Shown in pieces: positions 1 through 64,000 of a stretch of 64,000 nt of DNA. How positions within the stretch are numbered: the stretch's first letter is position 1; each line of letters begins with the position of its first letter. The stretch is from Cocleimonas flava. GTDB lineage: Bacteria > Pseudomonadota > Gammaproteobacteria > Thiotrichales > Thiotrichaceae. Below the pieces are notes generated by a model that saw nothing but the letters and a program-made list of their open reading frames with translations, was not told the DNA's origin and made no database searches. The stretch lies in NCBI RefSeq assembly GCF_004339015.1, contig NZ_SMFQ01000002.1, positions 745,351-809,350 on the forward strand, in the 5' to 3' direction. Both the position numbers and the translations under genes were made by a program.

Positions 1-1676
1 AGTTTTGGAAAATCATGCCCTTTAGTGAGCATTTGTGTGCCGATCAGAATTACGGGTTCGCCACTGTTTACCAATTCTAATTTTTCTTCCAGAGAACCTT
101 TTCGTGAAGTGCTATCGCGATCAATTCTAATCACCGGAGTTTCTGGAAAATGCGTATTGAGAACTTCTTCGATGCGCTCTGTGCCTTGACCTTGTGTTGT
201 TAATTTCGTGCTATTGCAATCAGGGCAAGTGGATTTAACCCGCTCTTCATAGCCACAATGATGGCAAATAACCTTACCCATCGATGCATGGTAAGTCATA
301 CCCATATCGCAATGGGAACAAACGGCATGCCAACCGCAATCCTGACACATCAAAACCGGAGCAAAGCCACGCCGATTTAAAAACAACATGACCTGATTGT
401 TATTATCCAGGTGCTGTCTTATATCAGTCATCATCAAACTGCTGATACCAGCATCTAACGGTAAAGTACGAATATCTTGTAATGCGATATCTGGTGGGTT
501 ACTTGCGCCAGGTCGATTGTTTAGGCGTAAATAGTGGTAGCGTTCTTTTTCGACATTATATAAAGACTCTAACGAGGGAGTGGCACTACCCAGTAAGATG
601 GGTATTCCCAGATCATGAGCGCGCTTAATCGCCATATCACGACCTTGATACAGAAACCCTTCTTGCTGTTTAAAAGAAGCATCATGCTCTTCATCGATCA
701 ATATCATTCCCGGATTCAGCAAAGGGGTAAATACTGCAGAACGAGTACCTATTACAATATCAATGCTACCCGTTTTCGCTCCTAACCACACTCGAGTGCG
801 TTCCCCATCAGCAAGACCCGAATGCAAACAATCAATATTACTATCAGGAAAATATTGTCTAAATCTAGAGAGCAATTGAGGAGTCAAACCAATCTCGGGA
901 ATCAGCACGAGAACCTGTTTTTTAGCCTTCAAGATTGGAGCAATGACACTCAGGTAAACTTCTGTTTTTCCGCTGCCAGTAATACCATGAAGTAAAATTG
1001 GACGCAGTTTAGGCTCATTAAAGTGTGCATCAATATCTGTTAAACACTGCTGTTGCTCTTCGGTTAACTGGTGTGGAGGGTTAACTGAAAAAACATGGGT
1101 AGCAGGAGCTGTTAATTTTTGCGGGTCAATTTCTTCAATCGCAATCAATTCTTTTTTGATGAGTTCCCGCGACGTGTTTCTCCAGTTATCCCCCAATAAT
1201 TGTTTAAGGTTATTTGCGTCCGCCCCATCCTTTTGAATCACATAATCAAGCATCGCCTGCTGTTTAGGCGCTCTTTTCAATTCATCCTTGGGTAGTTCCA
1301 AACCTGCGCTTGTAGCATTCCAGATTTCGACCTTGGGAACACTTTTACCTTTTCTCAGATCTACTGGTAGCGCATGAAATAACACTTCGCCCAAGGGATG
1401 AAAATAATAACTGCTAGACCAATGTAGCAACCCCATGAGCTTTTCATCTATCACTGGGCTTTCGTCAATTAATTCAATAATTGGTTTTAGCGTTGCAAAT
1501 TCACTTTCAACGTCTGTTTCTACAATTATCCCCGTGATCACAGAATTACCAAGAGAGACTTTAACTCTGCAACCTGGTTTAGGCTGAATATCAACATCAC
1601 AGGCATAATCCAGAAGCTTATATAAAGGCCTTTGAATTGCTACACGGACAGCTTTTGTAGGGTGTTCTTTTGACAC
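1..1676 (-). CDS. priA: Primosomal replication-restart helicase PriA (C-terminus cut off by window edge)
   Basis: PriA reloads the replisome at stalled forks. The visible part is about 558 residues; the family is usually about 730, so roughly the last 170 lie beyond position 1. In order I read an N-terminal DNA-binding region (AVRVAIQRPLYKLLDYA), a Walker A motif (GITGSGKTEVYL), the DEEH box (ILIDEEHDASFKQQEG), the helicase motif LLGSATPSLES and the zinc-binding cysteines (CQDCGWHAVCSHC, CHHCG, CPDC). Start chosen as GTG at 1676: an in-frame TAG lies upstream and no ATG is available before the conserved region. The gene is missing from simple ORF lists because its stop is outside the window. 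Two DnaA-box-like sequences lie in the upstream gap. Identification is secure. Confidence 0.95.
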   Translation of the reverse strand, partial: MSKEHPTKAVRVAIQRPLYKLLDYACDVDIQPKPGCRVKVSLGNSVITGIIVETDVESEFATLKPIIELIDESPVIDEKLMGLLHWSSSYYFHPLGEVLFHALPVDLRKGKSVPKVEIWNATSAGLELPKDELKRAPKQQAMLDYVIQKDGADANNLKQLLGDNWRNTSRELIKKELIAIEEIDPQKLTAPATHVFSVNPPHQLTEEQQQCLTDIDAHFNEPKLRPILLHGITGSGKTEVYLSVIAPILKAKKQVLVLIPEIGLTPQLLSRFRQYFPDSNIDCLHSGLADGERTRVWLGAKTGSIDIVIGTRSAVFTPLLNPGMILIDEEHDASFKQQEGFLYQGRDMAIKRAHDLGIPILLGSATPSLESLYNVEKERYHYLRLNNRPGASNPPDIALQDIRTLPLDAGISSLMMTDIRQHLDNNNQVMLFLNRRGFAPVLMCQDCGWHAVCSHCDMGMTYHASMGKVICHHCGYEERVKSTCPDCNSTKLTTQGQGTERIEEVLNTHFPETPVIRIDRDSTSRKGSLEEKLELVNSGEPVILIGTQMLTKGHDFPK

Positions 1677-1833
1677 ACATGGATCCTGATTTGATGTTGA
1701 CTAGCCTGATTTTCTTTTATCTTGCAAAACAAGAAAAATGTAAGAGAGACTGACATAGATGGGTATTCACTAAACGGTATTGTAGCTGTTCTTTAAAGTG
1801 ATCATAAGCGTCAATTTAAAAAAACGTACTGCC

Positions 1834-1854
1834 TGTGGATAACTTGGTGGATAA
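1834..1854 (+). promoter_or_regulatory. Two tandem DnaA-box-like nonamers
   Basis: TGTGGATAA at 1834-1842 is the exact reverse complement of the canonical DnaA box TTATCCACA. Three bases later GGTGGATAA (1846-1854) differs at one position and has the same orientation. The pair sits about 160 bases upstream of the priA start codon. They could let DnaA regulate priA or titrate DnaA; an origin is less likely because no dnaA/dnaN neighbours are present. Confidence 0.45.
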
Positions 1855-2028
1855 ACTTCTTTTTTTGCTAGTTAAAGAGGCATTAAATTTGCTATCTAAG
1901 TTTGCTAACACAAAAAGAAGAAACTAATTGATATCTATTTTCAACAAGTTAGATAGGCAACATTTGGTTCAAATTTTATATGGGAAATTCTTAATCACTC
2001 AGAATCCAGACTGTTAATAACATGCAAA

Positions 2029-2057
2029 ATAAAAGCCTCATTTCAAGAGGCTTTTAT
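2029..2057 (-). terminator. Intrinsic terminator after the pnt operon
   Basis: An 11-bp perfect stem (ATAAAAGCCTC / GAGGCTTTTAT) with a 7-base loop lies 45 bases past the pntB stop codon. The embedded A/T runs make it usable in both directions, so it could also stop transcription from the priA side. Confidence 0.8.
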
Positions 2058-2101
2058 ACTTTTTATTCCCTAATATTTTAATGTTAGAGATAAGAAAATA
2101 A

Positions 2102-3478
2102 CTACAATTCTTTTATATTTGATACCAATTCACTGGCTACTGCCTGACCATCGCCGTATAGCATGCGCGTATTATCAGCAAAGAACAGATGATTCTCTAT
2201 ACCTGAGAAACCAGCACCTTTACCACGTTTCACTACGATAACATTTTTAGCGTAATCTGCATTTAATATCGGCATGCCATAAATCGGGCTGTTAGCGTCA
2301 GTTCTCGCTGCAGGATTTACGACATCGTTAGCGCCAATAACCAATACAACATCAGTTGTGGCAAACTCATCATTTATCTCATCTAAGTCATAGATAATAT
2401 CGTAAGGCACACCGGCTTCTGCCAATAGTACATTCATGTGTCCTGGCATGCGTCCGGCAACAGGGTGAATTGCAAATTTCACATTTACTCCGCGCTCTTG
2501 AAGTTGCTTTGTCAACTCCCAAACTTTGTGCTGAGCTTGTGCCACTGCCATCCCATAACCCGGAATCACTATCACTTTTTCCGCAAATGCCATCATAACC
2601 GCGACATCAGTACTATCGATTTCTTTCATGCTACCAGAGACTTCAGCCGCTTCGCCGTCTCCACCATCACCAAAGTTACTAAATAACACATTAGTGATTG
2701 GACGATTCATTGCTTTAGCCATTAACTGAGTAAGTAAAGTACCCGCAGAACCTACCACGATACCCGCAATCATCATCGCCGGATTTTCCAGCACAAAGCC
2801 CTCAAAACCAACAGCCAGACCTGTTAGTGCATTATATAAAGAAATAACCACCGGCATATCTGCGCCACCGATGGGCACCGTCATCAATACACCAAATACT
2901 AGTGCCAGAACGAAAAAGATTGCGAGCGAGCTCATTTCATACTGAGTACCACTGAGTATAATTGCCAAACCAAAGGTTAATGTAATGACAAATACCAACG
3001 CATTTATCCATTGCTGCATAGGGAAACGAATAACACCCTTCAAAATCCCCTGAAGCTTGAAGAAAGCAATGAGAGAACCAGAAAATGCCACCGTACCGAT
3101 CAATGCGCCAACAACTGCCAAAGTCTGTACGGTCATACTCATGGGTTGCTGCTGAATTAAAACAACGGCAGCTATGGCTGCTGCTGCACCACCGCCCATG
3201 CCATTGTAAAGAGCAATCATTTGCGGCATATCAGTCATCGCAACTTTCTTACCACTGACAAAGGCAATGATTCCGCCAATCGCAATCGCCACCGTCATTA
3301 GAATATAGTTATGATTTATTTCATGGTGAAAATAGGTAATAAGTGTGGCCAAAACCATACCTACACCAGCCCAGACTATTCCTCTTCTGGCGGTAACAGG
3401 TGAACTCATCTGCTTCAAACCAAGGATAAAGAGCAAAGCACCAAGGAAATAAGTAGCTTGGATAATGAAATCAGGCAT
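2102..3478 (-). CDS. pntB: NAD(P) transhydrogenase subunit beta
   Basis: Membrane and NADP(H)-binding subunit of the proton-translocating transhydrogenase, which uses the proton gradient to transfer hydride from NADH to NADP+. The 458 residues show about eight or nine hydrophobic helices over the first 270 residues, then the soluble domain III with the NADP-binding loop GYGMAVAQAQ near residue 305 and the GANDVVNPAART motif near residue 380. Length equals the usual family length (about 460). It follows pntAB after 3 bases and ends the operon pntAA-pntAB-pntB, with a terminator downstream. Certain assignment. Confidence 0.97.
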   Translation of the reverse strand: MPDFIIQATYFLGALLFILGLKQMSSPVTARRGIVWAGVGMVLATLITYFHHEINHNYILMTVAIAIGGIIAFVSGKKVAMTDMPQMIALYNGMGGGAAAAIAAVVLIQQQPMSMTVQTLAVVGALIGTVAFSGSLIAFFKLQGILKGVIRFPMQQWINALVFVITLTFGLAIILSGTQYEMSSLAIFFVLALVFGVLMTVPIGGADMPVVISLYNALTGLAVGFEGFVLENPAMMIAGIVVGSAGTLLTQLMAKAMNRPITNVLFSNFGDGGDGEAAEVSGSMKEIDSTDVAVMMAFAEKVIVIPGYGMAVAQAQHKVWELTKQLQERGVNVKFAIHPVAGRMPGHMNVLLAEAGVPYDIIYDLDEINDEFATTDVVLVIGANDVVNPAARTDANSPIYGMPILNADYAKNVIVVKRGKGAGFSGIENHLFFADNTRMLYGDGQAVASELVSNIKEL

Positions 3479-3481
3479 GAC

Positions 3482-3790
3482 TTAACCCTCCTTCTTATCG
3501 TTATTTTTATTATCGTTGCTAGATTTAAACATCTCTAACATACGTTCAGTAACCACATAACCTCCGACAGCATTGCCAGCCGCCAAGAGCACAGCGATAA
3601 AGCCAATAACCGTTTGTGTTGTAGTTTCTGCATGGCCCATTGCAACCATGGCACCAACCAGAACAATACCGTGGATGAAGTTAGAACCAGACATTAGTGG
3701 CGTGTGTAGAATTACTGGGACTTTTGAAATAATTTCATATCCAGTAACAGCTGCCAGCATAAAAATATAAAGTGCAACAAACCCTTCCAT
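3482..3790 (-). CDS. pntAB: NAD(P) transhydrogenase subunit alpha, part 2 (membrane domain)
   Basis: Small 102-residue protein with three hydrophobic segments (about residues 4-20, 34-53 and 58-80) and a charged, Asn/Lys-rich tail. It corresponds to the transmembrane domain that in E. coli forms the C-terminus of PntA; here it is a separate gene, as in the three-subunit enzymes of Rhodospirillum and many other bacteria. The start codon overlaps the pntAA stop (TAATG), implying translational coupling, and pntB begins 3 bases after its stop. The three genes together supply one complete enzyme. Confidence 0.93.
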   Translation of the reverse strand: MEGFVALYIFMLAAVTGYEIISKVPVILHTPLMSGSNFIHGIVLVGAMVAMGHAETTTQTVIGFIAVLLAAGNAVGGYVVTERMLEMFKSSNDNKNNDKKEG

Positions 3791-4932
3791 TATCTTTCCC
3801 CTAAGGTTTTATTCAATAACTCTACTGTTCCTTCGTGCATCACTTCACCATCTTTCGTTAGTAATGCCCCAATCACGATTTCATCTTCATAGTTCGGCAC
3901 ATAATTGCCACTCTCATCGATGAGTAATTGCGTAAAGTTAAATAAGTTTTTAGCGAACATTTCACTCGCATGTATTGGGACTTGGCTAGCCACATCAAGT
4001 GGGCCATGAATCACAACACTGCCGTGTTTGATGGTTTCACCGGGTTTAGTTAATGCGCAGTTACCACCACCTTCGGCTGCCAAATCAATGATTACCGCGC
4101 CTTCCTTCATTCCTTCAACCGTGCTTTGAGGAATAATTTTTGGTGCTGGCTTACCAGGAACTTGAGCCGTTGTAATGAGCACATCTGCCTGCGCAATATA
4201 GGTAGCTAGCTCTTGCTGTTGTTGCTCACGCTCTTCAGCCGAAAGCTCTCTCGCATAACCGCCTTTACCGACTGCTGAAATTTTAAGCTCAATTGCTTTG
4301 GCTCCCAAAGATTCGATTTGCTCTTTCGTTTCTGGGCGGACATCGTAAGCTTCTACAACAGCTCCAAGTCTTTTAGCTGTGGCAATTGCCTGAAGTCCTG
4401 CAACCCCGACACCAATAACGATCACTTTTGAAGGCCTGATTGTGCCTGCTGCGGTAGTTAACATGGGGAAAAAGCGAGGAGCAATGTCTGCACCCATAAT
4501 AGCGGCCTTGTATCCTGCAATAGCTGCTTGAGACGACAATACATCCATCGATTGCGCACGCGAAATGCGAGGAATTAGCTCCATGCCATAGCTGGTGATT
4601 TTCTTGTCCTGCAGGCTTTTTAGCATGGCAATATTATTATGAGCCATTAAATTGCTGATCAAAACCGTCCCTTCACGCATCATCTTTACTTCATCAGATG
4701 TTGGTGCTTGAACACGCCAGATAATATCTGAGCTTGCGCAGAGTTCTTCAAAGTTAGAAACTAAAATAGCTCCTTTAAACTGTGAATCTGGAATTAATGC
4801 AGATTCTCCCGCTCCCTGTTCCACATAAACCTCGACACCTAACTTGGTTAGTTTCGAAATAACAGTGGGATCGATAGCCACACGACGTTCGCCTTTCGCT
4901 GTCTCGCGTGGTACCCCTAATTTCAGTGGCAT
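3790..4932 (-). CDS. pntAA: NAD(P) transhydrogenase subunit alpha, part 1 (NAD-binding domain)
   Basis: Soluble domain I of transhydrogenase, homologous to alanine dehydrogenase; it binds NAD(H) on the cytoplasmic face. The N-terminus LGVPRETAKGERRVAIDP is the family signature, and the Rossmann motif GVGVAGLQAIATAKRLGA lies near residue 175 followed by the adenosine-ribose acidic residue in AYDVRPE. It is 380 residues, the length expected for the split form that lacks membrane helices. It is the first gene of the operon; the promoter must lie in 4933-5155, which also carries a copy of the dispersed C-rich repeat. Confidence 0.96.
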   Translation of the reverse strand: MPLKLGVPRETAKGERRVAIDPTVISKLTKLGVEVYVEQGAGESALIPDSQFKGAILVSNFEELCASSDIIWRVQAPTSDEVKMMREGTVLISNLMAHNNIAMLKSLQDKKITSYGMELIPRISRAQSMDVLSSQAAIAGYKAAIMGADIAPRFFPMLTTAAGTIRPSKVIVIGVGVAGLQAIATAKRLGAVVEAYDVRPETKEQIESLGAKAIELKISAVGKGGYARELSAEEREQQQQELATYIAQADVLITTAQVPGKPAPKIIPQSTVEGMKEGAVIIDLAAEGGGNCALTKPGETIKHGSVVIHGPLDVASQVPIHASEMFAKNLFNFTQLLIDESGNYVPNYEDEIVIGALLTKDGEVMHEGTVELLNKTLGER

Positions 4933-5111
4933 TGAATTTTCCCCTTTACTATTAAATGCTTGAGCCAGTTAAAACAAGCTCTAAACATAAAATCAAAATG
5001 ATGCGCTACTTTACCAGAGCTAAACATAAAATTCTTTATCCTATAAGCACTAAAGATAGCTATCGATACAGAAGCTTAATTGCATTCATTAGTTAAATGA
5101 TGAATTAAATT

Positions 5112-5140
5112 GGCACCCCCCTACTTTGAGGGGCTTTTTT
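5112..5140 (+). repeat. Dispersed C-rich repeat, copy 1
   Basis: Core CACCCCCCTACTT, then TGAGGGGC and a run of six T. CCCC and GGGG can pair here, so this copy looks like a small terminator, but its T-run is on the + strand while both flanking genes (nadC, pntAA) are transcribed on the - strand. It therefore cannot terminate nadC. Confidence 0.85.
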
Positions 5141-5155
5141 ATGATTTATTAGTGA

Positions 5156-5986
5156 TTAGTTTTCGAATCTCATTGACAGGTCAACCGCTGCGATATCTTT
5201 GGTAATCTGACCTACAGAGATAAAATCGACACCTGTCTCAGCAATGCCTCGGACAGTATCAAGATTCACCCCACCTGATGCTTCTAAAGAGATACGCCCA
5301 TCGTTTTCAACAACGGCTTCTCGCATCGTTTTAAGATCAAAGTTATCCAGCATAATGACATCCGCACCAGCTGAAGTAGCCTCTCTAAACTCTTCTAAAC
5401 TTTCAGTTTCAACCTCAACTCTTATCTCTGGGTGAAGCTGTTTGGCTTGTTTAACGGCTTCGGTAATTGAACCCGCAGCCATAATATGATTCTCTTTAAT
5501 CAGAATCATGTCATATAAGCCAATACGATGATTCTTTCCGCCACCACATAATACTGCGTATTTTTGAGCATCACGCAAGTTGGGAATGGTTTTACGCGTA
5601 TCTAAAATTCGAGCATTTGTGCCTTTTATTTTTGAAACGAATTTTTGTGTTTGTGTTGCCGTCGCCGACAATGTTTGTAAAAAATTTAATGCTGCGCGTT
5701 CGCCACTTAAGATTGATCTGGAGTTACCTGATAGGGTGCAAATAATCTCATTTGCTTCAACTCTTTCACCATCCTGAAAATGCCATGTGATTTCAACATC
5801 GGGATCTATCTGTTGAAAAACTTCATTAAACCAATGGATTCCTGAAAGCGTCGCATCATCGCGGCAAACGACATTAGCCTTGGATTGATTCTCTTTTGGA
5901 ATTAAGTCAGCAGTCACATCACCACTGCCTATATCTTCTTGTAACGCGAGTTTCACATGGGCAGAAATATTTTCAGGAAGTTTCAT
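5156..5986 (-). CDS. nadC: Nicotinate-nucleotide pyrophosphorylase (carboxylating)
   Basis: Quinolinate phosphoribosyltransferase: converts quinolinate and PRPP to nicotinate mononucleotide, CO2 and pyrophosphate in de novo NAD synthesis. The 276-residue length fits the family (about 280-300). Recognisable blocks are LALQEDIGSGDVT at the N-terminus, the PRPP/quinolinate site DTRKTIPNLRDAQKYAV with GGGKNHR, the KENH motif, and the C-terminal barrel strands with EVETESLEE, IMLDNF and LEASGG. Monocistronic by position: a divergent gap upstream is absent but sqr ends 125 bases away with its own terminator between. Placing NAD synthesis beside pnt is suggestive but not an operon. Confidence 0.96.
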   Translation of the reverse strand: MKLPENISAHVKLALQEDIGSGDVTADLIPKENQSKANVVCRDDATLSGIHWFNEVFQQIDPDVEITWHFQDGERVEANEIICTLSGNSRSILSGERAALNFLQTLSATATQTQKFVSKIKGTNARILDTRKTIPNLRDAQKYAVLCGGGKNHRIGLYDMILIKENHIMAAGSITEAVKQAKQLHPEIRVEVETESLEEFREATSAGADVIMLDNFDLKTMREAVVENDGRISLEASGGVNLDTVRGIAETGVDFISVGQITKDIAAVDLSMRFEN

Positions 5987-6021
5987 TTAAGTCCTTATTA
6001 CATTAATCAAAAGATTTTCAT

Positions 6022-6048
6022 AAAAAAACGGGAAGCAAAGCCTCCCGT
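6022..6048 (-). terminator. Intrinsic terminator of sqr
   Basis: Read on the - strand, ACGGGAGGC, a 3-base loop and GCTTCCCGT-like pairing are followed immediately by seven T. It lies 64 bases past the sqr stop and upstream of nadC, isolating the two genes. Confidence 0.85.
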
Positions 6049-6111
6049 CTATTCTATCAAATTACTTTTCCTATTAACTAGGTTAAGTTTTATGCATTTA
6101 ACAACTTTTAC

Positions 6112-7389
<1,278 letters not shown>

Positions 7390-7620
7390 TTACTCCTTAT
7401 TATTTTTCAATAGACAATGAATCTAAGAATTCTGGTAATTAACAATGGGTTAATTTGACTTGAAGTACCGTTTTCCATTGAAATGGAGATTACCTACAAA
7501 TCCTAGGGGATTTATTAATAGAATCACATTAATCAACATCAGTCAATTTAAAACAACCTGACCACTACTTAATGGGTATTAGTGTTTTGGCAGGCTAAAA
7601 CTGATCTTTACAAACACTTA

Positions 7621-7649
7621 TTAAGTACGAAATTATTTTCGGGTATAAT
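7621..7649 (+). promoter_or_regulatory. Candidate cca promoter giving a leaderless mRNA
   Basis: A perfect TATAAT at 7644-7649 with TTAAGT 17 bases upstream (7621-7626, 3 of 6 consensus). Transcription would start about 7 bases past the -10 box, which is the A of the cca ATG at 7656. No Shine-Dalgarno sequence precedes the ATG. Confidence 0.45.
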
Positions 7650-7655
7650 TTCATT

Positions 7656-8888
7656 ATGAATACATATTTAGTCGGCGGTGCCGTAAGAGACAAATTACTA
7701 GGACTTCCTGTCAAAGATCGAGACTGGGTTGTGGTTGGCTCGAACCCTGAAGAAATGATAGAGAAAGGCTTTACTCCCGTGGGTAAGGATTTTCCGGTTT
7801 TTTTACACCCCAAAACAGCTGAAGAATACGCACTCGCACGCACTGAGCGCAAAACTGCTGCAGGCTACACCGGATTTCAATTTCATGCTGATAGTGATGT
7901 CACCTTAAAAGAAGATATTTTAAGAAGAGACTTAACCATCAACGCCTTAGTTGAAGATGAAAATGGCAAAGTCATTGATTACGTCAATGGACTGTCTGAT
8001 ATCGAAAATAAGATTCTCAGGCATGTGTCTCCGGCATTTAAAGAAGATCCAGTCAGAATTCTTCGCATAGCTCGCTTTGCTGCACGCTTTGCAACTTTGG
8101 GGTTTACGGTTGCTGATGAAACCATGAAACTGATGAGTGAAATGGTAGAAGAAGGTGAGGTAGATTCATTGGTTGCCGAACGTGTCTGGCAAGAAACTGT
8201 TAGAGCCTTAGCTGAACCCTCTCCGGATATATTTATTGAAGTGTTGAGAGAATGTGGCGCACTTAAAGTTTTGTTCCCAGAAATTGATCGTTTGTTTGGT
8301 GTACCTCAACCTGTAGAGCATCATCCGGAAATTGATACTGGCGTTCATACTATGATGGTGCTTCAACAAGCATGTATTCTAAGTGAAGAACCTGTAGTTC
8401 GCTTTGCCGCGTTGACACATGACCTTGGCAAAGGCACAACGCCTAAAGATATATTACCGCACCATTATGATCATGAAGAAAGAGGGCTTCATTTAGTCAA
8501 AGCATTATGTGAGCGTTATCGTATTCCCAACCAATTCAGGCAGTTGGCAGAAATCACTTCAAGATATCACACACACGTCCACAGGGCTTTTGAAGTAAAA
8601 GCCAATACATTACTGAAAGTCTTGAACAATACCGATGCTTTTCGCAAACCGGAACGCTTTGAGCAATTTTTACTTGCGTGTATCGCAGACAGTCATGGTC
8701 GACCAGGTTATGAAAACTATGATTATCAGCAAGCGCCTTTTTTCAGTCTGGCGCGTAAAACTGCCGCAGATGTCGATGTACAAAATATAATCAAAGATGG
8801 CTTTAGCGGTGAAAAAATCAAGGAAGAGCTTTATAAACGTAGGCTAAATGCGCTAAAATGTTTAAAAGAGAGTGTTACACAACCGTAA
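7656..8888 (+). CDS. cca: tRNA CCA-adding nucleotidyltransferase with HD phosphohydrolase domain
   Basis: Adds or repairs the 3'-terminal CCA of tRNAs. The head carries the class II nucleotidyltransferase signature LVGGAVRDKLLG, the catalytic DRD (KDRDWVVVG), and RRDLTINALV. The C-terminal half has an HD domain (ALTHDLGKGTTP) with GLHLVKALCERYRIP, which in the gammaproteobacterial enzyme supplies 2',3'-cyclic phosphodiesterase, phosphatase and 2'-nucleotidase activity. The 410 residues match E. coli Cca (412). The gene is monocistronic and appears to be transcribed from a promoter so close that the mRNA may be leaderless. Confidence 0.96.
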   Translation: MNTYLVGGAVRDKLLGLPVKDRDWVVVGSNPEEMIEKGFTPVGKDFPVFLHPKTAEEYALARTERKTAAGYTGFQFHADSDVTLKEDILRRDLTINALVEDENGKVIDYVNGLSDIENKILRHVSPAFKEDPVRILRIARFAARFATLGFTVADETMKLMSEMVEEGEVDSLVAERVWQETVRALAEPSPDIFIEVLRECGALKVLFPEIDRLFGVPQPVEHHPEIDTGVHTMMVLQQACILSEEPVVRFAALTHDLGKGTTPKDILPHHYDHEERGLHLVKALCERYRIPNQFRQLAEITSRYHTHVHRAFEVKANTLLKVLNNTDAFRKPERFEQFLLACIADSHGRPGYENYDYQQAPFFSLARKTAADVDVQNIIKDGFSGEKIKEELYKRRLNALKCLKESVTQP

Positions 8889-8987
8889 CTTTCAACACTT
8901 TATAGACAAAGAACTCTCTATAATAATTACAATTAGTTGATAGAAAATTTACAAGAAAAGGTTCCTTAGGTGTTTATAAAGCACCGA

Positions 8988-9012
8988 CTTGAAACCAAAT
9001 AATAAAGCCATA
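8988..9012 (+). promoter_or_regulatory. Weak candidate sigma-32 promoter upstream of hspQ
   Basis: CTTGAAA at 8988-8994 is a perfect heat-shock -35 element, but the following AGCCATAC fits the -10 consensus CCCCATNT only partly and at a short spacing of about 11. HspQ is heat-shock regulated in E. coli, which is why this is listed. A sigma-70-like TATAAT at 8919-8924 is an alternative. Confidence 0.3.
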
Positions 9013-9158
9013 CGTTAGTATATATAAATAGCGACATTAGTAGTTGTGAGATTAGAGTTAGAACAACAATACAAAGTAACGATTTAAAACAACCTTTTAA
9101 AACACAATAGTTACACACAAACGCTAGAGCAAAAACACATCAACGAAAGGGGCATGAC

Positions 9159-9479
9159 ATGAGCATATTAACAACAGCAGGATTCAATATTGGTGATGTA
9201 ATCATTCATAGAAACCAGAAATTCCGTGGAGTCATCGTAGACGTCGATGCCGATTTCCAGGGTTCTGATGATTGGTACGATCAATACACAACCAACCAAC
9301 CTTCAAAAGATGCGCCTTGGTATCATGTACTTGTAGACGAAGAAGGATCCATGGCATACGTTTCAGAACAGAATATCTATACTGATTCTTCTAATATGGA
9401 AGTTGAACACCCGATGGTAGACGATATTTTTGAAAACTATGAAGCTGGGCATTACATGCCGCGCCAAACCATCAATTAA
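9159..9479 (+). CDS. hspQ: Heat shock protein HspQ
   Basis: Small hemimethylated-DNA-binding-fold (YccV-type) protein that in enterobacteria acts as a Lon specificity enhancer and affects DnaA stability. The 106 residues contain the characteristic FNIGDVIIHRNQKFRGVIVDVD and PWYHVLVDEEGSMAYVSEQN blocks and an acidic C-terminus ending in the family HP-(M)-V-DDIFENY motif. A clear Shine-Dalgarno (AAAGGGG) precedes the ATG by 6 bases. It is followed 12 bases later by a COG2836 membrane protein, so the two may be cotranscribed, though they are functionally unrelated. Confidence 0.93.
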   Translation: MSILTTAGFNIGDVIIHRNQKFRGVIVDVDADFQGSDDWYDQYTTNQPSKDAPWYHVLVDEEGSMAYVSEQNIYTDSSNMEVEHPMVDDIFENYEAGHYMPRQTIN

Positions 9480-9491
9480 TTACGGCTGCAC

Positions 9492-10187
9492 ATGCCAGAA
9501 TGGCTAAACCACTCCCAGTACCTGGTTGCTTTTATTACTGGGTTACTGGGTGGCGTTCACTGTTTTGGCATGTGCGGGGGTATTGTCGGCGCTCTCAGCC
9601 TCGGCAATATCAACAATAAGAACACCTCACAAAAATCCGCATTTATCATTTCACTCGGCTACAATTTTGGCCGCATCACAAGTTACACTATTGCCGGAGC
9701 GATTGTCGCTTTTATCGGCTCTTCCCTTATTGAATTAACCGGCTTACAAACAACTCAAAAAGTACTCGCCACCATCGCTGCTATTTTTATGGTTGCGCTA
9801 GGATTTTATCTGGCAGGATTCTGGAGCGGACTCGCAAAAATTGAAATCATTGGGCAAAAATTCTGGAAGTATCTGCAACCGATTGGCAAACGCTTTCTCC
9901 CTGTCACGAACTTTCAACAAGCAGTGCCACTGGGATTCATCTGGGGATGGCTACCTTGTGGCTTAGTCTATACAGCTCTGATATGGACATTATCTGCAGG
10001 AAGTGCATTAGAAGGCGCGCTGATTATGCTATTTTTCGGATTAGGCACATTACCCAATTTGCTCGCAATGGGGGTAATTGCTGCTCGACTATCCAAATGG
10101 GTAAAACTACCCGCCGTTAGAGTCAGCGCAGGCTTATTGGTCATCGCGATGGGACTGTATACACTGCAAAGAGCTTTAGTGTTTTAA
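9492..10187 (+). CDS. COG2836 sulfite exporter TauE/SafE-like (DsbD_2) membrane protein
   Basis: A 231-residue membrane protein with about six hydrophobic helices. The first helix carries the hallmark GGVHCFGMCGG, with paired cysteines and histidine, and a later loop has GFIWGWLPCGLVYTAL. This family is commonly encoded beside ccoGHIS in proteobacteria and is thought to help copper delivery for cytochrome oxidase maturation; no cco genes are in this window. It follows hspQ by 12 bases and is followed by a dispersed repeat copy. Database names such as sulfite exporter are by similarity only. Confidence 0.8.
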   Translation: MPEWLNHSQYLVAFITGLLGGVHCFGMCGGIVGALSLGNINNKNTSQKSAFIISLGYNFGRITSYTIAGAIVAFIGSSLIELTGLQTTQKVLATIAAIFMVALGFYLAGFWSGLAKIEIIGQKFWKYLQPIGKRFLPVTNFQQAVPLGFIWGWLPCGLVYTALIWTLSAGSALEGALIMLFFGLGTLPNLLAMGVIAARLSKWVKLPAVRVSAGLLVIAMGLYTLQRALVF

Positions 10188-10211
10188 CAACATTTATCGA
10201 GCAATTATTAA

Positions 10212-10238
10212 GCCACCCCCCTACTTTGGGGCACTTTT
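10212..10238 (+). repeat. Dispersed C-rich repeat, copy 2
   Basis: GCC-ACCCCCCTACTTTGGGGCA followed by TTTT. CCCC/GGGG pairs across a TACTTT loop, and the T-run is on the same strand as the gene ending 25 bases upstream, so this copy could work as its terminator. Confidence 0.85.
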
Positions 10239-10308
10239 ATTGAGTTATCTCTACTCTGCAAGTTTTAACGCTAAAAGCTTGGTGTTTGATTATTTAACAA
10301 TCACACCA

Positions 10309-12141
10309 TCAAGCAGGATATAAAGGCTTGAGTCCATTTTGTTTCTGAGGCAGAGGAACAGGCTTTCGATAAAGTCCTTCAATCACTAACTTATCCAATT
10401 CACTGCCATCCCAATCGCTTGAATCAGCTGAGTACAAACTCTTTTCAAGCGCTTCTATTACTTCGCGCCCTTTTCCTAGTGCTTGCGCAAGAATACCCAG
10501 ATTTTGAATGGATTGATCATTCCATTGCGCTCTAACCAATTTGAGCAAGAGCCGTGCAGCCATATGCTTATCGTTTGATCTGCATGCTTCTGTAAGCGAT
10601 GTTTTTAGTGCCTCCACATCTACCAGTTGAACAGCCTTTTTCGGTTCCGCTTCTAAACTTTTTGCCTTACTTGTGCGCTTTTTAAAGCCAAACACCACAA
10701 ACAAAATTGCCATCAAAGCCAACAACAATAGCACTAGTGTTTTCCAACCCCAAATTTCAGGAGTCTCAGTAGCATCTGTCTGCCCGGTTATATTTTGCTC
10801 GGTTTCGTTTTCTGTGGTTTCAGCATTTATACCTGCTGATGTTTCTGCGCTATTGCTATTTTCACTTACTGCTGCTGGATTGCCCGCAACCGTTAAATCC
10901 CATTCTGGTAGGGTAAAAGTCTTCTTTACTTTATTTTTAACATCCCACCAATCCACATTTATCTCAGGAATGGTGACTTTGCCTGCTTTGCCTGGAATAT
11001 AGTTGATGTCAATCTGTCGAATACCATAAATGGTGTTTCCATCATTTGGCGTTTCTGATTTTGCCTGATCGGTATAAACCTTCATCCCAACAGGTTTAGA
11101 TATATTGATATCCGGGATTTGCGAGCTTGCCAAACCTTTGACTTGAAGAATAAGCTTTCTGGTAACGGGCTCACCCACTTTGAGTTCAGGTGGAGACTCT
11201 GCCCAGCTATCAGTCATCAACAACTCTTCAGCAGGCAACCAGGCATCTCCTTTGAAACTGCTTGGCACTGGGAGCACATTAACGTCGATAGCTTCACCAC
11301 TGATACTAAATGGACGGCTTGGTCCTAATGAACGACGACCAAAAAATTCATCAAAAGGCGTATTGAAAAATGGATTTCTATTTTGCCCCCCAAAAAACTG
11401 ATTGAGCATATCTGTCTCATCCATACGTTTTCTAAGGTTTGGCGAGTCTCCGCCCGATAACGCAATTCGTCCTCGAACAATCGTCGGTGGAATATGCAAC
11501 ACACCACTTTTCTCAGGAGATATCACAAAGCGTTTTTCTACCACGACATACTTTTTACCTGCACGAACTACCTGATATTTTTTATCATTGCCTAACGCAC
11601 GAATATTGGCATTTTCAATCTGTGGCGAGAATACCTCTCCGGTTTGCATCGCCGAGTCGTAATAAAGCTTAACCGTATAGGGTATCTGCTGTTGCACATA
11701 GGTCTCTTTATTATCCAGATCAACCGATGATTCGACGAAAATATGTTTACTGGTTTCAGCCGCAACCTCTGGTGGAAGGTTGGCAATCGTCACTGTTAAA
11801 GGATCTGTTTTATCTGCGCCAACGGTAATTTCCGGAATAGTCAGTTTGCCTACCGCTTTCGGCATCAACTCAATCGTCCAGGTTTTTCTGAAACTGCGAT
11901 TTCCATTGATGATATTAATCTGCGAACTGGTACTACTACCCTGCACTTCAAAATCTTTTTGCAGTATCGATAAATCAGGCTGCGCATCATTATTCTGGTC
12001 ACTCTGAATACTCAGTGTAATCTGATCACCTTCGAAGACGCTCGATTGATTCAACGACGCTTTTACTGCTGCTTGCGCAGGCAGATTAACTAACATCATT
12101 AAAGCTAGTAACAGTGACGTTATTGATATCTGGAATTTCAT
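10309..12141 (-). CDS. batD: BatD family protein (oxygen/envelope tolerance)
   Basis: Last gene of the Bat operon. From the ATG at 12141 (overlapping the batB stop as TAATG) it has a signal peptide ending near AQAA, then a large periplasmic region of immunoglobulin-like segments typical of BatD (SLNQSSVFEGDQITLSI at the start), a Ser/Thr/Asn/Glu-rich linker, one membrane helix (TLVLLLLALMAILFVVFGF) and a cytoplasmic tail of about 100 residues. About 610 residues, in the family range. An upstream TTG at 12147 is open but unnecessary. BatD is proposed to work with the VWA proteins of the same operon at the inner membrane; its biochemical role is not established. Confidence 0.88.
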   Translation of the reverse strand: MKFQISITSLLLALMMLVNLPAQAAVKASLNQSSVFEGDQITLSIQSDQNNDAQPDLSILQKDFEVQGSSTSSQINIINGNRSFRKTWTIELMPKAVGKLTIPEITVGADKTDPLTVTIANLPPEVAAETSKHIFVESSVDLDNKETYVQQQIPYTVKLYYDSAMQTGEVFSPQIENANIRALGNDKKYQVVRAGKKYVVVEKRFVISPEKSGVLHIPPTIVRGRIALSGGDSPNLRKRMDETDMLNQFFGGQNRNPFFNTPFDEFFGRRSLGPSRPFSISGEAIDVNVLPVPSSFKGDAWLPAEELLMTDSWAESPPELKVGEPVTRKLILQVKGLASSQIPDINISKPVGMKVYTDQAKSETPNDGNTIYGIRQIDINYIPGKAGKVTIPEINVDWWDVKNKVKKTFTLPEWDLTVAGNPAAVSENSNSAETSAGINAETTENETEQNITGQTDATETPEIWGWKTLVLLLLALMAILFVVFGFKKRTSKAKSLEAEPKKAVQLVDVEALKTSLTEACRSNDKHMAARLLLKLVRAQWNDQSIQNLGILAQALGKGREVIEALEKSLYSADSSDWDGSELDKLVIEGLYRKPVPLPQKQNGLKPLYPA

Positions 12142-14174
12142 TACCAAGGTTGCTCCGAATTATCTATATTTCCGTTACGTTGTTGATACTGACTTCTAAA
12201 TTTCCTTCTGAGTAAGCCGCCCGGATCATCGGGTATACGTCTTAACCATTGTTCCGCAGCCATTTTCTCTTCTTCTGTCAGATCATCGGCTGTTTCGTTA
12301 CTTCCTTGTTTTGCAGCTTTTTGTTTTGCTTGCTCGTCGAGCTCTTGCTGGCTTTTTTCCTGCCCTTTTTCTGCTGAAGCATCGTCTTGTTGCTGATCTT
12401 CTGGCTGTCCTTCTTTTTCTCCTTTCTGGTCTGCGTTTTGATCGTTTTGATTTTGCTGATCAGCTTGTTTACTGTCAGGGTCAGAAGCTTCGTCTTTCTG
12501 CTGCTCTTCATCTAATGCTTTATTCGCATCAGAAAACTGGTTTTTGTCACTTTTTTTCTGCTGATCGTCTTCACCCGATTTTTCAGACTTTTCTTTGCTG
12601 TCTTGTTGTTGCTGATCTTCCCCACTCTGGCTTTTTTCAGATGATTCCTGTCCTTGTTCAGATTTTTTCTGACCTTCCTCACCCTCTGAGTTCTGCTGGT
12701 CTTTTTGATCTTTCGACTCAGAATCACTCTGCGAATTATCTTCCGAGCTTTCCGTTGAATCCTCTTTGGATTCGTTTCCAGACTGTTTTTGCTCTTGTTG
12801 TTTCTTCAGCAATTCTTCAATCGCTTTTTTGTTTTGTTCAGCATCCGTCATATCAGGATTTAAAGAGAGCGCTTTTTCGTAAGATTTAATCGCCTCTTCG
12901 TACTTTTTTAACTTAGCCAGTGAATTGCCTTCGTTATAGCGCGCATCTGCACCTTTAGATTCTTTAAAGTTCTGCAATGCTTCTTCGTAATTACCTTGCT
13001 TATATTCGGCGGCTCCACGGCGCAATGGCTCTTTACTGAGATCTCTGGCTTTTTCGTATTGTTGACTTTTAAGAGCCTTGTCCGCTCGCTGCTCTTTATT
13101 TTGCGATAGGGTTGTCCAAAGCTCGTCTAAGCTAAATGCCATGACTGGTTGAGGTTGTAATAGCACCCCCCCACTTACAGCCACAAATGCAATATTCAAT
13201 AACCAGCCACGCCTAAAGGCCAACGATGCCAAAGGTAGCAGTAACAGCACGATAAGTGGACCGGTTGAATACCATTCTTCATTATTGATATCCTGTTCTT
13301 GCAAGGCGTTTTCAGTCGTATCATTTACCATCTTATGTTCGATTAACACTTGAGACAGGTCTTCATTATTGGCGCTAATTAAATGGTATTTACCACCGCC
13401 CTGCATGGCTAATTCAGTGAGTTTATCCGCTTCTAGCTTCACCAGAACATTATCGTTATTTCTAAACCTAAGCTCACCGCCCGCTTCTGTTCCAACGCCT
13501 AGAACGGATACGGCATGACCCGCATTTTTCAACTCTTTAACGGCTTCTATGGCGGCTGCGCTTTTGCTAACACCATCAGCAATCAGCAACACCTGACCCT
13601 TCATAATGCCCGACTGCTTGAATAATTCGTGCGCCTTTAATAAGCCTAAATCAGCTCGACTTCCCTGCGCTGGCATCAGTTGAGGCGTTAAAACTTTTAA
13701 CATGGATCGAATCGTTTCGGCATCTCGTGTCAGTGGCGAGGCAATAAATGCATCTCCGGCAAACACCACCAAACCTGTCTGGCCCTCTTCATCCATAGAG
13801 AGAATGTCTTCAATTTTAAACTTTGCTCTAGCTAGGCGACTGGGTTTTAAATCGTCCACCAGCATAGAGTTTGATAAATCTAATACCAATACTCTGGCGG
13901 CATTGGTTTGAAAAATTGGGCGAGGGATTTTTTCCCACACAGGATCAGCCAGAGCAATGACAGCAATTAACCAGCCCATGGCGATCAATGATTTAGCAAA
14001 CCGGTCTGAACCAGATTGCTTACCCTGAAGTAACACGGGCAATAAATTGGGATCAATAATTTTATCCCAGGCTTTTGATGATGAAGCCGATCGAAACCCT
14101 AAACCCAACATCAGCAAGAGAGGAATAAGTGCTAACAACCAAAGCGGCTGAGTAAAGTGAAATTGCTCTAACAT
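12141..14174 (-). CDS. BatB-type VWA protein fused to TPR (BatC-like) with long acidic low-complexity tail
   Basis: 677 residues: two N-terminal membrane helices, a von Willebrand factor A domain with the metal-site motif DLSNSM (about residue 98), a third hydrophobic pair near residues 310-350, then TPR repeats (about 370-460: YKQGNYEEALQNF, LKKYEEAIKSYEKALSLNP) and about 190 residues rich in Gln, Glu, Ser, Asp and Lys, ending in a short conserved tail (AAEQWLRRIPDDPGGLLR). This is BatB plus BatC in one chain, as in many proteobacteria. Start ATG overlaps the batA stop (TGATG). A copy of the dispersed repeat is embedded near residue 332 (AVSGGVLLQP). Confidence 0.88.
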   Translation of the reverse strand: MLEQFHFTQPLWLLALIPLLLMLGLGFRSASSSKAWDKIIDPNLLPVLLQGKQSGSDRFAKSLIAMGWLIAVIALADPVWEKIPRPIFQTNAARVLVLDLSNSMLVDDLKPSRLARAKFKIEDILSMDEEGQTGLVVFAGDAFIASPLTRDAETIRSMLKVLTPQLMPAQGSRADLGLLKAHELFKQSGIMKGQVLLIADGVSKSAAAIEAVKELKNAGHAVSVLGVGTEAGGELRFRNNDNVLVKLEADKLTELAMQGGGKYHLISANNEDLSQVLIEHKMVNDTTENALQEQDINNEEWYSTGPLIVLLLLPLASLAFRRGWLLNIAFVAVSGGVLLQPQPVMAFSLDELWTTLSQNKEQRADKALKSQQYEKARDLSKEPLRRGAAEYKQGNYEEALQNFKESKGADARYNEGNSLAKLKKYEEAIKSYEKALSLNPDMTDAEQNKKAIEELLKKQQEQKQSGNESKEDSTESSEDNSQSDSESKDQKDQQNSEGEEGQKKSEQGQESSEKSQSGEDQQQQDSKEKSEKSGEDDQQKKSDKNQFSDANKALDEEQQKDEASDPDSKQADQQNQNDQNADQKGEKEGQPEDQQQDDASAEKGQEKSQQELDEQAKQKAAKQGSNETADDLTEEEKMAAEQWLRRIPDDPGGLLRRKFRSQYQQRNGNIDNSEQPW
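13162..13184 (+). repeat. Dispersed C-rich repeat, copy 3, inside a coding sequence
   Basis: CACCCCCCCACTTACAGCC lies within the batB/TPR gene on the opposite strand. The usual TACTT is CACTT and the T-run is absent. Read in the gene it encodes Ser-Gly-Gly in the segment AVSGGVLL at the end of a membrane helix. Confidence 0.55.
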
Positions 14175-15199
14175 CAGATCACTTCCTTGGGCTGAACAGG
14201 TTTTTTCTTTCTGAACCCTGGTAACAAAGACAGAAGTGGCGACAATAAACTGTTCATTAGGCTGCTACTAAACAACACAATTAAGCTGCTTAAGCCTAAG
14301 GCAATAGCCAGTGGATAATAAAAAAGCTCTTCTACTGGGCGATAACTCAACTCATCCTTTGAAACGGCTTCTATCTCGTCCAATGCCTTGTAAATTTTCA
14401 ATAAACCTTCAACGTCGTGAGCACGAAAATATTTGCCACCTGTCTTTTCTGCTATGGCTTGAAGCGTTGGCTCATCCAGATCTCGACTTCTCATAGAGCC
14501 TACACCAATGGTGTAAATTTTCACTTTTTCCTGAGCTGCCAAATCAGCAGCTTTTAGTGGTTCGACATTACCCGCCGTATTTGCACCATCCGTAAGAAGG
14601 ATCAGTACCCGGTTCTTCTCATCTTCATTTCTTAATCGTTTGACCGCGAGGCCTATCGCATCACCAATCGCAGTAGCTCTTCCTGCAAGACCTAAAAAAG
14701 ATTCTTCGAGGAGTGTTGAAACGGTCTTTCTATCAAAGGTTAACGGGGCTTGTAAATATGCCTGACTGCCAAACAAAATGAGGCCAATTCGGTCACCTTC
14801 ACGATTCTGAATAAAATCGCTGGCAACCGCTTTTACTGCAGAAATTCGCGTCATTCGTCTGCCAGAAATGATCATATCTGGCTCGTCCATCGACATCGAA
14901 ATATCAACAGACATCATCAGGCTACGACCTGTCACTGGTTGACGTACTGTATCGCCAACCAACTGTGGTCGTGCTGCCGCAGTCACTAAAAGTATCCAGC
15001 AAATAACCGCCAGCAATACTCGCGCCCAGGATGGACCTTTTTTGCTCTGTTGCAGACTGGGTGATAACTGCTTATAAAACGGGACTCTCAAAGCAGCACT
15101 GCTATTTACTGGCGCTGCTGGTAGAAAGTACCATGCGATCAACGGCAAAGGTAATATCCAGAAGACCCACAGCGAGGCAAATTCAATACTTGATAGCAT
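14174..15199 (-). CDS. batA: BatA-type VWA-domain membrane protein
   Basis: About 341 residues from the ATG at 15199. One membrane helix at each end flanks a von Willebrand A domain with the MIDAS motif DISMSMDEPD, the threonine in LQAPLTFDR and the aspartate in LLTDGANTAG. This is the BatA layout. The longer open frame starting at 15247 would add 16 residues (GSKWGGCG...) that are simply the translation of a dispersed repeat copy, so the inner ATG, 5 bases after the DUF4381 stop, is preferred. The operon places it with MoxR and DUF58, the usual chaperone-like partners. Confidence 0.88.
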   Translation of the reverse strand: MLSSIEFASLWVFWILPLPLIAWYFLPAAPVNSSAALRVPFYKQLSPSLQQSKKGPSWARVLLAVICWILLVTAAARPQLVGDTVRQPVTGRSLMMSVDISMSMDEPDMIISGRRMTRISAVKAVASDFIQNREGDRIGLILFGSQAYLQAPLTFDRKTVSTLLEESFLGLAGRATAIGDAIGLAVKRLRNEDEKNRVLILLTDGANTAGNVEPLKAADLAAQEKVKIYTIGVGSMRSRDLDEPTLQAIAEKTGGKYFRAHDVEGLLKIYKALDEIEAVSKDELSYRPVEELFYYPLAIALGLSSLIVLFSSSLMNSLLSPLLSLLPGFRKKKPVQPKEVI

Positions 15200-15204
15200 A
15201 TTAA

Positions 15205-15699
15205 TCAAACCACACCCCCCCCACTTTGAGCCGTTTTTTTGACCCAATGCCTTACCAGAGGAATAAATTCATCGATATTGAAATTCTGCACTTTTCCAGT
15301 CTGATAAGGCGCTTCGATGAGTATTCGACCTGCCCCCCGACTAAATCCATGCGTGTCTCCAGACTCATCCAGAAAGTGCAACCAATCCCCACCCGTGAGG
15401 CTTGCTATCTCTGAGCGTGGATAATAATTTACCGCCAATTGGCGCAATAATATATTCACTTCGGCCAGCGTTTCGCTACTTGGATCTTTTCTTAACTTAT
15501 TCTCTAGATCACTTAAGGTCTTGAGCAGTTCTCTTCTTCTTTTTCTTAATCGTTTACGTTTTCTTAATACGATAAACAGCCAGAATAAGGCTAAAAATAT
15601 CAGAGTAAATAATAACCACCACCCCATAGCCAGAGGCCACAAATCGGGGCTTCCGGGAAGATGTATGTCTTTCAGTTGTAAGGCTTCTTGCGGATCCAT
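15205..15699 (-). CDS. DUF4381 family membrane protein of the Bat operon
   Basis: 164 residues: a short N-terminal stretch (LKDIHLPGSPDLWPLAMGWW), one membrane helix (WLLFTLIFLALFWLFIVL), a strongly basic patch (RKRKRLRKRRRELL) and a cytoplasmic domain. This is the DUF4381 protein always found between DUF58 and the VWA gene in proteobacterial Bat loci; function unknown. The start codon follows the DUF58 stop directly. The last residues (KKTAQSGGGVV) are encoded by a dispersed repeat copy, so its C-terminus appears to have been replaced or extended by that element. Confidence 0.85.
   Translation of the reverse strand: MDPQEALQLKDIHLPGSPDLWPLAMGWWLLFTLIFLALFWLFIVLRKRKRLRKRRRELLKTLSDLENKLRKDPSSETLAEVNILLRQLAVNYYPRSEIASLTGGDWLHFLDESGDTHGFSRGAGRILIEAPYQTGKVQNFNIDEFIPLVRHWVKKTAQSGGGVV
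15211..15240 (+). repeat. Dispersed C-rich repeat, copy 4, at the 3' end of the DUF4381 gene
   Basis: CAC, eight C in total then ACTTTGAGCCG and seven T. On the - strand it supplies the final codons of the DUF4381 protein and its stop lies just beyond. Here the two arms do not pair well, yet the core is retained. Confidence 0.75.
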
Positions 15700-16827
15700 T
15701 TACGCAACCTTGCTGTTATTTGATGTGCGGCTTGCGTTGGTAGATTTAGTGGAAGTCACCCCCCCACTTATAGGCGTTTTTTCCTGTGTACTTTCTTGCG
15801 CCTTTCCTTCTGAATGAACATCCAGCGACGAACTCATCGGCTTTCTTCTTTTGCTATTGCCAAAGTTACGTTGCAGTTCTAGCAAGACATCATCCGCGGT
15901 TGATAGCTGTATCAACGAAAGATTATATTTACGGGCAAGTTGTTGAATATCCTGATGATGCTGGCTAATAAACTCACGAAAATCCTCTCGGCCTTTTTTA
16001 GATCGGGTATTTAACATTCCTGTGTCTTCTCCATTAGTGATTGCATAACGCGCTGGTGGCGGAGGAACCATTTCCAGAGGATCAACAACTTGTATCAACT
16101 GTATATCACTATGACGCGAAATAAACTGAATGTGGTTTGCGGTATCCTGATCGATATCGTAGAAATCGCTTATCAAGAAAACCAGCGACCCGGGGCGAGC
16201 AATACGTCTTAAGCGTTTAAGCTCATCATTCAAACTGGTGTGGCTTTGCTCTGTGGATAAACCTTGCACTGGATCACTGTGTTTAACCAATTCACGGATT
16301 AGCTGTAGCACACCACGTTTACCGGTTTTGGGCGGTAATTCGTGATGGCTGGAATTGATAATTAACGCGCCGATTCTATCGCCACGAGAGGCCACCGACC
16401 AGGCAATTAGAGTTGCAGCTTTGGCGGCAACGACTGACTTCAATGATTTAATTGAGCCAAAAAACATACCGGGATTGAAATCGACCAACAACACCACTGG
16501 GCGTTCTCGTTCTTCTTGATACAATTTTGTATGCGGCTGGCCAGCACGGGCTGTGACACGCCAGTCCATATTGCGGATATCATCGCCCGCCTGATAAATT
16601 CTTGATTCTTGATAATCCATTCCACGACCGCGAAATGAAGAATGATGGGTTCCGGTAGTCGATGATCGCGCGTAGCTACGACGGCTCATATCCAGTTTAT
16701 GTGCTTGTTGCTGTAAGCTAATCAATTCTTTGGCAGTAATGTGCGTTCCTGTACCTACAAGCGCACTTTCAACCTGTTCTGCTTCAGAACGTTTGAGACC
16801 TTGAAACCAGCGGTTAAGCAAACTCAT
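15700..16827 (-). CDS. DUF58 domain protein (VWA-like) of the Bat operon
   Basis: 375 residues. The DUF58 signature RGRGMDYQESRIYQAGDDIRNMDWR lies near residue 68, followed by a VWA-like core with VVLLVDFNPGMF and FLISDFYD. It is thought to act with the MoxR AAA ATPase next door. The C-terminal 45 residues (SSSLDVHSEGKAQESTQEKT onward) are polar and look disordered; within them KTPISGGVTS is encoded by a dispersed repeat copy. The gene starts 2 bases after the moxR stop and abuts DUF4381. Confidence 0.88.
   Translation of the reverse strand: MSLLNRWFQGLKRSEAEQVESALVGTGTHITAKELISLQQQAHKLDMSRRSYARSSTTGTHHSSFRGRGMDYQESRIYQAGDDIRNMDWRVTARAGQPHTKLYQEERERPVVLLVDFNPGMFFGSIKSLKSVVAAKAATLIAWSVASRGDRIGALIINSSHHELPPKTGKRGVLQLIRELVKHSDPVQGLSTEQSHTSLNDELKRLRRIARPGSLVFLISDFYDIDQDTANHIQFISRHSDIQLIQVVDPLEMVPPPPARYAITNGEDTGMLNTRSKKGREDFREFISQHHQDIQQLARKYNLSLIQLSTADDVLLELQRNFGNSKRRKPMSSSLDVHSEGKAQESTQEKTPISGGVTSTKSTNASRTSNNSKVA
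15755..15782 (+). repeat. Dispersed C-rich repeat, copy 5, inside the DUF58 gene
   Basis: GTCACCCCCCCACTTATAGGCG plus six T, a full-length copy with T-run, lying 55 bases before the end of the DUF58 reading frame on the opposite strand. Translated in frame as KTPISGGVT within a non-conserved tail. Confidence 0.8.
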
Positions 16828-16829
16828 AG

Positions 16830-17834
16830 TTATGAGACCGGTACTTGTTGAATCAGTTCCTCAATAACGTTGTCAGCGGAAATGCCTTCGGCCTCTGCTT
16901 CGTATGAAATAAGTAAGCGATGACGCAAAACATCGTAAGCCACTGCCTGAACATCCTCTGGTGAAACATAGTCTCGACCTTGTAACCATGCATGCGCACG
17001 CGCACAACGATCTAAGGATATTGTCGCACGTGGGCTTCCGCCGTAACTAATCCAGCGCGCTAATTCCTGACTGTAAGCGGCTGGTTTACGACTCGCCAGA
17101 ATCAGTTGAACCAGATACTCTTGAACAGGCTCTGCCATATGGATTGAGAGCACTTCTTGCTGGGCTTGTTCTACATCAGCTTTACTCAAATTAAATGATG
17201 TTTTAGTAACATCCTTGTACTCTTCCCGTGCTTGTTGGCGCGCGAGTTCTAGAATCAATTTTTCTGATTTGGCATCAGGATAATCGATGAAAACATGCAT
17301 CAAGAAACGGTCCAATTGTGCTTCAGGCAACGGATATGTTCCTTCTTGCTCTATTGGGTTTTGTGTCGCCATGACCAAAAATGGTCGCGGCAACTTATAA
17401 GTAGTTCCACCAACGGTGATTTGATGTTCACCCATCGCTTCAAGTAATGCTGACTGCACTTTTGCAGGTGCACGATTGATTTCATCGGCTAAAACCAAAT
17501 TATGAAATAAAGGCCCTTTCTGAAAAACAAATTCGCCTGTTTCTGGTCGATACACATCACTACCGGTTAAATCACCCGGTAAAAGATCTGGGGTAAATTG
17601 CAAACGATGGAAATCGCCTTCTAAAACAGCGGACAATTCTTTAATTGCTGTCGTTTTGGCTAAACCGGGCGCGCCTTCAACTAGCAGGTGCCCATCTGCC
17701 AGTAGTGAAATCAACAAACGGTCTACTAGCAATGCTTGTCCGATGATTTTAGTTTGCAGATGCTTGCGCACTTTACTAAAAGCATCATAGCTACTAATAT
17801 TTTTTACTTCTTCTGGCAGGGTGTCTACGCTCAT
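16830..17834 (-). CDS. moxR: MoxR family AAA+ ATPase
   Basis: 334 residues with Walker A (GAPGLAKTTAI, near residue 56), Walker B (LVLADEINRAPAKVQSALLEAM), sensor 1 (MATQNPIEQEGTYPLPEAQLDRFL) and the C-terminal MoxR lid with SYGGSPRA and DVLRHRLLISYEAEAEG. MoxR ATPases act as chaperone-like partners of VWA proteins. First gene of a six-gene operon running to 10309; every junction is an overlap or a gap of 5 bases or less. The promoter should lie in 17835-18060, shared with the divergent folE2. Confidence 0.93.
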   Translation of the reverse strand: MSVDTLPEEVKNISSYDAFSKVRKHLQTKIIGQALLVDRLLISLLADGHLLVEGAPGLAKTTAIKELSAVLEGDFHRLQFTPDLLPGDLTGSDVYRPETGEFVFQKGPLFHNLVLADEINRAPAKVQSALLEAMGEHQITVGGTTYKLPRPFLVMATQNPIEQEGTYPLPEAQLDRFLMHVFIDYPDAKSEKLILELARQQAREEYKDVTKTSFNLSKADVEQAQQEVLSIHMAEPVQEYLVQLILASRKPAAYSQELARWISYGGSPRATISLDRCARAHAWLQGRDYVSPEDVQAVAYDVLRHRLLISYEAEAEGISADNVIEELIQQVPVS

Positions 17835-18020
17835 AATTTACTTTTGATAGGATTTATTTATTAGTAATAATTTAGGTATATTTTACACCTATACGCTACC
17901 AAGAAAAAATTAATTATAGTTAATCTAATTATATCAACTCCCTATACATGGCTATATAGGGGGATTTCCGCATTCTAACAACACTAATAGGGTATCTATT
18001 CTATTGTGCGTAGGTTTCTG

Positions 18021-18026
18021 TATAAT
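18021..18026 (+). promoter_or_regulatory. folE2: -10 box of folE2
   Basis: Perfect TATAAT 35 bases upstream of the ATG at 18061. No good -35 element lies at 16-18 bases, so an activator may be needed. The box lies inside the longer TTG-initiated open frame, which is why the inner ATG is taken as the real start. A 7-bp inverted repeat CCCTATA/TATAGGG (about 17940-17961) lies upstream. Confidence 0.45.
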
Positions 18027-18060
18027 CGCGCGTCTGTTTGATTATTTATATGGATTTGCC

Positions 18061-19035
18061 ATGAGTGCAAGTGAAAGCTGTAACGATAACAGCTGCAATT
18101 TACCAGATGTTACGAATGAACCACATTCTGGACCGAATGCCACGTTAAATTGGGTAGGCATGAGTGAGATCGAATTGCCAGTGCACATGCTGACAGGAAA
18201 AGGCAAAGAAATCCAAACGGTTGCCAGTGTGCAAGCGTATGTAAACCTGATCGACCCAGAGAGCAAAGGCATTCACATGTCACGTTTATATTTGGCGGTA
18301 GATCAGATATTAAGTGACAACACAATCACTCCTGATCTTCTACACACCGTTGTAGAACAGTTTGCCAACTCTCAAGATGGCAAGAGTGATAGTGCTTATC
18401 TCGAATGTCGTTTTAACTTCTTTGAACGTAGAGATTCACTCATCAGTGACAATACGGGTTGGAAGAGTTACCCAGTGAGAGCTATTTCTTCTTTGCGCCA
18501 AGGTGAATTAACCACCGAATTAAGTATTGAAGTCCCTTATTCATCGACTTGCCCATGTTCGGCGGCACTCGCGCGAGATATTATTCAGCAGGGCTTCCAG
18601 ACTAAATTTGGAGATAGCGGCCAAATTGATGCAAGCCTAGTTCACCAATGGCTGGGCACAACAGAAGGCATTTCTGCAACGCCTCACAGCCAAAGAAGCA
18701 TTGCCCAAGTCAGAGTAAAACTGACAGATCAAGTTAAGGACATGCCTATTTCACGTTTGATTGATCAGATCGAAGATGCGCTTTCTACCCCTGTACAAGC
18801 AGCAGTAAAACGTGAAGACGAGCAGGAATTCGCGCGTTTAAATGCAGCTAATCTAATGTTTTGTGAAGATGCGGCAAGACGTGTACAGGCAGCATTAGAA
18901 TCTGACAATACCCTTGAAGACTTCTGGATTCGTGTGAATCATATGGAAAGCTTACACCCACACGATGCGGTTGCAATTGTAACTAAAGGCCTGAAAGACG
19001 GTTACCGTGATGATCCACGTGAATTTCCGCATTAA
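18061..19035 (+). CDS. folE2: GTP cyclohydrolase FolE2 (type IB)
   Basis: First step of tetrahydrofolate synthesis: GTP to 7,8-dihydroneopterin triphosphate. FolE2 is unrelated in sequence to FolE and does not depend strictly on zinc. The sequence shows the type IB hallmarks GIHMSRLY, the active-site cysteine in STCPCSAALA, HSQRSIAQVRV, and the C-terminal VNHMESLHPHDAVA. From the ATG at 18061 it is 324 residues. An in-frame TTG at 18004 would add 19 hydrophobic residues but overlaps the -10 box and is rejected. FolE2 genes are often zinc-repressed (Zur); no clear Zur box was recognised. The gene converges on the GFA gene. Confidence 0.94.
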   Translation: MSASESCNDNSCNLPDVTNEPHSGPNATLNWVGMSEIELPVHMLTGKGKEIQTVASVQAYVNLIDPESKGIHMSRLYLAVDQILSDNTITPDLLHTVVEQFANSQDGKSDSAYLECRFNFFERRDSLISDNTGWKSYPVRAISSLRQGELTTELSIEVPYSSTCPCSAALARDIIQQGFQTKFGDSGQIDASLVHQWLGTTEGISATPHSQRSIAQVRVKLTDQVKDMPISRLIDQIEDALSTPVQAAVKREDEQEFARLNAANLMFCEDAARRVQAALESDNTLEDFWIRVNHMESLHPHDAVAIVTKGLKDGYRDDPREFPH

Positions 19036-19058
19036 ATTTTTGCAAAGATGAAACTAAA

Positions 19059-19493
19059 CTAGCCCTTTTTCTTTAAGGGCAGCTCGTCATAGCGAATGAG
19101 ATCACTGGCATCTTCGTACCAGTCGGCTCTGGATCCATAATATATATTCTGGAATGGTCTTAATTCAGGATCTCCATCTAAGGTACCTGCGGGTATGACT
19201 ACTGCTTTCTCACTATTTGTTTTCCACGGTAACGATGAGCCGCAGCAGGTACAAAAGGATGTGGCAAAATGTCTTGCCTCGGGAAATTCAAAACGACCTA
19301 ATAACTCCTCACCAGATATCCACTTAAACTGGTCTGGTGCAACGATGATATTGGCTGCATGAGCACTGCCAGTGAATTTTCTGCAACGCGAGCAGTGACA
19401 ATATTGAAATACACCTAAACTTCCTGCGATTTCATATTTCACTTCCCCACACAGACAACTACCCTTAGTTTTCTTTACTTTGGTTTTAGACAT
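19059..19493 (-). CDS. GFA (glutathione-dependent formaldehyde-activating enzyme-like) zinc protein
   Basis: 144 residues with the zinc ligands of the GFA fold: GSCLCGEVKYEI, YCHCSRCRKFTGS and FCTCCGSSLPW. Such proteins are named for Gfa of Paracoccus but most have unknown substrates. ATG at 19493 is chosen over TTG at 19496 because a good ribosome site (GAGGAG) lies 6 bases upstream. It is convergent with folE2 (23 bases apart) and a small hairpin GCCCTT/AAGGGC at about 19061-19080 spans its 3' end. Molecular role not predictable. Confidence 0.8.
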   Translation of the reverse strand: MSKTKVKKTKGSCLCGEVKYEIAGSLGVFQYCHCSRCRKFTGSAHAANIIVAPDQFKWISGEELLGRFEFPEARHFATSFCTCCGSSLPWKTNSEKAVVIPAGTLDGDPELRPFQNIYYGSRADWYEDASDLIRYDELPLKKKG

Positions 19494-19627
19494 CAATCAC
19501 TCCTCAGCTAAAAACTTAGTACATATCAATGAATAAAGCTGAGAAAAAAATTTGATTCGATATTAAACCGTCAGTATGTTTCTAAAAATAATTCCAGCCT
19601 GGTATTTCAGAGCAGGCTAATCAATTT

Positions 19628-20530
19628 TTACAGATTTTCATTTTTTGTTTCATGCATCAACCAATCTCTGAGCGCTATTACTGATTTATTTTGCCTCTTA
19701 AGTTGCGGCGTAACGAATCTATATTTTTTCCCGGATAGTAAAGTTTGAGGAACAGGTTGCACTAAACTCCCATCTGTCAGCTCTTGCCTGACCAAAAATG
19801 AGGGCACAAGCGCAATTCCGTTACCTGATATACAGGCAGCGATCGATATATAAAAATCCTGAAAATTTAATCCGGCAAATGATCCATGAGTATTGTCTAC
19901 CTCATATTCAGTACACCACTCTTTCCATAATTCTATTCGTGTTTTGGTGTGAATTAAGGGGAAAGCTTTTATATCAGCCGGGTCTTTGAATATTTGCCCA
20001 CTCAAAATACTCGGCGAAGCCACTACAATGAGCTGTTCCGAAAAAAGCATATCGTCACCTTCTTCAAATAAAGGCGATACTTCAGAAACGATTGCACAAT
20101 CAATTTGGGTATATTCAAAATCCGGACGATCGTCGGATATAGACAAATCAAGAATAATGCCAGGATGAGCCTCTTGAAACTGTTTCAAACGAGGCACTAA
20201 CCACTTCAACGCAAAGCTCGATAGAGAGCTTACTTTTATAATATTGACACCAGATTGCGTGGCACGGATTTTATTTGTCGCTTCCAGAATACTATTCAAC
20301 GCAGGGCTAATGTGAATATAAAACTCTTTGCCCGCTTCAGTAGGCACGCTTCCTGACTTGCCTCGTTTAAACAGCCTGCAATCTAAAAAGGCTTCCAGCT
20401 TGGCAATATGGCGGCTCACTGCACTCTGACTAACGAACAACACTCTAGCCGCTTCACTGATAGAACCTTCTCTTACGACTGTCTCAAAGGCTTTGACAGA
20501 ATTTAATGGCGGCAATTGGTGATAAATCAT
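19628..20530 (-). CDS. LysR family transcriptional regulator
   Basis: 300 residues: N-terminal winged helix-turn-helix (LNSVKAFETVVREGSISEAARVLFVSQSAVSRHIAKLEAF is the classic LysR pattern, residues about 7-47) and a C-terminal effector-binding domain. It is divergent from a transaminase / BKACE / acetoacetyl-CoA synthetase cassette with 156 bases between, the standard arrangement for a LysR regulator that controls its neighbour in response to a pathway substrate. Its N-terminus is most like the GcvA/AmpR branch. The inducer is unknown. Confidence 0.9.
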   Translation of the reverse strand: MIYHQLPPLNSVKAFETVVREGSISEAARVLFVSQSAVSRHIAKLEAFLDCRLFKRGKSGSVPTEAGKEFYIHISPALNSILEATNKIRATQSGVNIIKVSSLSSFALKWLVPRLKQFQEAHPGIILDLSISDDRPDFEYTQIDCAIVSEVSPLFEEGDDMLFSEQLIVVASPSILSGQIFKDPADIKAFPLIHTKTRIELWKEWCTEYEVDNTHGSFAGLNFQDFYISIAACISGNGIALVPSFLVRQELTDGSLVQPVPQTLLSGKKYRFVTPQLKRQNKSVIALRDWLMHETKNENL

Positions 20531-20686
20531 ATATGACTTTTAGGCATGGATAGCGTAGAAAATTATATTATCCACCCAATAGAAATCGGTGTAAATTTAA
20601 TCTAGACAAATTCATCAATGCAAAAACAATGTAATAGTCAAAAACTCTCTACTGATAATAACTGATGTATTAACCAGGAAATCACC

Positions 20687-22039
20687 ATGAACAAGCATTC
20701 CAACATCATGCAACGAACCAGCAACCCTCAACTGCCGACTATTGCAAAAGGTGAAGGGGTTTATCTAATCGATAAACAAAATAATCGCTACCTTGATGCT
20801 TGCGGTGGTGCTGCTGTTTCTTGCCTCGGACACTCCAACCAACGCGTCAAACAAGCAATAATCGATCAGATCAATGCTGTGCCTTATGCACACACCAGTT
20901 TTTTCACCAATGATTCTCAAGAATTACTCGCCGAACACTTGATTGCACATTCTGAAGGTGATTTTTCTCAGGTGTATTTTGTTTCTGGTGGGTCTGAAGC
21001 TGTGGAAACCTCATTGAAGCTCGCCAGACAATATTTTCTGGAAAAAGGCAAAACCGATAAAAAATATTTTATAGCCAGAAAGCAAAGCTATCATGGTAAT
21101 ACGCTAGGCGCATTAGCAATTGGCGGCAATCTATGGCGGCGTAAACCTTTTGATCCATTACTTGCTGAAGGGCATCATATTTCAGCCTGTTATGAATATC
21201 GTGAGCAACGAGAATCAGAAACGAATTTTGAATATGGCCAACGCATTGCTAATGAATTAGAAACCATGATCCTCGACCTTGGTGAAGAGAATGTAGCAGC
21301 CTTTGTCGCAGAGACAGTCGTAGGTGCAACAGCTGGGGCATTGACCCCACCCGAAGGTTACTTTAAACGTATTCGAGAAATCTGCGATCAATATGATGTG
21401 CTTTTAATACTTGATGAGGTTATGTGTGGTATGGGCAGGACAGGCACCTTGCATGCCTGCGAACAAGAAGGTGTACAAGGCGACTTACAAACTATAGCGA
21501 AAGGTATTGCCGCAGGTTATCAGGCACTTGGGGCTGTGCTCATCAGCAAAAAAATTGTTGATGCAATTGATAATGGTACTGGCTTCTTCCAGCATGGTCA
21601 CACCTATATTGGCCACCCTACTGGGTGTGCCGCAGGCTACGCCACGCAATTAGAAATTCAAAAGCAAAATTTACTGAATAATGTCAAACGACAAGGGTCT
21701 AATCTGAAAAAAGCACTTAAAGAAAGCTTTGATGCAGATGTCTTAGTGAGTGAGCATATTGGAGACATCCGTGGTCGAGGTCTCTTTTTAGGCGTTGAAT
21801 TAGTTGCTGACAAAGCCTCGAAACAACCTTTTGACCCAGCGCTTAAGCTACATAAACACATTAAAAAGAAAGCCATGGAAAATTTATTAATGGTTTATCC
21901 AATGGGCGGAACACTAGACGGTGTCAATGGAGACCATATCCTCATCGCACCTCCTTTTATTATCGATGAAGAAAACGTGGCTCAAATTGCCGAACGCTTA
22001 AATAAGTCCATTAGAGAAGCAATTCTCTCTGTGAAATAG
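20687..22039 (+). CDS. Class III pyridoxal-phosphate aminotransferase
   Basis: 450 residues, fold type I omega/beta-amino acid transaminase. Visible: the PLP-phosphate site FVSGGSEAVETSLKLARQY, SYHGNTLGALAIGG, the cofactor aspartate in LILDEVMCGMGRTG, the Schiff-base lysine in TIAKGIAAGYQALGAV and TYIGHPTGCAAG. It starts a three-gene operon. Because the next gene cleaves a beta-keto acid, the parsimonious inference is that this enzyme deaminates a beta-amino acid (or an omega-amino group) to give that keto acid. The usual automatic label (aspartate aminotransferase family) gives no substrate. A ribosome site AGGAA precedes the ATG. Confidence 0.9.
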   Translation: MNKHSNIMQRTSNPQLPTIAKGEGVYLIDKQNNRYLDACGGAAVSCLGHSNQRVKQAIIDQINAVPYAHTSFFTNDSQELLAEHLIAHSEGDFSQVYFVSGGSEAVETSLKLARQYFLEKGKTDKKYFIARKQSYHGNTLGALAIGGNLWRRKPFDPLLAEGHHISACYEYREQRESETNFEYGQRIANELETMILDLGEENVAAFVAETVVGATAGALTPPEGYFKRIREICDQYDVLLILDEVMCGMGRTGTLHACEQEGVQGDLQTIAKGIAAGYQALGAVLISKKIVDAIDNGTGFFQHGHTYIGHPTGCAAGYATQLEIQKQNLLNNVKRQGSNLKKALKESFDADVLVSEHIGDIRGRGLFLGVELVADKASKQPFDPALKLHKHIKKKAMENLLMVYPMGGTLDGVNGDHILIAPPFIIDEENVAQIAERLNKSIREAILSVK

Positions 22040-22091
22040 CCTAAACTTAAGCACTAACGGACAAAACATCTCAATAATTAGAACCCATAAA

Positions 22092-22907
22092 ATGAAAGAC
22101 ACCCTCCTACTTATAGCGGTTGCTCCGAATGGCGCAAGAAAACTAAAAACAGATCATCCGCAGATTCCGTTAAATGCAGAAGAGCTATCAGAAACAGCAT
22201 TGAATTGTGCTGCGGCTGGCGCTTCGATGATTCATTTACACGTAAGAGATGAAAACAATCGACACAGCCTATCTGTCGATGCCTACAAAGAAGCGATACA
22301 AGAAATACAAAAAGCAGAACCTAATATCTTCATACAAGTAACTTCAGAAGCGGTTGGCATTTACTCTGCCGAACAGCAATTTGAAATGATTCACGCACTC
22401 AAACCCAATGCGGTATCGATTGGACTCAGGGAGATACGAGATTTAGACGAACACATCATTACTGATCACTTTCACAAAATGCGAGAGGCAGAGACATTTC
22501 CCCAGTTGATTCTCTATAACGACCATGATTTAAACATGTATTACGATTGGGTAAAAAGAAAAGTCATTCCTGGAAAGGCTTACCCTATTCTTTTAGTGAT
22601 CGGAAAAGAAACCCCTGAAGGATCTTTTGACAACAGCGTTCTTACCGCTGAAATCACCGACAAGCTACCTGCAGCAAGCTGGATGATTTGCGCATTTGGT
22701 CCTAATGAATACCCTGCAGGACAATTAGCGACTAAGTTAGGAGGTCACATAAGACTCGGTTTTGAGAACAATTGCGAATTAGCTAACGGAAGTATTGCAA
22801 AAAACAATGCTGAACTGATCTCACAAATGGTAAATTACTTGGCTTCTGAAAACATCGCTGTTGCCAACTATCAACAAGCGATAGAAATAATGAGGCCAGA
22901 TTGGTAA
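22092..22907 (+). CDS. Beta-keto acid cleavage enzyme (BKACE, DUF849)
   Basis: 271 residues. BKACE enzymes, founded by 3-keto-5-aminohexanoate cleavage enzyme of lysine fermentation, condense a beta-keto acid with acetyl-CoA and release acetoacetate plus a new CoA ester. Zinc-binding histidines are seen in MIHLHVRDENNRH (about residues 46-52), with FIQVTSEAVG, the NDHD block and the C-terminal RLGFENNCELANG. The product acetoacetate is exactly the substrate of the next gene, whose start overlaps this stop (TAATG). The R group of the keto acid cannot be read from sequence by eye. Confidence 0.88.
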   Translation: MKDTLLLIAVAPNGARKLKTDHPQIPLNAEELSETALNCAAAGASMIHLHVRDENNRHSLSVDAYKEAIQEIQKAEPNIFIQVTSEAVGIYSAEQQFEMIHALKPNAVSIGLREIRDLDEHIITDHFHKMREAETFPQLILYNDHDLNMYYDWVKRKVIPGKAYPILLVIGKETPEGSFDNSVLTAEITDKLPAASWMICAFGPNEYPAGQLATKLGGHIRLGFENNCELANGSIAKNNAELISQMVNYLASENIAVANYQQAIEIMRPDW

Positions 22908-24874
22908 TGACAACAAGTAAAAAAGCACTATGGACACCTAGTCAAGACACTGTAGATTCCGCTAATGTGACAGAATTCATCGGGCTAGTGAATAAAAACT
23001 ATCAGGCATCCGTTACCAATTTTGCAGAATTGCATGCCTGGTCGATAAAACACCCGGAAAATTTCTGGTCACAAATTTGGGATTACTCACACGTCATCGC
23101 AGACCGTGGTGAGTCTGTTCTTGAAAATAAAGACAAAATGCCAGGTGCTGTCTGGTTCTCTGATTCTTCGTTAAATTTTGCTGAAAATCTTCTTAATAAT
23201 TTTGAACGAAGCAATAACAACGACCCTGATCAAACCGCGATTGTTTTCTGGGGCGAAGATCAAGTCAAAAGAAGCTTGAGTTTCTCTGATCTAAAGTCTC
23301 AAGTTGCCAGCATGGCAGCATACCTGAAAAGCATCGGTCTTAAACAAGGTGATGTAGTTGCTGGCTTTATGCCAAACGTACCAGAAACGGTGATTTGCAT
23401 GCTGGCGACAACCAGCATCGGTGGTGTGTGGACGTCTTGCTCTCCTGATTTTGGCGTTCAAGGTGTAGTAGACCGCTTCGGACAAGTAGAACCTAAGATA
23501 TTTATTGCCGCTAATGCTTATTTCTATAATGGGAAAACGCATAACTGCCTGGACAAGGTAAAAGAGATTTCAGAAAAGCTAACCTCTGTTGAGCAGTTAA
23601 TCACAGTTCCCTATGCGGATTCCACGACACTAGAAAATGCTGTTAATTACCCTGATATTCTAGAAACACATGCGAATGCAGAGCTTGAATACACTCGCGT
23701 TGGTTTTAACGAACCCCTTTACATTATGTACTCTTCAGGCACGACAGGTGTTCCAAAATGTATTGTACATGGCGTTGGCGGAACTTTACTCCAGCATTTA
23801 AAAGAACATTTATTGCACGTTAACCTGAAGCCAAAAGATAAGATCTTCTACTTCACTACTTGTGGCTGGATGATGTGGAACTGGCTAGTAAGCGCCCTAT
23901 CTACGGGTGCGACTCTCATGCTATATGACGGTTCTCCATTCTATCCTAATGAAAATATTCTATGGGATTATGTTGATCAGGAAGAGATCAATGTATTTGG
24001 CACATCTGCTAAATATATCGATGTATTACGCAAAGATGATGTCGATTTAAAAAGCACTCATTCACTTAAAAGCCTGAATAGCATTTTATCGACTGGCTCT
24101 GTATTAGCCCCTGAAAGTTATGACTATATTTATGAAAAAGTGAAAACTGACGTGTGCTTATCATCCATATCAGGTGGCACTGACATTGTGTCCTGTTTTG
24201 CACTAGGTTGCGCTGTATTACCTGTTTATCGTGGAGAACTTCAGTGCAAGGGCCTCGGCATGCAGGTAGAAATCTGGGATGACAAAGGCCAACCTGTTAT
24301 TAACGATAAAGGTGAACTGGTTTGTGCCAAGCCTTTCCCTTGTATGCCTATAGGCTTCTGGAATGATCCGGATGGCAAAAAATACTTCGATGCTTATTTT
24401 GCTACTTATGAAAACACTTGGTGTCATGGCGATTACGTGACCGAGACCGAAAACGGCGGATTAATTTTCTACGGTCGCTCAGATACGGTATTAAACCCAG
24501 GCGGTGTCAGAATAGGAACGGCTGAAATCTATCGTCAGGTTGAAAAGCTGGATGAAGTTCAGGAATCAATCGTTATAGGGCAAAACTGGCAAGATGATGT
24601 TCGTGTTGTACTGTTCGTGAAACTTACGGGCGACCTAAGTTTAAACGACGAGTTAATCGACAAAATTAAGAAACAAATCCGTAGCAATACCACGCCTCGT
24701 CATGTGCCGGCGAAAGTGCTTCAAGTAGCAGATATTCCACGCACCAAAAGTGGAAAAATTGTTGAACTCGCAGTACGAAATATAGTCCATGGAGATAGTG
24801 TTAAAAATATCGAATCTTTAGCGAACCCAGAAGCTCTTGAGCTCTACAAATCAAGGGAAGAGCTGCAAAGCTAA
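22907..24874 (+). CDS. Acetoacetate-CoA ligase (acetoacetyl-CoA synthetase)
   Basis: 655 residues of the ANL adenylate-forming superfamily: activates acetoacetate with ATP and CoA. N-terminal TPWTPSQ-like start (LWTPSQDTVDSANVTEF), the phosphate loop YSSGTTGVPKCIVHG, the aspartate of TWCHGDYV, RSDTVLNPGGVRIG, and the catalytic lysine in PRTKSGKIVELAV. Length matches the acetoacetyl-CoA synthetase family (about 650) better than acetyl-CoA synthetase. ATG at 22907 overlaps the BKACE stop. With a thiolase the product returns to two acetyl-CoA, closing the acetyl-CoA used by BKACE. A stem-loop (24877-24914) follows. Confidence 0.92.
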   Translation: MTTSKKALWTPSQDTVDSANVTEFIGLVNKNYQASVTNFAELHAWSIKHPENFWSQIWDYSHVIADRGESVLENKDKMPGAVWFSDSSLNFAENLLNNFERSNNNDPDQTAIVFWGEDQVKRSLSFSDLKSQVASMAAYLKSIGLKQGDVVAGFMPNVPETVICMLATTSIGGVWTSCSPDFGVQGVVDRFGQVEPKIFIAANAYFYNGKTHNCLDKVKEISEKLTSVEQLITVPYADSTTLENAVNYPDILETHANAELEYTRVGFNEPLYIMYSSGTTGVPKCIVHGVGGTLLQHLKEHLLHVNLKPKDKIFYFTTCGWMMWNWLVSALSTGATLMLYDGSPFYPNENILWDYVDQEEINVFGTSAKYIDVLRKDDVDLKSTHSLKSLNSILSTGSVLAPESYDYIYEKVKTDVCLSSISGGTDIVSCFALGCAVLPVYRGELQCKGLGMQVEIWDDKGQPVINDKGELVCAKPFPCMPIGFWNDPDGKKYFDAYFATYENTWCHGDYVTETENGGLIFYGRSDTVLNPGGVRIGTAEIYRQVEKLDEVQESIVIGQNWQDDVRVVLFVKLTGDLSLNDELIDKIKKQIRSNTTPRHVPAKVLQVADIPRTKSGKIVELAVRNIVHGDSVKNIESLANPEALELYKSREELQS

Positions 24875-24876
24875 GT

Positions 24877-24914
24877 GCCTTGATTAATGATTTTCACCCA
24901 TTTAAAATCAAGGC
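24877..24914 (+). terminator. Stem-loop after the acetoacetyl-CoA synthetase gene
   Basis: GCCTTGATT and AATCAAGGC pair perfectly (9 bp) around a 20-base loop, just after the stop codon. There is no T-run, so it may be a processing/stability structure rather than an intrinsic terminator. Confidence 0.45.
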
Positions 24915-24968
24915 GTTGACTCGATTTTAATCGTTCGGATTTTCCGGGCATACCTAAGGAGATACAAA

Positions 24969-25292
24969 ATGGCAGATGTAGAAAGCGCTATCGTAAACGT
25001 AAAAAAGTTCGACAAAGGTGCTGATGATAAATTAATAACTGCAGTTTTTAAGGGATTGGGCCCATCTGTTCACAACAAAGACTCAAGCTCAGTGGCTTGT
25101 TCAGACCCAAAAGAATTAGCGACCGTTAAGAAAAACTACTTAATGAAAAAGCTAGGACTTGAAGACGGACCAGAGCTTGATGCAGCAATCAAAGAAGTGT
25201 GCGAAACCATGAAAGAAGACCGCATCAAATCGCGCGTTACTTTCTACTACCTTCTTTGCAAAAAGTTTAAAAAAGAATCTGTATACGCATAA
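24969..25292 (+). CDS. DUF2853 family protein
   Basis: 107-residue soluble, lysine- and aspartate-rich protein. The repeated phrase FDKGADDKLITAVFKGLGPS and the ending RVTFYYLLCKKF match the DUF2853 family, whose function is unknown; a structure of a family member exists but shows no enzyme. It sits between the acetoacetate cassette and coaE with 94 and 30 bases on either side, so it may be transcribed with coaE. A ribosome site (AAGGAG) precedes the start. Confidence 0.75.
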   Translation: MADVESAIVNVKKFDKGADDKLITAVFKGLGPSVHNKDSSSVACSDPKELATVKKNYLMKKLGLEDGPELDAAIKEVCETMKEDRIKSRVTFYYLLCKKFKKESVYA

Positions 25293-25322
25293 TTTAAGAT
25301 AATTAACGTTTAGATTTTCAAG

Positions 25323-25937
25323 ATGCTAATAGTTGGTCTTACAGGAGGCATCGGCAGTGGTAAAAGTACCGCTGTCGATGCCTTTCGTGTTTTGGGCATT
25401 CCCATAATCGATGCAGACAAAATCGCCAAAGACATGGTAGAAATTGGCAGCAAAGCACTCGACGAGCTAGCAGAACATTTTGGTGACGATGTGCTAACCC
25501 AACACGGAGCACTGGATCGTCAACAACTCAAAAGCCTCATTTTTAAAGACGAAAGCGCACTACAAAAAGTGGAAGATATCCTTCATCCACGTATAAAAAA
25601 AGAAATTGAAGATCAAATTGCCGAAGCTACAGATACCTCTGACGCAGACTACTTAATCGTAGATATCCCTTTACTGGTTGAGAAAAACTATCAGGAAATG
25701 TTCGACAAAATAATTGTTGTGGATATCTTGCCAGAACAACAAATAGAAAGAGTGAAGCAACGCGATAATCTCAGCACGGCTCAGATAGAAAACATACTTA
25801 AAGCGCAAGCCAGCAGGGAAGAGCGCATTGAACACGCGACACATATACTGGATAATTCCGAGTCGCCAGACTTTTTACAAGAACAAATAATATCACTGCA
25901 TAAAAATTTTCTCGGTTTATCCAGACCTCAGCTCTGA
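25323..25937 (+). CDS. coaE: Dephospho-CoA kinase
   Basis: Last step of coenzyme A synthesis: phosphorylates dephospho-CoA at the 3'-hydroxyl. 204 residues, the usual length. Walker A GLTGGIGSGKSTA starts at residue 6, DADKIAKDMV follows, then the lid-side HPRIKKEI and the conserved VDIPLLVEKNY. The gene precedes zapD, the arrangement seen across Gammaproteobacteria (coaE-yacF). Confidence 0.96.
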   Translation: MLIVGLTGGIGSGKSTAVDAFRVLGIPIIDADKIAKDMVEIGSKALDELAEHFGDDVLTQHGALDRQQLKSLIFKDESALQKVEDILHPRIKKEIEDQIAEATDTSDADYLIVDIPLLVEKNYQEMFDKIIVVDILPEQQIERVKQRDNLSTAQIENILKAQASREERIEHATHILDNSESPDFLQEQIISLHKNFLGLSRPQL

Positions 25938-26049
25938 TATACTAAAACGATACTTGATTTAGAAAGCTTTAAACATCTAGATCAAAACTGAGATGTCCTA
26001 TTGCAACAATTCTAAAATTAAATCGAGTGGGTTTTAATTACTAATAACT

Positions 26050-26811
26050 ATGGCCGTTTACCAACAACCTTTAAATGAAAAAATCCGCCTGTTCATGAGA
26101 TTAAGTTACCTCATCAAGCGATTTAATAAACATTTAGAAGACCCTACCCCCGTAAATTGCCAGGCAGCCATCATGGTGCTGTTAGAACTGTATAATTTAT
26201 CATCGCGTTTAGATGTTAAAAATGCCGCACTTCATGTGTTAGATATTCAAACACAAGCCGTTAGACAAGTGGAAGGCATGCAGGGCGTCGATAGCACACG
26301 AGCCAATAGAATACTCGAGAAACTCGATGAAAAGAGTAAACGCCTTTACAGCTTTCGTGGGCAATTGGGCCAACAGTTAAAATCACACAACTTTCTGAAT
26401 ATATTAAAGCAACGTGCATCTATTGCTGGTGGTATCAATGATATTGACGTTCCGCTGTTCAATTACTGGCTCAACAAAGATGAAGAAGAAAGAGTCAGAG
26501 ATTTAAAAGGCTGGGGCAGACCCTATGAGATTGCATTTGAGGCAATCGAGTTATTGATGGAATTAATCTATCAAGGCAAAGAAGAAAGCGAAGCCGTTGC
26601 AAAGGGTGGTTTCTTTCAAGCGACGCTAAACCCAAACACTGACTATCAAATTCTCAGTCTCGAACTGGATGAAAGTGCTGAGCTATACCCAGAAATTAGC
26701 GCAGGCAAACAACGTTTTTCCGTTCGCTTTGTTGATGCCAGTACCCTTGAAGAAAAAGGGAAACAAATCATTGAAGATGTGAACTTCAAATTAACGCTAT
26801 ATAGCTTCTAA
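26050..26811 (+). CDS. zapD: Cell division protein ZapD
   Basis: ZapD (YacF, DUF1342) cross-links FtsZ filaments and stabilises the Z ring. 253 residues compared with 247 in E. coli. The sequence YQQPLNEKIRLFMRLSYL at the N-terminus and the alpha-helical first half followed by a beta-rich end (NTDYQILSLELD...) fit the family. The usual third gene yacG is absent; instead two hairpins and a dispersed repeat copy follow. Confidence 0.94.
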   Translation: MAVYQQPLNEKIRLFMRLSYLIKRFNKHLEDPTPVNCQAAIMVLLELYNLSSRLDVKNAALHVLDIQTQAVRQVEGMQGVDSTRANRILEKLDEKSKRLYSFRGQLGQQLKSHNFLNILKQRASIAGGINDIDVPLFNYWLNKDEEERVRDLKGWGRPYEIAFEAIELLMELIYQGKEESEAVAKGGFFQATLNPNTDYQILSLELDESAELYPEISAGKQRFSVRFVDASTLEEKGKQIIEDVNFKLTLYSF

Positions 26812-26903
26812 AAAGCGTTAACGCTTTTTATTACTTACGTTATAGATACAAAAATATAGATACAAAAAAGGCCGATTTAGAAAACTAAACCGGCCTTTTT
26901 TTA
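26810..26903 (+). terminator. Two consecutive hairpins after zapD; the second is a strong intrinsic terminator
   Basis: First, AAAAAGCG-TTAA-CGCTTTTT (26810-26829) overlaps the zapD stop. Second, GGCCGATTTAG/CTAAACCGGCC (about 26870-26896) is followed by seven T. A dispersed repeat copy begins 6 bases after it, so the clpB/zapD convergent gap is triply insulated. Confidence 0.85.
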
Positions 26904-26908
26904 TTAAA

Positions 26909-26938
26909 GCCACCCCCCTACTTTAGAGGGCTTTTTTT
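26909..26938 (+). repeat. Dispersed C-rich repeat, copy 6
   Basis: GCCACCCCCCTACTTTAGAG then GGC and seven T. It lies directly behind a complete terminator, where a second terminator is unnecessary. Confidence 0.85.
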
Positions 26939-26970
26939 ACAGGGTGACTAAATCGCTTATCACTCAAAAC

Positions 26971-29574
26971 TTAGTGCAGCGTTTGGCTTCCAAATACGAG
27001 CTTTCCATCTTTAGCATCTACAAAAATAGTATCTCCGGCAACAAACTCACCTGCCAATAATTTTTGCGCTAATGGATTCTCAAGCTCACTTTGAATCGCA
27101 CGTTTAAGAGGACGAGCACCATAAACCGGATCAAATCCTTCTTCGCCGAGTAAATCAAGCGCGCTATCAGTAAACTCAATATGTAATTCGTTTTCTTCCA
27201 AACGCTTGTTCAAAATACCAAGTTGTAGCGTTGCGATTTGACGAATCTCAGCTTTACCTAGTGGTCTGAATACGACGCTATCATCGATACGGTTGATAAA
27301 CTCAGGACGGAAGTGTGTTCCAACGACTTCCATCACGGCACTTTTCATCTCGTCGTAATTTTCCGCGTAACCTTCTTCACCCGCCATTCTCTGAATAACG
27401 TCAGAACCCATGTTAGATGTCATGACAATAACGGTATTTTTAAAGTCTACAGTACGTCCTTGACCATCTGTCAATCGACCATCATCCAACACTTGAAGCA
27501 GGATATTGAACACATCAGGGTGCGCCTTCTCAACCTCATCCAGCAATACAACTGAGTATGGCTTACGACGAACGAGCTCCGTTAAGTAACCACCTTCTTC
27601 ATAGCCAACGTAACCTGGAGGCGCACCGATCAAACGAGCCACAGAATGCTTCTCCATGAACTCAGACATATCAATACGAACCATCGCATCTGGCGTATCA
27701 AACAAGAATGTTGCCAACGCTTTAGTTAACTCAGTCTTACCGACACCCGTTGGGCCGAGGAATAAGAAAGAGCCATTCGGACGATTCGGATCTGAAAGTC
27801 CAGCACGTGAACGTCTTATCGCATTCGATACCGCAATCACCGCTTCTTCCTGACCGATAACCTGTTTACGCAACTCATCTTCCATACGGAGTAATTTATC
27901 GCGCTCACCTTCGAGCATTTTAGACACAGGAATTCCTGTCCAATGCGCCACGATCTCAGCAATTTCTTCTTCTGTTACTTTGTTTCTAAGTAACTGGAAT
28001 TCTTTTGTGACATCTGAATCGCCGGCTTCTTGTATCTGCTTTTCTAACTCAGGAATACGTCCATACTGCAACTCAGACATACGCTGCAAATCACCCGCAC
28101 GATGTGCTGTCTCGAGCTCAATACGCGCCTGATCGAGTGCTTCTTTGATGTGCGCGGTTCCCTGAACTGCTGCCTTTTCAGACTTCCAGATTTCTTCCAG
28201 ATCAGAAAATTCTTTTTCCTGATCATCAATCTTCTCTTGCAACTCATCGAGGCGTTTTTTCGATGCATCGTCAGATTCTTTCTTCAATGCTTCCCTTTCG
28301 ATCTTATATTGAATCAGCTTACGCTCAAGCTTATCCATTGCCTCTGGTTTAGAGTCAATTTCAAGACGAATACGTGATGCTGCTTCATCGATCAAGTCGA
28401 TTGCCTTATCCGGTAGTTGACGATCCGCAATATAACGATGTGACAGTACCGCAGCACTCACAATCGCTGGGTCGGTAATTTCTACACCATGATGCGCTTC
28501 GTACTTTTCTTTCAAACCACGAAGAATTGCAATCGTGTCTTCAACGGTTGGTTCATCAACAATAATTTTCTGGAAACGACGTTCAAGAGCCGCATCTTTT
28601 TCAATGTATTTACGGTACTCATCCAGCGTTGTAGCACCCACACAGTGAAGTTCTCCGCGCGCTAGAGCAGGCTTCAACATATTACCGGCATCCATAGAGC
28701 CTTCCGACGCACCTGCGCCAACCATAGTATGAAGCTCATCGATAAACAGAATGACATTGCCTTCTGATTTTGCGATATCGCTAAGCACTGCTTTTAATCG
28801 TTCCTCGAAGTCACCACGGAATTTTGCACCCGCTAATAACGCAGCTAAATCCAATGACAATAAGCGCTTATTCTTGACGCTATCAGGTACTTCGCCATTC
28901 ACAATACGTTGTGCCAGACCTTCAACCAAGGCTGTTTTACCAACACCTGGCTCACCGATTATTACGGGATTGTTTTTAGTTCGACGCTGTAATATTTGCA
29001 CCATGCGACGAATCTCTTCATCGCGGCCGATAATAGGATCTATCTTGCCTTGTTCCGCACGTTCGGTAAGATCGATAGTGTATTTTTTGAGTGCCTCACG
29101 CTGATCTTCTGCATTTGGATCATCCACAGACTGACCGCCACGCATTGCATCAATGGCTTGTTCTATAGCTGCTTTGGTTGCGCCATTGTTCTTTAATATT
29201 GTGCCAAGCTCACCCTTATCTTCTAGCGCCGCTAGAATAAAAAGTTCAGATGAAATGTATTGATCATTTCTTTTCTGTGCCAGCTTGTCCGTCACATTTA
29301 ATACGCGCGAAAGATCGTTTGATATATGCACTTCACCAGCGTCTCCGCCAGACACACTCGGCATGCGATCAATCGCTTCGCCTAATTGTGAACGTAGTAA
29401 ATTTACATTCACACCAGCTTGCATTAATAATCCGCGTGCACTGCCTCCTTCCTGGTCGAGCAATGCCAGCATTAAATGATTGGGTTCTATAAACTGATGA
29501 TCGCGCCCTAATGCTAGAGACTGAGCATCTTGTAGTGCCAGTTGAAATTTACTGGTTAATTTATCTGTTCTCAT
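26971..29574 (-). CDS. clpB: ATP-dependent disaggregase ClpB
   Basis: Hsp104-type AAA+ chaperone that with DnaK reactivates aggregated proteins. 867 residues, typical. N-domain repeats (residues 1-145), first AAA module with [18 protein letters not shown], middle coiled coil (about 410-530, including the motifs around [14 protein letters not shown]), second AAA module with [15 protein letters not shown] and arginine-finger regions, and a C-terminal D2 small domain. No IGF/L loop for ClpP is apparent, as expected for ClpB. A sigma-32-type promoter lies 65-93 bases upstream of the start codon. Confidence 0.97.
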
Positions 29575-29638
29575 AGTCGTACCTACTTTAATTTTATGTG
29601 GGCATTAATTTCTTTAAATTACTCACTTGATGCAAACA

Positions 29639-29667
29639 TCATGTGGACTACATTAGTTATATTCAAG
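29639..29667 (-). promoter_or_regulatory. clpB: Sigma-32 heat-shock promoter of clpB
   Basis: On the - strand CTTGAAT (29667-29661), a 14-base spacer, and CCACATGA (29646-29639) match the RpoH consensus CTTGAAA-N13/15-CCCCATNT closely. The predicted start lies about 60 bases before the clpB ATG. Confidence 0.7.
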
Positions 29668-29715
29668 ATTCTTATACTAGTTAGTGACATATATCAAGTC
29701 AGGATATAACTCCTG

Positions 29716-29743
29716 AAAAAAGCCTTGTAAGTAGGGGGGTGGC
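29716..29743 (-). repeat. Dispersed C-rich repeat, copy 7
   Basis: On the - strand: GCCACCCCCCTACTTACAAG, GC and six T. It is oriented as a terminator for transcripts arriving from tauE/ftsX, and lies 50 bases upstream of the clpB heat-shock promoter. Confidence 0.85.
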
Positions 29744-29753
29744 TTAAGCGAAA

Positions 29754-29890
29754 TTGACTTTAAAAAAGATTTGAATAAATTAAGAAAAAAGATGCATCCA
29801 TTTATTTTAAACACACGTAGTTGATAATTAGATGTCTGCAGGTCGTCATATACCCAAGCATTTGATTGATTTGAATGCTTGGGTTTTTAT
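29754..29890 (+). ncRNA. Candidate small RNA (promoter to terminator)
   Basis: TTGACT (29754-29759) and TAAATT (29776-29781), 16 bases apart, are followed by about 70 bases and a perfect 10-bp stem CCCAAGCATT/AATGCTTGGG (29853-29883) with a T-run. The result would be a transcript of roughly 100 nt. The terminator serves no annotated + strand gene. The promoter is only moderate, so this is a candidate. Confidence 0.35.
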
Positions 29891-29933
29891 TTGAATTTTT
29901 GGATGAGGCTTATATCCATAAAACTATTTAGCA

Positions 29934-30686
29934 TTAAATCAAAAATAGTTTAGTCGCGATAATCAACAGTGAAACACCCAAAATAAGACGAACAAATTTC
30001 TCGCCCTTTTTCAAAGAAACTTTCACCGCAACAAAAGTACCCAGAACCATTCCCACAGATAGCGCCACCGCGGCAAACCAATCCACATTTCCCGTTACAA
30101 TAAAAACAATCACTGCTGGTACAGTAAACACCATGACGATAAATACCTTGTGCATATTGACCTTTATTAGATCCATGCCATACAAGTGCAATAAAGCCGA
30201 CATAATGATGAAACCCACACCGGCCTGAATGAATCCACCATAAAAACCTACGGCGAACATCACTGGCCATGCGAGCCATTTTTTCCACTTATGATTTTTA
30301 GCGTGAGCTATGACTTCTGATTTGGGAAACATTAAGGTGAAAATGATTAACACCATCACGACACCGAGCACTTTGGTGAATAATGCATCATCAATTTTTA
30401 CTGCATAAAATGCACCCAGAATACCACCCGGGAGTGTCATCAAAGCTAGTTTTAAACTTAAGGGGAAATCGGAATGCTTATTCTTTTTATAGGCAGCCAC
30501 TGCCGTTAAAGCTTCGACCTGAATAGCGATCCTATTAGAACCATTCGCAACGGTTGCGTCGTATCCTAAAAAGATCATTAAAGGAATCGTTAGCGCAGAA
30601 CCACCACCAGCCAGAACATTTAAAAAGCCAGCCACGGCACCTACGACAGCTAAAATAATAAAGCTTACAGGATCAGAAAATGTCAT
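29934..30686 (-). CDS. TauE/SafE family anion permease
   Basis: 250-residue membrane protein with about seven or eight hydrophobic helices and the family start VGAVAGFLNVLAGGGSALTIPLMI. PF01925 members export or import small organic or sulfur anions such as sulfite, sulfoacetate or taurine-derived compounds; the substrate here cannot be read. It begins 13 bases after ftsX, so it is probably the third gene of an ftsE-ftsX-tauE transcript, an unusual partner for a cell-division transporter. In a sulfide-oxidising organism sulfite export would be plausible. Confidence 0.85.
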   Translation of the reverse strand: MTFSDPVSFIILAVVGAVAGFLNVLAGGGSALTIPLMIFLGYDATVANGSNRIAIQVEALTAVAAYKKNKHSDFPLSLKLALMTLPGGILGAFYAVKIDDALFTKVLGVVMVLIIFTLMFPKSEVIAHAKNHKWKKWLAWPVMFAVGFYGGFIQAGVGFIIMSALLHLYGMDLIKVNMHKVFIVMVFTVPAVIVFIVTGNVDWFAAVALSVGMVLGTFVAVKVSLKKGEKFVRLILGVSLLIIATKLFLI

Positions 30687-30699
30687 CAGAAAGACTGCT

Positions 30700-31656
30700 T
30701 TATTCTTCTAGCTTAGTACTTCTAAGATGACTACCTACAGCAATCCAGGCACCAACAAGTCCGAGTAAACTACTGGCGAATAAAATAAAGAACGTTGTAG
30801 CGACACTTAAGCCGCTGATAACAAAGGTACTTCCGTATAAGCGAGCCAATTCATTCACGGGCCCAACAAACCATAACAGCGCGAGATGAACCAGAACCAA
30901 ACTCATGACTCCGCCAAACAAGCCGTACCAAACACCCGTATACAAAAAAGGCCGTCGAATATAAGCCGCTGTTGCACCGATTAATTTAGAGACCTTAATC
31001 TCTTCTTTTCGGTTTTCAATATTCAACCGTATGGTGTTACCGATTACCAAAAGAACAGTTAGAGCCAATAACGCCGAAATTACAAATATAGCCCTTTCCG
31101 CAATACGCAAAATACTGCGCAAACGCCTTACCCATTCGATATCCATCTGGACTAAATCGATTTCAGGATAAGTGTTTAGCTTAGCGGCGAGCTTTTCCAT
31201 ATCCTCTTCAGGATTGCCGATAAGATTAATATGGGGAGTTACTACCAGCACATGTGGTAAAGGGTTTTCGTCGAGTGTCTCTAAAGTTTCAGCAAAGCCT
31301 GTTATCTTGCGAAAATCTTTTAGCGCTTCATCGCGCGGCACTAATACGACTTTATCAATTTGCGATAATTCTTCTAAGAGTTCGCCACGATCACGCGCAC
31401 GCTGTTCTGAAATATCCTGTTTGATAAACAATGAAATCGTCGGCACTTCACGTTTATCGTCGGTCAATGACTTTAGATTTTGCAGTAACAGATGCAGACT
31501 CGCTGGCAAACATAACGCAATTGCAATCGCTGCTAAGGTTATCCAGGTCGATAGATTAGATTGCCAGAGTTTTGCAAGGCTATATACAATCGCCTCTTTA
31601 TGGTGACCCATTAGGCTTCCCAAGAATGAGCCTGATTGATGGTATTTAGCGCCCAT
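30700..31656 (-). CDS. ftsX: Cell division protein FtsX
   Basis: Membrane partner of FtsE; the complex sits at the divisome and activates periplasmic amidases via EnvC-type adaptors. 318 residues: a cytoplasmic N-terminal tail, helix 1 (WITLAAIAIALCLPASLHLLL), the periplasmic loop (about residues 65-180, including EISQ-like TISLFIKQDISE), then three more helices (VISALLALTVLLVIGNTI and two C-terminal). The start overlaps the ftsE end by 11 bases. Typical fusion-free FtsX. Confidence 0.94.
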   Translation of the reverse strand: MGAKYHQSGSFLGSLMGHHKEAIVYSLAKLWQSNLSTWITLAAIAIALCLPASLHLLLQNLKSLTDDKREVPTISLFIKQDISEQRARDRGELLEELSQIDKVVLVPRDEALKDFRKITGFAETLETLDENPLPHVLVVTPHINLIGNPEEDMEKLAAKLNTYPEIDLVQMDIEWVRRLRSILRIAERAIFVISALLALTVLLVIGNTIRLNIENRKEEIKVSKLIGATAAYIRRPFLYTGVWYGLFGGVMSLVLVHLALLWFVGPVNELARLYGSTFVISGLSVATTFFILFASSLLGLVGAWIAVGSHLRSTKLEE

Positions 31657-32326
31657 TTTTTAATCCAGCTTTTGTATTTGTTGTTTTCACTTTACGTAAA
31701 ACAATGATTCGCTTTTTCATTTCTTTAATCAGTTCATGATCATGACTTGCGATCAGTACGGTAGAACCATATTCATTGAACTGCTTAAACGTATGCATGA
31801 TATCGCTTGCCAAGTCTGGGTCTAAATTACCTGTTGGCTCATCAGCCAGGATAATCGCCGGCTTATTCACTACCGCTCTCGCGATACCGACACGCTGCTT
31901 TTCACCCGCCGACAACATCATCGGAAACTGATCTTCTTTAGACAATAGATTTACTTTATCCAAAGCCGCTCGGACTCTGCGTTTGATATCCTGATGGCGC
32001 ATACCTTCTATTTTTAAAGGCAGGGCGATATTGTCGAAAACACTTCGATCGAGCAGTAAGTGATGGTCCTGAAAGATCATTCCGATATTACGTCTGAAAG
32101 CAGGCGTCTTACGTTGCTTAATCGTTTTCGTATTTTGACCTGCTACAATGACTTCACCGGACGAAGGCTCATCTAACAAAGCAATTAGCTTTAACAAGGT
32201 ACTTTTACCCGCACCTGAATGCCCAGTTAGAAATGCCATTTCTCCCTGATTGAGTTTCAAATTGACGTTATAAAGCGCCAACTGCCCAGTAGGGTATTGT
32301 TTACTTACCGCGTTAAATTCAATCAT
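31646..32326 (-). CDS. ftsE: Cell division ATP-binding protein FtsE
   Basis: ABC ATPase of 226 residues with the FtsE start MIEFNAVSKQYPTGQLALYN, Walker A GHSGAGKSTLLK, ABC signature LSAGEKQRVGIARA and Walker B IILADEPTGNLDP. With FtsX it forms the divisome ABC complex. In E. coli the order is ftsY-ftsE-ftsX; here ftsY is 3 kb away on the same strand with a double thioredoxin gene and a TPR gene inserted on the other strand between them. Confidence 0.95.
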   Translation of the reverse strand: MIEFNAVSKQYPTGQLALYNVNLKLNQGEMAFLTGHSGAGKSTLLKLIALLDEPSSGEVIVAGQNTKTIKQRKTPAFRRNIGMIFQDHHLLLDRSVFDNIALPLKIEGMRHQDIKRRVRAALDKVNLLSKEDQFPMMLSAGEKQRVGIARAVVNKPAIILADEPTGNLDPDLASDIMHTFKQFNEYGSTVLIASHDHELIKEMKKRIIVLRKVKTTNTKAGLKNGR

Positions 32327-32495
32327 TGAATATAGTTTTTATTAGATTAGAGGCCCGTTTCAGGAAGTTTCGAATAACCTTGTCAAATTATACTAGATTG
32401 TTCAGAATTTCCTTTAACGATACAGTGTACCTATTTTAGTGATGAACGCAATTGGTGCTTTTTCAAATCAGCACAATTTATTGGTGAGAAATACT

Positions 32496-33560
32496 ATGAA
32501 TAAATCGATAAAACTGATGTCATATATACTGCTATGTGGTGCTTTCCTCATGTTTTCCACCCACGCAGAAGATAAAAAGATGGGTGAATATTTCGGCGCA
32601 AAAACAGCAACTCATCCGGAATGGTTTAAAGAGAGTTTTCTCGATTTTGAAGAAGATATTGAGGAAGCTACAGAGAACAATAAACGACTGGTCTTATACT
32701 TTTGGCAACCCGGATGTCCTTATTGCAATCAACTTTGGGAAGAGAACTTTTCTAGTGAAGATGTCGTAAAAACATTCAGAGATAATTTCGATATTATCGC
32801 GATGAATATGTGGGGGGATCGCGAAGTAATCAGTGTTGCTGGTAAAAACTTCACAGAAAAATCATTCGCCGCCGCATTAAATATCAAGTACACCCCAACC
32901 CTCTTGTTCTTCAATGAAAACAAGAAAGTCGTGCACCGCTTAAACGGCTATATTCCCGTTGAAGAATTCCAGCAAAGTATGCGTTATGTTGCTGATAAAA
33001 TGGAAAAATCCCAGACATTTGGGGAGTATGCCTCTGCAACTAAACCTCCTAAAAAAGCTGCTAGTAGCGATGATCGAAAAGCGCTTATTCCAGAAGATTT
33101 CTTCGATAAGACAGGCTCGGACTTGACTCAGAAAGCCAAAGAAATAGATGAATATCTTGCCGTGTATTTTGAAAAAGCGGATTGCCCTAATTGTGAGCTA
33201 TTACACAACAAAACACTAAAAGATGAAGCAACCCGGGAATTAGCCAAAAAATTTATTTCAATTCAACTGGATAGGTTTTCTGAAGCCCCAATAACAACGC
33301 CGTCAAATGTAAAACTCTCATCAAAGGACTGGGCAGACCAACTCGGAATATCCTATTTACCTGCCATTCTCTTCTTTAATCATGAAGGAAAAGAGGTGAT
33401 GCGTGTGGATGCCCAACTGAGAACTTTTCATATTCAGTCTGTTTTTGATTATGTCATTTCCGGAGCGTATAAAACAGAAGAAAATTTTCAACGGTATATA
33501 TCAGCCCGAGCAGAAAGAATCAGAGAAGAAGGAAAGGATGTTGATATCTTTGCTTACTAA
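32496..33560 (+). CDS. Periplasmic protein with two thioredoxin-fold domains (SoxW-like)
   Basis: About 354 residues from the ATG at 32496, chosen because GGTGAG lies 7 bases upstream and the protein then starts with a signal peptide (KLMSYILLCGAFLMFSTHA). Two thioredoxin-fold halves follow: the first has CPYC (FWQPGCPYCNQLW) with cis-proline in YTPTLLFF, the second CPNC (FEKADCPNCELLH) with cis-proline in YLPAILFF. This is like SoxW or DsbD-gamma-type reductants for periplasmic disulfides or thiosulfate-oxidising proteins. Flanked by ftsE (divergent) and a TPR gene, so context gives no partner. Confidence 0.8.
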   Translation: MNKSIKLMSYILLCGAFLMFSTHAEDKKMGEYFGAKTATHPEWFKESFLDFEEDIEEATENNKRLVLYFWQPGCPYCNQLWEENFSSEDVVKTFRDNFDIIAMNMWGDREVISVAGKNFTEKSFAAALNIKYTPTLLFFNENKKVVHRLNGYIPVEEFQQSMRYVADKMEKSQTFGEYASATKPPKKAASSDDRKALIPEDFFDKTGSDLTQKAKEIDEYLAVYFEKADCPNCELLHNKTLKDEATRELAKKFISIQLDRFSEAPITTPSNVKLSSKDWADQLGISYLPAILFFNHEGKEVMRVDAQLRTFHIQSVFDYVISGAYKTEENFQRYISARAERIREEGKDVDIFAY

Positions 33561-33590
33561 AGTGCTTTCAATGCAACCATAAAATCTAAA

Positions 33591-33610
33591 GGCACCCCCT
33601 ACTTACAATG
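33591..33610 (+). repeat. Dispersed C-rich repeat, copy 8 (partly decayed)
   Basis: GGCACCCCCTACTTACAATG: one C is missing from the run and the T-run is absent, although TTATT follows. It lies 30 bases behind the double-thioredoxin gene. Confidence 0.65.
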
Positions 33611-33811
33611 AGATTATTATTTCGTTTTTAGAAATGGCCTACTCATGTATGCGAAAGCTAAATACTAGCTCGCCTTTAGCCGAAACTAGAACTAAGCGTG
33701 TATAAGGGGACTTTTTTATTTAATTTATTGAATTCATTTAATTTCTAATAGCCAAGACAACCGCTCATCATAAAACTTTCTGATTATTCAAAGCTTACTT
33801 TATAGTAAATA

Positions 33812-35467
33812 ATGCCCAAAAAATTAAACAAGGTAACATCAGCCATGGTTAGTGATCCCCCAATCACACCATTAACTTTCACAAAAGAACACGCTCAATT
33901 GGTAAAAGACCAATTAAAACGTATTCTGGAAAGCAAACATTTTAGTTCCGCAAAACAAATGCAGAACTTTTTATCCTATGTTGTAAAAAAAGTATTGGCT
34001 GGCGAAGGAAACTCCCTTAAACAATTCACAATTGCGATCGAGGCACTTGAATTTCCAGATGACTTTGATCCAAACCAAAGCCCTGTCGTCAGAATTTTAG
34101 GTGGTCGAGTAAGAACCCGTTTAAAGAAATACTATGACCAGGATGGAAGTAACGACGAAATAATCATCAACATTCCTACGGGCTCCTATTCACCAGAATT
34201 TCTTGGTGTAGAAGACATACCCGTTATTACTAAAAAGAAGCAGGGAAAATCCGGTAACAAGCAAAAGAAAATCATCGTGGAATCCACAGGACCATTGCTT
34301 ACATTGGCCTGCTTCTCGGATAAGACACAAAGCAATGAGGTGAATAAATCACTTTATTTAATCAGCGATAACATTGCCACAAAGCTCAGTCATTTTGTCT
34401 TTTCCAAACTGATTGTATCGATTCCTTTTGCGGATAAAAGCAACTCGGAAGGATCACTGAAAAAGATTAAAAAGAAGCACCAGTCGGATTATTCTTTAAC
34501 GTTATTGCTACAGGAATTACCAGACAAAAGAAACAATCTGATTTACAGACTTTATGATTCTAATTCAAAAGAGGTTTTGTGGTCGGAAGATTATATTATT
34601 GATGCAAAATTCTCATCAGAAGAACTATGCAAAATCAGCGGCAAGATCACTGCAGAAATAGCAGATATTTATAAAGGGGTTATGCAAGCTCATTGGACTA
34701 GAAATCTGCTTATAAACCCGGAACAGATTCCCGCAGAAAATCAGGCGCTGGCATATTATCGATATTATTCAAGCCATCTAAATAAAAGATCCATGCTCAA
34801 AGCCGTAAGAGTGTGTGAAAACATTCTGCAGCAAAACCCCAATGATTTGATCGCCAATATTATAATGGCAGAGTATTGCCGCCGAGACTATGTGTACGGC
34901 TACCGATTAATTGAGCAACCTTTACAAACAGGTAAACTGTGCGCAGAAAAAGCGATACGTATCAGACCAAATTCGCATGAGGCACATTCTGCCTTGGCAC
35001 AAATCTTATTTTGTTTGAATGAGTGGTCGCACGCTAATGAAGAATTCTCTTTAGCTCGTAGAATTTGCAAACATCATCCTGTGATTGAATATGTCGCGGG
35101 TTTCCATCTTTGCATGATGGGAAAATGGGAAGAAGGTATGTCACTAGTCAATGCAGTGCTGGAATTGCCTTATATTCCATCGTGGTATCACACCACGCCT
35201 TTCCTTAACTTTTTTAGACAAGAAAAGTACCAGGACGCATTAACGGAAGCCAAAAAAATCACTTCTCCAGGCATCATTCATGGTCCTTTAGCGCGAGCTG
35301 TATGCTTTGCCAAGTTAGGCTTAATCAAAGAAGCAAAACTTGAACTTGACGAAGTAATTGCCAGACACACTCATTTTTTAAAATTCGGCAAACTAGGTCT
35401 GGTTCGCTTTTTAGGCTCGGAAGAATTAGCAGATAAAATCTGGAACGCTGTAAAACTTATAAAATAA
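33812..35467 (+). CDS. TPR protein with N-terminal regulator-like domain
   Basis: 551 residues. Residues about 20-135 (SSAKQMQNFLSYVVKKVLAG, FDPNQSPVVRILGGRVRTRLKKYY, INIPTGSYSPEF) match a domain often found at the front of proteobacterial TPR proteins and some adenylate-cyclase-like regulators; its role is unresolved. A central region resembles the FlgO/TolB-type segment (LYLISDNIATKLS, VLWSEDYIID), and residues about 320-550 form TPR-like helices. No signal peptide, so cytoplasmic. It stands alone: 251 bases upstream hold a decayed repeat copy and an AT-rich leader. Function unknown. Confidence 0.6.
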   Translation: MPKKLNKVTSAMVSDPPITPLTFTKEHAQLVKDQLKRILESKHFSSAKQMQNFLSYVVKKVLAGEGNSLKQFTIAIEALEFPDDFDPNQSPVVRILGGRVRTRLKKYYDQDGSNDEIIINIPTGSYSPEFLGVEDIPVITKKKQGKSGNKQKKIIVESTGPLLTLACFSDKTQSNEVNKSLYLISDNIATKLSHFVFSKLIVSIPFADKSNSEGSLKKIKKKHQSDYSLTLLLQELPDKRNNLIYRLYDSNSKEVLWSEDYIIDAKFSSEELCKISGKITAEIADIYKGVMQAHWTRNLLINPEQIPAENQALAYYRYYSSHLNKRSMLKAVRVCENILQQNPNDLIANIIMAEYCRRDYVYGYRLIEQPLQTGKLCAEKAIRIRPNSHEAHSALAQILFCLNEWSHANEEFSLARRICKHHPVIEYVAGFHLCMMGKWEEGMSLVNAVLELPYIPSWYHTTPFLNFFRQEKYQDALTEAKKITSPGIIHGPLARAVCFAKLGLIKEAKLELDEVIARHTHFLKFGKLGLVRFLGSEELADKIWNAVKLIK

Positions 35468-35484
35468 TTCGGGAAAGACTTAAA

Positions 35485-36885
35485 CTACTCGTCTTCAGCC
35501 AGTAAAGCACCAGCGAATTCGTAAGCATCAAATTCTTGTAAGTCATCAATCGACTCACCCACACCGATAAATCTGACAGGAATTCCTGTTTTTTCTGCCA
35601 TCGCGAACAAGATACCGCCTTTCGCTGTACCATCCAGTTTAGTAACCGTTATTCCTGTAACGCCCAATGCCGCATTAAACTCAGTGGCTTGTGCCAAAGC
35701 ATTTTGACCAATACTTGCATCAACGATTAACATAACTTCATGAGGTGCATTTGTATCGATTTTTTGCATCACGCGTTTAACTTTCTTCAGCTCTTCCATC
35801 AAGTTAGTTTGCGTATGTAAACGACCAGCAGTATCTGCAAGCAGCACATCAATCTTTTTCGCTTTAGCCGATTCCATCGCATCATAAATAACCGAAGCAC
35901 TGTCCGCTCCCGTACCTTGTGCAACCACAGGAATATCGTTTCTTTCTCCCCAAACCTGCAATTGCTCAACGGCTGCTGCTCTGAAGGTATCACCCGCAGC
36001 AAGCATCACAGATTTCCCTTCATTCTGGAATTGTTTAGCCATTTTACCAATGGTAGTGGTTTTGCCCGCGCCATTAATACCCACAAGCAAAATCACTGCT
36101 GGGCCATCAATATCTTCTAAATCCAATGGTTTAGCCACAGGGCGTAATATTTTAACCATCTCCTCGTATAATGCCGTCATCAAGGCATCGTAATCGCTTA
36201 ATTCATTACGAGAGGTTCGCTTGGTCAAATCATCAATGATCCGCTGGGTTGCTTCGATGCCCACATCCGACATTAAAAGTCGGGTTTCTAACTCTTCAAG
36301 AACATCGTCATCGATTTTCTTCTTGCCTAAGACAAGCGCACCCATTCCTTCTGTTAAGGTACTGCCTGTTTTTGATAAACCGGATTTCAGGCGATCAAAT
36401 AAGCCCTCTTTTTTAGGTTTTTCTTTTGGAATAGCAATGGCTGCTTCAGGTAGTTTGGGAGCTGCTGCTTCAGGGGCTGGGGCAACTTCTTGTTCGATAT
36501 TAACTTCCTGAGTTTTTTCTTCGTTTTTTTGCTGATCTGTTAGCGCATTATTTGCCTCGGCAATTTCTGCGTTAACATGTTGTTGTTCAGGAACTTTTTC
36601 AGCCAAAACTTGTTCTAAGCTATCTGTTTCTGGTTGACTCTGATTAGCCGTTTCTGCAGCTTCATCTAATACAGTTGAAGAGTTTGGATCCTTACTGGCA
36701 TCTTCTGCGTTAAAACTAGAGTCATCCTTGGATTCTGTGAGAGAATCCGTAGTTTGAGTGTCTATTGATTGCTGAATTGATTGCTGAGCTTCTTGTTCTA
36801 CCGAAGCTTCTATCTGCTCATCTTTAGTCTCTTCAATTACTTTAGTTTCTTCAACTGGCTTTTTTTTCTTAAATAGTCGGAACAT
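35485..36885 (-). CDS. ftsY: Signal recognition particle receptor FtsY
   Basis: 466 residues: an acidic, Gln/Glu-rich N-terminal A domain (about 1-160) that mediates membrane contact, then the NG domain with GINGAGKTTTIGKMAKQF (G1), DTFRAAAVEQLQVW, DTAGRLHTQTNLMEELKKV, TKLDGTAKGG and the FIGVGESIDDLQEFDAYEF end. It receives ribosome-SRP complexes at the inner membrane. The gene is divergent from an M16 peptidase gene with only 28 bases between the starts, so their promoters overlap. Confidence 0.96.
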   Translation of the reverse strand: MFRLFKKKKPVEETKVIEETKDEQIEASVEQEAQQSIQQSIDTQTTDSLTESKDDSSFNAEDASKDPNSSTVLDEAAETANQSQPETDSLEQVLAEKVPEQQHVNAEIAEANNALTDQQKNEEKTQEVNIEQEVAPAPEAAAPKLPEAAIAIPKEKPKKEGLFDRLKSGLSKTGSTLTEGMGALVLGKKKIDDDVLEELETRLLMSDVGIEATQRIIDDLTKRTSRNELSDYDALMTALYEEMVKILRPVAKPLDLEDIDGPAVILLVGINGAGKTTTIGKMAKQFQNEGKSVMLAAGDTFRAAAVEQLQVWGERNDIPVVAQGTGADSASVIYDAMESAKAKKIDVLLADTAGRLHTQTNLMEELKKVKRVMQKIDTNAPHEVMLIVDASIGQNALAQATEFNAALGVTGITVTKLDGTAKGGILFAMAEKTGIPVRFIGVGESIDDLQEFDAYEFAGALLAEDE

Positions 36886-36913
36886 TGTTATACTTTAACT
36901 TTTTTGGGTTTAT

Positions 36914-38335
36914 ATGCGAAAAATAATGAATAGAAGTTTATCACCTGAGACACCAGCTCGTATTAGTTTTTTATCTATCCTATTGTTGTCACTTTTAAGT
37001 CTTACTCAACCAGCATTAGCCGAAAATGAAAACCCGGTTCACGAGTATGAACTCGATAACGGTTTAAAGGTTTTAGTTAAGCAAGATAAACGCGCCCCTG
37101 TTGCCGTTATCCAGGTCTGGTACAGAATTGGCACAAGCTATGAATACGAAGGTATCACGGGCTTATCTCATGCTCTTGAGCACATGATGTTTAAAGGCAC
37201 AAAAAAGTATAAATCCGGCGAATTCGAAAAAATGGTATCTGCCATCGGTGCTCGGAACAACGCATTTACTTCCCAGGATTACACTGCATATTACGAAGTT
37301 CTGGCTAGCGACAAACTCGAAGATGCGATGGAAATTGAAGCAGATCGTATGAGAAACCTGGTTTTTGATCCAGCAGAATTCAAAAAAGAGATCGAAGTGG
37401 TTAAAGAAGAACGTCGTTGGAGAACCGATGACAAACCCAGCTCTCTGACTCGCGAACAGTTTAACGCAGTCGCATTCCTGAACAGCCCTTACCGTGCTCC
37501 TGTAATAGGTTGGATGGTGGACCTTGAAGGCATGAAACTGAAAGATGCCAAAGAATGGTACAAAAAATGGTACACACCCAATAACGCAACACTAGTCGTT
37601 GTAGGTGATGTTGAACCTGAGAAAGTATTCGATATGGCGAAGAAGTATTTCAGCGTTTACGCCAGTAACGATTTACCTGAAGTTAAAGCCAGAACGGAAG
37701 TTGCACAGAAAGGTAAGAGAAACATCGAATTAAAGCTACCGGCGAAATTAGCAAATTTACGCATGGGCTTTAAAACACCCGGAATGATCAGCGCCAAAAA
37801 AGGCAAAGTCCCAGCCTGGGAGCCTTATGCACTCGAAGTACTTGCTAACATTCTTGACGGTGGCGACAGCGCAAGATTTGCCAAAAACCTGATTCGTGGT
37901 AAAGAAATTGCTGCTTCTGCAGGCGCGGGATACTACGGCTACGGTAGATTAGATAACCTTTTGGTAATTTCAGGCGTTCCTGCCAATGGCGTCAAAACTA
38001 GCGATCTGAAAAAATCACTGCTGGATGAAATAAACATCTTAAAAACTGAATTAGTTAGCGATGCAGAACTTAAGCGCGTAAAAGCTCAAGTAATTGCAGG
38101 TGAAGTTTTTGAACGCGATTCAATTCAGCACATGGCAACCTTATTGGGTTCTTTAGAATCAGTCGGGCTTGGTCATAAATACATCGACCAATACGTACCT
38201 GGTGTTCTTGCCGTTACCGCTAAACAGATTCAGGAAGTGGCAAATAAATACCTCATCGAAGACACATTGACTGTTGCAGAGCTTATTCCACTCCCCTTAA
38301 ATGCGGGTAAAAAACCTGCATTTAAAGCCAACTAA
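36914..38335 (+). CDS. M16 zinc metallopeptidase (catalytic subunit)
   Basis: 473 residues with an N-terminal signal peptide (SFLSILLLSLLSLTQPALA). The inverted zinc motif HALEH lies near residue 88 with the downstream glutamate in MEIEADRM, so this is the active partner. PqqL/pitrilysin-like periplasmic peptidases of this type are encoded as pairs, with the second subunit lacking the zinc motif, as here. They degrade peptides in the periplasm or help process exported proteins; the substrate is unknown. An alternative ATG lies 12 bases in. The pair ends into rsmD. Confidence 0.9.
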   Translation: MRKIMNRSLSPETPARISFLSILLLSLLSLTQPALAENENPVHEYELDNGLKVLVKQDKRAPVAVIQVWYRIGTSYEYEGITGLSHALEHMMFKGTKKYKSGEFEKMVSAIGARNNAFTSQDYTAYYEVLASDKLEDAMEIEADRMRNLVFDPAEFKKEIEVVKEERRWRTDDKPSSLTREQFNAVAFLNSPYRAPVIGWMVDLEGMKLKDAKEWYKKWYTPNNATLVVVGDVEPEKVFDMAKKYFSVYASNDLPEVKARTEVAQKGKRNIELKLPAKLANLRMGFKTPGMISAKKGKVPAWEPYALEVLANILDGGDSARFAKNLIRGKEIAASAGAGYYGYGRLDNLLVISGVPANGVKTSDLKKSLLDEINILKTELVSDAELKRVKAQVIAGEVFERDSIQHMATLLGSLESVGLGHKYIDQYVPGVLAVTAKQIQEVANKYLIEDTLTVAELIPLPLNAGKKPAFKAN

Positions 38336-38368
38336 CAAGTGAGAAATATTAAAGAGAGCAATAAGCTA

Positions 38369-39904
38369 ATGACAACAAAGCTAACGACAATAAAAATCAT
38401 GACTAAAATTCTTTTCACTGGGCTGGCACTGTTATTCGTACAGTTGAGTTTTGCTGCACCAAAAATTGAAAACTGGACAACAGATTCTGGATTACGTGTC
38501 TATTACGTCAACGTACCTGAATTGCCAATGCTGGATTTACGCCTAACCTTCGCGGCTGGTAGTGCCTACGATGGCGAGAAAATGGGAATCTCAGGCATGA
38601 CCACCAGCATGCTAAGCAAAGGAGCGGCAGGTTTAAATGCTGACCAGATTGCAGAAGCATTTGAAACCGTAGGTGCTGAATTCTCAACCGGTACTGGCTT
38701 AGATTCTGCATGGATAAACTTACGTTCTTTAACCTTTGAAGAACAATTAGAACCTGCCTTACAAAACTGGTTAAAAGTCATCCAGAAACCTAATTTCCCA
38801 GAAGCCGATTTCGCACGCTTAAAGAAACAGGCGCTGGTAGGTTTAGAGGCCGAGAAACAAGACCCTGGCTCCATCGCTAGCAAAGCGTTTTACGCTAATC
38901 TGTACGCGGGACACCCGTACTCGCAACCTCAAAATGGTAATGAGAAAACTATTGATGCTTTAACCATCGATGAACTCAAAGCATTTTTTAAACAGTACTA
39001 TGTAAATAAAAACGCGCAACTGGCACTAGTAGGCTCGATCAGTAAAGAGCAAGCCAAGAAGATCGCACTACAAGTGTCTAACGCACTCCTGGATGGTGAC
39101 AGAGGCGTTGGCGAAAAAGCCGCTGATATCCCACCAGTTAAACCATTAACAGAAGCGAAAGTCGTGCATATTCCTTTCCCTTCATCACAGGCACACGTAA
39201 TGATTGGCCAACCAGGCAATAAGCGTGGTGACAAAGATTACTTTTCGCTTTATTTAGGTAATCACGGTTTAGGTGGCAGTGGCTTTACCTCTCGTTTAAT
39301 GAAAGAAATTCGCGTTAAACGCGGCCTTTCATACAGCGTATACAGTTACTTCATCCCGATGAAAGAGAATGGTCCATTCATGCTAGGGCTACAGACAAAA
39401 CTTTCTCAAACAGATGAAGCCATTAAAGTCGCAAGAGACGTACTAAACACCTTCCAGAAAGATGGTCCATCTGAAGAAGATCTTGCCGCCTCTAAGCTGA
39501 ATATTACAGGTGGATTTCCTCTACGTACCGCAAGCAATAGCGACATCATTGGCTATATTGACATGATTGGTTTCTATGGTTTACCGCTTGATTACTTGGA
39601 TACGTTTACTAAAACCATCAACGCTATCACTAGAGATCAGGTTGTAGATGCATTTAAACGCAGGTTAGATACCGATAAGCTACTTACGATTATTGTTGGT
39701 GGCGAAGCGAAAGACGAAGAATCGTCAGCAAGCAAAGATACCGCAGAAAAAGCACCTGAACTGACAAAAGCCCCATTACTACTTGCGGCAAATGAAGCAA
39801 CCGCTAAGGCAGGCAACGAAACAGCAACTGATGAAGCCGCAGAAGATGATGCGTCTGAAGACGAAACTGCAGAAGACGAAGATGAAGAACCGGACTGCGA
39901 CTAA
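38369..39904 (+). CDS. M16 family peptidase, non-catalytic partner
   Basis: About 511 residues from the ATG at 38369, with a signal peptide (ILFTGLALLFVQLSFA). The position of HxxEH is not conserved (GISGMTTSMLSKGAA), so it should be the substrate-handling subunit of the preceding peptidase. It keeps the second-half M16 features (SFPSSQAHVMIGQPG-like PFPSSQAHVMIG, GLSYSVYSYF). The last 50 residues are an Asp/Glu/Ala-rich tail ending EEPDCD. A GTG at 38339 is open but lacks support. The end overlaps the rsmD start. Confidence 0.87.
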   Translation: MTTKLTTIKIMTKILFTGLALLFVQLSFAAPKIENWTTDSGLRVYYVNVPELPMLDLRLTFAAGSAYDGEKMGISGMTTSMLSKGAAGLNADQIAEAFETVGAEFSTGTGLDSAWINLRSLTFEEQLEPALQNWLKVIQKPNFPEADFARLKKQALVGLEAEKQDPGSIASKAFYANLYAGHPYSQPQNGNEKTIDALTIDELKAFFKQYYVNKNAQLALVGSISKEQAKKIALQVSNALLDGDRGVGEKAADIPPVKPLTEAKVVHIPFPSSQAHVMIGQPGNKRGDKDYFSLYLGNHGLGGSGFTSRLMKEIRVKRGLSYSVYSYFIPMKENGPFMLGLQTKLSQTDEAIKVARDVLNTFQKDGPSEEDLAASKLNITGGFPLRTASNSDIIGYIDMIGFYGLPLDYLDTFTKTINAITRDQVVDAFKRRLDTDKLLTIIVGGEAKDEESSASKDTAEKAPELTKAPLLLAANEATAKAGNETATDEAAEDDASEDETAEDEDEEPDCD

Positions 39905-40520
39905 AAAATCGGCTAACAATCATTCTGCCAGCCGCAATAATTCTTCCAGCAGCGGAAAAAAAGGGTCAAATACCCTAAGAATAATTGGTGGTGAATGGCG
40001 CAGTAGAAAACTTCAATTTCTGGATGCGCCGGGTTTACGCCCTACTCCTGACCGTATCCGAGAGACTTTATTCAACTGGTTACAAGGCTCGATCCATGGT
40101 TCTCACTGTCTCGATTTATTTGCAGGCAGTGGTGCGATTGGATTAGAGGCGCTTTCTCGTGGCGCTAAATCCGTGGACTTCGTAGAAAAGAACGCAGCTG
40201 CCAGCAAACACTTAAACTCAAATCTCAGCCTTCTCAAAAGTGATTTAACCGTGTTTCAAGTTGACGCTCTTCGTTTTCTGGAACAGCACGGAGCCAACCA
40301 ACCCTACGATATTATTTTTCTCGACCCGCCATATCGACAAGGTTTGCTGGATAAGTCCTTAGAATTGTTAATCTCCAAAGCATTAATCAATGAACACTCG
40401 TTGATTTATTTAGAACATGAATCAGAGGAAGTATTCGATTTTACTAAGTTTGACCTAGAAGAAATTAAACAAGCATCGGCAGGTCAAGTACAAAGCTACC
40501 TGTTACAAGCTATTAAATAA
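39882..40520 (+). CDS. rsmD: 16S rRNA (guanine(966)-N(2))-methyltransferase RsmD
   Basis: Methylates G966 of 16S rRNA in the 30S subunit using S-adenosylmethionine. The Rossmann motif DLFAGSGAIGLEALSRGA and the catalytic DPPY (IFLDPPYRQG) are present, together with IIGGEWRSRKL and RPTPDRIRETLFNW. The ATG at 39882 gives about 212 residues with a basic Ser/Asn-rich extension before the family core, and overlaps the preceding gene by 23 bases. A longer open frame from 39783 would merely translate the acidic-tail DNA in another frame. FtsY-RsmD proximity is common in Gammaproteobacteria. Confidence 0.93.
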   Translation: MKNRTATKKSANNHSASRNNSSSSGKKGSNTLRIIGGEWRSRKLQFLDAPGLRPTPDRIRETLFNWLQGSIHGSHCLDLFAGSGAIGLEALSRGAKSVDFVEKNAAASKHLNSNLSLLKSDLTVFQVDALRFLEQHGANQPYDIIFLDPPYRQGLLDKSLELLISKALINEHSLIYLEHESEEVFDFTKFDLEEIKQASAGQVQSYLLQAIK

Positions 40521-40547
40521 AAAAACGCCCCAAAGTAGGGGGGTGCC
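40521..40547 (-). repeat. Dispersed C-rich repeat, copy 9
   Basis: On the - strand: GGCACCCCCCTACTTTGGGGCG and a T-run that reaches the rsmD stop codon. It is oriented as a terminator for the convergent hypothetical gene ending at 40586. Confidence 0.85.
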
Positions 40548-40585
40548 TAAGCGCTCTTAAATAGTCTTTTTATTATGTTTATGGG

Positions 40586-41689
40586 TCAATCAGTAGTTCG
40601 ATTTATGCGATAACTCTGATCAATCACTATACGTTGCTTCAGCCCTTTTCCAACAATGGCGGGGATATTATTGTATAAACTTTTATGCATTGCCTTTATC
40701 GCGGGGCTTTCAATTGATAAGCCTAATTTTACCGCAACATACTCAGCCTCTATCGCAAACAGAATCTGTTCGAGACTGTCATTGCTCGAATCTTCCAGAG
40801 CTTTCCAGTCGCTGATAATTTTAGTCAGTGGTTTCTCAAGATCACGGTTTTTATATAAATGATCCCTTAAAATTGCTGCTTGCTGGGCAGATAATCGAAT
40901 CAGTTCCTGTAGCGTTTCTACTTCGTTTTTAAGACGCTCATCCAGACTCGCCAAAAACCTCAATAACTCACCAATCGCAAAATTATTAAACGGTATTATG
41001 CTTTCACGTAAGGCTTCATTCAAAGCCATCTGTTTTTTGGATTTCGACGGATTTCTATTCGCATCTAATAACTTTCGCGACTGATCGAGACTTTTAACCA
41101 TCACATCCTGCACGCTATAAATATGCGCCTGATAGTCTTTCTCTGCTTTTTTTAACTGGGATTCTATCTGCACCGCCTGCTGGGAAAACTTAGCCAAAAC
41201 ATCCTGGCTGTCCATCGTATTGTGCGCAATCCACGCGCGCCTCACTTCCTTGTCGGCTTCAAGATAGGCCTTATGCAGATTTTTATAGGCAACGCCCCAT
41301 TGGTCTTTAACATGCCTGATAACATCCGCATGATTGGGGTGTTCCATCTCCATATTTTCTACGTTACGAATCAAACCATTCATGGAAGAAAGGTTCTTCA
41401 GTAAAGAATGTCGGGATTGGGTCAGCGGTTCATAGACACTACTAACAAAGGATTCTAATTTGATTTGATTATTTTCTTGCTGAATTTCAGCACGCCAGTT
41501 TGAAATGCCTTTAAAAATCAGCGCAAAAATGATGATACTGGGGATAAACAAAACCCCAGCCAGCGTTGACATTTTTTCCGGAGGGAGGCGTCCATCTTTT
41601 TTGATTTGACGCATCAGTAACACTAAAACGGCAAAAACCAACAGTGATAACAGCAGAAAAATAACTAAAATGAAATTAGCAAATGTCAA
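40586..41689 (-). CDS. Hypothetical membrane protein with coiled-coil domain
   Basis: 367 residues not recognised. Two membrane helices (residues about 4-26 and 42-62, separated by a basic cytoplasmic or periplasmic loop with LPPEK) are followed by a long, alpha-helical, charged domain with heptad-like regions (for example QQAVQIESQLKKAEKDYQAH and LDERLKNEVETLQELIRLSAQQ). The topology resembles a membrane-anchored sensor or chemoreceptor-like stalk without the signalling domain. It ends toward rsmD and has a 148-base gap upstream. Function unknown. Confidence 0.6.
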   Translation of the reverse strand: MTFANFILVIFLLLSLLVFAVLVLLMRQIKKDGRLPPEKMSTLAGVLFIPSIIIFALIFKGISNWRAEIQQENNQIKLESFVSSVYEPLTQSRHSLLKNLSSMNGLIRNVENMEMEHPNHADVIRHVKDQWGVAYKNLHKAYLEADKEVRRAWIAHNTMDSQDVLAKFSQQAVQIESQLKKAEKDYQAHIYSVQDVMVKSLDQSRKLLDANRNPSKSKKQMALNEALRESIIPFNNFAIGELLRFLASLDERLKNEVETLQELIRLSAQQAAILRDHLYKNRDLEKPLTKIISDWKALEDSSNDSLEQILFAIEAEYVAVKLGLSIESPAIKAMHKSLYNNIPAIVGKGLKQRIVIDQSYRINRTTD

Positions 41690-41837
41690 AAATCACACCC
41701 ATATTTGTCGAATTACTAACGTGATAAATTACTAGCTGGATAAACGCCAAGAAAAATTGATCATAAGGCTATTTTTTAAATAACTCAAAGTTTATATGCG
41801 AACGGTAGGTTAGATGCTTTGTAGATAATTTTTATAG

Positions 41838-42887
41838 TTAAAGCATCCACTCTTTATTGATTTCTGAATCTTTTAGCGGCTTCACTTTAAATTCTCTTTC
41901 TTCTTCGCCAAGCAAGCCAACACCAAATGTCACTTCGTCGGCATCTCTGCCCTGTCCATAACGTGCCGTAATACTCGCGGCCAAATGAATATCTTCCGCA
42001 GAAATATCACTACCATCCAGTAGTGTTAACGGACCGCCATGACTTAAAGTAGAAAGATAGGTGAATTGTTTTTTATATCCCTGCAAAAAGCGCGACTCGC
42101 CTTCTTCACGCGCAATAATCATTTTAAAATTATCACGAGGACGGAAATGGCGACCGATTTTTAATAACATGACATCATCAAGTTCGTAGGTTTTACCTTC
42201 CGCACGATGGCCTAATAAATCCTTCATTTTATCGGAGTAATTAGGATCGGTAAGGAAGCAACAACCACCTGCTGGCTGTGCATATTCATCAAAATTCCAT
42301 TTTTCAGCTAAGGCAATTTGAGGTTTACGATTTCGACCAGAGAAGTCGAATAGTTTTTCACGATCTACCCAGCCTTCTTTTTCTGGTTTCGTCAGTGGCA
42401 AATTTTTGGCACAAAGGGGACGCAGCAATAAATCATCCGCACCAGATTCACTCGCGATAATCGGCATGGTTTGTTTGCGCTGTGACATAGGTCGCTGCCC
42501 CATCACTTCGCCAGTCACGATAAAATCGAAGTCATTTTCGGCAATCCATTCATGGGCTTTTTTAACCATGAAGATTTTACAATCCAGACAAGGGTTAATA
42601 TTAGTCCCGTAACCATGTTTAGGATTAATCACCACATCTTTGTATTCTTCAACAATATCGACGATATGCAGTTTTATACCTAATTGTTCTGCAACCCATA
42701 AGGCATTGTTTCTTTTTGGCTTCGAAGACTTCTTCTTGCGAATAGCGTGAGTATGCCCTTCCACGCAAAAGCCCGTGAAAAAGTTAACCCCTTCAACATG
42801 AATACCTTGCTCAATCATTGCTTTGGTTGCTAATAAAGAATCTAAACCACCAGAAATGAGTGATACTGCTTTGCGTTGTTCTGACAT
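41838..42887 (-). CDS. PP-loop ATPase with C-terminal NFACT-R-like domain, tRNA thiolation-type
   Basis: 349 residues. The PP-loop SGGLDSLLATKAM at residue 12 marks an ATP pyrophosphatase of the MnmA/ThiI group. Candidate catalytic cysteines are in NPCLDCKIFM and in AGGCCFLTDPNYS. The C-terminal part (DVMLLKIGRHFRP, NFKMIIAREEGESRFLQGY) resembles the RNA-binding NFACT-R segment. Similar proteins are labelled tRNA 2-thiouridylate or 4-thiouridine synthetase-like, but this architecture differs from canonical MnmA and ThiI. Monocistronic; 63 bases from the DUF218 gene upstream on the same strand, so possibly cotranscribed. Confidence 0.75.
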   Translation of the reverse strand: MSEQRKAVSLISGGLDSLLATKAMIEQGIHVEGVNFFTGFCVEGHTHAIRKKKSSKPKRNNALWVAEQLGIKLHIVDIVEEYKDVVINPKHGYGTNINPCLDCKIFMVKKAHEWIAENDFDFIVTGEVMGQRPMSQRKQTMPIIASESGADDLLLRPLCAKNLPLTKPEKEGWVDREKLFDFSGRNRKPQIALAEKWNFDEYAQPAGGCCFLTDPNYSDKMKDLLGHRAEGKTYELDDVMLLKIGRHFRPRDNFKMIIAREEGESRFLQGYKKQFTYLSTLSHGGPLTLLDGSDISAEDIHLAASITARYGQGRDADEVTFGVGLLGEEEREFKVKPLKDSEINKEWML

Positions 42888-42950
42888 ATCGATAAAAATT
42901 TAAGTGCGTTAAAAGCGGGATTATTACAGCGTTACCTCTATTTGTCACAT

Positions 42951-43598
42951 TTACCCATTAAAAACCAAGTAATGCAGGTAAAAATACACTTCTCGCAGCA
43001 AAAATGGGGCTTTGGTTTTCACACTTTGATAACGAGTGGTCGGTGTTGCTGAAGCTTTGACAGCAACCAGACCAATATCTTCTGCCATCATCATTGCGCG
43101 TTTGCTATGCAACGGATCGCTGACGACCAAGGTACTGGTTAAGCCTTTTGTTATGACTAATTTTTGCGCCTGAAGTAGATTACCTCTGGTGGTCTGAGAT
43201 TCAATTTCCGTCAAAATATCTGTTTCTGGAACACCCAGAGTCACCGCCAGATTTTTAGCAACAATAGATTCGGCATGCGTTTCGCCATCACCCAAACCAC
43301 CGGTGAAAATGATTGTTTGGATATTCCCTGCTTTGTATAAATTAACCGCGTGATTAATCCGCTCTCTAAAAACTGGGGAAGGTTTATCGTCATATACCGC
43401 AGCACCAAGCACGATAGCCACATCAGCCTTGTCCGTTAATTGTCCGACAGGAAATGTAGCTATCTGATAAGCAAGAAACAGTATCCATAAAAGGAAGACG
43501 ACGACTAACCACTTGCTAGCTTTGAATAGACGAGGAAAAAACATAAGCACTAGTTTATACGAATTATTTAGCCAGAGAAAAAGTGCCTCGCAAAGCAT
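42951..43598 (-). CDS. DUF218 (YdcF/SanA-like) membrane-anchored protein
   Basis: 215 residues: one N-terminal membrane helix (WLVVVFLLWILFLAYQIATF) and a DUF218 domain with VVLGAAVYDDKPSPVFRERI, TGGLGDGETHAES, the ESQTTRGNLLQA block and VVSDPLHSKRAMMMAEDIG. SanA of E. coli is linked to vancomycin barrier function; ElyC relates to envelope carriers. Whether the start is 43598 or the inner ATG at 43544 is undecided as neither has a clear ribosome site. A repeat copy sits in its leader. Confidence 0.8.
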   Translation of the reverse strand: MLCEALFLWLNNSYKLVLMFFPRLFKASKWLVVVFLLWILFLAYQIATFPVGQLTDKADVAIVLGAAVYDDKPSPVFRERINHAVNLYKAGNIQTIIFTGGLGDGETHAESIVAKNLAVTLGVPETDILTEIESQTTRGNLLQAQKLVITKGLTSTLVVSDPLHSKRAMMMAEDIGLVAVKASATPTTRYQSVKTKAPFLLREVYFYLHYLVFNG

Positions 43599-43629
43599 AA
43601 GTTCTTTGAGTTATATCAGGCAACAAAAT

Positions 43630-43658
43630 AAAAAACCCTTTATAAGTAGGGGGGTGCC
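43630..43658 (-). repeat. Dispersed C-rich repeat, copy 10, in a divergent leader
   Basis: On the - strand: GGCACCCCCCTACTTATAAAGG then G and six T, 32 bases upstream of the DUF218 start and oriented so that transcripts of that gene could run through it. A complete terminator here would be an attenuator. Confidence 0.85.
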
Positions 43659-43693
43659 TTAAATAACAACTAGGCAGTTACAACTAAGCGCTA

Positions 43694-43741
43694 TTGACAA
43701 GATACCAAAAGGTATCATATATTATAGTACCATTTGGTATC
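43694..43741 (+). promoter_or_regulatory. arsR promoter overlapped by two palindromic operators
   Basis: A perfect TTGACA (43694-43699), spacer 18, and TATATT (43718-43723). GATACCAAAAGGTATC (43701-43716) lies exactly between the two boxes and TACCATTTGGTA (about 43728-43739) follows the -10 box; both share TACC-N4-GGTA. This is the layout of an autorepressed ArsR operon. Confidence 0.7.
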
Positions 43742-43752
43742 ACATTGACTAT

Positions 43753-44094
43753 ATGACTGACAAGCTGCAACAATCCTTCAAAGCCCTCGCCGACCCATCC
43801 CGACGTGAGATCTTATTGCATTTGAGCAAACAGGATATGACCATCAAAGAAGTCTCTGAACACTTTGATATGACACGTGCCGCAGTAAAAAAACACTTAA
43901 CGATATTGCAACAAGGCAACCTTATCTCTATTGAAAAAAGCGGCAGAGAACGCATCAATAGTTTAAAGCCTGAAGGCCTAAAAACTGTTACTAACTGGAT
44001 GGCGTATTTTGATTCATTCTGGGATCAGAAACTGAATAACTTACAACAAGCAATGACAAACTACACGCAAGAGAAAGATCAAATAAAGAAATAA
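43753..44094 (+). CDS. ArsR family winged-helix repressor
   Basis: 113 residues. The ArsR helix-turn-helix is clear: ALADPSRREILLHLSKQD, then MTIKEVSEHFDMTRAAVKKHLTILQQGNLI. There is no ELCV-type metal-binding cysteine motif, so it is not an arsenic sensor; this type pairs with an SRPBCC gene, as here (12 bases on). The strong promoter carries two TACC-N4-GGTA operators that it likely binds. The effector is unknown. Confidence 0.9.
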   Translation: MTDKLQQSFKALADPSRREILLHLSKQDMTIKEVSEHFDMTRAAVKKHLTILQQGNLISIEKSGRERINSLKPEGLKTVTNWMAYFDSFWDQKLNNLQQAMTNYTQEKDQIKK

Positions 44095-44106
44095 AGGGAG
44101 AAACAA

Positions 44107-44565
44107 ATGAATAACAGCACGATTCACAAGACAGCCTTTTTTAACGCCCCACAAGAAACACTCTGGGCATTCCTGACCGAAGCTGACAAGCTCGGCCTTT
44201 GGTATCACCCCGCACGCCATGATCTGGAAGAAAACCAGGATTATGCCTTATATGATGCCGATGAAGATGACGGCGAAACTGCATTAATCTGGGGCAGCGT
44301 TCTCGAATGGCAACCCGTTTCAAAACTCGTCTATACCTTCAATATTTTTCCACTAGAAGGCGTTAGCACCACTGTAACCTGGCAACTGGAAGAAGCCTAT
44401 GGCGGCACATTACTTACCCTCACTCATGAAGGTGTCGGTGACATTAATGAAAACCCACTAAACTTATTAATGGCACTCGACGATGGCTGGGATGAGCATC
44501 TCGGTAAACTAAGAGCACAATTGAAAAACAAAGAGCATCAGACCCCGAGTTGCTCGGATCATTAA
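44107..44565 (+). CDS. SRPBCC (AHSA1-type) domain protein
   Basis: 152 residues with the AHSA1/START-like fold: KTAFFNAPQETLWAFLTEADKLGLWYHPA, then an acidic loop (DADEDDGE) and the conserved WQLEEAYGGTLLTLTHEGV. It has a hydrophobic ligand cavity in the family. In arsR-SRPBCC pairs it is thought to bind or relieve a small hydrophobic ligand, but no reaction is established. The preceding ribosome site is AAAGGGAG. It ends 11 bases before the DUF899 start. Confidence 0.85.
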   Translation: MNNSTIHKTAFFNAPQETLWAFLTEADKLGLWYHPARHDLEENQDYALYDADEDDGETALIWGSVLEWQPVSKLVYTFNIFPLEGVSTTVTWQLEEAYGGTLLTLTHEGVGDINENPLNLLMALDDGWDEHLGKLRAQLKNKEHQTPSCSDH

Positions 44566-44576
44566 AGGATTCGATC

Positions 44577-45263
44577 ATGAATAAAATTAACAGTGTTTCT
44601 CGTGAAGAATGGCTAAAAGCCCGAAAAGACTTCCTGATTAAGGAAAAAGAATTCACTTACGCCCGCGAAAAGTTAAGCGAAGAGCGCCGCAATCTACCTA
44701 TGGTGAAAATCGAAAAAGATTATCAATTTAACGCTGAAAGTGGCAGACAGACTTTGAGTGAGTTATTCGGCGATCACCAGCAACTCATTATTTACCATTT
44801 TATGTATGGTACTGACTGGGAACAGGGTTGCCCGAGCTGTTCTTTCTGGGCAGATAATTTCAACGGTATAGACACACATCTTGCCGCCAGAAACACATCT
44901 TTTGCAGTAACATCGAATGCGCCACTAGACGTATTACTTAAATATAAAAAACGCCTTGGCTGGAACTTCAACTGGGTATCAGCGAGTAATCTTGAATTCG
45001 GCACCGATTTTGGGGTGAGCTTCTATGATGAGGAAAATGATGGAGGTTATAACTATAGCGACTGGACACCAGAAGGAGAAATGCCGGGCATAAGTGTTTT
45101 CATTAAGCAAGACGGCGATATCTATCATAGTTATTCCACGTATGGGCGAGGACTAGACATGTTAAATGGTGCTTATCATTACCTAGATTTGACACCCATT
45201 GGGCGAAATGAAAAAGACCTTGAATATACTCAGGCGTGGGTCAAACGACATGATGAGTACTAG
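44577..45263 (+). CDS. DUF899 family thioredoxin-fold protein
   Basis: About 228 residues from the ATG at 44577, chosen because AGGA lies 7 bases upstream; an earlier ATG at 44550 overlaps the SRPBCC gene. DUF899 hallmarks: EEWLKARKDFLIKEKEFTYAR, LIIYHFMYGTDWEQGCPSCSFWAD with one Cys-x-x-Cys pair, DGSNFEFGTDFGVSF-like LEFGTDFGVSFYD and a late WVKRHDEY. The fold is thioredoxin-like; the family sits in ArsR-regulated clusters and its substrate is unknown. Last gene of the operon; a palindromic pair of repeats follows. Confidence 0.85.
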   Translation: MNKINSVSREEWLKARKDFLIKEKEFTYAREKLSEERRNLPMVKIEKDYQFNAESGRQTLSELFGDHQQLIIYHFMYGTDWEQGCPSCSFWADNFNGIDTHLAARNTSFAVTSNAPLDVLLKYKKRLGWNFNWVSASNLEFGTDFGVSFYDEENDGGYNYSDWTPEGEMPGISVFIKQDGDIYHSYSTYGRGLDMLNGAYHYLDLTPIGRNEKDLEYTQAWVKRHDEY

Positions 45264-45282
45264 GAAAAACCATGAAATATAA

Positions 45283-45311
45283 GACACCCCCCTACTTTAG
45301 GACACTTTTTT
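45283..45311 (+). repeat. Dispersed C-rich repeat, copy 11a (left arm of palindrome)
   Basis: GACACCCCCCTACTTTAGGA then CAC and six T. It abuts copy 11b tail to tail and lies 19 bases after the DUF899 stop. Confidence 0.9.
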
Positions 45312-45340
45312 AAAAAAGTGCCCTAAAGTAGGGGGGTGTC
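45312..45340 (-). repeat. Dispersed C-rich repeat, copy 11b (right arm of palindrome)
   Basis: The reverse complement of copy 11a with one mismatch (A to G in the segment after TACTTT). Together the arms form a 58-bp palindrome between the convergent DUF899 and fadA genes, which can act as a strong bidirectional terminator. Confidence 0.9.
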
Positions 45341-45361
45341 AAATTAATGCTAAATGATTAA

Positions 45362-48717
<3,356 letters not shown>

Positions 48718-48776
48718 GCTTGCTCCTTTTTGTTATTACTAGCATTGTTATTACTTGTATTCTTATTGATTTATTA

Positions 48777-48807
48777 GTCACCCCCCCTACTTACAGCCGT
48801 TTTTTTG
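48777..48807 (+). repeat. Dispersed C-rich repeat, copy 12, between divergent genes
   Basis: GTCACCCCCCCTACTTACAGC then CG and seven T. It has seven C instead of six. It sits between the fadB and thioesterase starts, where no transcript should need a terminator. Confidence 0.85.
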
Positions 48808-48963
48808 GACAGAAGGAGCCGTGATATTGAATTTAATTACAAACTTTAGTGTAGATCATTTGAACAAATAGTTATGTAAGATAAATCAAAATTAATGTTA
48901 GGCTTTAAAACTATAAAAATAAAATTAACACATAAATTAATACATATATGACGAGGTGAGAAA

Positions 48964-49431
48964 ATGACAGATAGCGCTTTTCAGGATGCATACCCGGAAG
49001 CACTCAGCCATTGCTATGGTTGCGGCAGTAATAACGATCACGGTTTACAACTAAAAAGTTACTGGGACGGCGATGAAACTATTGCCAGATACAATCCACG
49101 CCCTGAACACACGGCTATTCCCAATTTTGTTTATGGTGGTTTGTTGGCATCAATTATCGATTGTCATGGAACCGGCTCTGCATCGGCTGCGGCAACCAAA
49201 GAATACGGCGTAGAAGGTGAACCTGCTTTGCGTTTTGTGACGGCTAATTTGAATGTGGATTTCCTTGCACCGACACCAATGGGGGTTGAATTAGAAGCAC
49301 GCGGAACTATTCGTGAACTCAAGGAAAAGAAAGTGATTGTAGATATCGTGGTTTCTGCAGATGGCAAACCTTGCGCAAAGGGATCTGTGATTGCGGTGAG
49401 AATGCCAGATTCAATGATGCCGAATGATTAG
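48964..49431 (+). CDS. PaaI-type hotdog thioesterase
   Basis: 155 residues with the hotdog fold of PaaI/YiiD-type acyl-CoA thioesterases: HCYGCGSNNDHGLQLKSYW at the start, FVYGGLLASIIDCHGTGSA (with the catalytic aspartate) and a late strand EKKVIVDIVVSADGKPC. It likely hydrolyses a CoA thioester; being beside fadB it may release free acids during fatty acid oxidation, which is inference. Start has GAGGTGAG 4 bases upstream. Confidence 0.85.
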   Translation: MTDSAFQDAYPEALSHCYGCGSNNDHGLQLKSYWDGDETIARYNPRPEHTAIPNFVYGGLLASIIDCHGTGSASAAATKEYGVEGEPALRFVTANLNVDFLAPTPMGVELEARGTIRELKEKKVIVDIVVSADGKPCAKGSVIAVRMPDSMMPND

Positions 49432-49459
49432 AAAAAAGCCCTCCTAAGTAGGGGGGTGT
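49432..49459 (-). repeat. Dispersed C-rich repeat, copy 13
   Basis: On the - strand: CACACCCCCCTACTTAGGAG then GGC and six T. It starts directly after the thioesterase stop and precedes glyQ. Both genes are on the + strand, so this copy points the wrong way to terminate either. Confidence 0.85.
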
Positions 49460-49566
49460 GTTTCATTCAATCTGATTAAATCCTTGTTTTGGTAGTGCAA
49501 GTCCTTGCGCTATTACAGTATACTTTCCGCCTTTAAATAATCACTACTTATAGGCGTTCGTAGAAC

Positions 49567-50520
49567 ATGTCGCAGCAAAATATACAACAGTACGACACAT
49601 CAACATTCCAAGGTTTAATTTTTGCCCTACAGGATTACTGGGCAAAGCAAGGCTGTGCGATTTTACAGCCTTACGATATGCCGATGGGTGCGGGCACTGA
49701 TAACCCAAATACATTCTTACGCGCGATTGGCCCAGAGCCATGGAATGCAGCGTTCGTTCAACCTTCGCGACGCCCTACTGATGGCCGATACGGTGAAAAC
49801 CCAAACCGCCTGCAACGTTATTATCAGTTTCAGGTATTGATGAAGCCATCACCATTAGAGATTCAGGATTTATATCTGGGTTCCTTGAAAGCTCTAGGCT
49901 TCGATCCGCTAGAACACGATATCCGTTTCGTTGAAGATAACTGGGAATCTCCCACGCTTGGTGCATGGGGTCTCGGCTGGGAAGTTTGGCTAAATGGTAT
50001 GGAGGTTACTCAGTTCACCTACTTCCAGCAACTGGGCGGCTTGGATTGTAAGCCAGTTACGGGCGAGATTGCTTACGGTTTAGAACGCCTTGCGATGTAT
50101 TTGCAGGATGTTGAAGTGGTTTACGACCTGGTTTGGACGATTGATCCTTCAGGTAACAAAGTTACTTATGGCGATGTTTATCATCGTAATGAAGTTGAGC
50201 AATCAACCTACAACTTTGAAGTGGCAAATGTTGAAGAATTATTCCATCACTTTGACGCGGCAGAAAAAGAAAGTCAGGTACTTATCGAGAAAGGATTGCC
50301 ATTACCGGCATACGAACAAATGCTAACGGCTTCGCACGCGTTTAATCTACTGGATTCTCGTAATGCGATTTCGGTAACAGAGCGTCAGCGTTATATGTTG
50401 CGCGTTAGATCATTATCACGTGCTATTGCAGAAGCTTATTATGCGTCTCGTGAGGCATTAGGTTTCCCTCTGGTGAAAGATAAACCTGAGTCAGATGCTG
50501 CCAAGAAGGAGGACGTATAA
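49567..50520 (+). CDS. glyQ: Glycyl-tRNA synthetase alpha subunit
   Basis: Catalytic subunit of the alpha2beta2 bacterial glycyl-tRNA synthetase. 317 residues, starting with the signature [18 protein letters not shown], then [20 protein letters not shown] and class II motif [15 protein letters not shown], and [20 protein letters not shown]. The stop overlaps the glyS ATG region (TAATG). An extended -10-like TATACT lies about 49 bases upstream. Confidence 0.97.
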
Positions 50521-52595
50521 TGTCAGATACAGCAAACGCAAACCTACTGATTGAAATCGGTACTGAAGAACTTCCTCCAAAAGCACTGAAAAAATTATCA
50601 GAAGCATTCACTTCTGGCGTGGTTGCTGGTTTAAAAGAAGCCTCTTTAGAAGCTGAGGAAGTGATTTCTTATGCTGCGCCTAGACGTCTAGCGGTATTAC
50701 TCAAGAACATTCCGGTAAAACAGGAAGATCAATCGGTTGAACGCAAAGGTCCGGCGAAAAAAGCAGCATTCGATGCGGATGGCAATCCAACAAAAGCGGT
50801 TGAAGGTTTCGCACGTTCTTGTGGTGTTACTGCATTTGATCTAGAAGAAATTGAAACTCCAAAAGGTATCTGGTTAGTTTTTCGTCAAGATGTTGCGGGC
50901 AAAGCGACTAGCGAATTAGTGCCAGAAATCGTCAATAAAACACTGGCAAAACTACCAATACCAAAGCGTATGCGTTGGGGTAGTAGCGATATCGAATTTG
51001 TTCGTCCGGTACACTGGATTGTGATGATGCTCGGTAGCGATGTTATCGACGGTGAAGTGCTTGGCATTCAATCAGGCAAGCAAACCTTCGGCCATCGTTT
51101 CCATCACCCTGAAGCTATTACGATTAATTCTGCCGAAAGCTACGCGCAACAGTTACACGATGAAGGTCATGTAATTGCATCGTTCGAAGATCGTCGCGCT
51201 GAAGTGCGTAAACAAGCCGAAGAAAGTGCCCAAAAGTTGGGGGGTGTCGCGCATATTGAAGATGGATTACTCGACGAAGTCACGGCTTTGATCGAATTAC
51301 CTATTGCAGTCAGCGGTAGCTTTGGTGAAGAGTTCCTGGAAGTGCCTCAGGAATGTTTGATCACCAGTATGCAAGACCATCAGAAATACTTCCCCGTGGT
51401 TGATAGCAACGGCACATTGATGCCTTACTTTATTACCACCAGTAATATCAAAAGCTCGAATCCAGCTGCGGTTAGTCAGGGAAATGAGCGTGTAATCCGC
51501 CCTCGTTTTGCGGATGCTAAATTCTTCTGGGATCAGGACTTAAAAGTAAAACTTGAATCACGCAGAGATGCGACCAAGAAAATCGTGTTCCAGCAAAAAC
51601 TGGGAACGCTCTATGAAAAAACTGATCGTGTCTCTAAACTTGCGGGTTATATTGCCGGAGAAATTGGTGCAGATCAGCAATTAGCTATGCGCGCCGCTGA
51701 ATTATCTAAATGTGACCTACTCAGCAATATGGTTCAGGAATTCGCTGAACTTCAAGGCATTATGGGCAGCTACTATGCGAAGCACGATGGTGAAGATGCT
51801 GGCGTTGCTGCGGCAATGCAAGAGCAATATCAACCCGGTTTTGCGGGAGATGTGATTCCGGCAGGCGAAGTCGGCAAAGTGCTGTCACTGGCCGATAGAA
51901 CGGATACATTGATGGGTATATTCGCTATCGACATGAAGCCAACGGGCAGTAAAGATCCGTTCTCTTTGCGTCGTGCGGCTCTGGGTTTACTTAGAATCAT
52001 TATCGAAGGTGATCTAAATCTAGACCTGAAATCGATGTTGACTGAAGCGGCTAAAGGCCTGTCGGATAAAGTCGATGCAACACCAGCAATTGACGATACC
52101 TTTGCCTTCATCATGGAGCGTCTAAAAGCGTATTATCAGGATCAGGGTATTAGCGCCGATACAGTAAACGCGGTTGCCAGCTTGAGCCCAAGTCATCCAT
52201 TAGATTTTGATCAACGTGTTAAAGCGGTTGCCGAGTTCGCAAAAATGCCAGAATCAGAATCGTTAGCTGCAGCAAACAAACGTATCAGCAACATCTTGAA
52301 GAAAGTTGAAACTGAGATACCTGCTGAGGTCGACCAGTCATTACTCAACGAGCCACAAGAAAAAGCGTTGTTTGATGCAATTAGCGCACAGCAAATGATC
52401 GTACAGCCATTATTTGCCAATGGTGATTACTCAGAAGCACTGTCATCGCTTGCAGTATTGCGCGAAGACGTCGATAACTTCTTCGACAACATTATGGTTA
52501 TGGATGATAACGAAGCGCTAAAGAACAATCGATTAGCGTTGTTATCACAATTACGTAATTTGTTTTTAGACGTTGCCGATCTGTCTAGACTTTAA
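50520..52595 (+). CDS. glyS: Glycyl-tRNA synthetase beta subunit
   Basis: 691 residues: N-terminal LLIEIGTEELPPKALKKLSE, B3/B4-like central domain, an HD-like domain and the C-terminal DALR anticodon-binding segment (NNRLALLSQLRNLFLDVADLSRL at the end). It supplies tRNA binding. The ATG overlaps the glyQ stop. Within it AAGTTGGGGGGTG resembles the reverse of the dispersed repeat core, but it encodes the conserved KLGG and is treated as chance. Confidence 0.97.
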   Translation: MSDTANANLLIEIGTEELPPKALKKLSEAFTSGVVAGLKEASLEAEEVISYAAPRRLAVLLKNIPVKQEDQSVERKGPAKKAAFDADGNPTKAVEGFARSCGVTAFDLEEIETPKGIWLVFRQDVAGKATSELVPEIVNKTLAKLPIPKRMRWGSSDIEFVRPVHWIVMMLGSDVIDGEVLGIQSGKQTFGHRFHHPEAITINSAESYAQQLHDEGHVIASFEDRRAEVRKQAEESAQKLGGVAHIEDGLLDEVTALIELPIAVSGSFGEEFLEVPQECLITSMQDHQKYFPVVDSNGTLMPYFITTSNIKSSNPAAVSQGNERVIRPRFADAKFFWDQDLKVKLESRRDATKKIVFQQKLGTLYEKTDRVSKLAGYIAGEIGADQQLAMRAAELSKCDLLSNMVQEFAELQGIMGSYYAKHDGEDAGVAAAMQEQYQPGFAGDVIPAGEVGKVLSLADRTDTLMGIFAIDMKPTGSKDPFSLRRAALGLLRIIIEGDLNLDLKSMLTEAAKGLSDKVDATPAIDDTFAFIMERLKAYYQDQGISADTVNAVASLSPSHPLDFDQRVKAVAEFAKMPESESLAAANKRISNILKKVETEIPAEVDQSLLNEPQEKALFDAISAQQMIVQPLFANGDYSEALSSLAVLREDVDNFFDNIMVMDDNEALKNNRLALLSQLRNLFLDVADLSRL

Positions 52596-52625
52596 TTAGA
52601 GAAGAAATTTCTAACGCTGTTTTGA

Positions 52626-52665
52626 AGAATCTACATAAGTCATAATCATTACTTATGTAGATTCT
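52626..52665 (+). terminator. Long AT-rich hairpin after glyS
   Basis: AGAATCTACATAAGT and its exact complement flank a 10-base loop, 30 bases past the stop codon. It probably ends glyS, though the following T content is scattered rather than a clean run. Confidence 0.55.
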
Positions 52666-52984
52666 GATTTATTCGGTCGATGATTTTTGACCGTTCATTT
52701 CAAATCGACACTTTATAGCCTAGATCGCACGCACTATCTTTTTGGTGTTGGCAAATTTCTGATTGAGTTGCTATTATCCTTCCAAGTTAAGATAATAATT
52801 AAAAATAAGACAGATACTCTACACCTCAGGATTACCTTGCTAAGTTAACTGAACTAGCGTCTTATAAATTAATTAAGTTTTTTTAAATATCTTACTGAAA
52901 TGTTTGTCAGGTTTTGTACGTTTGGGGAAATGTATTTTGACTGGATGAACGCTTATGCAGAAAAACGCATAGGCCAAATAAAGT

Positions 52985-53016
52985 TGTACCCCTCTGCCGG
53001 GGAAAGCAGAGAGGTA
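52985..53016 (+). repeat. Inverted repeat in the glyS-entericidin gap
   Basis: GTACCCCTCTGC and GCAGAGAGGTAC pair as 11 of 12 around an 8-base loop. GC-rich against an AT-rich background, with no T-run. It could be a structured RNA element. Confidence 0.4.
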
Positions 53017-53274
53017 CGGGGTAGAGACTGGTAGTTATTTTATTTTTATTTATTAACTAAACTACTCTTCGCCTCAGGGGCTTGCTAAAAAATTCCATTC
53101 GAGCTTTATTAAGCTTCTTTGTCTTCTGTTTGAATTATTATTAATCCATTTTGTTATGCCTAATATAATGCAAACACGATGCCAACTTTCCCAAAAAACA
53201 CCTAAGACATTGTTTTAAATGAATATAATAAATTCTATTTTGTGCGCAAAATTAAATTTTAGGTGCCAAAACAC

Positions 53275-53349
53275 TGTCACTTGCTGACAATTTAACGGCA
53301 TAAATGTCACTAATGTCAGGTTTAAACGTGTCATTTAATTTAGATGACA
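53275..53349 (+). promoter_or_regulatory. Cluster of six TGTCA/TGACA half-sites
   Basis: TGTCA at 53275, 53305, 53314 and 53329, and TGACA at 53285 and 53345. Two pairs face each other: one 15-bp palindrome at 53275-53289 and a GTGTCAT-ATGACAC pair at 53328-53350. They lie 83-157 bases upstream of the entericidin-like start, so they may be sites for an unidentified regulator. Confidence 0.4.
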
Positions 53350-53431
53350 CAATTAAATAATATCGATTTGCAATTCACCCTAAACTGATTTAAAACGCAG
53401 TTGTCTAAACGAGAAACAGAGGGCTAAAAAT

Positions 53432-53581
53432 ATGAAGAAATTATTAGTAGTGACGCTTATCACAGCATTTGGTTTATTTACCTTAAATGGCTGCAGCACC
53501 ATTGCCGGAGCTGGCAAAGATATTCAGGATGTGGGCGGAGCAATCACAGATAAAGCTGAGAGAGCGAAGAAGAAAGAATAA
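53432..53581 (+). CDS. Entericidin-like small lipoprotein
   Basis: A 49-residue lipoprotein. Signal helix VVTLITAFGLFTLNG ends in lipobox L-N-G-C (cysteine at residue 21), followed by a short tail with GAGKDIQDVGGAITDKAERA, the motif of the EcnA/EcnB entericidin family (glycine spacing and DI-D-G-AI). Entericidin peptides are outer-membrane-tethered and in E. coli EcnB is associated with stationary-phase lysis control. Too short for most gene finders. No partner antidote gene is visible next door. A strong terminator follows. Confidence 0.85.
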   Translation: MKKLLVVTLITAFGLFTLNGCSTIAGAGKDIQDVGGAITDKAERAKKKE

Positions 53582-53593
53582 GGTTTATCTCAC

Positions 53594-53632
53594 GCATAAA
53601 AAAAGCCCTTCAATAGAGGGCTTTTTTTATGC
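53594..53632 (+). terminator. Strong terminator after the entericidin-like gene
   Basis: GCATAAAAAAAGCCCT and its complement form a near-perfect stem around TCAATA, with a T-run on each side, so it also ends sseB transcripts coming the other way. A second small inverted repeat CGTGTAAAT/ATTTACACG (53632-53653) follows. Confidence 0.85.
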
Positions 53633-53681
53633 GTGTAAATTGCATTTACACGATTTAATCGGGTAGCTAGTTATCACATCG

Positions 53682-54452
53682 TTAATGCATAACGCGCGAT
53701 TCTGCGGTGTAAAATGGCACAATGTTCTCAACCATAAACTGACTGATATCCGGATCGTCCTGGTCTACCACATAGAAGTCGACCGTCTCATACATCATGT
53801 CATCTTCGAGTAATGAGATCTTTTGAATCGCGGTATCGATAATTTTCTCGAATTTACCCTTACCTTGAATACCCACCATCAAATGCTCTTTGTCATCATC
53901 TGCTGGTATTTGAATGGTGCCTAAATATGCGGCTTCAACTTCTTTTTGACGTGAGAAGTATTCTGTCAAAACTCCGGTGAAAGTTTCAGAGACATTCTCC
54001 GGCATACCAAGAAGTACTTCGGTATGTTCATCCAGTGTGAGTTCGTTATTTTCCATTAAATCGGTATCCAGCAGGATAGCAATATCTTCCGGGTCAAACT
54101 CCATACCAAATTCAGAATTCGGGTTTAATACCAAAGGCGCGCCCATGGTTAGTTGAAACAAATCAACCGTGGTTAACTCAAGATAAGGCTCATCGCTAGC
54201 AATTGCCTGTTGTAGCATCTGTAACGAAGTAAAGAAGGGTACGACTGGGCTTTGGTCGGTCTCGCGTTCCCAGTGCTGAATAATAACGGCTTGTTCTTCT
54301 TCTAAAGTGAAGTTACCCGTATCTTCCTCTTCTGGTTTACCCAAAACGAATATTTTAGATTCCATTAATGCTTCATAAAATGCGGGAGCTTCATTGTGAT
54401 CTGCAGCTGCTTTATGGAGTGCTTTTTCAAGATCGTTTGTTGGAAGTAACAT
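53682..54452 (-). CDS. sseB: SseB family protein
   Basis: 256 residues matching enhanced serine sensitivity protein SseB: an N-terminal domain (LEKALHKAAADHNEAPAFYEALMESKIFVLG) and a C-terminal SseB_C domain (LLDTDLMENNELTLDEHTEVLLGMPE onward, ending MVENIVPFYTAESRVMH). The E. coli role (serine tolerance when overexpressed) is only a phenotype; the molecular function is unknown. Monocistronic; a repeat copy and a 322-base gap separate it from the Dyp peroxidase. Confidence 0.8.
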   Translation of the reverse strand: MLLPTNDLEKALHKAAADHNEAPAFYEALMESKIFVLGKPEEEDTGNFTLEEEQAVIIQHWERETDQSPVVPFFTSLQMLQQAIASDEPYLELTTVDLFQLTMGAPLVLNPNSEFGMEFDPEDIAILLDTDLMENNELTLDEHTEVLLGMPENVSETFTGVLTEYFSRQKEVEAAYLGTIQIPADDDKEHLMVGIQGKGKFEKIIDTAIQKISLLEDDMMYETVDFYVVDQDDPDISQFMVENIVPFYTAESRVMH

Positions 54453-54774
54453 CTATTTTCTCTTTTATTAGTCGTGTTTCAGTCAAAATTATACAGTTAA
54501 ATAGCAAGAGTCAACCGATTCAAGATAAATGCTCAGAGCAATCTGATCATAGTCATGAGCGGCCTATTAATTGCATGCAAAGCTTATTCTGTAGGGCTTT
54601 TTGAGAACTCTGCTTATTTATTATACACCCCCCTACTTAGAGGCACTTTTTTTAATCACAGTAACGGAAAGTAAATTTTTTAAATGATCAGACTTTTACT
54701 ATCTATCTCTTTTTAGCAATTGATCATAAATGCTTTAATTTTTACCTTTTGATATGATCTAGTTTTAAAGCGCT
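54453..54774. other. Divergent intergenic region sseB / Dyp peroxidase
   Basis: 322 bases holding a full dispersed repeat (54625-54653) about midway; otherwise AT-rich with no clear gene. Promoters of both flanking genes are expected here, but I could not assign them. Confidence 0.5.
54625..54653 (+). repeat. Dispersed C-rich repeat, copy 14, between divergent genes
   Basis: ATACACCCCCCTACTTAGAG then GC and AC and seven T. Position between two gene starts rather than after a gene. Confidence 0.85.
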
Positions 54775-55668
54775 ATGGATCAATGCATGACTTATCAAAC
54801 CGGTATTATCGATGAAATTCCCTTACTTGCCCGTTATCAATACTATCGTTTGAAACCAGGCGCAAACGCCAAAGCGGTTTTGCAGGAACTTGCCGATATA
54901 GCGGTAGAAAAGAATATTGTCGTTGGTTTAGGCCAGTCATTAATTTTGGCGATGGATGCTGAAGTCCCTAATATGAGAAAAATGCCTGAGTTTAGTGGCA
55001 AGGGCATCGAAATCCCAACCACGCCTCACGCACTATGGTGCTGGATTCGTGGAGAAGACCGTGGAGATCTATTACACAAGGCACGCTTGATAAGAAACAC
55101 GCTTGCACCTGCTTTTGTACTCGATAAAGTGACCGATGCATTCCGCTACGATAAATTCCGTGATTTATCAGGCTATGAAGATGGCACAGAAAACCCGACC
55201 GGTGATGATGCGCTGGAAGCGGCTATCAGCCAATCTTCTGAAAAAGGACTAAATGGCTCTAGCTTCGTTGCTGTTCAGCAGTGGACACATGATCTAGACA
55301 CATTCCAGTCGATGTCTCGCCAGCAACAGAATCATACTTTTGGTAGAGATCAGGTAAGCAACGAAGAACTCGATGATGCCCCAGAATCAGCGCATGTAAA
55401 ACGCACCGCACAGGAAGATTTCGAGCCAGAAGCATTTGTCATCAGACGTTCTATGCCGTGGGCAAATGAAACCGAGGAAGGCTTGGTATTTGTTGCCTTC
55501 GGAAAATCATTCGATGCGTTTGAAGCCCTGATGCACCGCATGATTGGTAATGACGACGGCATTATCGATGGCTTATTCAGTTTTACCCGACCCACCACAG
55601 GCAGCTACTTTTGGTGCCCACCCATCACGGATGGAAAACTTGATTTAAGCGCCGTGTTAATCAAGTAA
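54775..55668 (+). CDS. Dyp-type heme peroxidase (YfeX-like)
   Basis: 297 residues, a short bacterial P-type/YfeX-like dye-decolorising peroxidase. The GxxDG signature GYEDGTENPTGD is at residues about 139-150, the proximal heme histidine is in SAHVKRTAQEDF, and a heme-side arginine is in VIRRSMPW. The final block FSFTRPTTGSYFWCPP is typical. It acts on peroxides with an unknown reductant. The start at 54787 (MTYQTG) is equally likely; neither has a clear ribosome site. No encapsulin gene lies beside it. Convergent with msrA via a terminator. Confidence 0.9.
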   Translation: MDQCMTYQTGIIDEIPLLARYQYYRLKPGANAKAVLQELADIAVEKNIVVGLGQSLILAMDAEVPNMRKMPEFSGKGIEIPTTPHALWCWIRGEDRGDLLHKARLIRNTLAPAFVLDKVTDAFRYDKFRDLSGYEDGTENPTGDDALEAAISQSSEKGLNGSSFVAVQQWTHDLDTFQSMSRQQQNHTFGRDQVSNEELDDAPESAHVKRTAQEDFEPEAFVIRRSMPWANETEEGLVFVAFGKSFDAFEALMHRMIGNDDGIIDGLFSFTRPTTGSYFWCPPITDGKLDLSAVLIK

Positions 55669-55693
55669 ACGAAACAAGTAAAAAAAACTCTCT

Positions 55694-55726
55694 GAAGCCT
55701 CAGTTAAGCAATGCTAACTGAGGCTT
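55694..55726 (+). terminator. Terminator between Dyp peroxidase and msrA
   Basis: AAGCCTCAGTTA and TAACTGAGGCTT form a long stem (with one bulged A) around an AGCAATGC-type loop, flanked by A/T runs. It serves both converging genes. Confidence 0.75.
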
Positions 55727-55755
55727 TATCCAACGGAATTACTCGTCAGAACTAA

Positions 55756-56247
55756 CTAAGATAATGTCCAGTCTGGTCTTATCGCATGGCAAGTGTAGCC
55801 AGTAGGATAACGTTCCAGGTAGTCCTGATGTTCTGGCTCAGCCTCCCAGAAATCGCCTGCAGGCCTAAGCTCGGTCACTACTTTCCCCGGCCACTTACCT
55901 GATTTATTCACATCTTCGATGGTCTGCTCTGCCACTGCTTTTTGTTCATCGCTGGTGTAGTAAATACCCGAACGATACGACGTGCCGCGATCATTACCCT
56001 GTTGATTCAAAGTAGATGGATCGTGAATCTGAAAGAAGAATTCCAACAATGTGCGATAACTCACCACTTCGGGATCAAATTCAATTTCAATGCCTTCTGC
56101 ATGCGTTCCATGATTGCGGTAAGTCGCGTTCTCTACATCACCACCGGTATAACCAACGCGTGTAGCGATAACGCCTGGACGTTTACGGATAAGGTCCTGC
56201 ATTCCCCAAAAACATCCGCCTGCTAGTATTGCTAATTCTGTACTCAT
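55756..56247 (-). CDS. msrA: Peptide methionine sulfoxide reductase MsrA
   Basis: Reduces methionine-S-sulfoxide in proteins and free form. 163 residues with the catalytic [10 protein letters not shown] (cysteine at residue 12), [30 protein letters not shown], and the resolving-region [15 protein letters not shown]. It converges on the Dyp peroxidase, forming an oxidant-defence neighbourhood; divergent from DUF302. Identity is certain; no MsrB partner is present. Confidence 0.95.
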
Positions 56248-56584
56248 GGTTCACTCCTGTTATTTCTAATATGTATTTCCAAGAACCAATTCTAAGAAAT
56301 AATAGTATGCTTAAGTCACCCCCCTACTTATAGGCTGTTTTTTCTATATCAATGACGCTGGGGGTTATTGATAATTACAAACACAATATATCCAATTGAC
56401 TCATTGAAGCGTAATACAGTTGATACGCAGCTCGCTTACAAAACGGATGAAATAAATTTGATAAACAATAGTGCTAATATAAAACACCTCTGTAAAACGT
56501 TAAATACATTTACACTAAGCCTTACTTAACGGTATACGGCGCTTTACTGTAATACGATATTTAACTCATTCTGGATATATAACG
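56248..56584. other. Divergent intergenic region msrA / DUF302
   Basis: 337 bases; a dispersed repeat copy lies at 56315-56344. The remainder is AT-rich and has no recognisable gene. A possible -10 TATAAA-like sequence lies near the msrA side, not certain. Confidence 0.45.
56315..56344 (+). repeat. Dispersed C-rich repeat, copy 15, between divergent genes
   Basis: GTCACCCCCCTACTTATAGGC then TG and six T, 68 bases upstream of the msrA start on the opposite side from its coding strand. Confidence 0.85.
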
Positions 56585-56959
56585 ATGAAAAAAACAACCA
56601 TTAAGCACAGCGTAGCAGATGCTGCAGACCTCGTAGTAAACTCCTTAAAAGAAAAAGGTTTTACCATTTTTGCGGATATTGACCATCAAGCGAATGCAAA
56701 ATCTGTTGATCTTGAAATGCCTGCATCACGCGCTATTATTTTCGGTAACCCACTGTCTGGCACAAAGTTGATGCAGACCGATATTATGATGAGTCTGGAT
56801 TTACCTTTACGTCTGGCAATCATCGAGAACGAGGGTGAAACACAACTGATTCATCAAACGCTGGATGATTATACGCCGAATTATCAAGTCAAAGATCATC
56901 CGGTTCTGATTAAAATTAAAGGCTTATTCGCCACGCTAGCCGCCGAATTAAATGTGTAA
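56585..56959 (+). CDS. DUF302 family protein
   Basis: 124 residues, no signal peptide. The pattern VADAADLVVNSLKEKGFTIFADIDHQANA, FGNPLSGTKLMQTDIMMSLDLPLRLAI and a late LDDY matches DUF302, a small ligand-fold of unknown function. It is followed 24 bases later by the DksA/TraR gene, so they may be cotranscribed. No stronger assignment. Confidence 0.8.
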   Translation: MKKTTIKHSVADAADLVVNSLKEKGFTIFADIDHQANAKSVDLEMPASRAIIFGNPLSGTKLMQTDIMMSLDLPLRLAIIENEGETQLIHQTLDDYTPNYQVKDHPVLIKIKGLFATLAAELNV

Positions 56960-57022
56960 GCATCATTTCTAGGCGCTATTAATGTGGTTAACATTAGTAG
57001 TAAACATAATCAGCTAACTTTT

Positions 57023-57385
57023 ATGGCAATCGATAAAGCGAAACAAATTCCGGATACGAAAATAGCGCTTGAGCAAAAACTGCAAGAGCAACAGGCGATT
57101 CTACAAACTGCACAAGCGGATGCGGAATTTATACGTCGTCCACATTGTAGAGATGCAGGCGAAATTGCCGAAGAAAGAGATCGTGCGGTGATTATTGATA
57201 ACACCTTGCAACAAGCCCAGCAAAGTATCCGCCAGATTAAGATTGCTCTGGGTAAAATCGCAACCGATGAATATGGTTATTGCGATCGTTGCGGTGATGA
57301 GATTTCCCCGCAACGATTAAGTATTACCCCCGAAGTGGCGTTTTGTCTGAATTGTCAGGAAAAAATCGATAACCGATCTATCTAA
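57023..57385 (+). CDS. DksA/TraR family zinc-finger protein
   Basis: 120 residues if started at the ATG at 57023. The C4 zinc finger YCDRCGDEISPQRLSI and CLNCQEKI are the DksA/TraR signature, preceded by a coiled-coil (LEQKLQEQQAILQTAQAD, RAVIIDNTLQQAQQSI). DksA-family proteins bind the RNA polymerase secondary channel with ppGpp. A GTG at 56984 would add 13 residues; neither start has a good ribosome site. Likely a DksA paralog, possibly TraR/YbiI-like given its shortness; the housekeeping DksA is not in the window. Confidence 0.85.
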   Translation: MAIDKAKQIPDTKIALEQKLQEQQAILQTAQADAEFIRRPHCRDAGEIAEERDRAVIIDNTLQQAQQSIRQIKIALGKIATDEYGYCDRCGDEISPQRLSITPEVAFCLNCQEKIDNRSI

Positions 57386-57396
57386 AATCAAACAAA

Positions 57397-57425
57397 GCCA
57401 CCCCCCTACTTTGAGGCATTTTTTT
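57397..57425 (+). repeat. Dispersed C-rich repeat, copy 16
   Basis: GCCACCCCCCTACTTTGAGGC then AT and seven T, 11 bases past the DksA-family stop and ending 23 bases before the rhodanese ATG. GCC/GGC pairing is possible, so it could be a terminator between two + genes. Confidence 0.85.
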
Positions 57426-57448
57426 ACTAACTAAGGTGTTGATATAGC

Positions 57449-58057
57449 ATGAACAAATACTTTTTCATTTTATTATTGATCACCATTAGCATGCCTTCTG
57501 CTGCTTACGATAAAAGTAAACTCACAAAGAAATGGCAGCACACACCGTATGATTTATATCTGAGTGCAAAAGAAGCTTATGAGATGAAAACCAGTAATCC
57601 TGAAACGGTATTGTTGCTGGATGTCAGAAATGAAGCAGAAATTCACTACACCGGAATCCCCGATACCGTTGATGCCAACATTCCCTATCGCTTCGATTCC
57701 AATGAATGGAAGATGAAGAAAAAAGGTAAATTTGGCACCTTTAAAATGCCTAAAAACAAACACTTTATTGCCGCCATTAAAAATGTATTAAAGGCGAAAA
57801 ACATGAGCACCGATAATCCTGTGATTATTATGTGTGCAACCGGTAATCGTGCCCCCTTTGCAGTGAAAGCATTGCATGAAGCTGGCTTCAAAAAAGTCTA
57901 TTCTCAGGTTGAAGGCTTTGAAGGTATTAGAGCAAAAGAGGGAAAAGATAAAGGAAAACGCACCGTCAGCGGCTGGAAAGTCAGCGGATTACCCTGGTCT
58001 TATGATCTTGTACCCGAGAAAATGTATTTCAATTTTGCGCCCAAGCAAAGTAAATAA
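57449..58057 (+). CDS. Periplasmic rhodanese-domain protein
   Basis: 202 residues. Signal peptide (YFFILLLITISMPSAA), then a single rhodanese domain with active-site loop CATGNRAP (catalytic cysteine near residue 131) preceded by DVRNEAEIHYTGIPD. It would transfer sulfane sulfur in the periplasm. The sequence has a ribosome site AAGGTG 12 bases upstream. It is close to the sulfur-redox-like trio at 58357 (299 bases away) but a gap separates them. Confidence 0.85.
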   Translation: MNKYFFILLLITISMPSAAYDKSKLTKKWQHTPYDLYLSAKEAYEMKTSNPETVLLLDVRNEAEIHYTGIPDTVDANIPYRFDSNEWKMKKKGKFGTFKMPKNKHFIAAIKNVLKAKNMSTDNPVIIMCATGNRAPFAVKALHEAGFKKVYSQVEGFEGIRAKEGKDKGKRTVSGWKVSGLPWSYDLVPEKMYFNFAPKQSK

Positions 58058-58285
58058 AAAAATCCTCTTTAATTGCTTTTCATATTAACGATTTGAATCT
58101 TAGAAATGCGAAGTTAACCTAAACGGGTATACCCTATCTGCTGAATGCTGCGGCTATTTAATGCCAAACCTACCTAACGCTGCACCTATCCAATTAGGAT
58201 ATTTAAATTCTACAGCAAACCTCATAACATGAATCTCCCCCCTTTATCTCAGTCATTTGATGATAAATATCACCTTTTAGGGTTT

Positions 58286-58303
58286 AAGCACCCCCTTCAA
58301 ATT
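58286..58303 (+). repeat. Decayed copy of the C-rich repeat
   Basis: AAGCACCCCCTTCAAATT shares the GCACCCCC start but lacks TACTT and the T-run. It sits in the 299-base gap between the rhodanese and cytochrome genes, which otherwise shows no gene. Could be chance. Confidence 0.25.
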
Positions 58304-58356
58304 TAAAAGTAAGTAAGATAATTAATGACATAGAAATAATTATTGAGCATTCGAAT

Positions 58357-59445
58357 ATGACAAAACTAAAACACTTCTGGTTTCTGGGCATTATGATGAT
58401 GCTATTCAGCTTTAATATTAACTCGGTATCTGCGACAGAGAATCTTAAAGATGCTAATTCTGGTTTGGCCGATGCCGTTTCCTTGCAACAAGAACGCGTG
58501 CAAAGCCCGGGTAGTGATTTGTGGCGAAATGTGCGTCAAAGAGATGCAACCATCTCAGGTAGAACACAAGTCAAAGGCCTGAAATCAGGGACGCTGATTG
58601 ATACCAAAAACAACCAATGGCGCAAGGTACGTAGAGAACTACTATTACCTTATGGAGGCTATTTTCTGATGGGTGCTTTGGGAATAATTGCTCTTTTATT
58701 TCTTTTTATAAAGCGTCAGAGAATACCCAATGGAAAGAGTGGTCAAACGGTCACCCGAATGTCTACCATGCAAATGATCACCCATTGGTTTCTGGTCGTC
58801 ATCGTGGGTTTCATGTCGATTACCGGCTTACTGTTATTGTTTGGGCGCTTCGTCATTATCCCTTTAATGGGTGCCAGTGCCTTTTCCCCCATTGCCTCAG
58901 CAAGTAAGGAAGGCCATAACCTGATGGGTCCATTGCTGGTAGTTGCACTGTTAATGATGTTGATTTATTACGTGCGACATAATTTTCCTGCAAAAGGAGA
59001 CCTCAAGTGGCTGTTAACAGTCGGAGGCTTGTTTAGCAAAAAGCATTTAGAGGTTGGCTACTTTAATGCCGGCGAAAAAATATTGTATTGGGCGACTATC
59101 GTGCTTTGTACGGTGTTATCCATTACCGGCTTATTGCTACTTTTCCCTTATTACGAACCCACTATTGACCGCACGCAACTTGCCTTATTGATTCATGCGA
59201 TTGCCGCACTGGCACTGATTGCGATGGTCTTCGGTCATATCTGGATGGTGTATACCGTTGAAGGCACATTCGATGCGATGGATACGGGCGAGGTCGACGA
59301 AAACTGGGCTAAGTCACATCATTCACGCTGGTACAAAGAAAAAACCCAGACAAACGAAGATGATGAGGGTGAATTGAGCGCCTCAAGCGAAGGCACAATA
59401 AGCAAAGACCCGTCCAGTGAAAAAGAACAAGGAGCATACTCATGA
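58357..59445 (+). CDS. Formate dehydrogenase gamma-like cytochrome b561 subunit
   Basis: 362 residues. After a signal/anchor sequence (IMMMLFSFNINSVSA) and a periplasmic stretch, helices start near 104 and continue: ALGIIALLFLFI, ITHWFLVVIVGFMSITGLLLLF, NLMGPLLVVALLMMLIYYVRH, ILYWATIVLCTVLSITGLLLLF and LIHAIAALALIAMVFGHIWMV. Histidines in the second, third and fifth helices can bind two b-hemes. The ending EGTFDAMDTGEVDENWAKSHH is the FdnI/FdoI-type signature. No formate dehydrogenase catalytic subunits are present; instead a NarI-like protein and an HdrD-like protein follow, suggesting a different quinone-linked complex. Confidence 0.8.
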   Translation: MTKLKHFWFLGIMMMLFSFNINSVSATENLKDANSGLADAVSLQQERVQSPGSDLWRNVRQRDATISGRTQVKGLKSGTLIDTKNNQWRKVRRELLLPYGGYFLMGALGIIALLFLFIKRQRIPNGKSGQTVTRMSTMQMITHWFLVVIVGFMSITGLLLLFGRFVIIPLMGASAFSPIASASKEGHNLMGPLLVVALLMMLIYYVRHNFPAKGDLKWLLTVGGLFSKKHLEVGYFNAGEKILYWATIVLCTVLSITGLLLLFPYYEPTIDRTQLALLIHAIAALALIAMVFGHIWMVYTVEGTFDAMDTGEVDENWAKSHHSRWYKEKTQTNEDDEGELSASSEGTISKDPSSEKEQGAYS

Positions 59446-60083
59446 TAGACAGCTTTATTGATGGGCCTTTATGGTACTTCTCGTTATTCATTTTCTTTGC
59501 TGGTGTTATTTTACGCTTGGGTAGCATCATATTCAGCAAACACAAAGTCGACTTATCCGTGGCTAAAGGACCTGAAACCCCTGGCGCGTTGCGAACCCTT
59601 TTCAGCCGCTTTATTCCTGACAAGGGTTTGTTTAAACACATAAAGTTTCAGGTGATTGCGGGGTATGTGTTCCACTTAGGCTTGTTTGCAGTCATATTTT
59701 TTGCTGCACCCCATATCAAATTTTTAGACAAACACTTTCTTGGATTTTCCTGGCCTGCACTGCCGCACTGGGGATTTCTGGTTGCTGCTCAACTCGCTTT
59801 CTTAGGCTTAATTTTATTATGGCTTCACCGCATAATGAGCCCAGTTAGCCGCCTTTTATCAACAAAAGGGGATCACATCTCATCTATTCTGACCTTTGTT
59901 GTGTTACTCACAGGTTGCTTGGCATTACTGGAATCGTTTAGCTCTTTACGATTACTGCACCGATTTAGCGTTGAATTATTTCTGATTTATTTTCCGTTTA
60001 GCAGCTTGATGCATGCGTTCACTTTTGTACCGAGTCGTATCTTTACTGGTGCATGGTTTGGACGTCGTGGAATTAAATCCTAG
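59442..60083 (+). CDS. NarI-like membrane cytochrome b subunit
   Basis: 213 residues with five hydrophobic helices; overlaps the previous stop by 4 bases and its own stop overlaps the next gene. Histidines suitable for heme b are in GYVFHLGLFAVIF and LLHRFSVELFLIYFPFSSLMHAF. The ending FVPSRIFTGAWFGRRGI is seen in NarI/DsrM-like proteins. It probably carries electrons between the quinone pool and the iron-sulfur protein encoded by the next gene. Confidence 0.75.
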   Translation: MIDSFIDGPLWYFSLFIFFAGVILRLGSIIFSKHKVDLSVAKGPETPGALRTLFSRFIPDKGLFKHIKFQVIAGYVFHLGLFAVIFFAAPHIKFLDKHFLGFSWPALPHWGFLVAAQLAFLGLILLWLHRIMSPVSRLLSTKGDHISSILTFVVLLTGCLALLESFSSLRLLHRFSVELFLIYFPFSSLMHAFTFVPSRIFTGAWFGRRGIKS

Positions 60084-61399
60084 TGTCAGGTAAACAGGAG
60101 AACATTATGAGCGAAACAATGAGCGAAAGACTAGAAAAAGGAATAACAGCATTACGTGGACAAATGGATTCTAAAGTAGAAACCTATTTTTCCAGTTGTG
60201 TGAATTGTGGCATCTGCGCAGAATCCTGCCTGTTTTATACCGAGACCAAAGATCCTCGTTATACGCCTATTTATAAAACCGAACCTCTGCGCAAACTGTG
60301 GAAGCAGGAGTATTCCTTCTGGGGCAAATTCGCAAGTAAACTGGGATTATCGAAACCACTTACAGAAGCTGATTTTGCCGACTGGGAAGAGTTAGTCTAC
60401 GACGGCTGTTCCATGTGTGGGCGCTGTAGCATGGTGTGCCCAATGGGCATCGATGTGGCGGATATTATTGCCAGAGTCAAACAAGGCTTGTCAGCAGCTG
60501 GTTATACGCCAGAAGGTCTGGTTGGCGCGGCCCAGAGAACGCTCGAATTTGGTAGCCCAATGGGTAATATTTTGCCCGCACTTCAAGCACATATTAAACA
60601 TATCGAGGCAGATACCGGCCTAACTGTGCCATTTGATGTGCAAGATGCAGATTATATGGTCACGATTTCTGCCAATGAGGTCGTTACCTTTCCCGAGTAT
60701 ATTGCTTCACTAACGCGTATTTTCCATCATGCTGGTGTGAACTGGACGATTTCAACTGAAGCCTTTGAAGCCACTAACTCTGGTTTGCAGATGGGTAACA
60801 ATACGATTGCCACAGAATTAGTCGGCAGGATTGTGACAGCCGCAGAAAAGCTCAACGTAAAATACGTAGTAAGTCCCGAGTGCGGTCACGCTTACGCCGC
60901 AATTCGCTGGAATGGCCCGAACTATCTGGGTAAAAAGTTTAGCTTTGGCGTGGTGCATATTCTTGAATTACTCGATGAGCTTTACCGCAGTGGTCGCATC
61001 AAAACCTCTGGAATGGAAACCTCGAGAATGACTTTCCACGACCCTTGCCAAATTGTTCGTCGTGGCGGTGTTGAAGCGCAACCGCGAGAACTGCTTGCGA
61101 GCGTTGCGTCTGACATTACCGAAATGAAAGATCATGGACGTATGAATTGGTGCTGCGGAGGCGGTGGCGGTGTCAGCGCGAATGAGCGTGCCGAAGAACT
61201 TAGACTTAAGGTTTTCAATCGCAAGAAATCACAGCTAGAAGAAATAAAAGTAGAGACCATGGTTACTGCGTGTTCGAATTGCCGAACAGTGCTGGAGGAT
61301 GGTCTTGATGAAAACGAAATGGATATGGAAGTATTGGGTTTGACTGAGTTAATTGCAGAGCATTTAGTCGAAGACGAAGCAGCACTTAAAGCTTCTTAG
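60083..61399 (+). CDS. HdrD/DsrK-like iron-sulfur protein (4Fe-4S + CCG domains)
   Basis: 438 residues. Two ferredoxin motifs near the N-terminus (CVNCGICAESCLFY and CSMCGRCSMVCPMGID), then two CCG-type cysteine-rich segments (CGHAYAAIRW with DPCQIVRRGG, and CCGGGGG with ACSNCRTVLEDG). CCG domains bind the noncubane clusters of heterodisulfide reductase HdrD and DsrK. The most probable start is the ATG 25 bases in, giving M-S-E-T; the longer GTG/ATG region overlaps the previous gene. With the two cytochromes it forms a quinone-linked thiol/disulfide module; the substrate is unknown. Confidence 0.8.
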   Translation: MSGKQENIMSETMSERLEKGITALRGQMDSKVETYFSSCVNCGICAESCLFYTETKDPRYTPIYKTEPLRKLWKQEYSFWGKFASKLGLSKPLTEADFADWEELVYDGCSMCGRCSMVCPMGIDVADIIARVKQGLSAAGYTPEGLVGAAQRTLEFGSPMGNILPALQAHIKHIEADTGLTVPFDVQDADYMVTISANEVVTFPEYIASLTRIFHHAGVNWTISTEAFEATNSGLQMGNNTIATELVGRIVTAAEKLNVKYVVSPECGHAYAAIRWNGPNYLGKKFSFGVVHILELLDELYRSGRIKTSGMETSRMTFHDPCQIVRRGGVEAQPRELLASVASDITEMKDHGRMNWCCGGGGGVSANERAEELRLKVFNRKKSQLEEIKVETMVTACSNCRTVLEDGLDENEMDMEVLGLTELIAEHLVEDEAALKAS

Positions 61400-61439
61400 C
61401 TTCGCGAGTTAATACAATCATAGCAATCAGAACTCATTA

Positions 61440-61468
61440 GCCACCCCCCTACTTTGGGGCACTTTTTT
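61440..61468 (+). repeat. Dispersed C-rich repeat, copy 17
   Basis: GCCACCCCCCTACTTTGGGGC then AC and six T, 40 bases behind the HdrD-like gene. CCCC/GGGG pairing makes this a plausible terminator for the + transcript; a second, unrelated terminator follows. Confidence 0.85.
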
Positions 61469-61513
61469 CTATTTATTTTCGACAGATGATTGTTCAGACA
61501 AAGCGCAGATAAT

Positions 61514-61543
61514 AAAAAGGCGGATCAAATGATCCGCCTTTTT
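61514..61543 (-). terminator. Terminator of the CpxP/Spy-like gene
   Basis: AAAAAGGCGGATC and GATCCGCCTTTTT form a 13-bp perfect stem with loop AAAT; symmetrical, so it works for both converging genes. Confidence 0.9.
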
Positions 61544-61571
61544 ATTAGGGTTAAAACGATTAGATTACTGC

Positions 61572-62066
61572 TTATTCCGCATACTTTCTTTTCTTGCCGT
61601 GTCTAGATTTACGGTTTTCATGCATCGCTTTTTTCGCAGCTTGCTGTTCTGGAGTTAGAATTCTAGCCATTTGCTTACGTTTATTTGCTTGTGCAATGGT
61701 AGTTTGTCGAACGATTGCAGACTCTCTGTTTGCAATGTCTTCAACCTTTGCATCAAAATCAGAAGCCGATGGATCAAGATTCATCATCTCAGTGCGTAAT
61801 GCGCGCTTTTCATCTCTGAGCGGCTTCATCACATTTCTGTGGTTTTGCATCAGTTCCTGAACTTTAGTCTTCTGCTCATCAGTTAAGCCTAATTTCGTAG
61901 ACATGCGGTCAAAACGCTTCTGCATAAATTCTGATTTATCCATGCCTTTCTTGCCGTGTTTTCCACCTTTATTGCACATGGAATCAGCACTCGCCATAGT
62001 ACCCATCGCTAAAGCACCAGCAACCATAGAGCTTAAGAATAGTCTTTTTGTCATTTTATTTTTCAT
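61572..62066 (-). CDS. CpxP/Spy family periplasmic protein
   Basis: About 164 residues from the ATG at 62066, chosen because GGAG lies 6 bases upstream and a signal peptide (LFLSSMVAGALAMGTMASA) then starts at once. The mature protein is basic and helical with the family repeats LTDEQKTKVQELMQNHRN and ILTPEQQAAKKAMHENRK, matching the LTxxQ motif. CpxP inhibits CpxA and helps clear misfolded periplasmic proteins. An earlier ATG at 62108 adds 14 residues without a ribosome site. Downstream of cpxA on the same strand, 242 bases away. Confidence 0.85.
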   Translation of the reverse strand: MKNKMTKRLFLSSMVAGALAMGTMASADSMCNKGGKHGKKGMDKSEFMQKRFDRMSTKLGLTDEQKTKVQELMQNHRNVMKPLRDEKRALRTEMMNLDPSASDFDAKVEDIANRESAIVRQTTIAQANKRKQMARILTPEQQAAKKAMHENRKSRHGKKRKYAE

Positions 62067-62349
62067 GATTTTCTCCATTTTAATAACGCTGAGCTTTTTA
62101 ATATTCATCTGCTACTTAAGAGAGCACCAGTGAGTAAATTATTTGCCAGCTTGTATTTTTCATTCATTGTTTCGATGAATTAATTATGAGCTTAAACGGT
62201 GTAAATAAGGGTTTACTCTATGTAAATTTGTGTAAATTAATTTTATTCTTATTGCTGGTCTTTACTTTTTAATTCACTTTTTTCGTTATTTTATTACTTT
62301 AGCGATTAATAGCTGGTGAACCGTTTATTAATCTCTAGATCAAATTCAA

Positions 62350-63690
62350 TTATTCTTCTACAGGTAAAATAATATCAATGCACAATCCGCCTTGATCTCT
62401 ATTTCTGGCAACAATTTCACCCTGATGGAAAACGATTGAACGCTGCGCTATCGCCAAACCTAGGCCATAGCCACCGCTATCTCTATCTCTGGCTTCTGAA
62501 AGCCTGACAAAAGGTTCGAACAAGCGTTTCAGTTTATCTTCTGGAACACCAGGGCCACGATCGCAAATAGAAATCTGAATATGTGATTTATCCTTAATGG
62601 TAATCGCTACTGTAACTTCTGTGCCTTCTTTGGTATATCGAATCGCATTTCGAATAATATTTTCTAAGGCGCGATGTAACAGTTCGACATTGGCGTTTAA
62701 TGTCCATGATTGCGAATGCTGTAAAATGACTTTTTTATTTTTGCTGCTCGCTTCAAAATCACAATCTGCAATAATTGCCTCTAACAATTCTGCAATATCG
62801 ATAAAATCATCTTTTGGATAAAGCGCACCAGCATCTAATCTTGAAAGCGTTAGTGATAAACCAACGAGCTCATTAAGACGTTCTGTTTCGTACTCGATTC
62901 TTTGCATTTCGGTGTCTACTTCAGCACCCGTTTTCTTCCGGGCCAAAGCGATTGCCACATGCATGCGTGCCAAAGGTGAGCGCAACTCGTGAGAAATATC
63001 ACTCAACAATTGTTTTTGATTGGTGATCAGGCCCTGCAGCTGGGTTGCCATTTGATCAAAGTCTCTGCCAAGATCAGCAATTTCATCTCGACGACCACCC
63101 ATTTCTTTTGCGACTCGGGTATCTAACTTGCCTTGCGAGAATTCTTTTGCAGCAGATTGCAGTTTCTTAATCGGTTTCGTTAAGTACCAGGCCAACCAAA
63201 AACATACTAGACTACTTAATAAAATGGCGATGGCAAACCACAGGAAGAACACTCCCTCCGAACCTCGGAAAGGTCGATACATTTGCGAAACAGTGCTTAT
63301 GTTTTTTGCTCTTTTGGGTGCTGCGGTGAATATTCTGTAGGTGACGCCATCTATTGACTCAACAGACTCAAACTCATTTAAATCGGGTGCATCTACTGAA
63401 AATGGGCGGCCTAAAACATCATTGCCAAAACCATCGACAACAAAAAAGTCCAGGCGGCGCGAAGTGAGTTTTTTATTTTCGAGAAATTCTATCGCCGCTT
63501 CTTCACCACCGTAATACAGAATCTGTCTCAACGACTCAACACGGTTATCAATAAAACGGGAACGATATTCCTGTTGCGTATTATCATCAGAATTCTTGAT
63601 GTAAATGGCGGTGCCCCACGAAGCACCTACACCTATCAAAATAAGTGTGATCCAAAACCACAAAAAGATTTTCCAGAATAAACGACCCAT
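62350..63690 (-). CDS. cpxA: Envelope-stress sensor histidine kinase CpxA
   Basis: 446 residues. N-terminal helix (WITLILIGVGASWG), periplasmic domain (about 30-150), second helix, HAMP linker (LTKPIKKLQSAAKEFSQGKLD), DHp box with histidine in LLSDISHELRSPLARMH, then N (LENIIRNAIRY), G1 (DRGPGVPEDK) and G2 (GGYGLGLAIA) ATP-lid motifs. Its partner cpxR starts 8 bases upstream, and a CpxP-like gene follows, so the Cpx assignment is favoured; a related OmpR-group kinase is possible. Confidence 0.88.
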   Translation of the reverse strand: MGRLFWKIFLWFWITLILIGVGASWGTAIYIKNSDDNTQQEYRSRFIDNRVESLRQILYYGGEEAAIEFLENKKLTSRRLDFFVVDGFGNDVLGRPFSVDAPDLNEFESVESIDGVTYRIFTAAPKRAKNISTVSQMYRPFRGSEGVFFLWFAIAILLSSLVCFWLAWYLTKPIKKLQSAAKEFSQGKLDTRVAKEMGGRRDEIADLGRDFDQMATQLQGLITNQKQLLSDISHELRSPLARMHVAIALARKKTGAEVDTEMQRIEYETERLNELVGLSLTLSRLDAGALYPKDDFIDIAELLEAIIADCDFEASSKNKKVILQHSQSWTLNANVELLHRALENIIRNAIRYTKEGTEVTVAITIKDKSHIQISICDRGPGVPEDKLKRLFEPFVRLSEARDRDSGGYGLGLAIAQRSIVFHQGEIVARNRDQGGLCIDIILPVEE

Positions 63691-63697
63691 TACTGGC

Positions 63698-64000
63698 TTA
63701 CGATTGAACCGTTAATTGATATCCAATGCCGCGAACGGTTTGAATCAAATCCTGATTTTCATCACCCAATTTCTGGCGTAATTTACTCATGTGCATATCG
63801 ATACTACGATCGTAAGCAGTCAGTTTTTTGCCTAAGGCTTGCTCTGAAAGTGTTTCTTTATCAACTACTTGACCGACTTGACGAGCCAGTGCTTCTAGTA
63901 AGTTATATTCACTGCTGGTTAGCGGTAAAGGCTCTGATTTGTAATACGCTTTGCGCGATTTTGGCTGTACTTCCAAATCACCTGTTTTGATTTCTTCTTG
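63698..64000 (-). CDS. cpxR: OmpR-family response regulator CpxR (N-terminus cut off by window edge)
   Basis: Only the last about 100 residues, the winged-helix effector domain, are present: PLTSSEYNLLEALARQVGQVVDKETLSEQAL, then the recognition region YDRSIDMHMSKLRQKLG and the wing IQTVRGIGYQL. The open frame continues to position 64000 (residues QEEIKTGDLEVQ at the edge), so the receiver domain lies outside. It overlaps no other gene and is 7 bases ahead of cpxA. Confidence 0.88.
   Translation of the reverse strand, partial: QEEIKTGDLEVQPKSRKAYYKSEPLPLTSSEYNLLEALARQVGQVVDKETLSEQALGKKLTAYDRSIDMHMSKLRQKLGDENQDLIQTVRGIGYQLTVQS

Follow-up and report, generated by a model that had tools for sequence, protein, structure and literature searches.

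In the window, the whole 64-kb stretch of DNA analysed here from the marine sulfur bacterium Cocleimonas flava (genome G000), a Bat operon on the minus strand carries three copies of a short repeat inside its coding sequences (copies 3, 4 and 5). The genes and copies are as follows:

12141-14174, minus strand: BatB-like VWA and TPR protein, contains copy 3
13164-13176, plus strand (C-rich): copy 3, CACCCCCCCACTT, read as SGGV on the minus strand, without T-run, inside batB/TPR
14174-15199, minus strand: BatA-like VWA protein (an inner ATG taken as start), 3' of copy 4
15205-15699, minus strand: DUF4381 protein, contains copy 4
15213-15240 (core 15213-15226), plus strand: copy 4, CACCCCCCCCACTT followed by TGAGCCG and T7, at the DUF4381 C-terminal end, just 5' of batA
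15700-16827, minus strand: DUF58 protein, contains copy 5
15757-15782 (core 15757-15769), plus strand: copy 5, CACCCCCCCACTT followed by ATAGGCG and T6, in the variable DUF58 tail

The positions of the three copies within the gene coordinates agree with the preliminary description, and so does their common reading frame, which on the G-rich strand gives Ser-Gly-Gly in each case (VSGGVLL, QSGGGVV and ISGGVTS). All three have CACTT instead of TACTT, and the T-run described for copies 4 and 5 is present in both and absent from copy 3; copy 4 has eight C's. Copies 4 and 5 lie, as had been proposed, in tolerant, non-conserved C-terminal tails, that of the DUF4381 protein being hypervariable.

The dispersed word

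The three Bat-operon copies are members of a dispersed word and not special insertions. The word is a 13-bp DNA sequence, AAGTAGGGGGGTG, accompanied by an A-tract at a constant distance; on the G-strand, the layout in the species of the window is A6-NN-GCCY-NW-AAGTAGGGGGGTG-N-CTTW. The exact TACTT form occurs 721 times in the 4.49-Mb genome (reversed-pattern control, 0) and the CACTT form 158 times (control, 1), while the window holds 19 matches with up to two mismatches against 0.96 expected. The other copies in the window are:

5114-5126, plus strand: exact copy, intergenic
10214-10226, plus strand: exact copy, intergenic, convergent genes on either side
22100-22112, plus strand: degenerate copy CACCCTCCTACTT, right where a predicted gene begins
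26911-26923, plus strand: exact copy, intergenic (convergent)
29729-29741, minus strand: exact copy, intergenic
33593-33604, plus strand: variant CACCCCCTACTT, intergenic, without T-run
40533-40545, minus strand: exact copy, intergenic (convergent)
43644-43656, minus strand: exact copy, intergenic (divergent)
45285-45338, unstranded: two exact copies, inverted, flanking T/A tracts, convergent genes on either side
48779-48792, plus strand: copy CACCCCCCCTACTT, intergenic (divergent)
49446-49458, minus strand: exact copy, intergenic
51234-51246, minus strand: variant CACCCCCCAACTT, coding (KLGGV), in a 692-codon predicted gene
54626-54638, plus strand: exact copy, intergenic (divergent)
56317-56329, plus strand: exact copy, intergenic (divergent)
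57399-57411, plus strand: exact copy, intergenic
61442-61454, plus strand: exact copy, intergenic (convergent)

The core of the word is tight: there are 129 exact copies against 45 with one mismatch, and 21 of these 45 are the T-to-C form. RGGC and the T-tract hold constant positions relative to the core, so that an invariant core is combined with less conserved flanks at constant spacing, as in the known DNA uptake sequences (USS and DUS). Strong dependence between positions is confined to adjacent bases. The non-adjacent variable positions showed no strong linkage (exceeding shuffles by no more than about 0.10 bits), and the copies therefore form no clear subfamilies. Inverted pairs less than 70 bp apart number 7 among 219 copies.

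Copies inside genes and their origin

With gene predictions from our own simple hexamer-based caller, 21 of 219 copies (~10%) in 1.05 Mb of G000 fall inside predicted genes. The window itself has the coding variant at 51234-51246 and the gene-start copy at 22100-22112, and the earlier statement that coding copies occur nowhere outside the Bat operon is thus incorrect. The same description had called the three copies a striking cluster; three coding copies do lie within 2.62 kb, with P about 0.023 for 21 randomly placed coding copies, but this value is uncorrected for the cluster having been singled out. The CACTT form is found in 13 of the 21 coding copies and in 20 of the 198 intergenic ones (Fisher p 1.8e-7). 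On the G-strand, TACTT gives a stop in one frame and Ser-Arg in the SGG frame, and the CACTT common to the three Bat-operon copies fits coding tolerance. The word also accounts for odd Gly-rich stretches in the Bat-operon proteins.

Comparison with orthologues suggests that coding copies mostly arose in place, wherever a homologous protein was comparable. In tblastn, four of the six orthologues without the copy (L094, L096, L097 and L098) align gaplessly over the SGG stretch of BatB; of the remaining two, L092 has a one-residue gap adjoining the stretch and L099 aligns poorly. In a MAFFT alignment L099 is gapless, and the distant loci L101-L103 are three residues shorter there. Five other copies among the 21 coding ones, chosen for lying in recognisable enzymes and each compared with its best PDB match only, are all gapless. 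At the DUF58 tail, the window and the sister species G007 alone have a stretch of ~25 residues with SGG, which seven other species of the genus and eight more distant loci lack; either insertion or point mutation may therefore have given rise to the copy at this site. The earlier proposal of insertion into tolerant protein ends thus stands as a possibility for the DUF58 tail and is not supported as a general mechanism, given the mostly gapless BatB alignments and the gapless PDB comparisons.

The sites are stable between species while their flanks diverge. In G007, the core is retained at 38 of 42 orthologous sites; these 42 are the exact copies, among 202 in the retrieved G000 stretches, that had an orthologous G007 stretch.

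Distribution and dialects in the genus

The word is limited to one genus, Cocleimonas. Exact counts of AAGTAGGGGGGTG in five congeners are 777, 453, 388, 232 and 74, and among 57 relatives the 45 genomes of other genera have no copy; a single copy each was seen in seven of 368 further genomes sampled from the class. An extended form of the word had no match in viral contigs. Several of the Cocleimonas genomes are incomplete drafts (80-100% complete), and the stretches of G003, G011 and G006 were picked for holding copies, which bears on their copy densities.

At least three dialects, each largely exclusive of the others, are in use among Cocleimonas species, and they follow supported clades. 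Beside dialect A, the dialect of the window's genome, dialect B (GGGGGGRTGGGTA) counts 476 copies in G009 and 375 in G002 but no more than 28 elsewhere in Cocleimonas, and dialect C (AAAASAGGGGGGKKG) counts 245 in G010 with at most 16 elsewhere. In half of the genus, dialect A has given way to other words or is almost absent, and in G004 a k-mer scan covering 331 kb turned up no strong word. The clades with 100% support in the tree correspond to dialect A, dialect B and near-absence; the positions of G006 and G010 are unsupported, and G006 has the A core without supported grouping in the A clade.

The Bat operon itself shows different dialects. At the DUF4381/BatA site, three species have the A form and two (G009 and G002) the B form. 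The second dialect-B copies of G009 and G002 lie inside batB, at the GGGxYH stretch of the VWA part; the window has QGGGKYH and no word at this place, a further sign of origin in place. The BatA/BatB junction is occupied only by the dialect-C copy of G010.

Candidate functions of the word

On the sequence comparisons above, the copies probably represent a genome-wide double-stranded recognition word that acts like a DNA uptake sequence. In this explanation, the G6 core and the A-tract at its fixed distance would be bound together by a receptor that recognises a specific DNA sequence, for which a minor type IV pilin of the competence apparatus is a plausible candidate, and fragments bearing the word would be taken up and recombined more often. 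Since such fragments would be favoured in uptake, copies born by point mutation would spread and decayed copies would be restored. Intergenic sites would allow this most readily, and coding sites would do so in the frame and variant least harmful to the protein (SGG, CACTT). Shifts of the receptor between clades of the genus would give rise to the dialects. The word, its fixed layout, the in-place origin in the compared genes, the retention and the dialects are observed; uptake, receptor and drive are the inferred parts.

The USS of the Pasteurellaceae and H. influenzae has the consensus aAAGTGCGGTnrwttttnnnnnnrwtttw and combines a core with AT-tracts (PMC1939737); its coding copies favour one orientation (PMC2346458), closely spaced inverted pairs occur at gene ends (PMC7811141), and its dialects differ between related species, Hin and Apl (PMC12616744). 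The DUS of the Neisseriaceae is described as having eight clade-specific dialects congruent with phylogeny and an inverted-pair organisation (PMC3630211). The Cocleimonas word resembles the USS in its short invariant core with AT-tracts at fixed spacing, many copies, accumulation by point mutation, coding copies favouring one orientation, close inverted pairs and species dialects, and the DUS in its clade-following dialects and inverted pairs. Its core is unrelated to both; unlike the USS, it has six G's, is mostly intergenic and strand-biased, and shows three or more dialects inside a single genus. In common with both systems are also the extreme, lineage-limited over-representation of a short word, dialects in related species that agree with phylogeny, origin by point mutation in permissive places (from five of the 21 coding copies and BatB) and inverted pairs near gene ends, a trait that is common in such systems without defining them.

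Other observations fit the uptake reading less well. The copy density is below that of H. influenzae, and the rarity of copies inside genes (21/219) likewise counts against it. Profiles of competence genes match across nearly the whole genus (ComEA 12/12, ComEC 11/12, GspH-family pilins 12/12; in G000, GspH-family genes lie at C1:567669-568004 and C1:573941-574321), which speaks for the uptake reading. Motif-poor members match as well, however, and the genes do not separate them from motif-bearing ones; G003 (89% complete), in which alone the ComEC profile had no match, is rich in the motif. As signs of competence, the matches to ComEC and ComEA are weak evidence because these models also match controls such as E. 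coli.

The orientation of the copies around the chromosome lacks the balance usual for uptake sequences. In G000, 159 of 217 copies have the G-rich strand of the word on the strand that is locally richer in G, and in G007 94 of 128 do, whereas for other C5-6 runs the figures are 196 of 307 and 83 of 154, respectively (Fisher p 0.023 for G000 and 0.0008 for G007; 0.08 for G003, 0.65 for G011 and 0.06 for G006). The skew-linked bias amounts to 68-81% in all five motif-bearing species examined, the G000 genome being a draft. According to PMC1939737, a receptor preferring one orientation should give an orientation bias around the chromosome; by that argument, the observed strand bias departs from the usual uptake-sequence pattern. 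The strand bias is modest and is left unexplained by the uptake reading.

A doubtful alternative is that the word is a polar address on the chromosome whose reader would be not a competence receptor but a cytoplasmic protein of DNA processing or segregation, as FtsK reads KOPS and RecBCD reads Chi. KOPS and Chi are polar, G-rich and strand-biased motifs, and the Cocleimonas word shares the last two properties; the bias in five of five species, its excess over other C-runs in G000 and G007 and one-sided runs such as 55:8 (contig 2 past 195 kb, in the stretches sampled) speak for such an address. However, the word is longer, has a separate A-tract and is replaced or nearly missing in half of the genus, whereas FtsK and RecBCD are, as far as known, near-universal. 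About 90% of the copies are intergenic, with densities per kb of 2.62 in convergent, 1.08 in tandem and 0.74 in divergent spaces; a core of six G's will by itself follow the skew, and other C-runs are biased as well; over 20-kb pieces of G000 orientation and skew are uncorrelated (r -0.10, p 0.48). It is somewhat less probable still that the word is not, or not only, an uptake tag and would belong to a new class of polar address with a strand-specific protein reader, its recognition letters having changed at least twice in the genus and orthologous sites having been rewritten with the A-tract-plus-G6 layout kept.

A mobile short repeat of the REP/REPIN or MITE-like kind, moved by a transposase and with coding copies as insertions, is quite improbable. 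REP/REPIN elements with their RAYT transposases are dispersed intergenic repeats with GTAG on one strand (the REP 5' end) and inverted pairs, all of which the word shares. Its high copy number, the minus/plus pairs about 53 bp apart that recur in G010 among the matches listed, the DUF58 tail stretch and four Y1 matches in G007 also favour this reading. Unlike REP/REPIN, the word has no hairpin and no clear subfamilies, and G000, G003, G006, G008 and G011, which are five of the six dialect-A genomes and several of them incomplete drafts, gave no match to the Y1 transposase (PF01797). Together with the absence of strong linkage, the stability of sites in G007 despite diverging flanks and the gapless alignments of BatB and the five chosen coding copies, this leads us to reject mobile-element insertion as the general origin.

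Intrinsic terminators or RNA elements are likewise very unlikely to explain the copies, even though the T-tract lies 3' of a GC-rich block, copies are densest between convergent genes and inverted pairs could form strong hairpins. The arms show no covariation, native flanks give no folding advantage over swapped ones (z -0.23 for the C-rich and +1.89 for the G-rich RNA), tandem spaces show no orientation preference (53 copies along the gene strand, 49 against) and divergent gene pairs hold 35 copies. For isolated copies an RNA hairpin or terminator is thus rejected, and a known Rfam family too (0 matches at gathering score in the window); inverted pairs may act as terminators.

That unrelated Ser-Gly-Gly codons match the word by accident is extremely unlikely and, like chance in general, is rejected by the 721 exact copies against none in the reversed control: several orthologues do have Gly-rich residues close to the DUF4381 end, but orthologues beyond the window and G007 have no SGG at copies 3 and 5, the G003 DUF4381 tail keeps the motif in a different frame (VGGC), and the RGGC/T-tract flanks of eight coding CACTT copies match the intergenic consensus. 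Orthologues sharing the SGG residues, which the preliminary description had named as the sign of convergence, were not found among those compared, and it is the DNA word that is kept, not the peptide.

To our knowledge, DNA uptake sequences have been reported only from the Neisseriaceae and Pasteurellaceae; a literature search found no paper joining 'DNA uptake sequence' with Thiotrichales and none with the letters of the motif. If the uptake reading is true, the Cocleimonas word would be a third, unrelated case, and the marking of self-DNA would evolve repeatedly outside these two families, here in environmental sulfur bacteria. The three dialects in one genus would then make the joint change of a receptor and hundreds of sites directly testable.

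Copies in the Bat operon and other genes

Three window copies of the dispersed 13-bp word lie inside genes of the Bat operon, with coordinates and gene calls agreeing with the preliminary description:

Copy 3, 13164-13176, in the BatB/TPR gene
Copy 4, 15213-15226, in the DUF4381 gene
Copy 5, 15757-15769, in the DUF58 gene

The G-rich strand of all three is translated in the Ser-Gly-Gly frame, and each carries CACTT, the T-to-C form of the usual TACTT, as had been described. The claim that there were no coding copies elsewhere did not hold: the window has a coding variant at 51234-51246, and 21 of the 219 copies in 1.05 Mb fall in predicted genes. With these 21 placed at random, three copies would fall within 2.62 kb with P ~0.023, a value uncorrected for the cluster having been picked out first.

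The proposed insertion into coding sequences fared differently from gene to gene. It is possible for copy 5, because an SGG-bearing stretch of ~25 residues in the DUF58 tail is confined to the window and G007, another Cocleimonas genome; it is missing from seven other species of the genus and eight more distant loci. The window DUF58 protein has 89% identity to its closest named record, ‘Uncultured Cocleimonas sp. isolate 4-1410’. Against insertion, the BatB site is gapless in four of six orthologues without the copy (tblastn: L094, L096, L097, L098); of the other two, one has a one-residue gap beside the site and one aligns poorly. The site is 3 residues shorter in three distant loci, L101-L103 (MAFFT). 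The DUF4381 tail is variable throughout the orthologues: the motif is read in a different frame, VGGC, in G003, and AAAAAAGGGGGGGATGGGTA occupies the same site in G009 and G002 (all Cocleimonas genomes). G007 has all three Bat copies, its copy 5 with TACTT and its copy 4 with 7 C's. The presumed batA ribosome-binding region and the word at the DUF4381 end overlap (L093 7525, L094 6621, L095 1686, L096 7559), so batA translation may be affected.

Five of the 21 coding copies, picked for lying in recognisable enzymes (TsaB, LpxH, Tgt, FabD and an isochorismatase-like hydrolase), showed no gap at the motif against the best PDB match. G009 and G002 have a copy of another form of the word, dialect B, inside batB at KKGGGGYH/KTGGGGYH, where the window BatB reads QGGGKYH without the word. 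By these alignments and that of BatB, the coding copies are mostly in-place changes where homologous frames are comparable. The SGG/SRG frame is used by 12 of the 21, and the G-strand is the sense strand in 17. CACTT is found in 13/21 coding vs 20/198 intergenic copies in G000, the genome holding the window (p 1.8e-7), and in 8/15 vs 5/113 in G007 (p 4.4e-6). At L250, on contig 2 of G000, two SGG-frame copies lie in a single predicted 1644-residue protein, which may be RHS-like.

Layout, placement and strand bias

In G000, a 4.49-Mb draft assembly of 10 contigs, the 13-mer CACCCCCCTACTT has 721 occurrences, 529 on the forward and 192 on the reverse strand, against none for its reversed control; CACCCCCCCACTT has 158, against one for its control. 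A first sample of ~790 kb held 129 exact and 45 one-mismatch copies, 21 of the latter being the T-to-C form. The layout around 124 intergenic copies is WAAGN-core-WN-RGGC-NN-TTTTTT with the T-tract beginning 8 further bases on, and among 182 intergenic copies 96.7% show four or more T in five at that place. Over 1.05 Mb, copies per kb number 2.62 in convergent, 1.08 in tandem and 0.74 in divergent spaces and ~0.02 within genes; tandem spaces show no gene-strand preference (53 copies with the strand, 49 against). Spacing is a little more even than random (CV 0.86; 62 copies on one contiguous piece), and close inverted pairs number seven among 219 copies. One inverted pair lies between convergent genes at 45285-45338 of the window, on either side of a T tract that abuts an A tract; it would fold into a strong hairpin resembling a terminator.

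An orthologous G007 stretch could be compared for 42 G000 copies (160 others lie outside this comparison): 36 are exact there, one has one mismatch, three are absent and two are present but alignment-shifted, one of these with 7 C's. The flanks around kept copies are often diverged and gapped.

Among alternatives to an uptake-like role, a polar chromosome motif remains. The G-rich strand of the word lies on the locally G-rich strand in 159/217 copies in G000, 94/128 in G007, 30/37 in G003, 32/47 in G011 and 32/46 in G006, compared with 196/307, 83/154, 24/39, 23/37 and 83/155 for other C5-6 runs; only in G000 and G007 does the excess reach significance. For G000, all window copies and sampled stretches of contigs 1 and 2 were used. 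Six-G composition accounts for this bias only in part, and the bias keeps the polar motif alive as a rival. Orientation did not correlate with skew over 20-kb pieces of G000 (r -0.10, p 0.48).

Mutual information among 137 copies exceeded shuffles by 0.42-0.56 bits at three adjacent pairs and by at most 0.14 bits elsewhere (non-adjacent pairs, up to ~0.10 bits, z up to ~5), with no complementary-arm pattern; this fits recognition of DNA steps by a protein and argues against both a hairpin and descent from few templates. Folding was no weaker when 5' flanks were exchanged among copies (z -0.23 for the C-rich RNA, +1.89 for the G-rich RNA), and no Y1 transposase match was found in five of the six genomes with the window's form of the word.

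Dialects across the genus

This form, dialect A, occurs exactly 721 times in G000, 777 in G007, 453 in G003, 388 in G011, 232 in G008 and 74 in G006, at most twice in the six remaining genus genomes and never in 45 searched genomes from other genera. Among 369 genomes of the class, with G000 as sole genus member, seven others have one copy each. Flanks vary among the A species (AAAAGA-core-TT in G003, AAAAGTA-core-TTT in G006). Six-G runs in the remaining genus members yielded two further words of similar layout: dialect B, GGGGGGRTGGGTA (476 in G009, 375 in G002, 28 in G010, no more than 2 in any other member of the genus), and dialect C, AAAASAGGGGGGKKG (245 in G010, 16 in G002, 10 in G009, 6 in G001, 4 in G004, no more than 2 in each remaining member and no more than 1 in other genera). 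By these counts and six-G runs, no abundant word was found in G001, G004 or G005. The 13-mer TGAGACCTTTGCA, with eight occurrences in 331 kb of G004 (L251-L270), is perhaps a transposon end.

Trees of Bat proteins (nine genus species, two outgroups) and ComEC (11 species) gave 100% support to G000+G007+G003, G000+G007+G008+G011, G002+G009 and G001+G004. G006 and G010 were not placed by these trees; the A core of G006 may therefore be either an ancestral trait or a convergent one. At the DUF4381/BatA site, three species (window, G007, G003) have A and two have B; G006 has a degenerate form there, and G010, G004 and G001 have no word. The Bat operon of G010 has a dialect-C copy at the BatA/BatB junction. 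Among the matches listed, the dialect-C copies of G010 are often paired, minus/plus and inverted, ~53 bp apart, in a putatively REPIN-like or terminator-like arrangement.

Likeness to uptake sequences

Uptake sequences share with the Cocleimonas word a core with an AT-tract (PMC1939737, PMC7811141), phylogeny-congruent dialects and inverted pairs (PMC3630211), and a preferred orientation inside reading frames (PMC2346458); PMC12616744 names Neisseriaceae and Pasteurellaceae as the only families known to use them. ComEC was matched in 11 of 12 genus genomes (not in the motif-rich G003), and ComEA and GspH-family pilins in all 12. Motif-bearing and motif-poor members cannot be told apart by these genes, and the ComEC and ComEA models also match controls, E. 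coli among them; we therefore go no further than likeness. By analogy, the Cocleimonas word would work like an uptake sequence, and is a candidate member of that class.
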